Shown piece by piece: positions 1 to 39,186 of a stretch of DNA of 39,186 nucleotides. Positions within the stretch are counted from its first letter, which is position 1; every line of letters begins with the position of its first letter. The DNA lies in assembly GCA_030535235.1 (NCBI GenBank), contig JAUNCL010000022.1:1-39186 (forward strand). The letters run 5' to 3'. This DNA is from Bacillota bacterium (GTDB lineage Bacteria > Bacillota > Clostridia > Oscillospirales > Oscillospiraceae). The translations under genes were made by a program, and so were the position numbers. The notes beneath the pieces are model-generated. The model had not been told where the DNA came from, did not search any database, and was given only the letters and a program-made list of their open reading frames with translations.

Positions 1-316
1 GGCACTCCAGGATGGCCAGGCCGATGTTGATGGCGTTGCGGTAGAAGATGCGGGCGAAGGTCTTGGCGATGACGCAGGAGATGCCGGACTCCTTGATGAC
101 CATGGGGGCATGCTCGCGAGAGGAGCCGCAGCCGAAGTTGAAGCCGCCCACCATCACGTCACCGGCTTTGACCACGTTGACGAAGTTGTCGTCGATGTCC
201 TCCATGCAGTGGGTGGCCAGCTCCTTCTTGTCGGCGATGTTCAGGTAGCGGGCAGGGATGATGACGTCGGTGTCCACGTTGTCGCCGTACTTATGTACAA
301 TACCTTTTGCGTTCAT
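1..316 (-). CDS. leuD: 3-isopropylmalate dehydratase small subunit (partial, C-terminus off the left edge)
   Basis: Swivelling-domain subunit of isopropylmalate isomerase, which with LeuC converts 2-isopropylmalate to 3-isopropylmalate in leucine synthesis. The minus-strand reading from the ATG at 316 gives [20 protein letters not shown] and then the family motif [10 protein letters not shown], followed by [21 protein letters not shown]. About 105 codons are visible; the family is about 160 residues, so roughly the last third is missing. A GGGAGG ribosome binding site lies upstream, inside the end of leuC. The start is 5 bases after the leuC stop, so the genes are co-transcribed and probably translationally coupled. 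Whether leuB follows cannot be seen. Confidence 0.95.
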
Positions 317-321
317 AACTC

Positions 322-1581
322 TTATACCTCCCGAGGATCGGCGATTTTACCGGCAATGGCGGAAGCCGCGGCAACGGCGGGGCTTGCCAGATAGATTTCA
401 GAGGTGATGCCGCCCATGCGGCCCACGAAGTTGCGGTTGGTGGTGGCCACGCACTTTTCGCCGTTGGCCATGACGCCCATGTGGCCGCCCAGGCAGGGGC
501 CGCAGGTGGGGGTGGAGACGGCGCAGCCGGCCTGGATGAAGGTGGTCATGTAGCCCAGGTCGATGCACTGCTGGAAGACCTGCTGGGTGGCGGGGATGAT
601 GATGCAGCGGACGTGGTCGGCCACCTTCTTGCCCTTCAGCAGCTCGGCGGCGATGGCCATGTCCTCCAGGCGGCCATTGGTGCAGGAGCCGATGATGACC
701 TGGTCGATCTTGATGTCCTCCACCTTGGAGATGGGCCGGGCGTTCTCAGGCAGGTGGGGGTAGGAGACAGTGGGTTCGATCTCGCTGAGATTGATCTCGA
801 CGGTGCGGACGTACTCGGCGTCGGGGTCGGCCTCATAGACGGTGTAGGGGCGGTTCACCCGGCCCTCCATGAAGGCGATGGTCACGTCGTCCACGGGGAA
901 GATGCCGTTCTTGGCGCCGGCCTCGATGGCCATGTTGGAGATGCACAGGCGGTCGTCCATGGACAGGGAGGCCACGCCCTCGCCGCAGTACTCCAGGCTC
1001 TGGTACAGGGCGCCGTCCACGCCGATGAGGCCGATCAGGTGGAGGATCACGTCCTTGCCGCTGACCCGGGGCTGGAGCTTGCCGGTCAGGTGGACCTTGA
1101 TGGCCTCGGGGACCTTGAACCAGGTCTCGCCGGTGGCCATGCCGGCGGCCATGTCGGTGGAGCCAACGCCGGTGGAGAAGGCGCCCAGGGCGCCGTAGGT
1201 GCAGGTGTGGGAGTCTGCGCCGATGATGCAGTCACCGGCGGCTACGATGCCCTTTTCGGGCAGCAGGGCGTGCTCCACGCCCATCTGGCCCACGTCATAG
1301 AAGTTGTCGATGTCAAAGCGCTTGGCGAAGGTGCGGCACTGGAGGCACTGCTCGGCGGCCTTGATGTCCTTGTTGGGGGTGAAATGGTCCATGACCATGG
1401 AGATCTTGCTCTTGTCGAAGACCCCGGTGAAGCCCTGCTTGTCGAACTCCCGGATGGCCACGGGGGATGTGATGTCGTTGCCCAGGACCATGTCCAGCTT
1501 GGCCCGGATGAGCTGACCGGCCTTGACCTCGGGCAGGCCGGCGTGGGCGGCGAGGATCTTCTGTGTCATTGTCATTCCCAT
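322..1581 (-). CDS. leuC: 3-isopropylmalate dehydratase large subunit
   Basis: Aconitase-family catalytic subunit that binds a 4Fe-4S cluster and isomerises 2-isopropylmalate. The 419-residue length fits the shorter LeuC/homoaconitase (HacA-like) subfamily rather than the roughly 470-residue enterobacterial form. Visible motifs include [20 protein letters not shown], the cluster-binding region IGSCTNGR, and [11 protein letters not shown] with [11 protein letters not shown] near the C-terminus. The start at 1581 ([15 protein letters not shown]) is chosen because a strong GAGGAGGG site precedes it; an upstream extension to 1635 would run into untranslated leader sequence. It lies downstream of leuA, separated by about 240 bases that carry a dispersed repeat, and directly upstream of leuD. 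Confidence 0.95.
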
Positions 1582-1634
1582 AGGGGATCCCTCCTCTGAT
1601 TTATATTGTATAGCATGTATAACCATCTGTCTCA

Positions 1635-1804
1635 CTTGCCTCCCCCTCTGGGGGAGGTGTCTTCGGCCTACAGGCCGAAGACGGAGAGGGCGGCGCTGTC
1701 AAACAGGGGACTTCTCCGTTCCGTCAGAAAAGCCCTGTTCCTCTGGGTTGCCCTCTCAGTCAGCGCTTACGCGCTGCCAGCTCTCCCAGAGGGAGAGCCA
1801 AGGC
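1635..1804 (-). repeat. Palindromic dispersed repeat, copy 1 (between leuA and leuC)
   Basis: About 170 bases with imperfect terminal inverted repeats: left end CCTCCCCCTCTGGGGGAG, right end complementary to GGCTCTCCCTCTGGGAGAG. Inner hairpins lie at 1661-1680 (CTTCGGCCTACAGGCCGAAG) and 1761-1776 (CAGCGCTTACGCGCTG). The right end, read on the minus strand, gives GAGCTGGCA, a small hairpin and GACTGAGAGGG, the same order as the copies at 28936 and 33487. It sits in the leuA-leuC intergenic space, so it is transcribed as part of the operon mRNA. No coding potential is evident. Confidence 0.8.
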
Positions 1805-1819
1805 GTTTACAACGCCCAA

Positions 1820-3514
1820 TCAGTCCACGGTGGGGATAAACTGCTTATCCTTGTTTTCCCGGTTGATGGCGGTGACCAGGGCGTAAACGGAGGCCATGGT
1901 GATGTCGCTGTCCACGCCCACGCCCCAGTAGTGCTTGCCCTGGTCGTCGGCGATGACGACATAGGCGGAGGCCATGGAGTCGGAGTCGGTCTGGAGGGCG
2001 TGCTCCTCATAGTCCACAAACCGGTAGTTGATGTTGGGGCTGGCCAGCTTCAGCACGTTGCTGACGGCGTCCAGGGGGCCGTTGCCCCGGGCGGACAGGT
2101 AGAAGACCTCGTTGTTGATGGCCAGGGTGACGTCGGCCACGGTGGTGCCGCTCTCCCGGATCCAGGAGATATCCTGGATGGCGATGGGCAGGTCCTTGTT
2201 CTGGTACTCGTGGGTGAAGGCCAGCAGGATCTCCTGGGGGGTGAGCTCCTTGTGGGCGTGGTCGGAGATATCCTTGATGAAGTAGCCCACCTCCTGGGCC
2301 ATTTCCTTGGGCAGCTCGTAGCCGAAGTTGTGCTCCAGGATGTAGGAGATGCCGCCCTTGCCGGACTGGCTGTTGATGCGGATGACGTCGGTCTCGTACT
2401 CCCGGTTCACGTCGTGGGGGTCCAGGGGCAGGTAGGGGACGGTCCAGAAGTCCTCATTCCGCTCCTCCCGGAACTTCATGCCCTTGGAGATGGCGTCCTG
2501 GTGGGAGCCGGAGAAGGCGGCGAAGACCAGCTGGCCGGAGTAGGGCTGGCGGTAGCCCACGTGCATACCGGTGAGCTTTTCATAGAACTCCACGATGCGG
2601 GGCATGTCGGAGAAGTCCAGCTTGGGGTCCACCCCGTGGGTGAAGAGGTTCATGGCCATGGTGACGATGTCCACGTTGCCGGTGCGCTCGCCGTTGCCGA
2701 AGAGGGTGCCCTCGATGCGGTCACCGCCGGCCAGCAGAGCCAGCTCGCCGGCTGCCACGCCGGTACCCCGGTCGTTGTGGGGGTGGATGGAGACGATGAC
2801 GTTCTCCCGGCAGTTCAGGTGCTTGCTCATGTACTCGATCTGCTGGGCGTAGACGTGGGGCATGGACATCTCCACGGTGGAGGGCAGGTTGATGATGACC
2901 TGACGCTCCGGCCGGGGCTGCCAGATGTCGATGACGGCGTTGCAGATCCGCAGGGCGAACTCGATCTCGGTGCCGGTGAAGCTCTCGGGGGAGTACTCGA
3001 ACCGGAAGTTGGTCTCGGGCATCTTCTCGGCGTACTCGTTGAAGGACTTGGCGCCCTCCTCGGCGATCTTCACGATCTCGTCCTCGCTCATGCGGAAGAC
3101 CTGCTGCCGCTGGGCGAAGGAGGTGGAGTTATACAGGTGGACCACCACATTTTTTGCACCCTTGATGGCGTCGAAGGTCTTCTTGATAATGTGGGGGCGG
3201 GACTGGGTGAGCACCTGGATGTACACATCGTCGGGGATCATGTTCTCCTCGATGATGGTGCGGAGGAACTCATACTCGGTCTCGGAGGCGGCGGGGAAGC
3301 CCACCTCGATCTCCTTAAAGCCCAGCTCCAGCAGGAAGTTGAAGAAGGCCAGCTTCTCCTCCAGGTTCATGGGGGTGATGAGGGCCTGGTTGCCGTCCCG
3401 CAGGTCCACGCTGCACCAGGAGGGGGCCTCGGTGAGACGCTCCTTCTTCACCCAGTCCATGCAAGTCTCCGGGGGCATGTAGTACCCGGGACGATATTTG
3501 GTATAGTTTTTCAT
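1820..3514 (-). CDS. leuA: 2-isopropylmalate synthase
   Basis: First committed step of leucine synthesis: acetyl-CoA plus 2-oxoisovalerate to 2-isopropylmalate. The 564-residue protein fits the long LeuA type 2 family (starts PPETCMDWVKKERLTEAPSW). The DRE-TIM metallolyase signature is present (SVDLRDGNQAL near residue 45; the HPHNDRG metal ligands mid-protein), and a C-terminal regulatory domain follows after about residue 420. The start at 3514 (MKNYTKYRPGYY) is preceded by GGAAAGGA about 15 bases upstream. A longer open frame to 3604 overlaps the T-box terminator and is rejected. Expression should rise when tRNA-Leu is uncharged, through the T-box leader. Confidence 0.95.
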   Translation of the reverse strand: MKNYTKYRPGYYMPPETCMDWVKKERLTEAPSWCSVDLRDGNQALITPMNLEEKLAFFNFLLELGFKEIEVGFPAASETEYEFLRTIIEENMIPDDVYIQVLTQSRPHIIKKTFDAIKGAKNVVVHLYNSTSFAQRQQVFRMSEDEIVKIAEEGAKSFNEYAEKMPETNFRFEYSPESFTGTEIEFALRICNAVIDIWQPRPERQVIINLPSTVEMSMPHVYAQQIEYMSKHLNCRENVIVSIHPHNDRGTGVAAGELALLAGGDRIEGTLFGNGERTGNVDIVTMAMNLFTHGVDPKLDFSDMPRIVEFYEKLTGMHVGYRQPYSGQLVFAAFSGSHQDAISKGMKFREERNEDFWTVPYLPLDPHDVNREYETDVIRINSQSGKGGISYILEHNFGYELPKEMAQEVGYFIKDISDHAHKELTPQEILLAFTHEYQNKDLPIAIQDISWIRESGTTVADVTLAINNEVFYLSARGNGPLDAVSNVLKLASPNINYRFVDYEEHALQTDSDSMASAYVVIADDQGKHYWGVGVDSDITMASVYALVTAINRENKDKQFIPTVD

Positions 3515-3565
3515 AGGGGGGTCACAGTCCTTTCCGTTTATATCAGGAAACCGGCGGGAGGGAAT

Positions 3566-3611
3566 AAAAAAAGCTCCGTCTGTTTGGATCCTTCCAATAT
3601 CCAAAGAGACG
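3566..3611 (-). terminator. T-box leader intrinsic terminator upstream of leuA
   Basis: On the minus strand a long stem (GTCTCTTTGGAT paired with ATCCAAACAGAC) is followed by GGAGCTTTTTTTA. It begins just after the T-box antiterminator element and ends about 50 bases before the leuA start, as expected for a transcriptional T-box switch. Confidence 0.85.
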
Positions 3612-3790
3612 AAGACATCACATGCTCCGCGGTACCACTCTTATTGGCGTCTGACAACGCCCACTCAAATAGTTCACACTCCGGGGTGAGACGCCAGCTC
3701 GCTCCATACGGCCTTGCACCAGACGGCCGCTCTCTGGGATGGAGACGGAAGAGGCTTATTCCCTTCATCGCGTGTCGATATGAAATTGCT
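3566..3790 (-). promoter_or_regulatory. T-box riboswitch (leucine) controlling leuA
   Basis: The invariant T-box core AGAGTGGTACCGCGG is seen on the minus strand at 3627-3642, where it would pair with the free CCA end of uncharged tRNA. Upstream, in the right order, are GATGAAGGGAATAAG near the 5' end, AGAGAGCGG, the apical-loop motif GGTGCAAGGCC, and CTCACCCCGGAG, where CTC fits the specifier position for leucine. The intrinsic terminator follows. The T-box call is secure; the CTC specifier is by-eye alignment and less certain. Confidence 0.9.
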
Positions 3791-3798
3791 TAAGATAA

Positions 3799-3827
3799 AG
3801 AATAGCCCAATCCTAACGGTTTGTCAA
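3799..3827 (-). promoter_or_regulatory. Sigma-A promoter of the leuA T-box transcript
   Basis: On the minus strand TTGACA (3822-3827) is followed after exactly 17 bases by TATTCT (3799-3804). Transcription would start just upstream of the T-box stem I sequence. Confidence 0.85.
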
Positions 3828-3975
3828 TGGCGAAATGGCGAAAAAGTTCACAAACAGGGAGGGGCTTTTCCCGGGGTTTCGGCAAAAACGCCCCAGCGGG
3901 CAGTTGTCTGACCGGATATGGGTGATGTGACAACATTTGGTGGCGGATTTTGTGGAATATTATTCCGAAAATCTC

Positions 3976-4004
3976 TTGACGCTATCAGGTCAGAGTGATA
4001 AAAT
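3976..4004 (+). promoter_or_regulatory. Sigma-A promoter of the aromatic supra-operon
   Basis: TTGACG (3976-3981), a 17-base spacer, then TAAAAT (3999-4004). It lies about 35 bases upstream of the leader peptide start and is divergent from the leuA promoter. The roughly 145 bases between the two promoters show no gene. Confidence 0.8.
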
Positions 4005-4037
4005 ATTTGGCATCAACGAGGAAGGGACGGCAGAGCT

Positions 4038-4118
4038 ATGACCAGACAGATGAACGTTCTGAACAAGGCTTTCGCTTTTACCTACTATTACTTTATGAAC
4101 GGCAAGGGAATAAAGTAA
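4038..4118 (+). CDS. Phe/Tyr-rich leader peptide (aromatic operon attenuator)
   Basis: A 26-codon frame encodes MTRQMNVLNKAFAFTYYYFM followed by NGKGIK. It is preceded by a GAGGAAGGG ribosome binding site and lies just downstream of a good promoter. Six of eight consecutive residues (FAFTYYYF) are Phe or Tyr, the end products of the operon that follows. A hairpin at 4148-4170 and a strong intrinsic terminator at 4180-4213 follow before aroF. Known pheA, tyr and trp leaders work the same way: stalling on scarce charged tRNA disfavours the terminator. Function here is inferred from this arrangement; it is too short for most gene callers. Confidence 0.85.
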   Translation: MTRQMNVLNKAFAFTYYYFMNGKGIK

Positions 4119-4179
4119 TGGTAATTTGTGCTGGAAACAACACCAGGTCTTCCCCGTGAACCATGGAAGAAAACCAACC

Positions 4180-4213
4180 CGCCACACAGATTCCGTTCTG
4201 TGTGGCGTTTTTT
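4180..4213 (+). terminator. Attenuator terminator before aroF
   Basis: Perfect 11-bp stem CGCCACACAGA / TCTGTGTGGCG with loop TTCCGT, followed by TTTTTTATT. It lies between the leader peptide and aroF, so it can only act as a conditional terminator for the operon. A competing hairpin (TCTTCC / GGAAGA, 4148-4170) lies directly upstream. Confidence 0.9.
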
Positions 4214-4260
4214 ATTGCCGCCATTCGGAACGGCGTGTTTTTGAAAGGAGCAACCACGAT

Positions 4261-5268
4261 ATGATCGCAGTACTGAAACATGGGGCCTCTCCCGAGCGCA
4301 CCGAGCACCTCATCAACTGGCTGAAAGAGCAGAACCTGGGCGTTCACGTGTCCCAGGGGGAATCCCACACCGTCCTGGGCCTCATCGGCGACACTGCCAA
4401 TGTGGACATGGAGATGATCCAGAGCCTGGACATCGTGGAGACCGTCACCCGGGTCTCCGACCCCTTCAAGGCGGTCAACCGCAAGTTCCACCCCGATGAC
4501 TCGGTGATCCGGGTGGGGGAGACCGCCATCGGCGGCGGTCACTTCGCCCTCATCGCCGGCCCCTGCTCCGTGGAGAACGAGGCCCAGATCACCTATGTGG
4601 CCAACCGGGTCAAGCAGGCCGGGGCCAACTTCCTCCGGGGCGGCGCCTTCAAGCCCCGGACCTCCCCCTATGACTTCCAGGGCCTGGGGGCCGAGGGCAT
4701 CCGCCTGCTGCTGGAGGCCAAGAAGGCCACCGGCCTGCCCATCGTCACCGAGCTGATGGACATCCGCAACATCGACCTCTTTGAAGAGGTGGACGTGATC
4801 CAGGTGGGCGCCCGGAACACCCAGAACTTCGACATGCTCAAGGAGCTGGGCAAGACCCGGAAGCCCATCCTCCTGAAGCGGGGCCTGGCCGGCACCATCA
4901 AGGAGCTGCTCATGAGCGCCGAGTACATCATGGCCAACGGCAACGAGAACGTGATCCTCTGCGAGCGGGGCATCCGCACCTACGAGTCCACCTACACCCG
5001 GAACACCCTGGACCTGTCCGCCATCCCGGTGCTGAAGAACCTGACCCACCTGCCCGTGGTGGTGGACCCCAGCCACGGCACCGGCCACACCTATCTGGTG
5101 GAGCCCATGGCCCTGGCCGCCGCAGCGGCGGGAGCCGACGGCCTGATGATCGAGGTCCACAACGACCCCACCCACGCCCTGTGCGACGGCGCCCAGTCCC
5201 AGACTCCCGACGAATTTGACGTCACCGCCCGTAAAATTTTCCGGATCCGGGAGGCGATGCAGGGATGA
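4261..5268 (+). CDS. aroF: 3-deoxy-7-phosphoheptulonate (DAHP) synthase, class I beta
   Basis: Condenses phosphoenolpyruvate and erythrose 4-phosphate, the entry step of the shikimate pathway. The 335-residue protein has an N-terminal ferredoxin-like (ACT-like) regulatory domain (residues 1-70) and a TIM barrel with GPCSVENEAQI, RGGAFKPRTSPYDFQGLG and DPSHGTGH. This is the Thermotoga/Bacillus AroF-KDSA-like type. The start ATG at 4261 follows GAAAGGAG; an upstream extension would read through the attenuator terminator. The N-terminal domain suggests feedback inhibition by aromatic amino acids, in addition to attenuation. The stop overlaps the tyrA start (ATGA). Confidence 0.95.
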   Translation: MIAVLKHGASPERTEHLINWLKEQNLGVHVSQGESHTVLGLIGDTANVDMEMIQSLDIVETVTRVSDPFKAVNRKFHPDDSVIRVGETAIGGGHFALIAGPCSVENEAQITYVANRVKQAGANFLRGGAFKPRTSPYDFQGLGAEGIRLLLEAKKATGLPIVTELMDIRNIDLFEEVDVIQVGARNTQNFDMLKELGKTRKPILLKRGLAGTIKELLMSAEYIMANGNENVILCERGIRTYESTYTRNTLDLSAIPVLKNLTHLPVVVDPSHGTGHTYLVEPMALAAAAAGADGLMIEVHNDPTHALCDGAQSQTPDEFDVTARKIFRIREAMQG

Positions 5269-6101
5269 TCGTAGGAATCATTGGCCTGGGCCTCATCGGC
5301 GGCTCTCTGGCCAAGGCCTTCTGCCGCAGCAAGGACGTCACCGTCCTGGGCTGGGACACCAACCAGTCCATCGTGGAGTTTGCCCAGATCGCCGAGGCCA
5401 TCCAGGCCCCCCTCGCCGAGGAAAACCTGAACACCGTGGACCTGCTGCTGCTGGCCACCTACCCCGAGGCGGTCATCGAGCACATGGAGCGGCTGGCCCC
5501 CAGGCTCAGCAAGCACACCATGGTCATTGACTGCGCCGGTACCAAGGAGAAGGTCTGCAACGCGGTCTTCCCCCTGGCCGAGGAGTACGGCTTCCGCTTC
5601 CTGGGGGGCCACCCCATGGCCGGCACCCACAACTCCGGCTTCAAGTACAGCCGGGAGGACCTCTTCGACGGGGCCCCCATGGTCCTGGTGCCCCCCAATT
5701 TCTATGATATCCGCCTGCTGGACGAGGCCAAGAAGATGCTGGCCCCCGTGGGCTTCGGCCGGGTGTCCATCACCACCGCCGCCGACCACGACAAGCGCAT
5801 CGCCTTCACCTCCCAGCTGGCCCATGTGGTGTCCAACGCCTATGTGAAGAGCCCCACCGCCCGGGAGCACGCCGGCTTTTCCGCCGGCAGCTACAAGGAT
5901 CTGACCCGGGTGGCCTGGCTGAACCCCGACATGTGGGCCGAGCTCTTTTTAGAGAACAAGGAACACCTCCTCTTTGAGCTGGACACCATCATCGAAAACC
6001 TGACAGAATACAAGGCCGCCATGGAGCGGGAGGACTTCAACACCCTCCGTCAGCTTCTGGACGACGGCCGCCGGATCAAGGAGGAGGTGGACGGGCATTG
6101 A
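5265..6101 (+). CDS. tyrA: Prephenate dehydrogenase
   Basis: Oxidatively decarboxylates prephenate to 4-hydroxyphenylpyruvate for tyrosine. The 278-residue protein begins with a Rossmann nucleotide-binding loop (IIGLGLIGGSLAKAF) and contains GGHPMAGTHNSGF and the helical C-terminal domain motif SQLAHVVSNAYV. No ACT domain is attached, unlike many Bacillus TyrA proteins. The ATG at 5265 overlaps the aroF stop as ATGA, and the 3' end overlaps aroB as TTGA, so translation of the first three genes is probably coupled. Confidence 0.94.
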   Translation: MIVGIIGLGLIGGSLAKAFCRSKDVTVLGWDTNQSIVEFAQIAEAIQAPLAEENLNTVDLLLLATYPEAVIEHMERLAPRLSKHTMVIDCAGTKEKVCNAVFPLAEEYGFRFLGGHPMAGTHNSGFKYSREDLFDGAPMVLVPPNFYDIRLLDEAKKMLAPVGFGRVSITTAADHDKRIAFTSQLAHVVSNAYVKSPTAREHAGFSAGSYKDLTRVAWLNPDMWAELFLENKEHLLFELDTIIENLTEYKAAMEREDFNTLRQLLDDGRRIKEEVDGH

Positions 6102-7156
6102 GAACCGTTTCCGTCAAGGCATCCCGGTCCTATGAGGTCAAGATCGGCCGGGACCTGCTGAAAACTGTAGGAGTCGAGGCCGCCGCCCTGATGAAAGGCC
6201 GGACCGCCGCCATCGTGTCCGACTCCAACGTGGCCCCCCTCTATCTGGACCAGGCCCGGGCCAGCCTGGAGGCCGCCGGGTTCCGGACCTGCGCCTTCGT
6301 CTTCCCTGCCGGGGAGGGCTCCAAGAACGGCCAGACCTACCTGGACCTGCTGGAGTTTTTGGCCCAGCACCAGATCACCCGGTCGGACACTCTGGTGGCC
6401 CTGGGTGGCGGCGTGGTGGGGGACCTCACCGGCTTTGCCGCCGCCACCTTCCTCCGGGGCGTGGCCTTTGTCCAGATCCCCACCACCCTTCTGGCCGCCG
6501 TGGATGCCTCCGTGGGGGGCAAGACGGCCATCGACCTGAAAAACGGCAAAAACCTGGCGGGGGCGTTCTACCAGCCCCGCTTGGTTCTCTGCGACCTGGA
6601 TACCCTGTCCACCCTGCCCGCCGACGTCTTTGCCGACGGCTGCGCCGAGGTCATCAAATACGGCATGATCGGGGACCCCGGCCTGCTGGAGCTGCTGGAG
6701 ACCACTGACTTCCGGGCCGACCCTGAGGAGATCGTGGCCCGGTGCATCGCCCAGAAGCGGGATCTGGTGGAGGAGGACGAGTTCGACACCGGCGCCCGGC
6801 AGCTCCTCAACCTGGGCCACACCATCGGCCACGGCATCGAGGCCTGCAGTGGGTACGAACTCTCCCACGGCAAAGCGGTGGCCATCGGCATGACCCTCAT
6901 CACCCGGGCGGCGGTGGCCCTGGGGAACTGCCCTCTCGAGGCGCTGCCCCGGCTCCAGGCCCTGCTGAAACGATATGACCTGCCCGATACCACCGGGTAC
7001 GGGGCGGAAAAACTCTATGAAAAGACCCTGTCCGACAAGAAGCGCACCGGCAGCACCATCTCCCTGGTGGTCCCCACCGCCTGGGGCAGGAGCGAGCTGC
7101 AAAAGGTGGCCGTGCCGGACCTGTACCACTGGATTGAAAAGGGGCTGAACCTATGA
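6098..7156 (+). CDS. aroB: 3-dehydroquinate synthase (TTG start)
   Basis: Converts DAHP to 3-dehydroquinate using NAD and a divalent metal. Motifs: GGGVVGDLTGFAAATFLRG, PTTLLAAVDASVGGKTAID, the metal ligand region AEVIKYG, and GHTIGHG with a further metal-binding His. The 352-residue length is normal. The start is a TTG at 6098 in the overlap TTGA with the tyrA stop; GGAGGAGG lies at the right distance upstream, which supports this unusual start. The 3' end overlaps aroA by ATGA. Confidence 0.94.
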   Translation: MRTVSVKASRSYEVKIGRDLLKTVGVEAAALMKGRTAAIVSDSNVAPLYLDQARASLEAAGFRTCAFVFPAGEGSKNGQTYLDLLEFLAQHQITRSDTLVALGGGVVGDLTGFAAATFLRGVAFVQIPTTLLAAVDASVGGKTAIDLKNGKNLAGAFYQPRLVLCDLDTLSTLPADVFADGCAEVIKYGMIGDPGLLELLETTDFRADPEEIVARCIAQKRDLVEEDEFDTGARQLLNLGHTIGHGIEACSGYELSHGKAVAIGMTLITRAAVALGNCPLEALPRLQALLKRYDLPDTTGYGAEKLYEKTLSDKKRTGSTISLVVPTAWGRSELQKVAVPDLYHWIEKGLNL

Positions 7157-8424
7157 CCGTCACCATCCAGCCGGGCCCGCTGTCCGGCGCCATTCGGGCC
7201 ATTCCCTCCAAGTCAGCGGCCCACCGGCTTCTCATCTGCGCCGCCCTGGCGGATACAAAAACCTTCATCCGCTGCGATAAGGAGTCCCAGGACATCGCCG
7301 CCACCATCCGGTGTCTCACCGGCCTGGGGGCGGTCATCACCCGCCGGGGAGAGGGGTACGATGTGACCCCCATTGACCGGAATAGCATTCCCAGCCCCTG
7401 CGCCCTGGACTGCGGCGAGAGCGGCTCCACCCTCCGCTTCCTGCTCCCGGTGGTCTGCGCCCTGGGAGCTGCCGGAACCTTCCACATGGCGGGCCGTCTG
7501 GCCCAGCGGCCCATGGAGCCCCTGGCCACCCAGCTGCGGGACCACGGCTGCACCATCACCCCCCGCCCGGAGGACAACCAGATGGACTTCTCCGGCCAGC
7601 TCACCCCCGGGGCCTTCACCTTGCCCGGGGATGTGTCCTCCCAGTTCATCTCCGGCCTGCTCTTCGCCCTGCCCACCCTGGAGGAGCCCAGCACCCTCAC
7701 CATCACCGGCTCCGTGGAGTCCAAGGGCTACATCGACCTGACCCTCCGGGCCTTGGCCGACTTCGGTGTGATCCCCCAGGACAAGGGGGACGGTTACCAT
7801 ATTCCCAGCCTGGGCTATCACGGCCCCGAGACCGTAGCGGTGGAGGGGGACTGGTCCAATGCCGCCCCCTGGCTGTGCATGGGAGTTTTGGGCGGCGAGG
7901 GGATCACCGTCACCGGCATGGATCCCGACTCCCTCCAGGGGGACAAGGGGGTCTGCGACGTCCTCTCCCGTATGGGGGGACAGATTGCCCACACCGGCGG
8001 CGACTACACCGCAAAGCCCGGCGCGCTGACGGCCACCGTCATCGACGCCCGGAATATCCCAGACCTGGTCCCCGTTCTGTCCGCCGTGGCGGCGGTGGCC
8101 CCCGGGGAGACCCGCATCGTGGGAGCCGCCCGCCTGCGGATCAAGGAGTCCGACCGTCTGGTCACCACCCGCCAGACCCTCAACGCCCTGGGGGGCGATG
8201 TGGAGGAGACCGGGGACGGCCTCATCATCCGGGGAAAGACGACCCTCGCCGGCGGTACCATCGACGCCCAGGGGGACCACCGGGTGGCCATGCTGGCGGC
8301 GGTGGCCTCTGTGGTCTGCGAGAACCCCGTCACCATCACCGGCGCCCAGGCCATCAACAAGTCCTACCCCACCTTCTGGCAGGAACTGCGGGAGCTGGGG
8401 AAGGCCGTGACCACGATAGATTGA
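7153..8424 (+). CDS. aroA: 5-enolpyruvylshikimate-3-phosphate synthase
   Basis: Transfers enolpyruvyl from phosphoenolpyruvate to shikimate 3-phosphate. The 423-residue protein shows PSKSAAHR (substrate-binding Lys and Arg), CGESGSTLRFLLPV, AQRPMEPL, DVSSQFISGLLFALP, RIKESDRL and DHRVAMLAA, all expected of an intact EPSP synthase. The ATG at 7153 overlaps the aroB stop. A GTAGGG-type repeat lies 9 bases after the stop, the first break in the tight overlap pattern of this operon. Confidence 0.95.
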   Translation: MTVTIQPGPLSGAIRAIPSKSAAHRLLICAALADTKTFIRCDKESQDIAATIRCLTGLGAVITRRGEGYDVTPIDRNSIPSPCALDCGESGSTLRFLLPVVCALGAAGTFHMAGRLAQRPMEPLATQLRDHGCTITPRPEDNQMDFSGQLTPGAFTLPGDVSSQFISGLLFALPTLEEPSTLTITGSVESKGYIDLTLRALADFGVIPQDKGDGYHIPSLGYHGPETVAVEGDWSNAAPWLCMGVLGGEGITVTGMDPDSLQGDKGVCDVLSRMGGQIAHTGGDYTAKPGALTATVIDARNIPDLVPVLSAVAAVAPGETRIVGAARLRIKESDRLVTTRQTLNALGGDVEETGDGLIIRGKTTLAGGTIDAQGDHRVAMLAAVASVVCENPVTITGAQAINKSYPTFWQELRELGKAVTTID

Positions 8425-8432
8425 GAAAAAAT

Positions 8433-8457
8433 GTAGGGCGGGGGCTTGCTCCCGCCG
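8433..8457 (+). repeat. REP-like GTAGGG repeat, solo copy between aroA and aroC
   Basis: Begins GTAGGGCGGGGGCTTG and forms a GGCGGG...CCCGCC hairpin. The same sequence of about 24 bases occurs at 12391 and 21099. It falls in the 64-base aroA-aroC gap, inside the operon transcript. Confidence 0.75.
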
Positions 8458-8488
8458 CACATCTTATGTATGATTGAGGAAAGCACCT

Positions 8489-9580
8489 ATGAGCAGCATT
8501 TACCACGGTCGTCTGACCGTCTCCATCTTTGGCCAGTCCCACGCCCCGGGCATCGGGGTCACCGTGGACGGCCTGCCCGCCGGGGAAACCGTGGACCTGG
8601 AGGATCTCCAGGCCTTTCTGGCCCGTCGGGCCCCCGGCGGCAACGCCTGGTCCACCCCCCGGAAGGAGGGGGACCTTCCCGAGTTCCTCTCCGGCCTGGC
8701 CGACGGCAAGACCTGCGGCGCGCCCCTGGCCGCCGTCATCCGCAACACCAACACCCGATCCAAGGACTACTCCAACCTGAAGGACGTCCCCCGTCCCGGC
8801 CACGCCGACTACACCGCCCAGATGAAGTACGGCGGCTTCCAGGATGTGGCCGGGGGCGGCCACTTCTCCGGCCGACTCACCGCCTCTCTGTGCATCGCCG
8901 GGGGGATCTGCAAGCAGATCCTGGCCCGCCGGGGGATTTTCGTGGGGGCCCACATCGCCGCCATCGGCGGCATCCCCGACACCCCCTTCGACCCGGTCAA
9001 CGTTGACAAAGAGACCCTCCTGGCCCCCGGCGGGAAGCTGTTTCCCGTGACCGACGACAGGGCAGGGGAGAGGATGCAGGAAGCCATCGCCGCCGCCCGG
9101 GCGGACCTGGACTCCCTGGGCGGGGCCATCGAGTGCGCCGTCATCGGCCTGCCTGTGGGGTTAGGCGACCCCATGCTGGACGGCATGGAGAACCGCATCG
9201 CCCGGCTGATCTTCGCCATCCCCGCTGTGAAGGGGGTGGAGTTCGGCGCAGGCTTCCAGGTGGCCAACCTGCGGGGCAGCCAGAACAACGACCCCTTCTA
9301 CATGGACGGGGACCGGGTCAAGACCCGCACCAACCACGCCGGGGGGATCCTGGGGGGCATCACCAACGGTATGCCCCTGGTCTTCCGGGCGGCGGTGAAG
9401 CCCACCCCCTCCATCGGACAGGAGCAGGACAGCGTGAGCCTGTCCCGGCGGGAGGACACCAAGCTGGTCATCCACGGCCGCCACGACCCCTGCATCGTCC
9501 CCCGGGCGGTGCCCTGCGTGGAGGCCGCCGCCGCCATCGCCGTCTATGACGCCCTCCTGGAGCAGGAGAGAGAACGATAA
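8489..9580 (+). CDS. aroC: Chorismate synthase
   Basis: Converts 5-enolpyruvylshikimate-3-phosphate to chorismate with reduced FMN. The 363-residue protein has the N-terminal GRLTVSIFGQSHAPGIG, the signature PRPGHADYTAQMKYG with GGGHFSGRLTA, and the C-terminal region RTNHAGGILGGITNGMP. The ATG at 8489 is chosen over a TTG five codons upstream because TGAGGAAAG precedes it and the family starts at this point. It is the last step common to all aromatic amino acids. Confidence 0.95.
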   Translation: MSSIYHGRLTVSIFGQSHAPGIGVTVDGLPAGETVDLEDLQAFLARRAPGGNAWSTPRKEGDLPEFLSGLADGKTCGAPLAAVIRNTNTRSKDYSNLKDVPRPGHADYTAQMKYGGFQDVAGGGHFSGRLTASLCIAGGICKQILARRGIFVGAHIAAIGGIPDTPFDPVNVDKETLLAPGGKLFPVTDDRAGERMQEAIAAARADLDSLGGAIECAVIGLPVGLGDPMLDGMENRIARLIFAIPAVKGVEFGAGFQVANLRGSQNNDPFYMDGDRVKTRTNHAGGILGGITNGMPLVFRAAVKPTPSIGQEQDSVSLSRREDTKLVIHGRHDPCIVPRAVPCVEAAAAIAVYDALLEQERER

Positions 9581-9598
9581 AAATAGGAGAGACGCTAC

Positions 9599-10747
9599 AT
9601 GAGCTTAGAAGAACTGAGAAAAGAAATCGATGCCATCGACGACGTTCTGGTCCAGGCCTTTGCCGACCGGATGGACATCGTGGCCCAGATCGGCGAGGCC
9701 AAAAAGCAGATCGACAAGCCCGTGCTGGACGCCGGCCGGGAGCGGTCCAAGCTGGCGGATATCGCCTCCAAGCTGCCCCCCGAGCTGGAGCAGTACGGCT
9801 ACACCCTGTGGTCCATGCTCTTTGAGATCAGCCGCAGCTACCAGAGCGCACTGAACCCCACCCCTTCCGCACTGCGGCAGGAGATCGAGCGGGCCATGGA
9901 GACCACCCCCAACCTCTTCCCCCCCAGCGCCACCGTGGCCTGCCAGGGCACCGAGGGGGCCTATGCCCAGATGGCCTGCGAAAAGGTCTTCAAGCACCCC
10001 CAGATCATGTACTTCGGCAGCTTTGACAGCGTCTTTACCGCCGTGGAGCAGGGCTTTTGCCAGTACGGCGTCCTCCCCCTGGAGAACAGCACCGCCGGCT
10101 CGGTGACCCAGATCTACGACCTGATGATGCAGCACCAGTTCAAGATCGTCCGGGCCACCCGGCTGAAGATCGACCACAACCTGCTGGCCAAGCGGGGAAC
10201 CAAACTGGAGGATGTGAAGGAAATTTACTCCCACCCCCAGGCCATCAGCCAGAGCAGCGCCTTTTTGGAAAAGCTTCGGAACCAGGGCGTGAAGATCACC
10301 CCCTGTGAGAACACCGCCGTGGCCGCCGAGCGGGTGGCCACCTCCGACCGGAAGGATGTGGCCGCCATCTGCTCCCACAACTGCGTGGAGCTCTACGGCC
10401 TGGAGCGGCTGGCCGCCAACATCCAGGACCAGGGCAACAACCACACCCGGTTCATCACCATCTCCAAGAATCTGGAGATCTACCCCGGCGCGGACAAGAC
10501 CAGCCTCATGATGGTGGCCCCCCACCGGCCCGGCGCCCTGTATCAGATCCTGGCCCGGTTCTATACCCTGGGGCTGAACGTCATCAAGCTGGAGAGCCGC
10601 CCCATCCCCGACCGGGACTTTGAGTTCATGTTCTACTTCGACCTGGAGACCTCGGTCTACTCCGACGAGTTCATCCGAATGATCGACGATCTGGATACCA
10701 TCTGTGACGAGTTCCAGTATCTGGGCAGCTACAGCGAGGTGATTTGA
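9599..10747 (+). CDS. pheA: Bifunctional chorismate mutase / prephenate dehydratase (P-protein)
   Basis: Makes phenylpyruvate from chorismate in two steps. Domains of the 382-residue protein: AroQ-type chorismate mutase (about 1-85, LEELRKEIDAIDDVLVQAFA), prephenate dehydratase (about 108-285, ACQGTEGAYAQMA, LPLENSTAGSV and the catalytic TRF in NNHTRFITIS), and a C-terminal ACT domain (about 300-375, HRPGALYQILARF and ESRP, the Phe-binding motif). The mutase domain also supplies prephenate to TyrA, since no free chorismate mutase is seen. Feedback by phenylalanine is expected from the ESRP motif. Confidence 0.94.
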   Translation: MSLEELRKEIDAIDDVLVQAFADRMDIVAQIGEAKKQIDKPVLDAGRERSKLADIASKLPPELEQYGYTLWSMLFEISRSYQSALNPTPSALRQEIERAMETTPNLFPPSATVACQGTEGAYAQMACEKVFKHPQIMYFGSFDSVFTAVEQGFCQYGVLPLENSTAGSVTQIYDLMMQHQFKIVRATRLKIDHNLLAKRGTKLEDVKEIYSHPQAISQSSAFLEKLRNQGVKITPCENTAVAAERVATSDRKDVAAICSHNCVELYGLERLAANIQDQGNNHTRFITISKNLEIYPGADKTSLMMVAPHRPGALYQILARFYTLGLNVIKLESRPIPDRDFEFMFYFDLETSVYSDEFIRMIDDLDTICDEFQYLGSYSEVI

Positions 10748-11979
10748 TGAAATGCGGACTGTTGGGCGAGAAGCTGGGCCACAGCTATTCTCCGGAACTC
10801 CACGCCTTTTTCGGGGACTACGACTATGACCTCTTTGAAGTCCCCCCCGAGGACCTGGGCAGCTTTCTGAAGACCCAGGATTTTCAGGGGCTGAACGTGA
10901 CCATCCCCTATAAGACCACCCTCCACGACCTGTGCGATAACCTCACCGAGGCCGCCCGGGCCATCGGCAGCGTGAACACCGTGGTGAAGAAGCCCGGGGG
11001 ATTCCTGCTGGGAGACAACACCGACGCCGCCGGGTTCGAGGGCATGGTGTGGAAGAGCCGGGTCCGGATCCTGGGCCGCAAGTGCCTGGTGCTGGGCTCC
11101 GGCGGGGCCAGCCTGGCCATCCAGTATGTCCTGCGGAAGCTGGGGGCTGGGGAGATCGTGGTGATCTCCCGCTCCGGCCCGGACAACTACGAAAACTTAG
11201 AGAAACACGCCGATGCGGAGGTCATCGTGAACACCACCCCTGTGGGCATGTATCCCAACACCGCCGCCTCCCCCGTGGATTTAAGGGACTTCCCCAAGTG
11301 CGAGGGGGTCCTGGACGTGATCTACAACCCCGCCCGCACCGCCCTCGTCCAGCAGGCTGAGGCTCTGGGCATCCCCTGCCTGGGTGGGCTGTACATGCTG
11401 GTGGAGCAGGCCCGGTGTGCCAGCCAGGTCTTTACCGGCAAGCCCCTGCCCGCCATCCGGTCCAAGGAGGCCTACAGCGCCCTCAGCAGCCGGAAGGAGA
11501 ACCGCATCTTGGTGGGGATGCCCGGCAGCGGCAAGAGCACCGTGGGCAAGGAACTGGCCAAGCTCCTGGACCGCCCCTTTGTGGACAGCGACCAGGAGCT
11601 GGAGAAGGTTCTGGGCATGTCTGCCGGGGACTATATCCTCAAAGCCGGGGAGGAGGCCTTCCGGGCTCAGGAGACCGCCGTGCTGGCCCAGCTGGGCAAG
11701 CTGTCCGGCCTGGTCATCGCCACCGGCGGCGGCTGCGTCACCCGGCCGGAGAACTACCCTCTGCTCCACCAAAACGGGGTCATCTTCTTCCTGGAGCGGG
11801 AGCTGTCCAAGCTGCCCAAGAAGGGCCGACCCCTGTCCCTGCGGGGAAATCTCCAGGACATGTACACCATCCGCCTGCCCATGTACCGCCGGTTCGCGGA
11901 TATCATTGTGCCCAACGACGGGACCCCGGCCGCTGTGGCCCGGAATATGGAGGAAGCCTATGAACATTTTAGTGATTAA
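10747..11979 (+). CDS. aroE-aroK: Fused shikimate dehydrogenase - shikimate kinase
   Basis: One 410-residue frame carries two consecutive shikimate enzymes. Residues 1-250 are shikimate dehydrogenase: GHSYSPELH, NVTIPYK (catalytic Lys about 56), GDNTDAAGF (catalytic Asp about 93), GSGGAS nucleotide loop and NTTPVGMYPN. Residues 252-405 are shikimate kinase: Walker A GMPGSGKST, FVDSD, EEAFRAQE with the substrate-binding Arg, ATGGGCV and the lid region KKGRPL. All key residues are present, so both halves are probably active and would channel 3-dehydroshikimate to shikimate 3-phosphate. The ATG at 10747 overlaps the pheA TGA by one base; an in-frame TTG at 10744 is an alternative. Confidence 0.93.
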   Translation: MKCGLLGEKLGHSYSPELHAFFGDYDYDLFEVPPEDLGSFLKTQDFQGLNVTIPYKTTLHDLCDNLTEAARAIGSVNTVVKKPGGFLLGDNTDAAGFEGMVWKSRVRILGRKCLVLGSGGASLAIQYVLRKLGAGEIVVISRSGPDNYENLEKHADAEVIVNTTPVGMYPNTAASPVDLRDFPKCEGVLDVIYNPARTALVQQAEALGIPCLGGLYMLVEQARCASQVFTGKPLPAIRSKEAYSALSSRKENRILVGMPGSGKSTVGKELAKLLDRPFVDSDQELEKVLGMSAGDYILKAGEEAFRAQETAVLAQLGKLSGLVIATGGGCVTRPENYPLLHQNGVIFFLERELSKLPKKGRPLSLRGNLQDMYTIRLPMYRRFADIIVPNDGTPAAVARNMEEAYEHFSD

Positions 11980-12394
11980 CGGACCCAACCTGAACATGCT
12001 GGGCATCCGGGAGCCCGACCTCTACGGCAAGTCCGACTACGCCGCCTTGGTGAAGCTGGTGGAGGACACCTGCGCCCGGGAGGGCATCGACGTGGAGATC
12101 TTCCAGTCCAACCACGAGGGGGCCATTGTGGACAAGATCCAGGAGGCTTATGGGAAGAAGGACGGCATCGTCATCAACCCCGCCGCCTATACCCACACCA
12201 GCGTGGCCATTCTGGACGCCCTGAAGGCGGTCTCTTTGCCCGCCGTGGAGATCCATATCTCCGATGTGTCCCAGCGGGAGGATTTCCGTCAGATCTCCTA
12301 TGCTGGGATGGCCTGCATCAAGACCTTCATGGGTCTGGGCCTGGAGGGCTACCGTCAGGCCATTCTGTACCTGAAGGAGTACCTGAACCAGTAG
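11960..12394 (+). CDS. aroQ: 3-dehydroquinate dehydratase, type II
   Basis: Dehydrates 3-dehydroquinate to 3-dehydroshikimate. The 144-residue protein matches the type II dodecameric family: NGPNLNMLGIREPDLYG with the catalytic Tyr, FQSNHEGAIVDKIQEA, NPAAYTHTSVAILDAL and EIHISDVSQREDFRQIS with the catalytic His. The common family forms NPGAYTHTS and HISN are slightly altered here. It overlaps the aroE-aroK end by 20 bases, with AGGAAG before the ATG. Its TAG stop lies inside a REP-like repeat, so the native 3' end may have been replaced. Confidence 0.94.
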   Translation: MNILVINGPNLNMLGIREPDLYGKSDYAALVKLVEDTCAREGIDVEIFQSNHEGAIVDKIQEAYGKKDGIVINPAAYTHTSVAILDALKAVSLPAVEIHISDVSQREDFRQISYAGMACIKTFMGLGLEGYRQAILYLKEYLNQ

Positions 12395-12467
12395 GGCGGG
12401 GGCTTGCTCCCGCCGTCTGACGTGGAGGGTATCGCAACGTGGCGGGCGCTTCGTGAAGCGCCCCTAC
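12391..12467 (+). repeat. REP-like GTAGGG repeat, full 77-base copy at the end of aroQ
   Basis: Starts with GTAGGG and ends with the complementary CCCTAC. It contains two hairpins: GGCGGG...CCCGCC at the left and GGGCGCTTCGTGAAGCGCCC at the right. The left half is the sequence also found at 8433 and 21099. Bases 2-4 are the TAG stop codon of aroQ. Confidence 0.75.
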
Positions 12468-12475
12468 AACAAGTA

Positions 12476-12527
12476 AAAACCCCCCTGGTCATCCAACGGT
12501 GTTTCGTTGGGTGACCAGGGGGTTTTT
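12476..12527. terminator. Bidirectional terminator between aroQ and the kinase-like gene
   Basis: AAAAACCCCCCTGGTCA and TGACCAGGGGGTTTTT form a strong stem around an inner ATCCAACG / CGTTGGGT stem. T runs on both sides let it end the aromatic operon (plus) and the convergent 12527-13120 gene (minus). Confidence 0.9.
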
Positions 12528-13120
12528 CAGTCCTGGATACGGGCGCGGATGTAGTGCTCCAGCAGGTCCACGGTGCCGTCGATGCCCAGAGGGGTGGAGT
12601 TGACGCACAGGTGGTAGTTGGCGGCGTCGCCCCAGTGGCCGGTGCAGTTTTCGTCGTGGTAGGCCCGGCGGCGCTTGTCCCGCTTGTGCATGTAGTCCAG
12701 GGCCTCCTTGTGGGAGATGCCGTGGCGCTCCATGAGCCGAACCACCCGGGACTCGGGCTCGCCGCAGACGAAGAGGGAGATCATGCCGGGATGGTCGGCC
12801 AGGACGCTCTCGGCGCACCGACCCACGATGACAAAGGAGGCGCCGCTGTCGGCCTTCTCCCGGAGCCAGGCGGTCTCGATGGTGAAGACGCTGGCCTCGA
12901 TGGAGTTGTTCAGCCCCTTGACGCTCCGGCCAAAGAGCCGGCTTCTGGGGGCCTCCTCAAATTTCCGGAGGGTCTTTTCATCCAGCTTCTTTTCCTTGGC
13001 GATCTCGGAGAGCAGGTTTTCGTCGTATACGGGCAGGGAAAAGCGGGCCGCCAGCTTTTCGGCGATCTCGTGGCCGCCGCTGCCGGATTCCCGACCCAGG
13101 GAGATGATGAACGGTTTCAT
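12527..13120 (-). CDS. Cytidylate kinase-like family protein
   Basis: A 197-residue P-loop protein of the Cytidylate_kin2 type. It starts MKPFIISLGRESGSGGHEIA, where GRESGSGGHEIA is the family form of the Walker A loop, and continues with FVIVGRCAESVLADHPGMIS and a basic segment RDKRRRAYHDENCTGHWGD. Family members are widespread in Clostridia and usually not the main Cmk; the physiological substrate is not established. AAGGAGGAC precedes the ATG at 13120. It appears monocistronic and convergent with the aromatic operon. Confidence 0.85.
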   Translation of the reverse strand: MKPFIISLGRESGSGGHEIAEKLAARFSLPVYDENLLSEIAKEKKLDEKTLRKFEEAPRSRLFGRSVKGLNNSIEASVFTIETAWLREKADSGASFVIVGRCAESVLADHPGMISLFVCGEPESRVVRLMERHGISHKEALDYMHKRDKRRRAYHDENCTGHWGDAANYHLCVNSTPLGIDGTVDLLEHYIRARIQD

Positions 13121-13258
13121 GGGGAGTCCTCCTTTTTCCTTTTTTCTCCATTATCGCAAAGGAAGGGGGAAAAATCAATGGGGACTGTCGAAAAAGGGGA
13201 GAAAAGGGCATTCTTGGGACTCCGGTACAAAATAGGCCACCCAAAGAAAATCCGCCCG

Positions 13259-13285
13259 CCTTCCGGCCTTGACGAAACCGGAAGG
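13259..13285 (-). terminator. Possible weak terminator after the diguanylate cyclase gene
   Basis: Hairpin CCTTCCGG / CCGGAAGG with an 11-base loop, followed on the minus strand by a GC-rich stretch and then ATTTTCTTT. The T run is offset, so termination is uncertain. The 13121-13344 interval holds no other feature I can support. Confidence 0.35.
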
Positions 13286-13344
13286 GGGTGGTATGGTATG
13301 AATAGAACGGATGTTCGATGCTGCGTTTTGGATTGTGATGCGGG

Positions 13345-14961
13345 TTATGAAAGGGTGTGCTGCGCATACCACCTCTGCTTGTCGAGATACATGCGGGCAT
13401 CTGCCTGTTCCAAAAGCTCTTTGCGGGACAATCCGGGAAACTCGCTGGACAGCGCACAGCCGATCGCATAGTGCAGGGCGGGTTTTTCGCCGGAGTCGTT
13501 GTAGGCGGCCACAGCGGAACGGAAAGCCTCCATGTATCCTTCGGTGGTTTCACGGCTTGCATCCGTGAGCATCACGGTAAATTCATCGCCGCCCCAGCGG
13601 CAGATGATGTTGGGGGAGGGGATGGCATTTCTCAGGATGTTGGCAAAGTTCCGAAGGATTTTATCTCCGGCTTCGTGTCCCATCGTGTCGTTGACATATT
13701 TCAGACCGTTCAGGTCCAGCATCATGATGCTGACAGGCTCCCGGATGGGGGTTGGGTCATCCATCAGAGTATCCCAGAGGCTTTTGTTGAGAAGACCAGT
13801 GGGGAGATCGGTATATGCCTTTTTACTGATATCCAATAGATTGTGGATAAACAGGGTCAGCGTATAGAGCAGGATGGCAAGAAGGGTAAAGACGATGCCG
13901 GAGGAGCTCTTGCGGATATAGAACAGGAGGAGATCGGCCAGTGCGCTGCAGATCAGCAGCAGCGTGAAGAACCAGGAACGTTTGGATTCCCCGGAGGTGC
14001 CGCTGCCTGTCTGATGAAATGCCACTATGCAGAAGGTCAGAATCATCAGAAGGATCTCAACAACGTGGGCGAGGGGCAGGGTCTGTTTGAAGTCGGCAAT
14101 GCCAACAAGCTGGCAGAACAGGGTGAGCATGGCTGTGCCGGATGCGACCAGAGAGAGCATCAGTGCCGGCGTGGGCTTGTATTGCGAAAACCGGTTACTC
14201 AGGTACAGTGCAAAGGGGATACCGGCCAGGAACAGCGCACCGATGGTCAGATAGCCCAACAGCATCGGGTTTCCCACAAACAGGAGGGGAGAAGAGCGGG
14301 TGTCCGTGAGTTTCCAGATGCCCAGCAACAGAATAAAGTTCCCCAGGAAAAAGAGTTCCCACTGGGTTGTTTTCTTTCTCCGGATCAGGATCAGCTCCAC
14401 CGACATCACAACCAGGCCCATCCCGGCACAGAAAACAGATAAGATCAACTGGGGCATGTCTGCTTTGAGCTGTGCCAAATACAGGGTGTGAAAGGGCGTG
14501 ATCTGGAATTCGATCTTACGGTCGCGGACGCTTTCAAAGACAGGGGTCACCACCACACGGACTTCTTTCCCGTTGTCGCTGGGATAGACGGGGATGGCGA
14601 CCCAGTTGCTGCTGACACTCTTTCCGATCCGGTTGGTGTCCCGGGGCATCAGGCTGTACACCAGTTCACCGTCAAAATAAACCTCTGCGTAGTGATGGAC
14701 CAGATAGAAGGCAAACGAGGTGTCGTTTGTACCGATATCGTCCAGGATACAGCGGTACTCCCTGCGGATGCCGATGGGAGCCGAAGGGTCTTCGATCTCT
14801 TCCGAGGAAACCTGCTCGACCGTGCGAGAGGCGCCCGGGTTTCTCGTGGTCTGCACCGAAACATTCTCAAACAAGCCCATGTAGACAAAGAATAGGAGGA
14901 ACAGCACAGATACTGTCATATAGGCAAGAATAGCCGTTTTTTTCAGGTTTGATTTCTGCAT
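13345..14961 (-). CDS. Membrane-bound diguanylate cyclase (GGDEF)
   Basis: A 538-residue protein predicted to make cyclic di-GMP. One N-terminal membrane segment (about 11-31) leads to an outer domain of about 150 residues, then a block of about seven hydrophobic segments (about 180-370) resembling 7TM diverse-intracellular-signalling receptors. The C-terminal GGDEF domain (about 385-530) has MMLDLNGLKYVNDTMGHEAGD and an intact active site WGGDEF. No RxxD inhibitory site is seen before it, so product feedback may be absent. The ATG at 14961 follows AGAGGGATT. The signal sensed is unknown. Confidence 0.88.
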   Translation of the reverse strand: MQKSNLKKTAILAYMTVSVLFLLFFVYMGLFENVSVQTTRNPGASRTVEQVSSEEIEDPSAPIGIRREYRCILDDIGTNDTSFAFYLVHHYAEVYFDGELVYSLMPRDTNRIGKSVSSNWVAIPVYPSDNGKEVRVVVTPVFESVRDRKIEFQITPFHTLYLAQLKADMPQLILSVFCAGMGLVVMSVELILIRRKKTTQWELFFLGNFILLLGIWKLTDTRSSPLLFVGNPMLLGYLTIGALFLAGIPFALYLSNRFSQYKPTPALMLSLVASGTAMLTLFCQLVGIADFKQTLPLAHVVEILLMILTFCIVAFHQTGSGTSGESKRSWFFTLLLICSALADLLLFYIRKSSSGIVFTLLAILLYTLTLFIHNLLDISKKAYTDLPTGLLNKSLWDTLMDDPTPIREPVSIMMLDLNGLKYVNDTMGHEAGDKILRNFANILRNAIPSPNIICRWGGDEFTVMLTDASRETTEGYMEAFRSAVAAYNDSGEKPALHYAIGCALSSEFPGLSRKELLEQADARMYLDKQRWYAQHTLS

Positions 14962-15012
14962 ATTATCAATCCCTCTGTGTTGTTTTGCGCAGCTTATACA
15001 ACGTCAGAAAAG

Positions 15013-15045
15013 AAAAAGATTGCCGATTGAAACAATCGGCAATCT
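15013..15045 (-). terminator. Terminator of the tRNA-Thr/tRNA-Tyr transcript
   Basis: Perfect 12-bp stem AGATTGCCGATT / AATCGGCAATCT, followed on the minus strand by TTTTTCTTTT. It begins directly after the CCA end of tRNA-Tyr and separates the tRNAs from the diguanylate cyclase gene. Confidence 0.9.
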
Positions 15046-15130
15046 TGGTGGAGGAGGGTGGATTCGAACCACCGAAGTCGTCGACAACAGATTTACAGTC
15101 TGCCCCCTTTGGCCACTCGGGAACTCCTCC
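15046..15130 (-). tRNA. tRNA-Tyr (GTA)
   Basis: The minus strand starts GGAGGAGTTCCCGAGTGGCC and has an anticodon stem-loop CAGACTGTAAATCTG with anticodon GTA, a long variable arm as in bacterial tRNA-Tyr, and the T-arm GGTGGTTCGAATCCACC. It ends CTCCTCCACCA, so CCA is encoded. It is 85 bases long. Confidence 0.95.
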
Positions 15131-15139
15131 TTATTCAAT

Positions 15140-15215
15140 TGGAGCTGGTGGACGGACTCGAACCCCCGACCTGCTGATTACAAATCAGCTGCTCTACCAA
15201 CTGAGCTACACCAGC
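15140..15215 (-). tRNA. tRNA-Thr (TGT)
   Basis: The minus strand reads GCTGGTGTAGCTCAGTTGG, with an anticodon stem-loop CTGATTTGTAATCAG (anticodon TGT), a T-arm GGGGGTTCGAGTCC and an encoded CCA. It is 76 bases long and lies 9 bases before tRNA-Tyr in the same transcript. Confidence 0.95.
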
Positions 15216-15258
15216 TTGTTTGCTGTTGTCGTTTGCCATGTCGTCCGCAGCGATGACT

Positions 15259-15287
15259 ACTATACCAGACGAGTCCCAATTTGTCAA
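15259..15287 (-). promoter_or_regulatory. Promoter of the tRNA-Thr/tRNA-Tyr unit
   Basis: Minus strand TTGACA (15282-15287), a 17-base spacer, and TATAGT (15259-15264). It is close to consensus, as expected of a stable-RNA promoter, with about 44 bases to the tRNA-Thr 5' end. Confidence 0.9.
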
Positions 15288-15304
15288 CAGATTTTTTCAA
15301 AAAA

Positions 15305-15712
15305 ATGAAATCTTTTTTTCAAGAGTCAAAGATATGGTACCCCTTCCGGGACCGACAGCGGGAACCGCCCCGCTTCTGGTGCGCCGGATGCGGGCAGGAA
15401 CAGTATGGGTACGACCGGTGGGAGGGGGGCCTCTGCGCCCTCTGCCGCCGCCGGGAGAAGAAACGAGAGGAGGATGCTATGACCTTACAGGAGATGTCCG
15501 TGGACTACCGGGCCCAGGCCCAGGCCATTGGCGGCCGCATCCGGGACCTGCGGGAGCTGGAGAAGCAGACCGATTCCCCCCTGGAGCAGGAGGCGCTGCA
15601 CAGCCGCATCCGGGCGCTGTCCGTCCTGTGGCGGGAGAACCGGGAGCTGGCGGAGCATTTGGCCCACTACTATGAAAGGGGGTACCGGCGGAATGAGAAA
15701 TACACGCTCTGA
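15305..15712 (+). CDS. Small zinc-ribbon / coiled-coil protein, function unknown
   Basis: A frame of about 135 residues. Residues 25-50 hold CAGC...CALC (two CxxC pairs), a likely zinc ribbon; the remainder is Arg/Glu-rich and probably helical (RDLRELEKQ, LWRENRELAEHL). The start is uncertain: ATG at 15305 keeps the zinc ribbon but has no good ribosome binding site. ATG at 15479 (MTLQEMSVDYRAQ) has GAGAGGAGG and would give a 77-residue protein without it. The end overlaps the sigma-like gene by 20 bases, so the two are coupled. I do not recognise the family. Confidence 0.6.
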   Translation: MKSFFQESKIWYPFRDRQREPPRFWCAGCGQEQYGYDRWEGGLCALCRRREKKREEDAMTLQEMSVDYRAQAQAIGGRIRDLRELEKQTDSPLEQEALHSRIRALSVLWRENRELAEHLAHYYERGYRRNEKYTL

Positions 15713-16049
15713 GCGAGGGAATTGGTACCACAGGGACCTGGAGGTCTATCTCCGGCAGACGGAGGACGAGCCCGACCAAGCCCACCGGGCCCTGCGGGAG
15801 AAGCTGGCCCTGGTGCTGCGGGAGGAGGTCACCCCCCGGCAGCGGGAGATCCTGTGGCTGTATTACGGCGAAGACCTGAACACCCGGGAGATCGGCGACC
15901 GGCTGGGCCTGGAGCGGAGCACCGTCTCCCGGACCCTGAAGCGGGGGGAGGACCGGGTCCGGCGCTGCCTGCGGTACAGCCGGGACGACCTGCCGGACCA
16001 GGGCGGGCGAAGGCGGAAATCAGCATTGACAAAGAGGGTGTCTTCGTAG
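15693..16049 (+). CDS. Sigma-70 region 4-type DNA-binding protein
   Basis: A 118-residue protein, essentially one sigma region 4 domain: VTPRQREILWLYYGEDLNTR, then EIGDRLGLERSTVSRTLKRG, a helix-turn-helix typical of sigma-70 family proteins and LuxR-like regulators. There is no region 2, so it cannot be a complete sigma factor; it may be a sigma-like regulator as found near phage or developmental genes. The start at 15693 follows AAAGGGGG; an in-frame ATG at 15672 is possible. It overlaps the preceding zinc-ribbon gene, and a promoter for the next gene overlaps its stop codon. Confidence 0.75.
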   Translation: MRNTRSERGNWYHRDLEVYLRQTEDEPDQAHRALREKLALVLREEVTPRQREILWLYYGEDLNTREIGDRLGLERSTVSRTLKRGEDRVRRCLRYSRDDLPDQGGRRRKSALTKRVSS

Positions 16050-16055
16050 GATAAT
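16026..16055 (+). promoter_or_regulatory. Promoter of the HD-domain gene
   Basis: TTGACA (16026-16031), an 18-base spacer, then GATAAT (16050-16055). It overlaps the last codons of the sigma-like gene and lies about 40 bases before the HD-domain start. Confidence 0.7.
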
Positions 16056-16094
16056 ACATAATATTATTACGAACCAAGAAAAGGGGGACGTCCC

Positions 16095-16712
16095 ATGCCT
16101 GAGAACCGAATGCTATCCCTGCTGGAACGGGGAGACTGGGGAGAAGACGCCGAACTCATCCAGGGCCTGAAAGAGTGGGAGTTTTACCCCCTGCTGCTGG
16201 AGACCTACCGCACCATGGATGAGGAGGCCTTGTATAAGAGCCGGGTTCACGGCAGCGGCCACATCCACCGGACCCTCCTCTTCGCCGCCCTCATCTCCTG
16301 GAAGGAGGGGCTGGCCGAGGAGGATGTGCGGCAGTATTTCCGGGCGGCCTGCTACCACGATGTGGGCCGGACCTTTGACGGCTTTGACCTCTACCACGGG
16401 GTTCGCTCCTCCCTGCGGCTGGAGGACCTCACCGGGCAAACCGGGGAGGCCCTGGTGGAGCTGAAGGCGGCGGTCACCGCCCATGCCCACCCGGACGCCG
16501 ACATGGAGAGCATCCTGCGGTCCTTCCAGCCGGAGGACTACGACCGGACGGTGGAGCTCACCTGTCTGCTGAAGGACGCGGACAACCTGGACCGGGTGCG
16601 GCTGAAGGATCTGGATGCCAAGTTCATCCGCCACCCCTCCGCCAAGGAGCTGGTGCCCTTCGCCTGGCGCCTGCTGGACCTGGACCAGGCCTGGAAGAAC
16701 CGGGACAAATAA
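16095..16712 (+). CDS. HD-domain phosphohydrolase
   Basis: A 205-residue cytoplasmic protein with metal-binding HD-superfamily features: HGSGHIHRT (about 52-60), then YHDVGR (about 88-93, the HD dyad), VTAHAHPD (about 129-136) and LLKDADNLDRVR (about 157-168). This order (H, HD, H, D) fits a metal-dependent phosphohydrolase of unknown substrate, perhaps a nucleotide or second messenger. AAAGGGGGAC precedes the ATG. It has its own promoter and is followed by a strong terminator, so it is a single-gene unit. Confidence 0.85.
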   Translation: MPENRMLSLLERGDWGEDAELIQGLKEWEFYPLLLETYRTMDEEALYKSRVHGSGHIHRTLLFAALISWKEGLAEEDVRQYFRAACYHDVGRTFDGFDLYHGVRSSLRLEDLTGQTGEALVELKAAVTAHAHPDADMESILRSFQPEDYDRTVELTCLLKDADNLDRVRLKDLDAKFIRHPSAKELVPFAWRLLDLDQAWKNRDK

Positions 16713-16718
16713 AGAACA

Positions 16719-16760
16719 CGCAAAAAACGACCGTGGAAAACCCCACGGTCGTTTTTTGCG
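16719..16760 (+). terminator. Terminator after the HD-domain gene
   Basis: An 18-bp perfect stem (CGCAAAAAACGACCGTGG and its complement) with a 6-base loop; the descending arm contains GTTTTTTGCG. The symmetric A and T runs make it potentially bidirectional. Confidence 0.9.
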
Positions 16761-16925
16761 TGGCAGATGCCTTTCTCAGGCGTCCAAAAAACTTTCGCTC
16801 TCCGCAGTTTTTCTTTTCCCGTCTCTCTTCGTCCGGCGGTTTTCCGAGGAAGTCCCCATTCCCCGGCGAAGGGGGTGACTCCGGGGAAAATGCTGGAGAA
16901 AGGCCCTCTTTTTCCCCATCCACCC

Positions 16926-16959
16926 TCCGACAGCCTTTTTTGCCCCTCCTGCGTATAAT
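16926..16959 (+). promoter_or_regulatory. Candidate Spo0A-type promoter of spoIIE
   Basis: TATAAT (16954-16959) is preceded after 21 bases by CCGACA (16927-16932, 4/6 to TTGACA). The reverse complement of 16926-16932 is TGTCGGA, one mismatch from the Spo0A box TGTCGAA. The B. subtilis spoIIE promoter is known for an over-long spacer with Spo0A boxes, so the arrangement fits, but the evidence is one imperfect box. The rest of 16761-16925 shows no gene. Confidence 0.4.
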
Positions 16960-17010
16960 CTGGGCACACGGAACATATACCGAAAGGTTATCCAAACAGG
17001 AGGGATCGTC

Positions 17011-19340
17011 ATGGCAACGAAGGAGAGAACGGGAGGCAGACTGCTGGGCTTCCCCCGGGGGGACAGGGTGAATCTGTCCCGAAGGGCCTTTATGGGGGTG
17101 GCGGAACGGGCGGTGGGCTTTCTGCTGGGGGCGGTGCTGTCCGGGTCGGAGATCTTTGGGCTCTACGCCCCCTTCGGCGTGGCGGCGGTGGCGGCGTCCG
17201 GGTCAGGGTCCACGGGGTTCTGCACCTTGGCCGGGGCCTGCCTGGGCTACCTCTGCCTGGAGGGTCTCACCGACGGGATGCGCTACGCCGCCGCCGCCAT
17301 CCTGACCTACTCGGTGGCCTTCGCCTTCTACGACACCAGGGTCTACCGGAAGCCCTGGTTCATGCCGGGCATCGCCGCCCTCCTCTCTGCCATGACAGGT
17401 TTCGTCTGCCGGGCCGGGGAGGGCTGGCACGGAGAGGACCTGGTCTTCTTCGTCACCGAGGTCCTCCTCACCGCCCTGGCGGCCTACTGCTATGCCGTCA
17501 TTTTTGACCAGTGGTCCCAGGTCCTGGACCAGCCCCAGGAGATTTCCCCCCGGCAGGGGGCGGGGATCCTCCTGCTGGCCGGCACCGTCCTCATGGCCCT
17601 GGGCCGGGTGGAAATTCTGGAGACCTTCTCCATGGGCCGGCTCCTGGCGGCGGTGTGTGTCATGGTAGCCGCCCGCCGGGGTGTGGGGGAGGGCGTCCTG
17701 GTGGGGGCCTGCGGGGGCGTGGCCCTGGACCTGGCCTCGGGCCGGACGCCCTGCTGCAGTCTGGTCTTTACCCTGGCCGGTCTGGCCTGCGGCCTGTGCC
17801 GGGAGCGGGGCAAAGCGCTGGCGGCGGCGGCCTACTGGGTGGTCAGCACCGCGGCGGTGCTGTGGACCTGGGAGAGCGGCGGCATGGGTCTGCCCCTGGA
17901 GTCGGCGGTGGGGGCCCTTCTCTTTCTGCTGATCCCCCTGGGGCGGCTGGAGGAGGAGCGCCCCCAACCGGTGGCCCTGCCCCTGACCCCCGGAGATCAG
18001 GACAGCGCCCGGCGGGAGATCTCCCGTCGGATGGAGGAGATGGCCAGCGCCTTCCACACCCTCTACGACAGCGTGAAGGAGACCCTCCGCCCCGAGGATA
18101 CCAACACGGAAAACCCCGCCGGCATCTTCACCCGGGCGGCAGACCGGGTGTGTGCCCGGTGCGTCCTGAACCTGACCTGCTGGCAGAAGGACTACCAGCA
18201 GACCCGGGGGGCCTGCAACGACGCCACCGCCCCCATGCTGGAGCGGGGGCGGTCCCTGGCCACCGACTACGACGGAACCTTTTCTGCACGGTGCGTCCAC
18301 TTCCCGGAATTTTTGGGGGCGGTGAACCGGGAGCTCACCGCCTTTCTCCGGCGGCGGCAGGCCCTGCGGCGGTCCCGGGAGACCCGGCAGGCCCTGTGCA
18401 GTCAGTATGCCCGTCTGGACCAGCTCATGGCCCAGGCGGCGGCAGAGCTCTCGGCGGAGCTCACCCCCGACCAGCCCCGGCAGGCCCGCCTGGATGCCTT
18501 TCTCCGCAGCATGAACCTCTCCGGCGGGATCGTCTACTACGACAAAGAGGGCCGCCTCCGGGCGGAGACCCCGATTTCCGACGAACTGCTGAGCCGGTCG
18601 GCCCGGAAGGAGCTGGCCCAGGTTTTGGGGACGCCTCTCCGGGAGGCGGAGGAGGAGAATGGCCGTCTGGTCTTCACCCAGGCGGAGCCCTTTCGGGCCA
18701 CCGCCGCCGTGGCGGGATCCCCCCGGCAGGGGGAGGAGGTCAGCGGCGACACGGGGGCCTGGTTTCGCCGAGAGGACGGGATGCTCTTTCTGCTCCTCTG
18801 CGACGGCATGGGCAGCGGGCCGGAGGCCAAGCGGGAGAGCGCCCAGGCGGCCCGGCTCATCGAGAGCTTTCTTCGGGCGGGGATGGACCAGGACCAGGCC
18901 CTGGAGACCGTCTCCTCCGCCCTAGCCCTTCGGGGGAGGCCGGGGGGAGCACCACGGTGGATCTGCTGTCGGTGGACCTCTTCACCGGCCGGTGCCGGGT
19001 GTGTAAGCAGGGGGCCGCCCCCACCTACGTCCGCCGGGACCGGAAAATCAAGTGTGCGTCGGCCAGCTCCCTGCCGGCGGGGATCCTGGCCGGGGACCGG
19101 TCCCGGCCGGATAGCCATTCCTTCCGGGGCCAGCAGGGGGACTGGGTGGTGATGATCACCGACGGGGTCCTCTGCGGCCGGGAGGACGACTGGCTCCGGG
19201 AGATTCTGCTGGGCTACCAGGGGACAAGCCCCGGGGAACTGGCCCAGCGGATCCTCCGGGAGAGCGAGGAACGGTGCCAGGGGGAGGATGACGGCACGGT
19301 CATCGCGGTGCGCCTGGAGGCCCGGCCCGAAAAAATCTGA
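17011..19340 (+). pseudogene. spoIIE: Stage II sporulation protein E, apparent +1-base-needed frameshift
   Basis: SpoIIE is the membrane PP2C phosphatase that dephosphorylates SpoIIAA to activate sigma-F and takes part in polar septation. The first frame (17011 to about 18935) has an N-terminal block of about ten hydrophobic segments (residues about 30-320), a central domain with CVLNLTCW, and the start of the PP2C domain (LLCDGMGSGPEAKRES). The remaining PP2C part (TTVDLLSVDLFTG, GDWVVMITDGV, DDGTVIAVRL) lies in the next frame and ends at 19340. Adding one G to the run at 18932-18936 restores a continuous frame of about 776 residues ending LRGEAGGSTTVDLLS. AGGAGGG precedes the ATG. It is either a true mutation or a homopolymer sequencing error. 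Confidence 0.9.
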
Positions 19341-19399
19341 CCCCTGTGATATTTTTCTGTCTTTGTGCAGCCTGCCTCTGGTATTTTGGCCGCCGGTGT

Positions 19400-19500
19400 G
19401 GTATCCTGTCTTCGACTGGTTTCCACACCCGGTCCAACCGGTGGGAATTCCCGCCGCTGCACGGTTCGCGCGCCGTGCTCTAAATACCAAAATGGAGGCA
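19400..19500 (+). promoter_or_regulatory. Structured leader upstream of queT (possible preQ1-type riboswitch)
   Basis: Two hairpins precede queT: CACCCGGT / ACCGGTG around 19436-19455 and GCACGG / CCGTGC around 19460-19480, followed by the A-rich tail CTAAATACCAAAATGGAGG containing the ribosome binding site. queT genes are often under preQ1 riboswitches, and a small GC stem followed by an A-rich tail resembles them. However, I could not form the diagnostic pseudoknot, so the call is weak. Confidence 0.25.
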
Positions 19501-19508
19501 AAGACTGT

Positions 19509-20030
19509 ATGCGCTCGAAAACTCAACTGCTGGCCCTGAACGGGGTCATTGCCGCGTCCTACGCGGCCCTGACGCTGGTGGCGTCCGCCATGAACCTGGC
19601 CTACGGCCCCGTCCAATTCCGGTTCTCGGAGGCCCTCACCATCCTGCCCTTCCTCTTCCCCGGTACCTGGCCGGGACTCTTCGTGGGCTGCCTGATCTCC
19701 AATCTTCTGAGCCCCTACGGCCCCCTGGACATCGTTCTGGGCTCTCTGGCCACCCTGATCGCGGCCATTCTCACGGAGAAGGCAAACCACCGCTGGCTGG
19801 CCCCCCTGCCCCCGGTGCTGAGCAACGCCATCCTCATCGGCGGGATGCTGGCCTGGTATGAGGTGGGCTTTACGGCCGCCTTCCTGCCCCTCTTCGCCGT
19901 CAACGCCCTGTGGGTGGGCCTGGGAGAGGCTGTGGTGTGCTACCTGCTGGGCGGCCTGCTGATGAAGGCCATCCCCAGGGTATCCTACCTGCGGAAATAC
20001 GTCCCCGCTGCCCGGGGCGGTCTTGCATAA
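19509..20030 (+). CDS. queT: QueT family transporter (queuosine-precursor ECF S component)
   Basis: A 173-residue integral membrane protein with about five to six hydrophobic segments. It matches the QueT/COG4708 pattern: LNGVIAASYAALTLV, AYGPVQFRFSEALTILPF, GLFVGCLISNLLSPYGPLD and LGSLATLIAA. QueT proteins are the substrate-binding component of energy-coupling-factor transporters for queuine or preQ1; the shared ECF module is not in this window. ATGGAGG precedes the ATG at 19509. It follows spoIIE without a clear terminator and has a structured leader. Confidence 0.85.
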   Translation: MRSKTQLLALNGVIAASYAALTLVASAMNLAYGPVQFRFSEALTILPFLFPGTWPGLFVGCLISNLLSPYGPLDIVLGSLATLIAAILTEKANHRWLAPLPPVLSNAILIGGMLAWYEVGFTAAFLPLFAVNALWVGLGEAVVCYLLGGLLMKAIPRVSYLRKYVPAARGGLA

Positions 20031-20035
20031 GAAAT

Positions 20036-20083
20036 GATAAAACGACAGGAACCCCTGCGCGAGGGTCCCTGTCGTTTTTTATC
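20036..20083. terminator. Bidirectional terminator between queT and the shikimate-kinase-like gene
   Basis: GATAAAACGACAGG pairs with CCTGTCGTTTTTTATC, with an inner ACCC / GGGT step. T runs on both strands suit the convergent genes on either side; its right edge touches the stop codon of the minus-strand gene. Confidence 0.9.
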
Positions 20084-20588
20084 AGTTTGTCTCCTCTGTC
20101 AGCTGCCGGAGAACCAGCGCCACAGACTGCTCGATGTCCCGTCCGCCGCAGTCCGCGGTGAGGTGGGCGTACTGCTGGTAGAGGGGTTCCCGTTCCTGGC
20201 AGAGGGTTTCCAGGGTCTGGCCGGGGCGGAGGACCACCCCGCGCTTGTTCAGGTCGCCCAGCCGCTGGGCCAGGTCCTTGGGGCTCAGCTTTAGGTAGAC
20301 CACGGTGCCGATGGACCGGAGATGGGCCATGGCGGCGGGGGAGTAGACCACACTGCCGCCGGTGGCGATCACCGTGCGGTCCGGCCGGAGGGAGAGGCAC
20401 AGCCTGTTCTCCAGATCCAGGAAGCCGTCCCGGCCCCGGGCGGCGATGATCTCCCGCAGGAGACAGCCCTCCTGGGCCTGAAGGGCCAGATCCGTGTCCA
20501 GAAAGCGATAGCCCAGAGCCTTGGCCAGCAGAACCCCCAGGGTGCTCTTGCCCACGCCGGGCATACCGATGAGTATGACGTTTTCCAT
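20082..20588 (-). CDS. Shikimate kinase family protein (substrate Arg missing)
   Basis: A 168-residue P-loop kinase: Walker A GMPGVGKST, FLDTD, ATGGSVV, lid region LNKRGVVLRPGQ and EREPLYQQYA. It resembles AroK, and annotation pipelines would call it aroK. The Arg in the FR..E motif of shikimate kinases (Arg58 in E. coli AroK) is Leu here (DGFLDLENR), and the third Gly of the GGG motif is Ser. The fused AroE-AroK protein in this window keeps both. This copy may therefore act on another substrate or be a divergent paralogue. GAGAGAGGGGA precedes the ATG. It follows the small membrane protein gene on the same strand. Confidence 0.8.
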   Translation of the reverse strand: MENVILIGMPGVGKSTLGVLLAKALGYRFLDTDLALQAQEGCLLREIIAARGRDGFLDLENRLCLSLRPDRTVIATGGSVVYSPAAMAHLRSIGTVVYLKLSPKDLAQRLGDLNKRGVVLRPGQTLETLCQEREPLYQQYAHLTADCGGRDIEQSVALVLRQLTEETN

Positions 20589-20637
20589 GGGATCCCCTCT
20601 CTCTGTGTGGTGATAGCATAGTATACCACTGAGGAGG

Positions 20638-20922
20638 TCAGAAGGGAAGAGACAAAACGCCGGAAATGAAGAGCCAGACCACCGTGGTGACCGCCGCCCC
20701 GGTCAGGGCCGAAAGAAGGGGCGTCAGAAACCGACGCCGCCGGTGCCGGGGGGAGGACCGCTGGAGATAGGCGTTGGCCACCTCCTGGGCCTGCTTGAGG
20801 ACCTGCTCCTCCGGGGCCTTGTCGTCCAGGGCGTTCTCCCGCAGGAGGAAGATGGCCTGCTCGAAGCCCTTGGCGTCCGGGGACGTCACCACCACCACCC
20901 GGCGTGCCACACCTTTTACCAT
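20638..20922 (-). CDS. Small C-terminally anchored membrane protein, probably forespore-expressed
   Basis: A 94-residue protein: the first 65 residues are soluble (RRVVVVTSPDAKGFEQAIFL and a helical region), then a basic stretch PRHRRRR and one membrane helix (LLSALTGAAVTTVVWLFI). The ATG at 20922 has AAGGAG at the right distance; an upstream GTG at 20931 would overlap that site. A sigma-G-like promoter (20950-20979) precedes it, so expression in the developing spore is inferred. I recognise no named family; it may be a conserved Oscillospiraceae sporulation protein. Confidence 0.7.
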   Translation of the reverse strand: MVKGVARRVVVVTSPDAKGFEQAIFLLRENALDDKAPEEQVLKQAQEVANAYLQRSSPRHRRRRFLTPLLSALTGAAVTTVVWLFISGVLSLPF

Positions 20923-20949
20923 GGATACCACTCCTTTCCTTGTCCCTTC

Positions 20950-20979
20950 CAGTATGGACGGCGGAGAGGAAAACTATGC
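20950..20979 (-). promoter_or_regulatory. Sigma-G-type promoter of the small membrane protein
   Basis: Minus strand GCATA (20975-20979), exactly 18 bases, then CATACTG (20950-20956). The B. subtilis sigma-G consensus is roughly GHATR - 18 - CATNHTA. The arrangement matches the promoter before spoVAC in spacing and in the -10 box. Confidence 0.6.
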
Positions 20980-21098
20980 GGGATTTTTCGTCGTTGGTAC
21001 AGAGAATCGGGTGGGTGGTATGACGAACGTGGGTTGGGCCGATGACCACATCGGCCCGCAGTTTGTCGAAAAAGCCTTTCAGTGTTGGCTGTCACGCT

Positions 21099-21123
21099 GT
21101 AGGGCGGGGGCTTGCTCCCGCCG
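21099..21123 (+). repeat. REP-like GTAGGG repeat, solo copy
   Basis: Identical at its core to 8433-8457 and 12391-12415 (GTAGGGCGGGGGCTTG, then CTCCCGCC). It lies in the 700-base gene-poor stretch between the small membrane protein and pdxS. That stretch also contains a GGGCCGATG / CATCGGCCC hairpin at 21036-21057 and the response-regulator remnant; 21264-21560 shows nothing I can name. Confidence 0.75.
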
Positions 21124-21192
21124 CCGCCCGAAGGGCAGGAACCATGCTCCCGTGCGACCAGCCGGTGGGTGCGCACAGATGTGATATGGGCC

Positions 21193-21263
21193 TTATCCCC
21201 GGAACCGGTAGCCCACGCCTCAGACGGTCTCTATGGACTGGATGTGCTTGATGTGCGCTGTCA
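21193..21263 (-). pseudogene. Remnant of an OmpR-type response regulator 3' end
   Basis: The minus strand reads GTGACAGCGCACATCAAGCA, then CATCCAGTCCATAGAGACCG, then TCTGAGGCGTGGGCTACCGG and TTCCGGGGATAA. This encodes VTAHIKHIQSIET, then V, a stop where W is expected, then GVGYRFRG and a final stop. The intact regulator at 34785 ends VTVHIKHIR...HIQYIETVWGVGYRFRG. The remnant lacks the segment between the two HI repeats and has TGG changed to TGA. It is a decayed fragment of a paralogue, about 70 bases long; nothing else of the gene is recognisable nearby. Confidence 0.75.
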
Positions 21264-21623
21264 CGCACCTGGGTGCCCCGCAGCGTGTAAAAGTATGATG
21301 CCCGAAAAATTAACACAAAAACAGTTTTCTCTTGAAAACAGGCAGGATTCCCCATGGCAGCGGCGCTGGTCCCGGGAAGGGTTTCCGGCGTTCGGGACGT
21401 TCGCCCGTCAGAACGTGGGCAACGGGGGCGCAGACAGCAAACTGACCATATATCCAGAAGAAAAACTGCGCCGGTTTACATGGTCAGATTTTCCGTTGAC
21501 CTCTCCCAGCCCTTTTGGTGAGGGAAAAGTGACCTTCCGAAAAAGCTGAAAACTGAGGATTTTGATATAGCCAGTTTCTGATACAATACACCCATCAACA
21601 AAAAAACAACGAGGTGATCCGGT

Positions 21624-22499
21624 ATGGATAAGAGCAGATATGAACTGAACAAGGAACTGGCCCAGATGCTCAAGGGAGGCGTCATCATGGATGTGACCAC
21701 CCCCGAGCAGGCGAAAATCGCCGAGGCCGCCGGGGCCTGCGCCGTCATGGCCCTGGAGCGCATCCCCGCCGACATCCGGGCCGCCGGCGGCGTGTCCCGC
21801 ATGAGCGACCCCAAGATGATCCGGGGCATTCAGGAGGCCGTGTCCATCCCCGTCATGGCAAAGTGCCGCATCGGCCACTTTGTGGAGGCCCAGATCCTGG
21901 AGGCCATCGAGATCGACTACATCGACGAGAGCGAGGTCCTCTCTCCCGCCGACGACGTGTATCACATTGACAAGACCCAGTTCAAGGTCCCCTTCGTCTG
22001 CGGCGCCCGGGACCTGGGCGAGGCCCTCCGCCGCATCGCCGAGGGGGCCTCCATGATCCGCACCAAGGGCGAGCCCGGCACCGGCGACGTGGTCCAGGCT
22101 GTCCGCCACATGCGGGCCATGAACAAGGAGATCCGCCGGATTCAGAACCTGCGGGAGGACGAGCTCTTCGAGGCCGCCAAGCAGCTGCAGGTCCCCCTGG
22201 ATCTGCTGCGGTACGTCCATGAAAACGGCAAGCTACCCGTGGTGAACTTCGCCGCCGGCGGCGTGGCCACTCCCGCCGACGCCGCCCTGATGATGCAGCT
22301 GGGGGCCGAGGGCGTGTTTGTGGGCTCCGGCATCTTCAAGTCCGGCGACCCCGCCAAGCGGGCCGCTGCCATCGTCCAGGCCGTCACCAACTACACCGAC
22401 GCCAAGCGCATCGCCGAGCTGTCCACCGACCTGGGCGAGGCCATGGTGGGCATCAACGAGGACGAGATCGCCCTGCTGATGGCAGAACGGGGGAAGTAA
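21624..22499 (+). CDS. pdxS: Pyridoxal 5'-phosphate synthase, lyase subunit
   Basis: Builds PLP from ribose 5-phosphate, glyceraldehyde 3-phosphate and ammonia delivered by PdxT. The 291-residue TIM-barrel protein has [84 protein letters not shown] and [19 protein letters not shown] with GSGIF. These are near-invariant, with the active-site lysines present. GAGGTGATCC precedes the ATG. A TACAAT at 21582-21587 is a possible -10, with no good -35 at the usual spacing. It is one base from pdxT. Confidence 0.96.
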
Positions 22500-22500
22500 G

Positions 22501-23058
22501 ATGACCGTTGCTGTGCTGGCCCTTCAGGGGGCCTTCCTGGAGCATGAAAAAATGCTGGAAAAGCTGGGGGCGGATTGGTTCGAGATCCGCCAGCCCAGAG
22601 ACCTGGACCGGCCCTTCGACGGGTTGATTCTCCCCGGCGGGGAGAGCACCACCATGGGCAAGCTCCTCCGGGACCTGGACCTGTACGAGCCCCTGCGGGC
22701 CAAGATCCAGGGCGGCCTGCCAGTGTACGGCACCTGCGCGGGCCTCATCCTCCTGGCCGAGACCGTGGACGGCGGCGTTCCCTGCTTCGCCACCATGGAC
22801 ATTGCGGTCAAGCGCAACGCCTATGGCCGCCAGCTGGGCAGCTTTTATACGGAGGCCCAGTTCCAGGGGCTGGGGAAGATCCCCATGACCTTCATCCGCG
22901 CCCCCTACATCGCCGCCGCCGGCCCCAAGGCCCAGGTGCTGGCCGAGGTGGACGGACACATCGTGGCCGCCCGCCAGGGGAACCAGCTGGTCACCGCCTT
23001 CCACCCGGAGCTGAGCGACGACCTGTCGGTCCACCGGTATTTCCTGGATATGCTGTAA
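22501..23058 (+). CDS. pdxT: Pyridoxal 5'-phosphate synthase, glutaminase subunit
   Basis: Glutamine amidotransferase that supplies ammonia to PdxS. The 185-residue protein has LALQGAFLEHEKML, LPGGESTTMGKLL, the nucleophilic Cys in YGTCAGLILLA, and the His/Glu of the triad in AFHPELSDD. All match the family. It starts one base after the pdxS stop and ends at a strong terminator, so the pair forms its own operon, making the cofactor needed by PLP enzymes such as the nearby dpaL product. Confidence 0.95.
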   Translation: MTVAVLALQGAFLEHEKMLEKLGADWFEIRQPRDLDRPFDGLILPGGESTTMGKLLRDLDLYEPLRAKIQGGLPVYGTCAGLILLAETVDGGVPCFATMDIAVKRNAYGRQLGSFYTEAQFQGLGKIPMTFIRAPYIAAAGPKAQVLAEVDGHIVAARQGNQLVTAFHPELSDDLSVHRYFLDML

Positions 23059-23068
23059 TAATGATAAC

Positions 23069-23111
23069 GCAAGAGAAACCGTCCACCGTGCCAGGTGGCG
23101 GTTTCTTTTTT
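23069..23111 (+). terminator. Terminator of the pdxS-pdxT operon
   Basis: GAAACCGTCCACC pairs with GGTGGCGGTTTC, followed by TTTTTTGC. It overlaps the -35 element of the spoVAC promoter by one or two bases. Confidence 0.9.
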
Positions 23112-23140
23112 GCATGACCACAGCCCAACCGGGACATACT
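23112..23140 (+). promoter_or_regulatory. Sigma-G-type promoter of spoVAC
   Basis: GCATG (23112-23116), exactly 18 bases, then CATACT followed by G (23135-23141). It matches the sigma-G pattern GHATR - 18 - CATNHTA except for the last base. spoVA genes are known sigma-G targets in B. subtilis. Confidence 0.65.
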
Positions 23141-23158
23141 GGAAACGAGGTGATATCC

Positions 23159-23611
23159 ATGGATCTAAATAAGCTGACCAACGAGGAATACAACGCCTAT
23201 GTGTCCGCCAAGGCAAAGCCCTCCCCCATGGGGAAAAATATGGTGTGGGCCTTCCTGGTGGGGGGGCTCATCTGCGTCATCGGCCAGGGGCTGATGGACT
23301 TTTACAAGAGCCGGGGCCTGGGGGTGGAGGCGGCGGGGACGGCGGTGTCCGTGACCCTCATTTTCGTCACCGCTCTTCTGACGGGCATCGGGGTCTTTGA
23401 TCTGATCGCCAAGCGGGCCGGGGCGGGGACCCTGGTTCCTATCACCGGCTTTGCCAACGCCATGGTGTCCCCGGCCATGGAGTTCAAGCAGGAGGGCTTT
23501 GTCACTGGCACGGCAGTGAAGCTCTTCACCGTGGCAGGGCCTGTCCTGGTCTACGGCATCTCCGCCAGCGTGATTTACGGGATCATCCTCTGGCTGATAA
23601 AGATCTTCTGA
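23159..23611 (+). CDS. spoVAC: Stage V sporulation protein AC
   Basis: SpoVAC is a membrane protein of the channel that moves dipicolinic acid into the spore and out at germination. The 150-residue protein matches it in length and motifs: NMVWAFLVGGLICVIGQGLM, a second pair of hydrophobic segments (TLIFVTALLTGIGVFDLIAK), GAGTLVPITGFANAMVSPAM and a last helix ending IILWLIKIF. The start at 23159 follows GAGGTGAT; the longer frame from 23114 would include the promoter. spoVAD and spoVAE do not follow, which is unusual for this gene. Expression in the forespore is inferred from the promoter. Confidence 0.88.
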   Translation: MDLNKLTNEEYNAYVSAKAKPSPMGKNMVWAFLVGGLICVIGQGLMDFYKSRGLGVEAAGTAVSVTLIFVTALLTGIGVFDLIAKRAGAGTLVPITGFANAMVSPAMEFKQEGFVTGTAVKLFTVAGPVLVYGISASVIYGIILWLIKIF

Positions 23612-23665
23612 CCCAAAAGGCTCTCCTCTCAGGGGAGGCATCGGCGTTGGTCAATATATTTGGGG

Positions 23666-23694
23666 TTGACGAACGGTGCATTTGGTGGTAATAA
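23666..23694 (+). promoter_or_regulatory. Promoter of the DUF554 gene
   Basis: TTGACG (23666-23671), a 17-base spacer, and TAATAA (23689-23694), about 43 bases before the start codon. A CTCC...GGAG hairpin at about 23620-23640 may weakly terminate spoVAC. Confidence 0.65.
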
Positions 23695-23736
23695 TAAAAA
23701 CCGAATCACACCATAAGAAAAGCAGGGGAAACAAGT

Positions 23737-24414
23737 ATGCTGGGTACCATCGTCAACACATCCACCATCCTGGCCGGCAGCGTCATCGGCAGTGTCTTCA
23801 AGAAGGGATTAAAGGAAAAGCACCAGAACGCCCTGTTCACTGCCATGGGTCTGGCCGCCGCCGGGCTGGGCATCAATGCGGTGGTCCAGAACATGCCCAA
23901 GAGCAACTACCCCGTGCTGTTTATCGTGAGTCTGGCCCTGGGCGGCCTCCTGGGGACTACCTGGGATCTGGAGAACCGCTTCCAGTCCCTGGCCGACCGG
24001 TTCTCCACCGGCCAACTCAGCAAGGGTCTCTCTACGGGCATCCTGCTCTTCTGCATCGGGACCCTGTCCATCCTGGGCCCCATCCAGAGTGCCCTCTACG
24101 GGGACAACACCTATCTCTTCACCAACGCCACCCTGGACTTCGTCACCTCCATGGTGCTGGCCTCCACCTACGGCATTGGTATGGCGCTCACCGCCGTGGT
24201 TCTCTTCTGCTGGCAGGGGAGCATCTACCTGCTGGCCACGGTGCTGGGGCCCTTCATGACCCCCGACATGATGACCGAGCTGTCCATCGTGGGCGGTTTC
24301 CTCATCGCCTGCTCCGGCCTGTCCATTCTGAACATCAAGGACTGCAAGACCATGAACATGCTGCCCTCTCTGGTGATTCCCATTGTGTTCTGCGGCGTCA
24401 TGTCCCTCCTCTGA
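23737..24414 (+). CDS. DUF554 family membrane protein
   Basis: A 225-residue protein with about seven membrane segments and the DUF554 N-terminal signature MLGTIVNTSTILAGSVIGSV followed by FKKGLKEKHQNALFTAMGL. Further family-like blocks are GGLLGTTWDLENRF, LFCIGTLSILGPIQSALYGD and SMVLASTYGIGMAL. A role in transport has been proposed for the family, but no substrate is established. It is a single-gene unit with its own promoter and a convergent terminator. Confidence 0.88.
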   Translation: MLGTIVNTSTILAGSVIGSVFKKGLKEKHQNALFTAMGLAAAGLGINAVVQNMPKSNYPVLFIVSLALGGLLGTTWDLENRFQSLADRFSTGQLSKGLSTGILLFCIGTLSILGPIQSALYGDNTYLFTNATLDFVTSMVLASTYGIGMALTAVVLFCWQGSIYLLATVLGPFMTPDMMTELSIVGGFLIACSGLSILNIKDCKTMNMLPSLVIPIVFCGVMSLL

Positions 24415-24424
24415 GCAAAAAGAC

Positions 24425-24468
24425 ATCCCCAAGGTTCGCGTAAATTGATCGAACCTTGGGGATATTTT
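24425..24468. terminator. Bidirectional terminator between the DUF554 gene and dpaL
   Basis: ATCCCCAAGGTTCG pairs with CGAACCTTGGGGAT; ATTTTTA follows on the plus strand and TGTCTTTTTG on the minus strand. Confidence 0.9.
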
Positions 24469-25658
24469 TATTCCATGGCCAAAATCCGGCGGTAGTTTTC
24501 CCGGTCGGTGTCCCCCTCGGTGCTGATGAGGAGGACCCGGGAAGTCCCGTCCAGGCCCAGCCTCTCCCGCAAACCGGCCAGCCGTTCCTCGGTCATGAGG
24601 CCCTCCAGCACCCCGGCGGTGACCGCCCCGGACTCACCGGAGACCACGGCAGGGTCCTCCCCCAGGGGTCTGCCCAGAAGCTGCATCCCCCGGGCGGCGT
24701 AGTGGTCGGCGCAGGAGACAAAGCCGTCGGCCACACCTTTCAAAATCTCCCAACTGACGGTGCAGGGCTCGCCGCAGCACAGGCCGGCCATCATGCTGTC
24801 CATGTCCCCGGTGACGAAGTGGAGACGGCCGTCGCCGGCCTTTGCGGTGCGGTAGAGGCAGTCGGCCCGGTCAGGCTCCACGATGACCGTCACCGGCCGG
24901 CGGTCCCCCCACAGGGCGGCGAAGTAACCGGCCACCGCCCCCGCCACGCTGCCCACCCCGGCCTGGAGGAACAGGTGGGTGGGGGACTCCGGCAGTTCCC
25001 GGGCGATCTCCCAGGCCAGGGTGGTGTACCCCTGCATGATGTGGGTGGGGACGTCCTCATACCCCTCCCAGGCGGTGTCCTGAATTAAAATCCAACCCCG
25101 TTCCCGGGCCATGGAGCTGGCCAGACGGACGGCATCATCGTAGTTCAGGTCGGTGATCTCCGCCTGGGCCCCCTGGGCCCGGATGTTTTCCAGCCGCTCC
25201 GGGGCGCTGCCCTTGGGCATGTAGACCACGGCGTCGTGGCCCAGGATCCGGGCGGCCCAGGCCACCCCCCGGCCGTGGTTGCCGTCGGTGGCGGTGACGA
25301 AGGTTTTCCGGCCCAGTCTGGCCTTGGCCTCGGGGGTGGTCAGAGCGGCGAAGGAATGCTCCTCCACGGGAATGCCCAGCTCCTGGCACAAATACGCGGC
25401 GATGGCATAACTCCCTCCCAACCCCTTGAAGGCGTTGAGGCCGAAGCGGTGGGATTCGTCCTTGACCCACAGGCTTTGAATCCCCAGCCGGGCGGCCTGA
25501 GCGGGCAGGGAGACCAGGGGGGTGGGGGCGTAGTCCACCAGGGACCGGTGGAACCGGTGGGCGGCCTCGGTGGCCTCCGGGGCGGTCAGGGCCAGGGCCT
25601 TGGGGTCGGCCTTGGGCGCGGGAACGAGATGACATTGGAACACGGGCATGGCGTCCAT
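24468..25658 (-). CDS. dpaL: Diaminopropionate ammonia-lyase
   Basis: PLP-dependent fold-type II enzyme that splits 2,3-diaminopropionate into pyruvate and two ammonia. The 396-residue length and motifs fit the YgeX/DpaL family: TPLVSLPAQAARLG, the PLP-lysine motif NAFKGLGGSYA, TATDGNHGRGVAWAARILG, QDTAWEGYEDVPTHIMQGY, LQAGVGSVAGAVAGYF and VSGESGAVTAGVL. AAGGAGGAC precedes the ATG at 25658; an in-frame ATG lies three codons later. It follows the deaminase gene on the same strand, separated by a perfect hairpin, so co-transcription is uncertain. Other genes of the yge pathway are not present. Confidence 0.9.
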   Translation of the reverse strand: MDAMPVFQCHLVPAPKADPKALALTAPEATEAAHRFHRSLVDYAPTPLVSLPAQAARLGIQSLWVKDESHRFGLNAFKGLGGSYAIAAYLCQELGIPVEEHSFAALTTPEAKARLGRKTFVTATDGNHGRGVAWAARILGHDAVVYMPKGSAPERLENIRAQGAQAEITDLNYDDAVRLASSMARERGWILIQDTAWEGYEDVPTHIMQGYTTLAWEIARELPESPTHLFLQAGVGSVAGAVAGYFAALWGDRRPVTVIVEPDRADCLYRTAKAGDGRLHFVTGDMDSMMAGLCCGEPCTVSWEILKGVADGFVSCADHYAARGMQLLGRPLGEDPAVVSGESGAVTAGVLEGLMTEERLAGLRERLGLDGTSRVLLISTEGDTDRENYRRILAME

Positions 25659-25679
25659 GGGGCGTCCTCCTTTTAATAG

Positions 25680-25706
25680 TACGGCTGGGTCAATGACCCA
25701 GCCGTA
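25680..25706 (-). terminator. Palindromic hairpin between the dCMP deaminase gene and dpaL
   Basis: Perfect 27-base palindrome: TACGGCTGGGTCA and TGACCCAGCCGTA around a single base. On the minus strand only CTATTAAAAGG follows, so it lacks a T run; it may attenuate or process the transcript rather than end it. Confidence 0.55.
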
Positions 25707-25715
25707 TCCATGTGA

Positions 25716-26126
25716 TTATTCAACTTCCTGGGTGATGACCTGGGCGATGCCGGCGTTTTTGATGAGCTTTTGGCAGATCAGACAGGGCTCGGCCTTGATG
25801 GGGGTGTCCCCGTCGAAGCCCACCAGGTAGAGGGTGCTGCCGATCATGTCCCGCCGGGCGGCGCTGATGATGGCGTTCATCTCCGCGTGGACGGCCACGC
25901 ACTTCTCGTACTGCTCCCCGTGGGGGATGTTGTGCTCGATGCGCCAGCAGGTGCCCACGTCGCAGCAGTTGGCGTCCCCCCGGGGGGCGCCGTTGTAGCC
26001 GGTGGCGATGATCTCGTCCTCCCGGACGATGATGGCCCCGTACTGGCGGCGCAGACAGGTAGAGCCCCGGGCCACCTCGGCGGCGATGCGCAGGTATCTG
26101 GCTTTCTTGCTTTCTCTGGTTCTCAT
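25716..26126 (-). CDS. dCMP/cytidine deaminase family protein (ComEB-like)
   Basis: A 136-residue zinc-dependent deaminase. The zinc and catalytic motifs are HAEMNAI and PCLICQKLI; the N-terminal ATGYNGAPRGDANC is typical of deoxycytidylate deaminases, which make dUMP from dCMP for thymidylate synthesis. It resembles ComEB of B. subtilis. The motif CDVGTCWRIEHNIPHG, with further Cys residues, may bind a second zinc as in T4-type dCMP deaminase. A promoter lies at 26182-26211 on the same strand. Confidence 0.9.
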   Translation of the reverse strand: MRTRESKKARYLRIAAEVARGSTCLRRQYGAIIVREDEIIATGYNGAPRGDANCCDVGTCWRIEHNIPHGEQYEKCVAVHAEMNAIISAARRDMIGSTLYLVGFDGDTPIKAEPCLICQKLIKNAGIAQVITQEVE

Positions 26127-26181
26127 GTGGTATATACCTCGAACTTTTTCGATAGAATCAAATCATGGGGTGCTTTTTCTC

Positions 26182-26211
26182 ATCATACCACGGGGAACCC
26201 TTCCGGGGCAA
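26182..26211 (-). promoter_or_regulatory. Promoter of the dCMP deaminase gene
   Basis: Minus strand TTGCCC (26206-26211), an 18-base spacer, then TATGAT (26182-26187). It starts just after the stop of the ybjQ-like gene. Confidence 0.5.
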
Positions 26212-26214
26212 GCA

Positions 26215-26526
26215 TTACTTGAATTTCACCGCTGTGCCGTAGGCCATGACCTCAGCGGCCCCCTGCATGACGGCGGAGGTGGTGTAGCGGACGTTCACCA
26301 CGGCGTCAGCCCCCAGGCTGGCGGCCTCGGCCTCCATCCGCTGGGTGGCCAGCTCCCGGGCGGCGTTCATCATCTCGGTGTAGGCCCCCAGCTCGCCGCC
26401 CACCAGGGTTTTGAGGCCCTGGGTGATGTCCCGGCCGATGTTCTTGGTCTAGATGGTGGAGCCCTTTACCAGCCCCAGCATCTCCAGCTCTTTTCCGGTA
26501 ATATAATCGGTGTTCACGATGATCAT
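26215..26526 (-). pseudogene. YbjQ/UPF0145 family protein with in-frame amber stop
   Basis: Read from the ATG at 26526 (GAAAGGAG upstream) the frame gives MIIVNTDYITGKELEMLGLV, then KGSTI, a TAG at codon 26 (26449-26451), then TKNIGRDITQGLKTLVGGEL, GAYTEMMNAARELATQRMEA, EAASLGADAVVNVRYTTSAV and a normal end. The whole 103-residue length matches the UPF0145/YbjQ family of putative metal-binding pentamers (GGELGAYTEMM, AASLGADAVV). The family often has Gln or a similar residue at the stop position, and TAG is one change from CAG. A restart at 26403 would make only the C-terminal 62 residues. It lies downstream of the SPFH and ribbon-helix-helix genes. Confidence 0.85.
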
Positions 26527-26550
26527 AGGGATGCTCCTTTCATGATTTGG

Positions 26551-26760
26551 TCATTCGATGTCAAACTCCGGCGGTACGTCGATCTGGTCGGAGACGTACT
26601 TGCCGTTCTTCTTCCGCTGGCGGACGCATTCGGTGAGGAGATATTCGATCTGGCCGTTCACCGAGCGGAAGTCATCCTCTGCCCAGGCCGCAAGGGCGGC
26701 GTAGAGCTTGGTGGACAGACGCAGAGGGATCTGCTTCTTGGCATCCTTCTTCTCTGCCAT
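26551..26760 (-). CDS. Arc-like ribbon-helix-helix DNA-binding protein
   Basis: A 69-residue protein with an RHH pattern: strand [14 protein letters not shown], then helices [19 protein letters not shown] and TECVRQRKK. It is related to Arc/MetJ-type or antitoxin-type regulators. It starts 4 bases after the SPFH stop and probably shares that transcript. SPFH genes followed by an Arc-like gene are a recurring pair in Clostridia, to my knowledge without an established role. It could repress its own operon; a 12-base palindrome lies downstream of the SPFH promoter. Confidence 0.8.
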
Positions 26761-26764
26761 GGGT

Positions 26765-27784
26765 TTAATACAGGCTCCCGGTGTTCACGATGGGCTGGGC
26801 GTCATGGCTGCCGCAGAGGACCACCAGCAGGTTGGACACCATGGCGGCTTTTCTCTCCTCGTCCAGCTCCACCATGCCGCTCTCGTTCAGCCGGGCCAGG
26901 GCCATCTCCACGGTGCCCACGGCCCCGTCCACGATCATCTTCCGGGCGTCGATGATGGCGGAGGCCTGCTGACGCTGAAGCATGACGGCGGCGATCTCCG
27001 AGGCGTAGGCCAGGTAGGTGATGCGGGCCTCCAGGATCTCCAGGCCGGCCTCCCGGACCTTGGCCTGGATCTCGTCCCGGATGCGGGCGGCCACCACTTC
27101 GCTGGACCCCCGCAGGCTGCCCTCGTCGGCCACGCCGTCGCCGGTGGTGTCCACGCCGGGGGCTACGTCGTAGGGATAGAGCCGGACGATGTTCCGCAGG
27201 GCGCTGTCGCACTGGAGGGAGAGGAACTCCTTGTAGTTGTCCACATCAAAGACCGCCTTGGCGGTGTCCACCACCCGCCAGGTGACGGCGATGCCGATCT
27301 CCACCGGGTTGCCCAGGCAGTCGTTGATCTTCTGGCGGCTGTTGTTCAGGGTCATGATTTTCAGGGAGATCTTCTTGCTGCCGGTCTCCTTGGCGGAGGA
27401 TGCGGCGGCCCCCCCGAAGAGGACCCCAATGGCCTTGGAGCCGCTGTCGCCGCCGGACACGTCTCCGCTCTGGCTGAGCTTGGTCTTGGCGGCGGGGTTC
27501 ACGGCCACGCAGAAGGGGTTCACGAAGTAGAAGCCCTCCCCCTTCAGGGTGCCGATGTAGTTGCCAAAAAGGGTGAGGACCAGGGCCTCCTGGGGCCCCA
27601 GGACCTTCAGGCCCGGCCAGAAGAGCCAGCCCAGGCAGAGGTAGACGATGCACACCACCATGGGCAGAAGATTCCCGGAGGCGGCGGAGAGGATGGTCCC
27701 GGCGATGGCCAGGGCGTACAGCAGGATGGAAATCAGCAGCACGGCCATGCCGTTCTTTCTGTTGCTCAAAATTCGTTCAGTCAT
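26765..27784 (-). CDS. SPFH (stomatin/prohibitin/flotillin, band 7) domain protein
   Basis: A 339-residue protein with two N-terminal hydrophobic segments (about 13-32 and 37-57), then an SPFH domain (about 60-290): [69 protein letters not shown] and a helical segment ending [17 protein letters not shown] Gly/Ser/Ala-rich insert near 105-135 is typical of this clostridial subgroup. SPFH proteins form large membrane assemblies; the partner here is unknown. GGAGGG precedes the ATG and a consensus promoter lies upstream. Confidence 0.9.
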
Positions 27785-27808
27785 TGAGAAACCCTCCAGA
27801 CAGATTGA

Positions 27809-27849
27809 TTTGATATCAAAAATATATCACATTGAACCGCTGTTGTCAA
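27809..27849 (-). promoter_or_regulatory. Promoter and palindromic operator candidate of the SPFH operon
   Basis: Minus strand TTGACA (27844-27849), a 17-base spacer, and TATATT (27821-27826). Directly downstream, at the probable transcription start, is the perfect palindrome TTTGATATCAAA (27809-27820), a plausible repressor site. Confidence 0.75.
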
Positions 27850-27906
27850 CCCATGGAATGTTCTCCAAGAGCCAAATCAGACTGACATTCTATGGAATCT
27901 GTCAAC

Positions 27907-27935
27907 TTGCCAAGGGGAGAAAGGTATGCTATATT
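27907..27935 (+). promoter_or_regulatory. Promoter of the DegV gene
   Basis: TTGCCA (27907-27912), a 17-base spacer, and TATATT (27930-27935), divergent from the SPFH promoter and about 70 bases before the GTG start. Confidence 0.6.
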
Positions 27936-28005
27936 TAATTGTTGAAGAAAACAATTTCGTTTGTGAATCACGAAAAACAACGGCCAGAGGGCGGGAGGTA
28001 TCTTT

Positions 28006-28857
28006 GTGAGAACAGCCATTGTAACGGACACCAACAGCGGCATTTCCGCCGGGCAGGCGGAGGCAATGGGCATCCACCTGATCCCCATGCCCTTCTGTAT
28101 CGGCGGCGAGACCTTCCACGAGGGGAAGGACATCTCCCACGCCCTCTTCTTTGAAAAAATGGAGTCAGGGGTGGAGGTCTCCACCTCCCAGCCCTCCCCG
28201 GCGGATATCATCGCCCTGTGGGAGCGTCTCCTGGAGGACCACGACGCCGTCCTCCACTTCCCCATGACCTCGGAGCTCAGCGGCTCCTGCGCCTCGGCCA
28301 AGGCTCTGGCCCAGGAGTACGGCGGCCGGGTGCTGGTGGTGGACGACAAGCGGATCTCCGTGACCCTGATGCAGTCCATCCGCAACGCCCAGGTCCTGCT
28401 GGCCCAGGGCAAGACCGCCGGGGAGGTCCGGGGCATTCTGGAGGCCGAGAGCTATGACTCCAGCATCTATATCGCCGTGAACACCTTAGAATACTTGAAA
28501 AAGAGCGGCCGGGTCACCGCCGCCGGGGCGGCCATGGCCTCCATTCTGAGCATCAAGCCGGTGCTCCAGATCCAGGGGGGCAAGCTGGACGCCTACAAAA
28601 AGGTCCGGGGCATGGGCCACGCCAAGGAAACCCTTCTGGACGCCCTGCGGAAGGATCTGGACACCCGGTTCAGCGGCATGGAGATGAACGTCTTTGCCGG
28701 GTACTCCGGCGGCGACCCCGCCCTGGGGGAGGGCTGGCTGGCCGAGGTCCAGCGGGCGTTCCCGGAATACGAGGTGGAGCTGATCTCCCTGCCCCTGAGC
28801 ATCTGCTGCCACACCGGCGGCGGGGCCTTGGGGGTTGCCTGTGCGAAGAAGTGGTGA
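28006..28857 (+). CDS. DegV family fatty-acid-binding protein (GTG start)
   Basis: A 283-residue DegV (FakB-like) protein. Family motifs: MRTAIVTDTNSGISAGQAEA, IPMPFCIGGETFHEGKDI, VSTSQPSPADIIALWE, FPMTSELSGSCASAKALAQE, VDDKRISVTL, and SIKPVLQIQGGKL. Members bind a long-chain fatty acid and present it to the kinase FakA for phospholipid synthesis; fakA is not in this window. The start is GTG at 28006, preceded by GGGAGG and required by the family N-terminus. It is a single-gene unit. Confidence 0.9.
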   Translation: MRTAIVTDTNSGISAGQAEAMGIHLIPMPFCIGGETFHEGKDISHALFFEKMESGVEVSTSQPSPADIIALWERLLEDHDAVLHFPMTSELSGSCASAKALAQEYGGRVLVVDDKRISVTLMQSIRNAQVLLAQGKTAGEVRGILEAESYDSSIYIAVNTLEYLKKSGRVTAAGAAMASILSIKPVLQIQGGKLDAYKKVRGMGHAKETLLDALRKDLDTRFSGMEMNVFAGYSGGDPALGEGWLAEVQRAFPEYEVELISLPLSICCHTGGGALGVACAKKW

Positions 28858-28873
28858 GGGAACCCTGTCAGAC

Positions 28874-29125
28874 GGCCTGTTGCAAAATTAACAAAATGCA
28901 CAACCCCAAACGAATGTATGGCGGGTCAAACGCGAAAGGCTCCCTCTGATGAGGGAGCTGGCACGACGAAGTCGTGACTGAGGGAGAGATAATCCGTGTG
29001 AAAGGGTATTCCAGTCTTTCTCGCTGGGGTATCTCTCCCTCCGTCTTCGCCCTGCGGGCGAATCCACATCCCTCATCAGAGGGAGGCTTTTCATTTTGTG
29101 AACCCTGCGCATTTTGCAACAGGCC
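28874..29125. mobile_element. MITE-like element with 15-bp terminal inverted repeats
   Basis: The 252-base segment begins GGCCTGTTGCAAAAT (28874-28888) and ends with its exact complement ATTTTGCAACAGGCC (29111-29125). No coding sequence is present; the interior carries copy 2 of the palindromic repeat. The end sequence CATTTTGCAAC recurs at 37366-37376 beside the IS1182-like transposase remnant, so mobilisation by that family is plausible. Confidence 0.65.
28936..29090 (+). repeat. Palindromic dispersed repeat, copy 2 (nested in the TIR element)
   Basis: Starts AAGGCTCCCTCTGATGAGGG and ends with the complementary CCCTCATCAGAGGGAGGCTT. The left arm continues AGCTGGCACGACGAAGTCGT then GACTGAGGGAG, the same order as copies 1 and 3; the right arm has CTCCCTCCGTCTTCGCCCTG and GCGGGCGAATCCAC, also like copy 3. 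Confidence 0.8.
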
Positions 29126-29132
29126 CTTTCGA

Positions 29133-29187
29133 TTTAATCAAATCTTAAGACTTTCCCTATTTTTTCTTTGGAAACATGGGTTACAAT
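29133..29187 (+). promoter_or_regulatory. Regulated promoter of the first secreted-protein gene (motif copy 1)
   Basis: TTTAATCAAATCTTAA (29133-29148), then 33 bases, then the -10 box TACAAT (29182-29187). No -35 match is seen, as at activator-dependent promoters. The motif and spacing recur at 30404 and 30614. Confidence 0.65.
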
Positions 29188-29247
29188 GAGACTGTCACAA
29201 GGAACTGGTCCTGCTTTGACAGGAATTTTTGAAAAGGAGGCACTCTC

Positions 29248-30384
29248 ATGAAAAAGCGAACCCGAATCACTGCCTGCCTGACAGCCGGTGTGCTCATCCT
29301 GGCGGTCTCCGCCACAGCGGCCTTCGGCAGCGCCAACGGCTACTCTTCCTACAAAAACGCGGTGATGGACCTGGCCCTCAAGGAGGAGAACTTCTCCGCC
29401 AAGGGGACCGTGGAGGTCAAGCTGGACGGCAAGGCTTTCACCACCATGGACGTGGACTACGCCCAGGACGGCGTGAACCGCTCCACCTGCACCACCACCA
29501 CCGAGGACGGCGAGACCTACACCCACTGGGACACCACGCTGAACGGAGAGAATACCTGGTTCAGCTCCGAAAGCGACGTCTACTGGCAAGCCCAGGTGGA
29601 CCGGGATAACACCACCCTCCTGGGGTACGACAAGAACGACGAGATGCAGTCTCGTCTCATCAACTTCCTCTCTATCGCCGCCGACACCGTGGCCGGTGAG
29701 CTGAAGAACAACTTTGTCCAGGTGGGCTCCCAGGACGGCAAGGACCTCTATCAGGTGTCCATCTCCGGCAGTCAGGTCCCCTCTCTGGTGAACGCCGGGC
29801 TCTCCCTCTTCGCCTATGAGGCCGCCGGCGGGGACAACGATGACTGCGGCCACATCACCTGGGACAGCTACTGGGGCGCGGAGATCGCCTATTACGAAAA
29901 GACCACCGGCGAGACCCTGTCCCAGGAGCTGAAGACCGCTCTGATCGAGGGCTATGACGAGGCCTTCTACCAGGCCCACATGGCAGAGATCAACAAGCTG
30001 GACGAAAACAGTGACAAGATGTACGACTACTACAGCGAGATTCTGGAACAGAAGGGTAACGTGGGCGTCGTGTATATCAAGGACGACGGCAGCTATGACT
30101 ACTACCCCACCTGGATGGACTACCGGGCTGCACAGGGGGGCCAGGGTGCGGACAATCTGGATTACTATGTCGCCAAGGAGCTGACCCTGGAGCAGGTGGA
30201 CTGCACCTTTGCCCTGGACAAGGACGGCCGGCTGACAGACAACCAGATCACCGCCAGCTTCACCGCCACCGACGCCAAGGGCGGCCGCCACACCCTGGAG
30301 GTCACCGCCGACCTGACGGTCAGCGACTACGGAACCACCCAGGTCCAGCCTCTGGACGTGGGCGACCGGACCAAATCTGCGTAA
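29248..30384 (+). CDS. Secreted protein of unknown function, paralogue 1
   Basis: A 378-residue exported protein. The N-terminus is a signal peptide or anchor (MKKRTRITACLTAGVLILAV, then SATAAFGSANG); no lipobox Cys is placed for lipid attachment. The mature part is Asp/Tyr/Thr-rich and acidic. It shares with the next gene the blocks LILAVSATAAFGS, ELKNNFVQVGS, VPSLVNAGLSLFA, YYEKTTGETLS, ILEQKG, DYYPT and a C-terminal segment VDCTFALDKDGRLTDNQIT with SFTATDAKGGRH. I do not recognise the family. The location before an ABC transporter and two-component system suggests a role in envelope sensing or defence. Confidence 0.85.
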   Translation: MKKRTRITACLTAGVLILAVSATAAFGSANGYSSYKNAVMDLALKEENFSAKGTVEVKLDGKAFTTMDVDYAQDGVNRSTCTTTTEDGETYTHWDTTLNGENTWFSSESDVYWQAQVDRDNTTLLGYDKNDEMQSRLINFLSIAADTVAGELKNNFVQVGSQDGKDLYQVSISGSQVPSLVNAGLSLFAYEAAGGDNDDCGHITWDSYWGAEIAYYEKTTGETLSQELKTALIEGYDEAFYQAHMAEINKLDENSDKMYDYYSEILEQKGNVGVVYIKDDGSYDYYPTWMDYRAAQGGQGADNLDYYVAKELTLEQVDCTFALDKDGRLTDNQITASFTATDAKGGRHTLEVTADLTVSDYGTTQVQPLDVGDRTKSA

Positions 30385-30403
30385 CTACAGAGGCAACTTC
30401 ATA

Positions 30404-30451
30404 AAATCTTAAGAATTTGCCCATGGTTTGTTCATGGTTATCTGCTATCCT
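30404..30451 (+). promoter_or_regulatory. Regulated promoter between the secreted-protein genes (motif copy 2)
   Basis: AAATCTTAA (30404-30412), 33 bases, then TATCCT (30446-30451). The intervening bases share CC(C)AT and TTTGTTC with the other two copies. It lies 20 bases after the first gene and would produce a short transcript up to the hairpin at 30564-30593, or read through into the second gene. Confidence 0.5.
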
Positions 30452-30457
30452 GTGGAT

Positions 30458-30600
30458 ACTGGAACGGGCGGGCGGCCCCTTGTCGGGCGCGGGCAGCCTG
30501 CCAACCGTTTCCTCCTTTTGTCTTTTCTTTCTCTTCCTCTTTCCTCTCTTTTGCGCCTGACCCGCCGCCCCTTGCCTTCCGGCAAGGGGCGGCTCTTTGC
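30458..30600 (+). ncRNA. Candidate small RNA or long leader
   Basis: The segment starts after motif copy 2 and ends at a strong GC hairpin (30564-30593). It contains a pyrimidine-rich tract of about 55 bases (30508-30560). An overlapping open frame from 30428 has no codon bias like its neighbours and runs through the hairpin and the next promoter, so it is not taken as coding. The RNA is inferred only from promoter and terminator placement. Confidence 0.3.
30564..30600 (+). terminator. Hairpin upstream of the second secreted-protein gene
   Basis: 13-bp stem GCCGCCCCTTGCC / GGCAAGGGGCGGC with loop TTCC, followed by TCTTTGCTTCTTC. The T content is moderate. Confidence 0.65.
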
Positions 30601-30613
30601 TTCTTCGGAAAGA

Positions 30614-30668
30614 TTTAATCAAATCTTAATAGAATCCCTATCCTTTTTTCAGGAATCTACGGTATAAT
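30614..30668 (+). promoter_or_regulatory. Regulated promoter of the second secreted-protein gene (motif copy 3)
   Basis: TTTAATCAAATCTTAA (30614-30629), 33 bases, then TATAAT (30663-30668). The 16-base upstream motif is identical to that at 29133. Confidence 0.7.
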
Positions 30669-30732
30669 AAGATTGTCAAGCAGATCAGTTCCCCAACGGG
30701 ACATTCCATATCTCACCAAAGGAGGAATTTCC

Positions 30733-31866
30733 ATGAAGAAGCAGCGCAGACTGATGGTCTGTCTGGTGGCCGGTGTCCTCATCCTGGCGGTCTCCGCCAC
30801 GGCGGCCTTCGGCAGCGTCAACGGCTACACCAAGTACAAGACCGCCTTGAAGGCCCTGGCCATGGAGGAGGACAACTTCACCGCCGCCGGGACCCTGACC
30901 GCCTCCCTGGACGGCAAGGAGGTCATGAAGGTCCAGGCCGACTACACCATAGCCGCCCCCGACTATGCCCTGTCCACCACCGCCACCCAGAACGGCCATA
31001 CCTATGCGGAATACAACGGCACCGTGGATGGGGTCTACACCTGGCACCACGGCGGCGACACCTACTGCCAGTACGACCAGGACGAGGGCCAGAAGAATTT
31101 CCTGGGGTTTGATGCCAGCGACGAGATGCAGAGACGTCTGGTTACCTTTATGGAGTTGGCCGCCGACACCGTGGTGGGCGACCTGAAAAACAACTTCGTG
31201 GAGGTGGGCAGCGAGAACGGCAGCACCCTCTATCAGGTGAACATCGCCAACAGTCAGGTCCCCTCCCTGGTCAACGCCGGGCTCTCCCTCTTCGCCTGCG
31301 CCCTGGCCGAGGATCAGTCCACCGTCAGCACCGTCCGCTATGAGGACTACGACGCAAACACCTTTGCCTACTACGAAAAGACCACCGGCGAGACCCTCTC
31401 CGAGGACTTCAAGAACGGCTATCTCTACGGCGGCGACGACGCCTGGCACGAGGCCAACGAGGCCCAGCTGGACAAATTCTATGACGTCATCTCCAAGGAC
31501 TGGGAGAATGAATACTACCAGATCCTGGAGCAGAAGGGCAGCGGCGTTGTCTACGTCTACACCGACGGCACCTATGACTACTACCCCACCATGCGGGATT
31601 TCGCCAGCGCCCACCCCAGCGGCAACCTCTCCGATGACCTGTATTACTATGTGGGCAAGGACATGGTGCTGGACAACGTGGACTGCACCTTCGGCGTGGA
31701 CCAGAACGGCAGACTGACCTCCAACCAGATCACCGTCACCTTCACCGCCACCGACCTGGACGGCGGCCGCCATGCGCTGGTTCTCACCGGCGACCTGCAG
31801 GTCAGCGATTACGGCTCCACCGTGGTGGAGCAGCCCGACCTCACCGGAAAAACCAAGGTCAACTGA
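30733..31866 (+). CDS. Secreted protein of unknown function, paralogue 2
   Basis: A 377-residue protein colinear with paralogue 1 over its whole length: signal region MKKQRRLMVCLVAGVLILAV then SATAAFGSVNG, and conserved blocks DLKNNFVEVGS, VPSLVNAGLSLFA, YYEKTTGETLSED, YYQILEQKGSGVVYV, DGTYDYYPT, VDCTFGVDQNGRLTSNQIT and FTATDLDGGRHAL. AAGGAGG precedes the ATG at 30733. The tandem copies share upstream control sequence too, so a segment including the promoter was duplicated. The ABC transporter genes follow with no separate promoter seen, only a possible attenuating hairpin. Confidence 0.85.
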   Translation: MKKQRRLMVCLVAGVLILAVSATAAFGSVNGYTKYKTALKALAMEEDNFTAAGTLTASLDGKEVMKVQADYTIAAPDYALSTTATQNGHTYAEYNGTVDGVYTWHHGGDTYCQYDQDEGQKNFLGFDASDEMQRRLVTFMELAADTVVGDLKNNFVEVGSENGSTLYQVNIANSQVPSLVNAGLSLFACALAEDQSTVSTVRYEDYDANTFAYYEKTTGETLSEDFKNGYLYGGDDAWHEANEAQLDKFYDVISKDWENEYYQILEQKGSGVVYVYTDGTYDYYPTMRDFASAHPSGNLSDDLYYYVGKDMVLDNVDCTFGVDQNGRLTSNQITVTFTATDLDGGRHALVLTGDLQVSDYGSTVVEQPDLTGKTKVN

Positions 31867-31906
31867 TCAAACCGGGACATCTCGTTCCTTCTCACATCAC
31901 GGCACA

Positions 31907-31945
31907 GCCCCGGAGATTCTCACCCTCCGGGGCCGGCCGTCCTTT
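31907..31945 (+). terminator. Possible attenuator between the secreted-protein genes and the ABC transporter
   Basis: Stem GCCCCGGAG / CTCCGGGGC (31907-31915 and 31925-31933) with a 9-base loop, then CGGCCGTCCTTTTG. The T run is short, so partial read-through into the ABC genes is likely. Confidence 0.5.
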
Positions 31946-31974
31946 TGACACACCCGCCTGGAAAGGAGCAGCTT

Positions 31975-32709
31975 TTGGATATCGTACTGAATCTGGACCA
32001 TGTGTCCAAGGTCTACGGCAATGGCCGGGGGGCCAGGAACATCACCTTCTCCGTGGAACGGGGCCAGGTGGTGGGCCTGCTGGGCCCCAACGGCTCCGGC
32101 AAGACCACCATTATGAAGTCCATCACCGGGCTCTGCCAGCCCACCGAGGGGACCATCACCGTCTTCGGCGCCAACGCCGTGGACCACAGAGAGACCGCCC
32201 TGGCCAGGGTGGGCACGCTCATCGAGCAGCCCGCCCTCTATGAAAACCTCACCGCCCTGGACCATCTGCGGATGGCCGCCCGGTACTACCCCGGGGTGGG
32301 ACAGGCCCGGATGGAACAGGTCCTGGAGATCGTGGGGCTGTCCCAGTATAAGAAGGAGCGCTGCGGCAAGTTCTCCCTGGGCATGAAGCAGCGGATGGGT
32401 CTGGCCCTGGCCCTTCTGTCCGAGCCGGAGCTGATGATCCTGGACGAGCCCACCAACGGCCTGGACATCGAGGCCACCGTGGAGATCCGAGAAATCATCA
32501 TCCGTCTGGCCAAAGAGAAGGGGGTCACCTTCCTGGTGGCCAGCCATCTGGCCTCGGAGATCGAGAAGATGTGCACCCATGTGCTGGTTCTCCACGAAGG
32601 GGAGATGCTCTCCTTTGTCACCAAGGAGGAGGCCCTGCGGCTGAACCCCTCCCTGGAGGACTACTTCCTGGCCAAGGTGCGGGACAAAAAAGGCTCCGTG
32701 GTTCTGTGA
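31975..32709 (+). CDS. ABC transporter ATP-binding protein (TTG start)
   Basis: A 244-residue ATPase of the CcmA/BcrA type. Walker A is GPNGSGKTT, the Q-loop is near LIEQPALYENLTALDHL, the signature is FSLGMKQRMGLALALL, Walker B is LMILDEPTNGLDI and the H-loop is ASHLASEIEKM. The start is TTG at 31975 with AAAGGAG six bases upstream. The LGMKQR variant and length match exporters for bacitracin, lantibiotics or other cell-surface peptides, but the substrate cannot be told from sequence. The partner permease follows 12 bases later. Confidence 0.9.
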   Translation: MDIVLNLDHVSKVYGNGRGARNITFSVERGQVVGLLGPNGSGKTTIMKSITGLCQPTEGTITVFGANAVDHRETALARVGTLIEQPALYENLTALDHLRMAARYYPGVGQARMEQVLEIVGLSQYKKERCGKFSLGMKQRMGLALALLSEPELMILDEPTNGLDIEATVEIREIIIRLAKEKGVTFLVASHLASEIEKMCTHVLVLHEGEMLSFVTKEEALRLNPSLEDYFLAKVRDKKGSVVL

Positions 32710-32721
32710 GGAGGGATACCC

Positions 32722-33474
32722 ATGACACAATTTATGGCAAACTGGAAAAATGAACTGTTTAAGCTGCGGAAGCGGAAAAAATACTTCGTCTTTCTCATCC
32801 TGGGCTGCGCCATCTGCGTGGCCAGCGCCCTGCGGCTGGTCATCGCCAACTTGATCACCGGCGGGGCCATGTCCCCGGAGACCATGCTGGGAGGGCTGAC
32901 CACCGCCAACCTGCCCTTCCTCCTGCTGCTCTTCCTCCCCCTCATGGCCATTATGGCCGCCTGCGACCTCTTCGTGACGGAGCAGGCCGACCACACCATC
33001 CGTTTCTCCCTCATGCGGCCTGTGGGCAAGGGAAAGCTCTTCTTCTCCAAGGCCACGGCGGTCTTTACCCTGTGTGCCATTGACCTGGCAGTTCTCTATC
33101 TGGTCACTGCCCTCACCCAGGTCATCTTAGGGGGCGGCACCCGGGGCCTGGGCAGCGGCCTGCTGGCCTGCCTGCTGGACCTCATCCCCCTGGCGGTGCT
33201 CATCCTCTTCTTCTGCCTGGTGAACCAGCTCATCAAGAGCGCCGGCCTGACGGTGCTGCTGTGCGTGGTCCTCTATGTGGGCTTCCTGGCCCTGGGTACT
33301 TACCTGCCCGCCTTCGGGGGGCTGCTCTTCACCGGCTACCTCCGGTGGCACAACCTGTGGATCGGCGTGACCCTGCCCTTCCTGTCCATGCTCTCCCGCA
33401 TCGGCCTGCTGGCCGGCTACGGCCTGGTTTTCGCCTGCGGCGGGTACCTGCTGTTTGACCGGAAGGAAGCGTAA
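32722..33474 (+). CDS. ABC transporter permease
   Basis: A 250-residue membrane protein with about six hydrophobic segments and an N-terminal MTQFMANWKNELFKLRKRKK, typical of ABC-2 / BcrB-like permeases that follow CcmA-type ATPases. Recognisable helices include YFVFLILGCAICVASALRL, LPFLLLLFLPLMAIMAACDL, LLDLIPLAVLILFFCLV and IGLLAGYGLVFACGGYLLF. GAGGAGGG precedes the ATG at 32722. A palindromic repeat separates it from the sensor kinase. Confidence 0.85.
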   Translation: MTQFMANWKNELFKLRKRKKYFVFLILGCAICVASALRLVIANLITGGAMSPETMLGGLTTANLPFLLLLFLPLMAIMAACDLFVTEQADHTIRFSLMRPVGKGKLFFSKATAVFTLCAIDLAVLYLVTALTQVILGGGTRGLGSGLLACLLDLIPLAVLILFFCLVNQLIKSAGLTVLLCVVLYVGFLALGTYLPAFGGLLFTGYLRWHNLWIGVTLPFLSMLSRIGLLAGYGLVFACGGYLLFDRKEA

Positions 33475-33486
33475 GCTTTCGCGTTT

Positions 33487-33614
33487 TCGCTCCCCCTCTG
33501 GGGGAGCTGGCACGGCGCAGCCGTGACTGAGAGGGCCGCTCTTCACCGACACAAATTGCCCTCTCCGTCCTCGTGCCTGCGGCCCGAGTCCACCTCTCCC
33601 AAAGGGAGAGGCAA
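33487..33614 (+). repeat. Palindromic dispersed repeat, copy 3 (between permease and kinase)
   Basis: About 128 bases: left arm CGCTCCCCCTCTGGGGGAGC, then TGGCACGGCGCAGCCGTGAC and TGAGAGGG; right arm TGCGGCCCGAGTCCACCTCT, CCCAAAGGGAGAGGC. It has the same orientation as copy 2 and opposite to copy 1. It forms the 5' leader of the sensor-kinase gene, whose ribosome binding site begins about 8 bases after it. Confidence 0.8.
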
Positions 33615-33636
33615 GAGGGATAAGGAGGACCCGTAC

Positions 33637-34788
33637 ATGCGAAATAAAACTACCCTGCGAGGCCGGTTTTTTCAGACCGGCCTCCTGATGCTGGGTCTGT
33701 CCCTGGTGGTGGCCCTGGCTCTGGTGGCGGCCATGCTCTTTCTGTTCAGCGCCCAGGTGCCGGAGGGAGAGAGCTTTGTCCTCACCGTGGTGGACCTCTT
33801 CTTAGGGGAACTGAAAGGCCCCGGCCGGATGCTGCCCTACCTGATTTTGGGCATCCTCCTGCTGTGCCTGTCCGTGGCGGCGGTGTGCATCGCCCTGACC
33901 TCCCGGCTCACCGGCCAGATCGGGGCCACCCTCAAGACCCTCCGCCGGGCCGCCGACCGGCTCCGGGAGGGGGACCTGGACTTTGAGATCCTCTCCTGCC
34001 GGGAGCGGGAGCTGGACGAGCTGGGCCAGTCCCTGGAGAGCGTCCGCCAGCGGCTGAAGCAGGCCGCCGCCGCCGAGGCCGCCGCCCAGGAGGAGCGAGG
34101 GCTGCTCATGGCCAACCTCTCCCACGACATGCGCACCCCCATCACCGCCATCAAGGGCTATGTGGAGGGCATCCGGGACGGCATCGCCAACACCCCGGAG
34201 AAGCAGGCCCACTACCTGGACATCGTCTACAGCAAGACCCTGGTGCTGGAGAAATTAGTCCGAAACATGACCGACTTCTCCGAGTTCGAGCTGGGCCGGA
34301 TGCAGTACCACTTTGAGTATGTGGACATGACCGACTTCCTCACCGACCTGGCGGAGGAATACCGCCTGGAGGCCCAGGGGGCGGAGATGCGCTTCACCAG
34401 CCAGCTGGCCCCGGGCCGGTTCCTGGTGACCGCCGACCGGAACAAGCTCAAGCGGGTGATGGACAACCTCATGTCCAACGCCATCAAGTACGGCCGGCCC
34501 GGCGGCTCCATCCACCTGACGGCGGAGCCCTACGAGGGAGGGCTGGTCCTCCAGCTCTCCGACAATGGCCGGGGCATCAGCAGCCAGGCCCTGGCCCATG
34601 TCTTTGACAGCTTTTTCCGGGCGGACGCCGCCCGGTCCAGCGCCGTGCCGGGCAGCGGCCTGGGTCTGGCCATCTGCCGGGCCATCATGGACAGCCACCA
34701 CGGCAAGATCTGGCTCACCAGCGAGGAGGGCGAGGGCACCCGGGCCTTCCTCTATCTCCCCCTGCAGAAAGAGGAGGACATTTTATGA
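33637..34788 (+). CDS. Sensor histidine kinase
   Basis: A 383-residue kinase. Membrane segments lie at about 13-37 and 65-88, with a short outer loop of about 27 residues, so direct sensing of a large ligand is unlikely. It has a HAMP linker (about 89-145), a HisKA domain with LSHDMRTPITAIKGYVEG (His about 163), and an ATPase domain with DNLMSNAIKYG, LSDNGRGIS and GSGLGLAICRAI. The tiny sensor loop resembles intramembrane-sensing kinases that work with ABC transporters, such as BceS, although BceS lacks HAMP. AAGGAGGAC precedes the ATG. It overlaps the regulator gene by ATGA. Confidence 0.92.
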   Translation: MRNKTTLRGRFFQTGLLMLGLSLVVALALVAAMLFLFSAQVPEGESFVLTVVDLFLGELKGPGRMLPYLILGILLLCLSVAAVCIALTSRLTGQIGATLKTLRRAADRLREGDLDFEILSCRERELDELGQSLESVRQRLKQAAAAEAAAQEERGLLMANLSHDMRTPITAIKGYVEGIRDGIANTPEKQAHYLDIVYSKTLVLEKLVRNMTDFSEFELGRMQYHFEYVDMTDFLTDLAEEYRLEAQGAEMRFTSQLAPGRFLVTADRNKLKRVMDNLMSNAIKYGRPGGSIHLTAEPYEGGLVLQLSDNGRGISSQALAHVFDSFFRADAARSSAVPGSGLGLAICRAIMDSHHGKIWLTSEEGEGTRAFLYLPLQKEEDIL

Positions 34789-35474
34789 AAATACTGATCA
34801 TCGAAGACGACCAGAGCGTGGCCGAACTGGAGCGGGACTATCTGGAGATCAACGGCTTTACCTGCACCCTGGCCGCCGACGGTACCCAGGGCCTGACGCT
34901 GGCCCTGGAGGAGGACTTCGCCCTGGTTATCGTGGACGTGATGCTCCCGGGGCTCAGCGGCTTTGAGATCTGCCGCCGCCTGCGGGAGGTGAAGGACACC
35001 CCGGTCATCATCATCTCCGCCCTGGCCGACGACATCGACAAGGTCCGGGGCCTGGGCCTGGGGGCCGACGACTACATGACCAAACCCTTCAGCCCCAGCG
35101 AGCTGGTGGCCCGGGTGAAGGGCCACATCCAGCGGTATGAGCGGCTGGTGGGCAGCCGGGAAAAGCCCCGGCCGGAGATTTTGAAGATCCGGGGCCTGGA
35201 GATCGACCGGGAGGCCCGCCGGGTGTGGGTCAACGGCCGGGAAAAGACCATGACCGGCAAGGAATACGACCTGCTTCTCTTCCTGGCCGAGCACCCGGAC
35301 ACGGTGTTCTCCAAGGACCGGCTCTTCGACAACGTGTGGGGCATGGACGCCTACGGCGATGTGTCCACGGTGACGGTGCACATCAAGCACATCCGGGACA
35401 AGATCGAGATCGACCCCGAGCACATCCAGTACATAGAGACCGTCTGGGGCGTGGGCTACCGCTTCCGGGGATAA
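34785..35474 (+). CDS. OmpR/PhoB-family response regulator
   Basis: A 229-residue regulator. Receiver domain: ILIIEDD (acidic pocket), phospho-acceptor Asp about 51 in VIVDVMLPGLSG, and the conserved Lys in YMTKPFSPSELVARV. The C-terminal winged helix (about 130-229) has GKEYDLLLFLAEHPDTVFSK, DVSTVTVHIKHIRDKIE and VWGVGYRF. The start overlaps the kinase stop. It is the natural candidate to bind the AAATCTTAA motif upstream of the secreted genes; that link is inference. A decayed paralogous 3' end lies at 21193. Confidence 0.94.
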   Translation: MKILIIEDDQSVAELERDYLEINGFTCTLAADGTQGLTLALEEDFALVIVDVMLPGLSGFEICRRLREVKDTPVIIISALADDIDKVRGLGLGADDYMTKPFSPSELVARVKGHIQRYERLVGSREKPRPEILKIRGLEIDREARRVWVNGREKTMTGKEYDLLLFLAEHPDTVFSKDRLFDNVWGMDAYGDVSTVTVHIKHIRDKIEIDPEHIQYIETVWGVGYRFRG

Positions 35475-35604
35475 GTCCCCGGCCTGAGGTCCGTTGTCCC
35501 GACAAAAAATGCCCTCTAACTGTCCGGCGAGGAAAAGGGATGGTTGACTGTGGAGGCTGTCGCGATTATCTGCGTATTCTGTTCGGTGATATAGCCGAAG
35601 ATGA

Positions 35605-36308
35605 AATATCACAATTATAGCATTCTATATTTTTTTAGGGTATACTTTCACGATAGGGTATGCACCAGGCCTGTCTGAGTTTGATGTGAATAACATGAAT
35701 GATGGAATTCAGGGAATGGTAGATTTGATAAATCAAGATATTAAAACTGAGTATGAGCCTGGGAAAAATAGGACAACCTTGCAATACAGTTATTCCCTTG
35801 CTTAACTTGCTTATTTGCAAAAAGACAGTAATAAAGCGCTGGAATTGAGTGTAGCATTTTATAATTACGCTAATGCTTCAAGTGTGAGCAATAGGGATAT
35901 TCATATATGCTTCAAGATCAGATGACTTGGTCTACTACACAACCTAAGGCATATCTGGATACCTCGTTTGCTGATAATTCTACTTCTGTCGATTTTTGCG
36001 TTGGTGTATATGATGATGCTGTATTGAAAGCCAATACTATATATAGTTGGACAATAACATCTAAGGCAGGAACAAAACCAGGCTATCCAAACGATGGACG
36101 CTTTAGAATTATGGCACAAAGAAGTTATCGCTTTACAACATTAGTCGGTGGTGCGTTTAACGTTTTCGCCGAAGAACATGAAAACATTTTAAGACTGGGA
36201 TTAAACAGTGGACAAAATTGGGTTCCTAATGTTACAGGTTGGTCGCTTGGTGGGACAACTCGATTTCCGTGGAATTTCTATGCGGAGACAGATGGAGTTC
36301 GTGAATGA
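35605..36308 (+). pseudogene. Broken AT-rich gene, unknown product
   Basis: Three reading segments join: 35605-35805 (includes GYTFTIGYAPGLSEFDVNNM, NDGIQGMVDLINQDIKTEY) ending in TAA; the same frame continues 35806-35925 (LAYLQKDSNKALELSVAFYN) and ends in TGA. The next frame 35907-36308 gives a 133-residue stretch (TTQPKAYLDTSFADNSTSVD, RFRIMAQRSYRFTTLV, NVFAEEHENILRLGLNSGQN). Codon use is AT-rich, unlike the GC-rich neighbours, indicating recent acquisition. No start codon or signal sequence remains at the left; the 35475-35604 stretch shows nothing else. I do not recognise the family. Confidence 0.55.
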
Positions 36309-36629
36309 TAGTGTTAAATTGTTTGATAGGGATGTGTCTCAGCCTCCTATTGCTGATTTTTCAACTGAGTGTTCCTTGCCTGGCAGCCTATATCCTCAGT
36401 AGGCTGGGAATTGTCCTCTTGCCAGTGGAGCGGAGGAAACCGAATTTTCGTTGTATGCTAGTGCTCTGCTTATTGCTGGTGTTTGGTGGGTTGGCTTTGC
36501 TATTCTACCATCCCATCGTCTCCTGCCGGCCGGAGCTACAGGATCGTTTTACCCCGGAAATGCGGGAGGAGGCCATGGCCATCAACCAAGGATTTTATTC
36601 CGCGCAAGTCCCACTTCAGTTGCCGGCCG
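36305..36629 (+). pseudogene. Truncated small membrane-protein gene
   Basis: Starts ATG at 36305, overlapping the preceding stop as ATGA. It encodes two hydrophobic segments (MIVLNCLIGMCLSLLLLIFQ and FRCMLVLCLLLVFGGLALLF) followed by a soluble part RPELQDRFTPEMREEAMAIN, QGFYSAQVPLQ. The frame then runs into the transposase remnant on the opposite strand, so the natural C-terminus is lost. The overlap with the broken gene suggests the two once formed a unit. Confidence 0.5.
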
Positions 36630-37376
36630 CTACGCGGTCATTTTCTTGGAAACACGGGTCTGCAGCCTGCCTTGTTCCCGCTTCATCCAGTATTTCTTCA
36701 GATCAAAAGCCAGGGCCAACAGGAACATTTCAGTCCGCACATTGGCTATGCCCCGGGTGAGAAACCTGCGGAACCCAAAGTCATTCTTCAGCAGCGCAAA
36801 CGCGCCCTCTGCCTGAATAGAGCGGCACTGCCTCAGGTGAATGCCCCGCGGCGAAGTAATATTTTCCGTTGCCTGTGCCCGCAGTTCCCAAAAGGCCCTT
36901 TTCACATGCAGCATCTTTGCCTGTTCCGGATCCTTTGCTTGGCAACGCTTAGTCCGCTTTGGGCAATTGGCACAGCTTTCCAGCTTGGTGCCGTCGATGA
37001 ATACCGTCCGGTGATCCACCTCGCCCAGTTCCTCCAGCTTCCTGCTGGAATAGATCCCGCACATATAACCGAATACCAATACCTTGAACAACACCCGCGG
37101 ATCGGCTGCCTATTCTCCCCAGGGGAGAATAGGCGCTATACAGCTTTTCGTAGTCCAACTCCTCCAACATTGCGCTTGCCAGCCGGACGGGTGCGTTCTC
37201 CGGTATTATTTTTTCACTGTTCAGTACAAAAACCAGTTGACCATTCCGCTCTGATACCTTAAACTGGTCTTGCGTTTTATTGTTTTTCACAACTCAATTT
37301 TAACGCATATAAGACGAGAGGCCAACCCTTACGGGCCAGCCTCTCGTCTTATTTTTTGGACCGTTCATTTTGCAAC
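36630..37376 (-). mobile_element. IS1182-like insertion sequence remnant (transposase frameshifted and internally deleted)
   Basis: Transposase pieces on the minus strand: 36949-37290 starts MKNNKTQDQFKVSERNGQLV and reads to LYSAYSP; the continuation in another frame (36630-37121) has DPRVLFKVLVFGYMCGIYSS, RKLEELGEVDHRTVFIDGTK, LESCANCPKRTKRC and the C-terminal SIQAEGAFALLKNDFGFRRF. These blocks match the IS1182-type transposase order, but segments of roughly 30 and more than 150 residues are missing between RKLEE / LGEVDH and LESCAN / NCPKR. A perfect 27-base palindrome at 37107-37133 marks the frameshift. The right end carries CATTTTGCAAC (37366-37376). No matching left end is seen. Confidence 0.8.
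37309..37358 (+). terminator. Strong terminator at the IS right end
   Basis: 14-bp stem ATAAGACGAGAGGC / GCCTCTCGTCTTAT with a 16-base loop, followed by TTTTTTGG. It lies upstream of the transposase start, where it would shield the element from outside transcription. Confidence 0.85.
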
Positions 37377-37401
37377 GCGCTCTTTTGCACTCTGATGAGT
37401 T

Positions 37402-37429
37402 TGGTGGAGATAAGCGGGATCGAACCGCC
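37402..37429 (-). other. tRNA 3'-end fragment, possible attachment site of a mobile element
   Basis: The minus strand reads GGCGGTTCGATCCCGCTTAT followed by CTCCACCA: a T-arm (GGCGG TTCGATC CCGCT), a 3' acceptor strand and CCA. The rest of a tRNA (D-arm, anticodon arm) is not recognisable upstream. Such 3' fragments are typical att sites of integrative elements; the 1.7 kb to the right is AT-richer and has mobile-element-type genes. The sequence resembles a clostridial tRNA-Ala 3' end, but identity is not certain. Confidence 0.5.
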
Positions 37430-37519
37430 AACGGGCGTAGGTGCCGTCAACAGGTCCTTTATTGTACCTTATCATGTCATTTGGGTATACTATAATGAAA
37501 TACCAAGAGAGGGAAAAGA

Positions 37520-37550
37520 ATAGCGCGGAGCAACGCGCCCCGCGCTATAA
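37520..37550 (-). terminator. Terminator of the lipoprotein gene
   Basis: Stem ATAGCGCGG / CCGCGCTAT (37520-37528 and 37540-37548), followed on the minus strand by TCTTTTCCC. It lies directly after the lipoprotein stop codon. Confidence 0.7.
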
Positions 37551-37555
37551 CTGCA

Positions 37556-38287
37556 TTATTCGACAATGTATGCGTCAACGCAACCATCGCCCGTTATCTT
37601 ATATGAATATGTGATTTCTGTTCCTTTATAAGAGCTAACATCGTCTCTAAAGTGAACTACGGAAAGATAGTCGTTGTTGGGGAACTTGATATTCCAAGCA
37701 TTCTCTCCATAGCTTGCATTTTGGCTATGAAGCGTTCCCGTTTCCTCAAATCGGTCAGTGACAACGGCTACGTTCTTAAATACCATTTCAACAATGGTTT
37801 CTGTTCCCCAATCGGGAATAGTTTCTTCGCGAGAAGTCACATCTTCAAGTTTTCCAACGAAAGAAAGTCTCTGTTCCGCTTCTAAAGTAATCAATTCATC
37901 CGTTGTAAGATACAAGTTTGCAACCATTACAAATTCCGATGTGGCATAGTTGCCGTTTTCATCCACAATATAAAAAGTGGTAACAGCGTGGTCTTCTTCA
38001 ATCGACTCAATAGTACCACCAAAAGTATAAACATTGCCTATTAAACTTTTTGCAAACGCCGCATTCTCAATAGATTTTTCTATTTCTTCTCGTGTTAGAG
38101 CTTGTGCGCTGTTCATCATTTCGTCTTTTGTCAATGTCGCTGTTTCAGAATTATAGTTTTCTTCCTGCTGCGAGTTGCTTTCATCTGTCTGCGGCTCGTT
38201 ATTGTTGCTCGCTTCATTATTGTCTCCACAAGCAACAAAAGAAAAACACATAACTGCCGTCAAGAGCAGCGCAATCCATTTTTTCAT
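37556..38287 (-). CDS. Lipoprotein of unknown function
   Basis: A 243-residue exported lipoprotein: signal MKKWIALLLTAVMCFSFVAC with a lipobox ending at Cys20, then an Asn/Glu/Ser-rich linker (about 21-50). The folded part (about 60-240) contains IGNVYTFGGTIESIEEDHAV, LSFVGKLEDVTSREETIPDW and NDYLSVVHFRDDVSSYKGTE, suggestive of one or two small beta-barrel (OB-like) domains as in tRNA-anti-like lipoproteins. Codon use is AT-rich. It lies downstream of two small mobile-element-type genes, so it is probably cargo of an acquired element. Confidence 0.8.
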   Translation of the reverse strand: MKKWIALLLTAVMCFSFVACGDNNEASNNNEPQTDESNSQQEENYNSETATLTKDEMMNSAQALTREEIEKSIENAAFAKSLIGNVYTFGGTIESIEEDHAVTTFYIVDENGNYATSEFVMVANLYLTTDELITLEAEQRLSFVGKLEDVTSREETIPDWGTETIVEMVFKNVAVVTDRFEETGTLHSQNASYGENAWNIKFPNNDYLSVVHFRDDVSSYKGTEITYSYKITGDGCVDAYIVE

Positions 38288-38306
38288 TATAGTTATCCTC
38301 TTTCTA

Positions 38307-38498
38307 TTATGCGTTCTGTGCGTCTATTACGACGCGCACCGCGTTTACAGCGGCTTCATGTTCATGTACATAACGGGAAACGGTGTCTGGACTTCTGCGC
38401 AGCTTCTTTCCAATCTTGACAAAGCTGTTTCCGTCTTGGAAAAGCTGCCACATCTTTTCCTTTTCTTTCTGCGTGACCCGCGTTCCTTTTGCTGCCAT
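38307..38498 (-). CDS. Small helix-turn-helix protein
   Basis: A 63-residue basic protein: VTQKEKEKMWQLFQDGNSFV then KIGKKLRRSPDTVSRYVHEH, a helix-turn-helix like those of resolvases and transposase-associated regulators (WQLFQDG..F.KIGKKL.RSP.TVSRYV). Its ATG overlaps the stop of the upstream 65-residue gene by one base (TAATG), so the pair is translationally coupled. No catalytic domain is present, so it is probably a regulator or relaxosome accessory of a mobile element. Confidence 0.75.
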   Translation of the reverse strand: MAAKGTRVTQKEKEKMWQLFQDGNSFVKIGKKLRRSPDTVSRYVHEHEAAVNAVRVVIDAQNA

Positions 38499-38695
38499 TA
38501 CTTTATGACCTTATCTTCGGCGCGGAGCATAGTTTCTTTAATTGCCTTTTCAAACTCTTTACGGACATAGGTTTCAGCGGTCAGCTTTTCGGTCACGCCG
38601 CCATCGGCAAGAATTTTGTTCATCTTGTCAAGCTCGGTGAAGAAAGATTTAGGGAGAATGATACGGCCTTTGGTGGTGTCGAGAATGATGCGCAT
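38498..38695 (-). CDS. Small protein of mobile-element type, unknown function
   Basis: A 65-residue protein: MRIILDTTKGRIILPKSFFT then ELDKMNKILADGGVTEKLTA and a charged helix FEKAIKETMLRAEDKVIK. It may be DNA-binding, but no named family is recognised. The ATG at 38695 has AGGAGG seven bases upstream; an extended frame to 38758 would cover the inverted repeat and is rejected. It is the first gene of the coupled pair. Confidence 0.65.
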   Translation of the reverse strand: MRIILDTTKGRIILPKSFFTELDKMNKILADGGVTEKLTAETYVRKEFEKAIKETMLRAEDKVIK

Positions 38696-38719
38696 GATTT
38701 TTCCTCCTATAAAGCAAAA

Positions 38720-38778
38720 AATGTACGAAACTGGCAGATTGCACAGCTTTTCGTACATTCTATGATATATATTGTCAA
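38720..38778 (-). promoter_or_regulatory. Promoter region with 11-bp inverted repeat (operator candidate)
   Basis: AATGTACGAAA (38720-38730) and TTTCGTACATT (38749-38759) form a perfect 11-bp inverted repeat separated by 18 bases. TTGACA lies on the minus strand at 38773-38778; no clear -10 is seen at 17 bases, where the repeat arm starts. The two small proteins downstream are candidates to bind it. Confidence 0.5.
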
Positions 38779-39186
38779 GAGTTTTGGCGAAATTCGTTGA
38801 ATTTTGCTTGTTCCAACAGAAAACAGAATGAAATCAAGCTGTTTTTGCTGAAATGCGCTCGATACTGCAAGAGATTTTGCAAATCCGCTTTGAATGCGCC
38901 CGTTTTCACCGCGTATCTATCTGTTTTTGGTGTGTTCCATGCAAATTCAGCGAAAACGATAACGGCAAATCCAAAATTCACTTTGTCGCGGTTGTGTTCA
39001 CGCCGTTTCTTTGTCCCGCTCCCGATTTTATCTTTTCCCGCAATGCTGCCCCCGCCCGTCGTGCCAATCCGCCCTTTTTTGATTTTGATAATTATTTTTT
39101 CGCAAATTGCAATAACAAGTTGGACACCCCATGGCAAAAAACCTTGGTCACGTATGGATCCACAGGATCTATCCGTGAGCGAGGTT
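38779..39186. other. AT-rich stretch without a supported gene
   Basis: The longest frame (38775-39137, minus) has low-complexity, unlikely protein sequence and no good ribosome binding site. A GATTTTGATAATTATTTTTT tract at 39078-39100 and the sequence AACAAGTTGGACACCCC near 39115-39130 stand out. The stretch could hold a transfer origin or element end, but I see nothing diagnostic. Confidence 0.3.

Follow-up and report, generated by a model that had tools for sequence, protein, structure and literature searches.

An unnamed secreted protein family in a conserved unit with an ABC transporter and a two-component system, preceded by a class-wide candidate operator

A secreted protein (SP), an ABC ATPase, an ABC permease, a sensor kinase and a response regulator recur together, as one conserved unit, in many Clostridia, the class to which the genome studied here, a member of Evtepia, belongs. 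By sequence comparison, the secreted proteins constitute a family without a name, and the promoter repeated three times in the window (the whole stretch of DNA analysed, 39,186 nucleotides) is one instance of a class-wide candidate operator. We give about even chances to a reading in which the unit is a self-regulated envelope-defence module resembling NisI, NisFEG and NisRK, with the SP capturing a membrane-active compound or handing it over.

Organization of the module

The open reading frames of the window place two SP genes, the ABC ATPase, the permease, the kinase and the regulator on the same strand in that order, and domain matches agree with this arrangement as it had been read from the letters.

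29134..29148, + strand: SP1 operator TTAATCAAATCTTAA, two TTAA half-sites 11 bp apart (predicted from sequence)
29182..29187, + strand: -10 hexamer TACAAT, 33 nt past the second half-site (sequence)
29248..30384, + strand: SP1, secreted protein of 378 aa without a curated family; N-terminal hydrophobic segment at residues 7-25
30398..30412, + strand: operator-like site in the middle, TTCATAAAATCTTAA, whose first half-site carries one mismatch
30446..30451, + strand: TATCCT, weak -10-like hexamer of the middle site
30564..30593, + strand: strong GC hairpin of 13 pairs, terminator-like, 3' of SP1 and the middle site
30615..30629, + strand: SP2 operator TTAATCAAATCTTAA (predicted from sequence)
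30663..30668, + strand: -10 hexamer TATAAT, 33 nt past the second half-site
30733..31866, + strand: SP2, the secreted paralogue of SP1, 377 aa
31897..31941, + strand: GC-rich hairpin without a long T-run, in the gap between SP2 and the ABC ATPase (folding)
31975..32709, + strand: ABC ATPase, 244 aa; top NCBIfam match TIGR03740, 207 bits
32722..33474, + strand: ABC-2 permease (PF12730) of 250 aa, with 6-7 hydrophobic segments and lacking a large extracellular domain
33637..34788, + strand: sensor kinase, 383 aa; two TM segments with a 34-aa gap, HAMP, HisKA, HATPase
34785..35474, + strand: OmpR-family response regulator, 229 aa

The ATPase score against TIGR03740, a lantibiotic-protection model, lies below the model cut-off of 309.75. 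A single permease gene stands between ATPase and kinase, and class loci likewise hold one permease match per module. The gap between the kinase TM segments, read from a simple hydropathy scan in Evtepia, is mostly 17-42 aa in nearer relatives and 89-140 aa in many other lineages (56 of the 64 kinases found could be measured).

Conservation of the gene set

SP matches were found in 50 of the 391 class genomes searched and in 33 of 223 genera. The SP precedes both ABC genes, in the order SP, ATPase, permease, in 50 of 51 class loci; where SP and ABC genes occur together, the kinase accompanies them in 46 of 50 and the regulator in 44 of 50 loci, all five genes being present in 44. The gene set thus behaves as the single unit that the sequence-only reading had proposed. 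That reading had also taken the tandem secreted proteins as the distinguishing trait, which did not survive: one SP per module is usual in class loci, so tandem copies are not a defining feature. Three loci of family f49 (L226, L228 and L204) carry the SP and ABC genes with no two-component system (TCS) alongside, which ties the SP to the transporter; in L221, no regulator follows the kinase.

Within Evtepia, SP and ABC ATPase are both present in the same 11 of 16 genomes, one of which (G277) has them on different contigs with the SP unlinked. The regulator is present in 12 of 16, namely these holders and one 74%-complete genome, and all three genes are absent from two 99%-complete genomes. 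The expectation that secreted genes would not occur in relatives apart from the ABC and two-component genes was borne out in Evtepia as regards the ATPase; outside the genus, the f49 loci are exceptions as regards an adjacent TCS. A search of the order recovered all five genes in 9 of 15 other genomes; among the remainder, two (G355, G386) are split over contigs, one contig (G398) ends at the SP, and three (G366, G535, G592) are weak matches without the module. The order and class sets share two loci, L064/L179 and L066/L180 being the same contigs. Monoglobus pectinilyticus has all five genes, its SP annotated 'hypothetical protein'. The host of the window is a gut bacterium, and several of the related loci come from gut metagenomes according to their entry titles. 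Two matches are slight: a weak 48-residue match in G016 and a marginal class match in G407.

A hairpin lies between SP and ABC ATPase in 9 of 9 Evtepia loci in which the two are adjacent, and its sequence varies among them. Folding of this gap gave z scores of -2.6 or below in 7 of 8 Evtepia loci (G302, with a gap above 150 nt, was left out), with -2.85 in the window; the G300 gap, at -1.26, folds scarcely better than its shuffles.

The secreted proteins

SP1 and SP2 are intact reading frames with 51% identity over 378 aligned positions, as expected of the two full-length paralogues first described, and the accompanying remark that they belong to no recognised family held in wider searches: neither has a sequence-family match in Pfam, NCBIfam or the PDB. 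PDB sequence-profile searches with two SP alignments (A4, A5) gave no match at E values up to 10, and a Pfam and NCBIfam search of 48 diverse SPs gave matches confined to single members. A single-sequence SP search of genome contigs found no relative, an alignment query 19 loci; in plasmid records, SP2 matched one, from Monoglobus, and a second SP query none.

Class homologues are 286-426 aa long. Of the 50 class SPs, 37 have an AxA motif close to where the signal ends and none showed an LPXTG, and a pattern search found a lipobox in none of the 50 class and none of the 22 order SPs. The lipobox pattern does occur in 2 of 15 Evtepia SPs, SP1 among them, but N-terminal to the hydrophobic stretch.

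The SP has the largest median protein distance of the module parts (0.78), and its distances covary with those of the regulator (0.56 against a permutation maximum of 0.14; 3 of 67 loci, not holding all five genes, were left out). In alignments A2 and A3, the L037 row starts one codon late. The Evtepia SP tree does not split first and second copies into two clades, so we rejected the idea that they are two orthologous lines; duplication or loss on repeated occasions, or a poorly resolved tree, would account for the pattern.

A candidate operator

The sequence-only reading had singled out a 9-mer, AAATCTTAA, as a thrice-repeated element 33 nt before a -10-like hexamer. Count and spacing proved exact: the window holds three copies against 0.06 expected in shuffles, each with TACAAT, TATCCT or TATAAT exactly 33 nt downstream. 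The element itself had to be redrawn, the 9-mer being merely the second half of the longer TTAATCAAATCTTAA with its two TTAA half-sites 11 bp apart. Genome-wide, the 9-mer occurs 10 times in 2.25 Mb against 4 for a backwards control, and the full motif has three exact matches, in keeping with the earlier expectation that it would not be common. Direct repeats in 11-bp phase, set at a constant spacing to the -10, match the predicted OmpR-type layout. The middle promoter, with a defective first half-site (TTCAT) and the poor hexamer TATCCT, is probably degenerate; we rejected its being the remnant of a lost SP gene, as 30385-30620 holds no trace of SP coding sequence.

The 11-bp repeat recurs in 16 of 16 Evtepia SP promoters (shuffle maximum 4) and in 17 of 19 distant ones outside the genus (shuffle maximum 6). 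Across the class, TTTA/TTAA words stand 11 bp apart in 44 of 47 promoters, against at most 21 in shuffles; other lags are found in 6-24 loci each, except for lag 22 with 41. The pair occurs in 3% of 253 other upstream regions; since these, judged from their location, are largely coding and less AT-rich, the shuffles and the other lags make for a more stringent comparison. Nor is the 33-nt spacing a local trait: the distance from second word to -10 hexamer is kept exactly in 14 of 16 promoters from Evtepia, in 15 of the 19 others and in 38 of the 47 from the class. Further words in 11-bp phase often lie in between and approach the -10. The class consensus is TTTATA-like; that of Evtepia is TTTAAT-N5-CTTAAG with TTAA cores. 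These sets leave out the second SP of G308 and the 5'-truncated SP of G303 (Evtepia), the second SPs of L107 and L108 and the near-copy L104 (distant), and three of 50 class loci with less than 150 nt upstream (L200, L202, L204).

The pair is absent from three class promoters, those of L190 and L196, which have full modules, and of L226, which has no TCS. Operator loss was not tied to TCS loss: among the f49 loci with no TCS beside them, the pair is missing in L226 and present in L228, the upstream region of L204 being too short to score. The same repeat also precedes an unlinked small exported-protein gene in 4 of 4 Evtepia genomes having that gene, which is missing from the other 12 of 16; the -10-like hexamers there agree with TATAAT at 5, 3, 5 and 4 of 6 positions. 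From linkage, we infer that the regulator of the module pairs with this operator.

Comparison with known systems

The closest functional analogue would be LanI with LanFEG and LanRK, closer than Bce, in that an exported protein, an ABC exporter and a two-component system act jointly; NisI, NisFEG and NisRK serve as the functional model in the cited parts of PMC4828448 and PMC5786555. The likeness has limits: the SP is not a lipoprotein, whereas a lipobox defines LanI, which binds its lantibiotic; LanFEG and Cpr have two different 6-TM permeases and one ATPase, whereas the module has one permease gene, for which reason we rejected a LanFEG/Cpr-type transporter; and the module is widely distributed with no biosynthetic cluster in its conserved unit, unlike lantibiotic immunity. 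CprABC-CprK-CprR of C. difficile and LctFEG-type systems join a TCS to a 6-TM permease exporter, with two permeases and no secreted partner described in the cited passages of PMC5786555.

The Bce analogy drawn in the sequence-only reading fell. BceRSAB resembles the module in that a TCS adjoins an ABC exporter and the Evtepia kinase loop appears fairly short. Bce permeases, however, are described in the cited parts of PMC3023708 and PMC5786555 as having 10 TM segments and, between TM7 and TM8, an extracellular domain of ~200 aa, which is absent from the 250-aa module permease with its 6-7 segments; we rejected a Bce-type module on this ground. The secreted protein is extra. Bce kinases sense within the membrane and have a very short extracellular loop of 3-11 aa (about 25 in a second source); the simple hydropathy scan gives a gap of 34 aa in Evtepia. 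LnrJK-LnrLMN of B. subtilis, which responds to linearmycin and amphotericin, shares a TCS-controlled ABC exporter operon and, for LnrJK, membrane-active inducers; the difference, within the cited part of PMC7472640, lies in LnrL, LnrM and LnrN and in the absence of a secreted protein. The CiaR operator of streptococci, NTTAAG-N5-TTTAAG, comes near that of Evtepia in its 11-bp direct repeat and TTAA cores; its proximal repeat is 10 nt from the -10, against 33 nt for the main pair here, and the cited part of PMC3091779 describes no SP-ABC module in the CiaR regulon.

Proposed function and alternatives

Taken together, a model for the module can be put forward. The phosphorylated OmpR-type regulator would bind the 11-bp repeats, which take the place of a -35 box, and strongly activate SP; read-through past the SP-ABC hairpin would supply transporter and TCS in smaller amounts and complete a positive feedback loop. 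The SP would be exported by Sec, probably cleaved, and present in molar excess. It may bind a membrane-active compound (a peptide, lipopeptide or similar amphiphile) and keep it off the membrane, or deliver it to the single-permease ABC exporter or receive it from there. That the SP is the most divergent part is to be expected of a ligand-facing role. In some Evtepia, the regulon may also cover the unlinked small exported protein.

The absence of a large loop from both the Evtepia kinase and the permease would also suit an accessory sensor, an SP that is no decoy and instead binds an outside signal and brings it to the kinase or to the permease of the ABC pair; its co-conservation with both, and the covarying distances, point the same way. 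We consider this unlikely: the SP is kept in lineages whose kinases have 89-140 aa between TM segments, SP duplicates and an excess-favouring hairpin fit stoichiometric capture better, and the three TCS-less loci lowered our estimate slightly. We rate just as low an SP that acts as a LolA-like lipid or lipoprotein chaperone, with the pump extracting an endogenous lipid-linked molecule in envelope maintenance and not in immunity. DUF6612 (PF20316), which we take to be LolA-like, shows a weak profile-profile likeness to the SP in its N-terminal and middle parts: compared with six members, the SP scored a probability of 91.6 untrimmed and 44.7 without N-termini, while shuffled or reversed controls stayed at 0.2 or below, and one distant SP reached 22.3 bits, under the Pfam cut-off of 23.7. 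L229, a marginal SP-profile match, is moreover a small lipoprotein. The likeness depends partly on the N-terminus, however, the window proteins have no DUF6612 Pfam match, and two near-complete Evtepia genomes do without the module, which suggests an accessory and not a housekeeping function.

It is improbable that the module acts on a self-made peptide, with the SP or the small exported protein in a signalling or toxin-immunity circuit. The shared repeat upstream of that second exported protein in four Evtepia genomes would fit, but class SPs, at 286-426 aa and with their own export signal, are unlike peptide precursors. That motif and module stand together through chance or common descent and serve no function is very improbable and already largely contradicted: allowing up to three mismatches, the window genome has 132 motif matches against 120 for the control, yet the 11-bp phase and 33-nt spacing are kept although the SPs are 18-33% identical to SP2, and the repeat recurs at the unlinked locus in 4 of 4 cases.

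Beyond the defence module favoured here, we advance a broader and more tentative proposal, which we think rather less likely: a soluble, fast-evolving SP provides in trans the extracellular ligand-handling segment that is built into Bce permeases in cis. It would capture a membrane-active compound and work together with the single-permease exporter, and one TCS with the strongly conserved 11-bp-repeat operator would set the regulon of a class-wide, unnamed defence system. If the favoured reading is right, about one in eight evenly drawn class genomes (49 of 391, after removal of the marginal G407) would hold an uncharacterised drug- or peptide-handling module whose promoter is predictable. The operator could then serve as a reporter for the inducer, and hence for the SP ligand, and the way would be open to ask if the extracellular domain in ABC/two-component resistance modules already described can give way to a protein that is secreted.

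Architecture of the module and its secreted proteins

Two tandem, full-length secreted paralogues followed by an ABC transporter pair and a kinase–regulator pair, the arrangement proposed in the sequence-only reading, were confirmed in the window of the Evtepia genome G000. The features are listed below.

29248–30384, +, secreted protein SP1, intact ORF
30398–30600, orphan operator/promoter, then a strong terminator-like hairpin (30564–30593)
30733–31866, +, SP2, intact ORF, paralogue of SP1 (51% identity)
31975–32709, +, ABC ATPase, 3′ of SP2
32722–33474, +, ABC-2 permease (PF12730)
33637–34788, +, sensor kinase (HAMP/HisKA/HATPase)
34785–35474, +, OmpR-type regulator, last gene of the module

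Neither SP1 nor SP2 scored above any Pfam cut-off or matched an NCBIfam model, 48 diverse SP homologues returned single-member hits only against Pfam and NCBIfam, and a PDB sequence-profile search with SP found nothing, in keeping with the initial view that these proteins belong to no recognised family. Profile comparison with six proteins of DUF6612, a family that we take to adopt a LolA-like fold, gave a probability of 91.6 with the N-termini and 44.7 without them, against at most 0.2 for shuffled and reversed controls; a lipid-binding, LolA-like fold for SP is a weak lead from this comparison. No paper on DUF6612 was found in the open-access literature (PMC).

A simple hydropathy scan placed a single N-terminal hydrophobic segment in SP, two transmembrane segments separated by a 34-aa gap in the window kinase, and 6–7 hydrophobic segments without a large loop in the permease. 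Among 50 SPs from across the class, 37 possess AxA near the signal end and none carries a lipobox or LPXTG; thus, many are probably cleaved and released. The SP homologues of loci L102, L103, L105, L106, L047, L048 and L098 reach 484–683 aa, some with acidic C-terminal sequence, and tandem SPs are present also in L107 and L108.

A conserved operator precedes the secreted protein genes

The motif AAATCTTAA occurs three times in the window against 0.06 expected, and a −10-like hexamer begins exactly 33 nt beyond each copy, as first noted by eye. It forms the right half of TTAAT-N6-TTAA, that is, two TTAA half-sites 11 bp apart. The sequence-only reading had allowed that a motif common genome-wide would count against it; exact matches to the 15-mer TTAATNAAATYTTAA are rare (three in the whole genome, two in the window and one at C25:38087), and matches at up to 3 mismatches (69+63) are hardly commoner than those of a backwards control (63+57).

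A pair of TTTA/TTAA words exactly 11 bp apart was detected upstream of SP in 16/16 Evtepia promoters (shuffle mean 0.9, maximum 4; 300 shuffles), 17/19 more distant promoters (mean 2.6, maximum 6) and 44/47 class promoters (mean 13.4, maximum 21), the class promoters without the pair being L190, L196 and L226. Other lags from 5 to 25 gave pairs in 6–24 class promoters, but in 41 at lag 22. Upstream regions of 253 other ORFs from the same loci contained the pair in 3% of cases; as most of this sequence is probably coding and poorer in A+T, the shuffles and the other lags provide the more stringent control. Three or four words in register at 11 bp were present in 31/47 class promoters versus 0/253 of these regions. 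Scored at at least 5 of 6 matches, a −10 hexamer lies exactly 33 nt past the second word in 38/47 class, 15/19 order and 14/16 Evtepia promoters; the 33-nt spacing therefore extends well beyond the window and is a family-wide regularity. Next in frequency among −10 offsets in the class set were 22 (one repeat closer; 29 loci), 20 (10 loci), 38 (10 loci) and 27 (8 loci). The CiaR site, NTTAAG-N5-TTTAAG in the excerpted account of PMC3091779, is alike in its 11-bp repeat layout but lies 10 nt, rather than 33 nt, from the −10.

The third exact match lies upstream of a gene that is unlinked to the module.

G000:C25:37574–38101 (locus L120), small exported protein gene behind the same repeat

The encoded 151-aa exported protein has no Pfam family above cut-off. 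Its gene is present in 4/16 Evtepia genomes, and every copy has the 11-bp repeat upstream, followed exactly 33 nt on by a hexamer (TAAAAT, TACGCT, TATATT and TAGGAT, matching at 5, 3, 5 and 4 of 6 positions); the G301 copy resembles a lipoprotein (LAAC). Judged from sequence, the repeat links this gene with the operator, which is the strongest indication that the motif is functional; we infer that the module's own regulator reads it. A near-match, TTAAGAAAATCTTAA (1 mismatch; TATCAT at 35), lies upstream of another response-regulator gene at G000:C32:33612 (locus L125), and a second two-component system may use a similar operator.

Between SP1 and SP2, one half-site of the middle site is mismatched and its −10 is poor. 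No SP remnant was found between it and the hairpin at 30564–30593, and no comparable extra site between two SPs was seen in G307, G239 or G302. The middle site may be a degenerate copy, a relic, or the source of a short RNA, by analogy with the CiaR-dependent sRNAs described in part of PMC3091779. Separately, G193 has two operator-like sites upstream of its single SP.

The secreted protein travels with the transporter

Across 16 Evtepia genomes, SP was present in 11, an ABC ATPase orthologue (E at most 1e-100) in the same 11, and the regulator (E at most 1e-80) in 12, the extra genome (G304) being 74% complete with a contig that starts within the kinase; all three were absent from two 99%-complete genomes (G044, G132). 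In 9 of the 11, SP lies directly 5′ of the ABC ATPase; in G306 it is upstream by about 1.7 kb, and in G277 the two are on different contigs. A family draw detected SP in 7/300 genomes, two of which belong to a different genus and carry the complete module with less identical sequences. Order-wide, a profile search gave SP hits in 16/394 genomes (9/168 genera); among the 15 besides the window's, nine have all five genes, three are interrupted by contig ends and three are weak hits without the module.

The class-wide search gave SP hits in 50/391 genomes (33/223 genera), and 50/51 fetched loci preserve the order SP, ABC ATPase, permease, the exception (L229) being a marginal hit to a lipoprotein. 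The kinase follows in 46/50 and the regulator in 44/50; L200 and L225 stop at a contig end before the regulator, and in L221 the kinase is followed by a different gene. In the three loci of family f49 (L204, L226 and L228), the about 1.0, 1.9 and 4.3 kb downstream of the permease contain neither kinase nor regulator, and these loci present a three-gene form of the module. The expectation that the secreted genes would not occur apart from their neighbours thus held for the ABC ATPase throughout Evtepia, but not for the two-component genes in these f49 loci, which argues that SP goes with the transporter. In Monoglobus pectinilyticus, a record titled plasmid carries the five genes, with the annotations hypothetical protein, ABC ATP-binding protein, permease, HAMP kinase and response regulator.

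The kinases of most of the class loci L200–L224 have 89–140 aa between transmembrane segments versus a short loop in Evtepia, indicating that the sensing input changed and the operator stayed.

Intergenic hairpins and repeat elements

The gap from SP to the ABC ATPase contains a GC-rich hairpin, differing in sequence from locus to locus, in 9/9 Evtepia loci with both genes adjacent; folding against dinucleotide shuffles (n=8) gave z of −2.6 to −5.3 in seven gaps and −1.3 in one. The absence of long T-runs from these hairpins points to partial termination or stabilisation of the 3′ end, by which SP would be made in excess of the transporter.

The interval from the DegV gene to the SP1 promoter contains, at 28874–29125, a palindromic element with nested inverted repeats that resembles a small mobile or REP-like non-coding element; similar sequence, by eye, occurs 5′ of the kinase gene (about 33483–33620) and within the G302 SP–ABC gap. 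Translations of minus-strand short ORFs at 36630–37290 give the impression of transposase remnants.

Relation to known systems

SP is without the lipobox of LanI, the module has one permease only and so is not a LanFEG/Cpr member, and its permease is without the large domain that the available text of PMC3023708 gives for Bce systems, so that membership of the Bce type, first put forward as an analogue, fails. No paper describing this module was among the matches listed in the open-access literature (PMC), including for Evtepia gabavorous.

Positive autoregulation is likely, given that the operator is followed on the same strand by the two-component genes. The median protein distance is largest for SP among the five proteins (0.78, versus 0.43 for the regulator), and the distances of all five covary (64/67 loci; SP–regulator 0.56 versus a permutation maximum of 0.14); this divergence and covariation fit an exposed ligand-binding partner. 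In excerpts of PMC4828448 and PMC5786555, NisI is exported and partly released, binds nisin and acts jointly with NisFEG, and a two-component system forms part of the whole. By analogy, the module would act like NisI, NisFEG and their two-component system together, with SP as the exposed ligand-binding partner.
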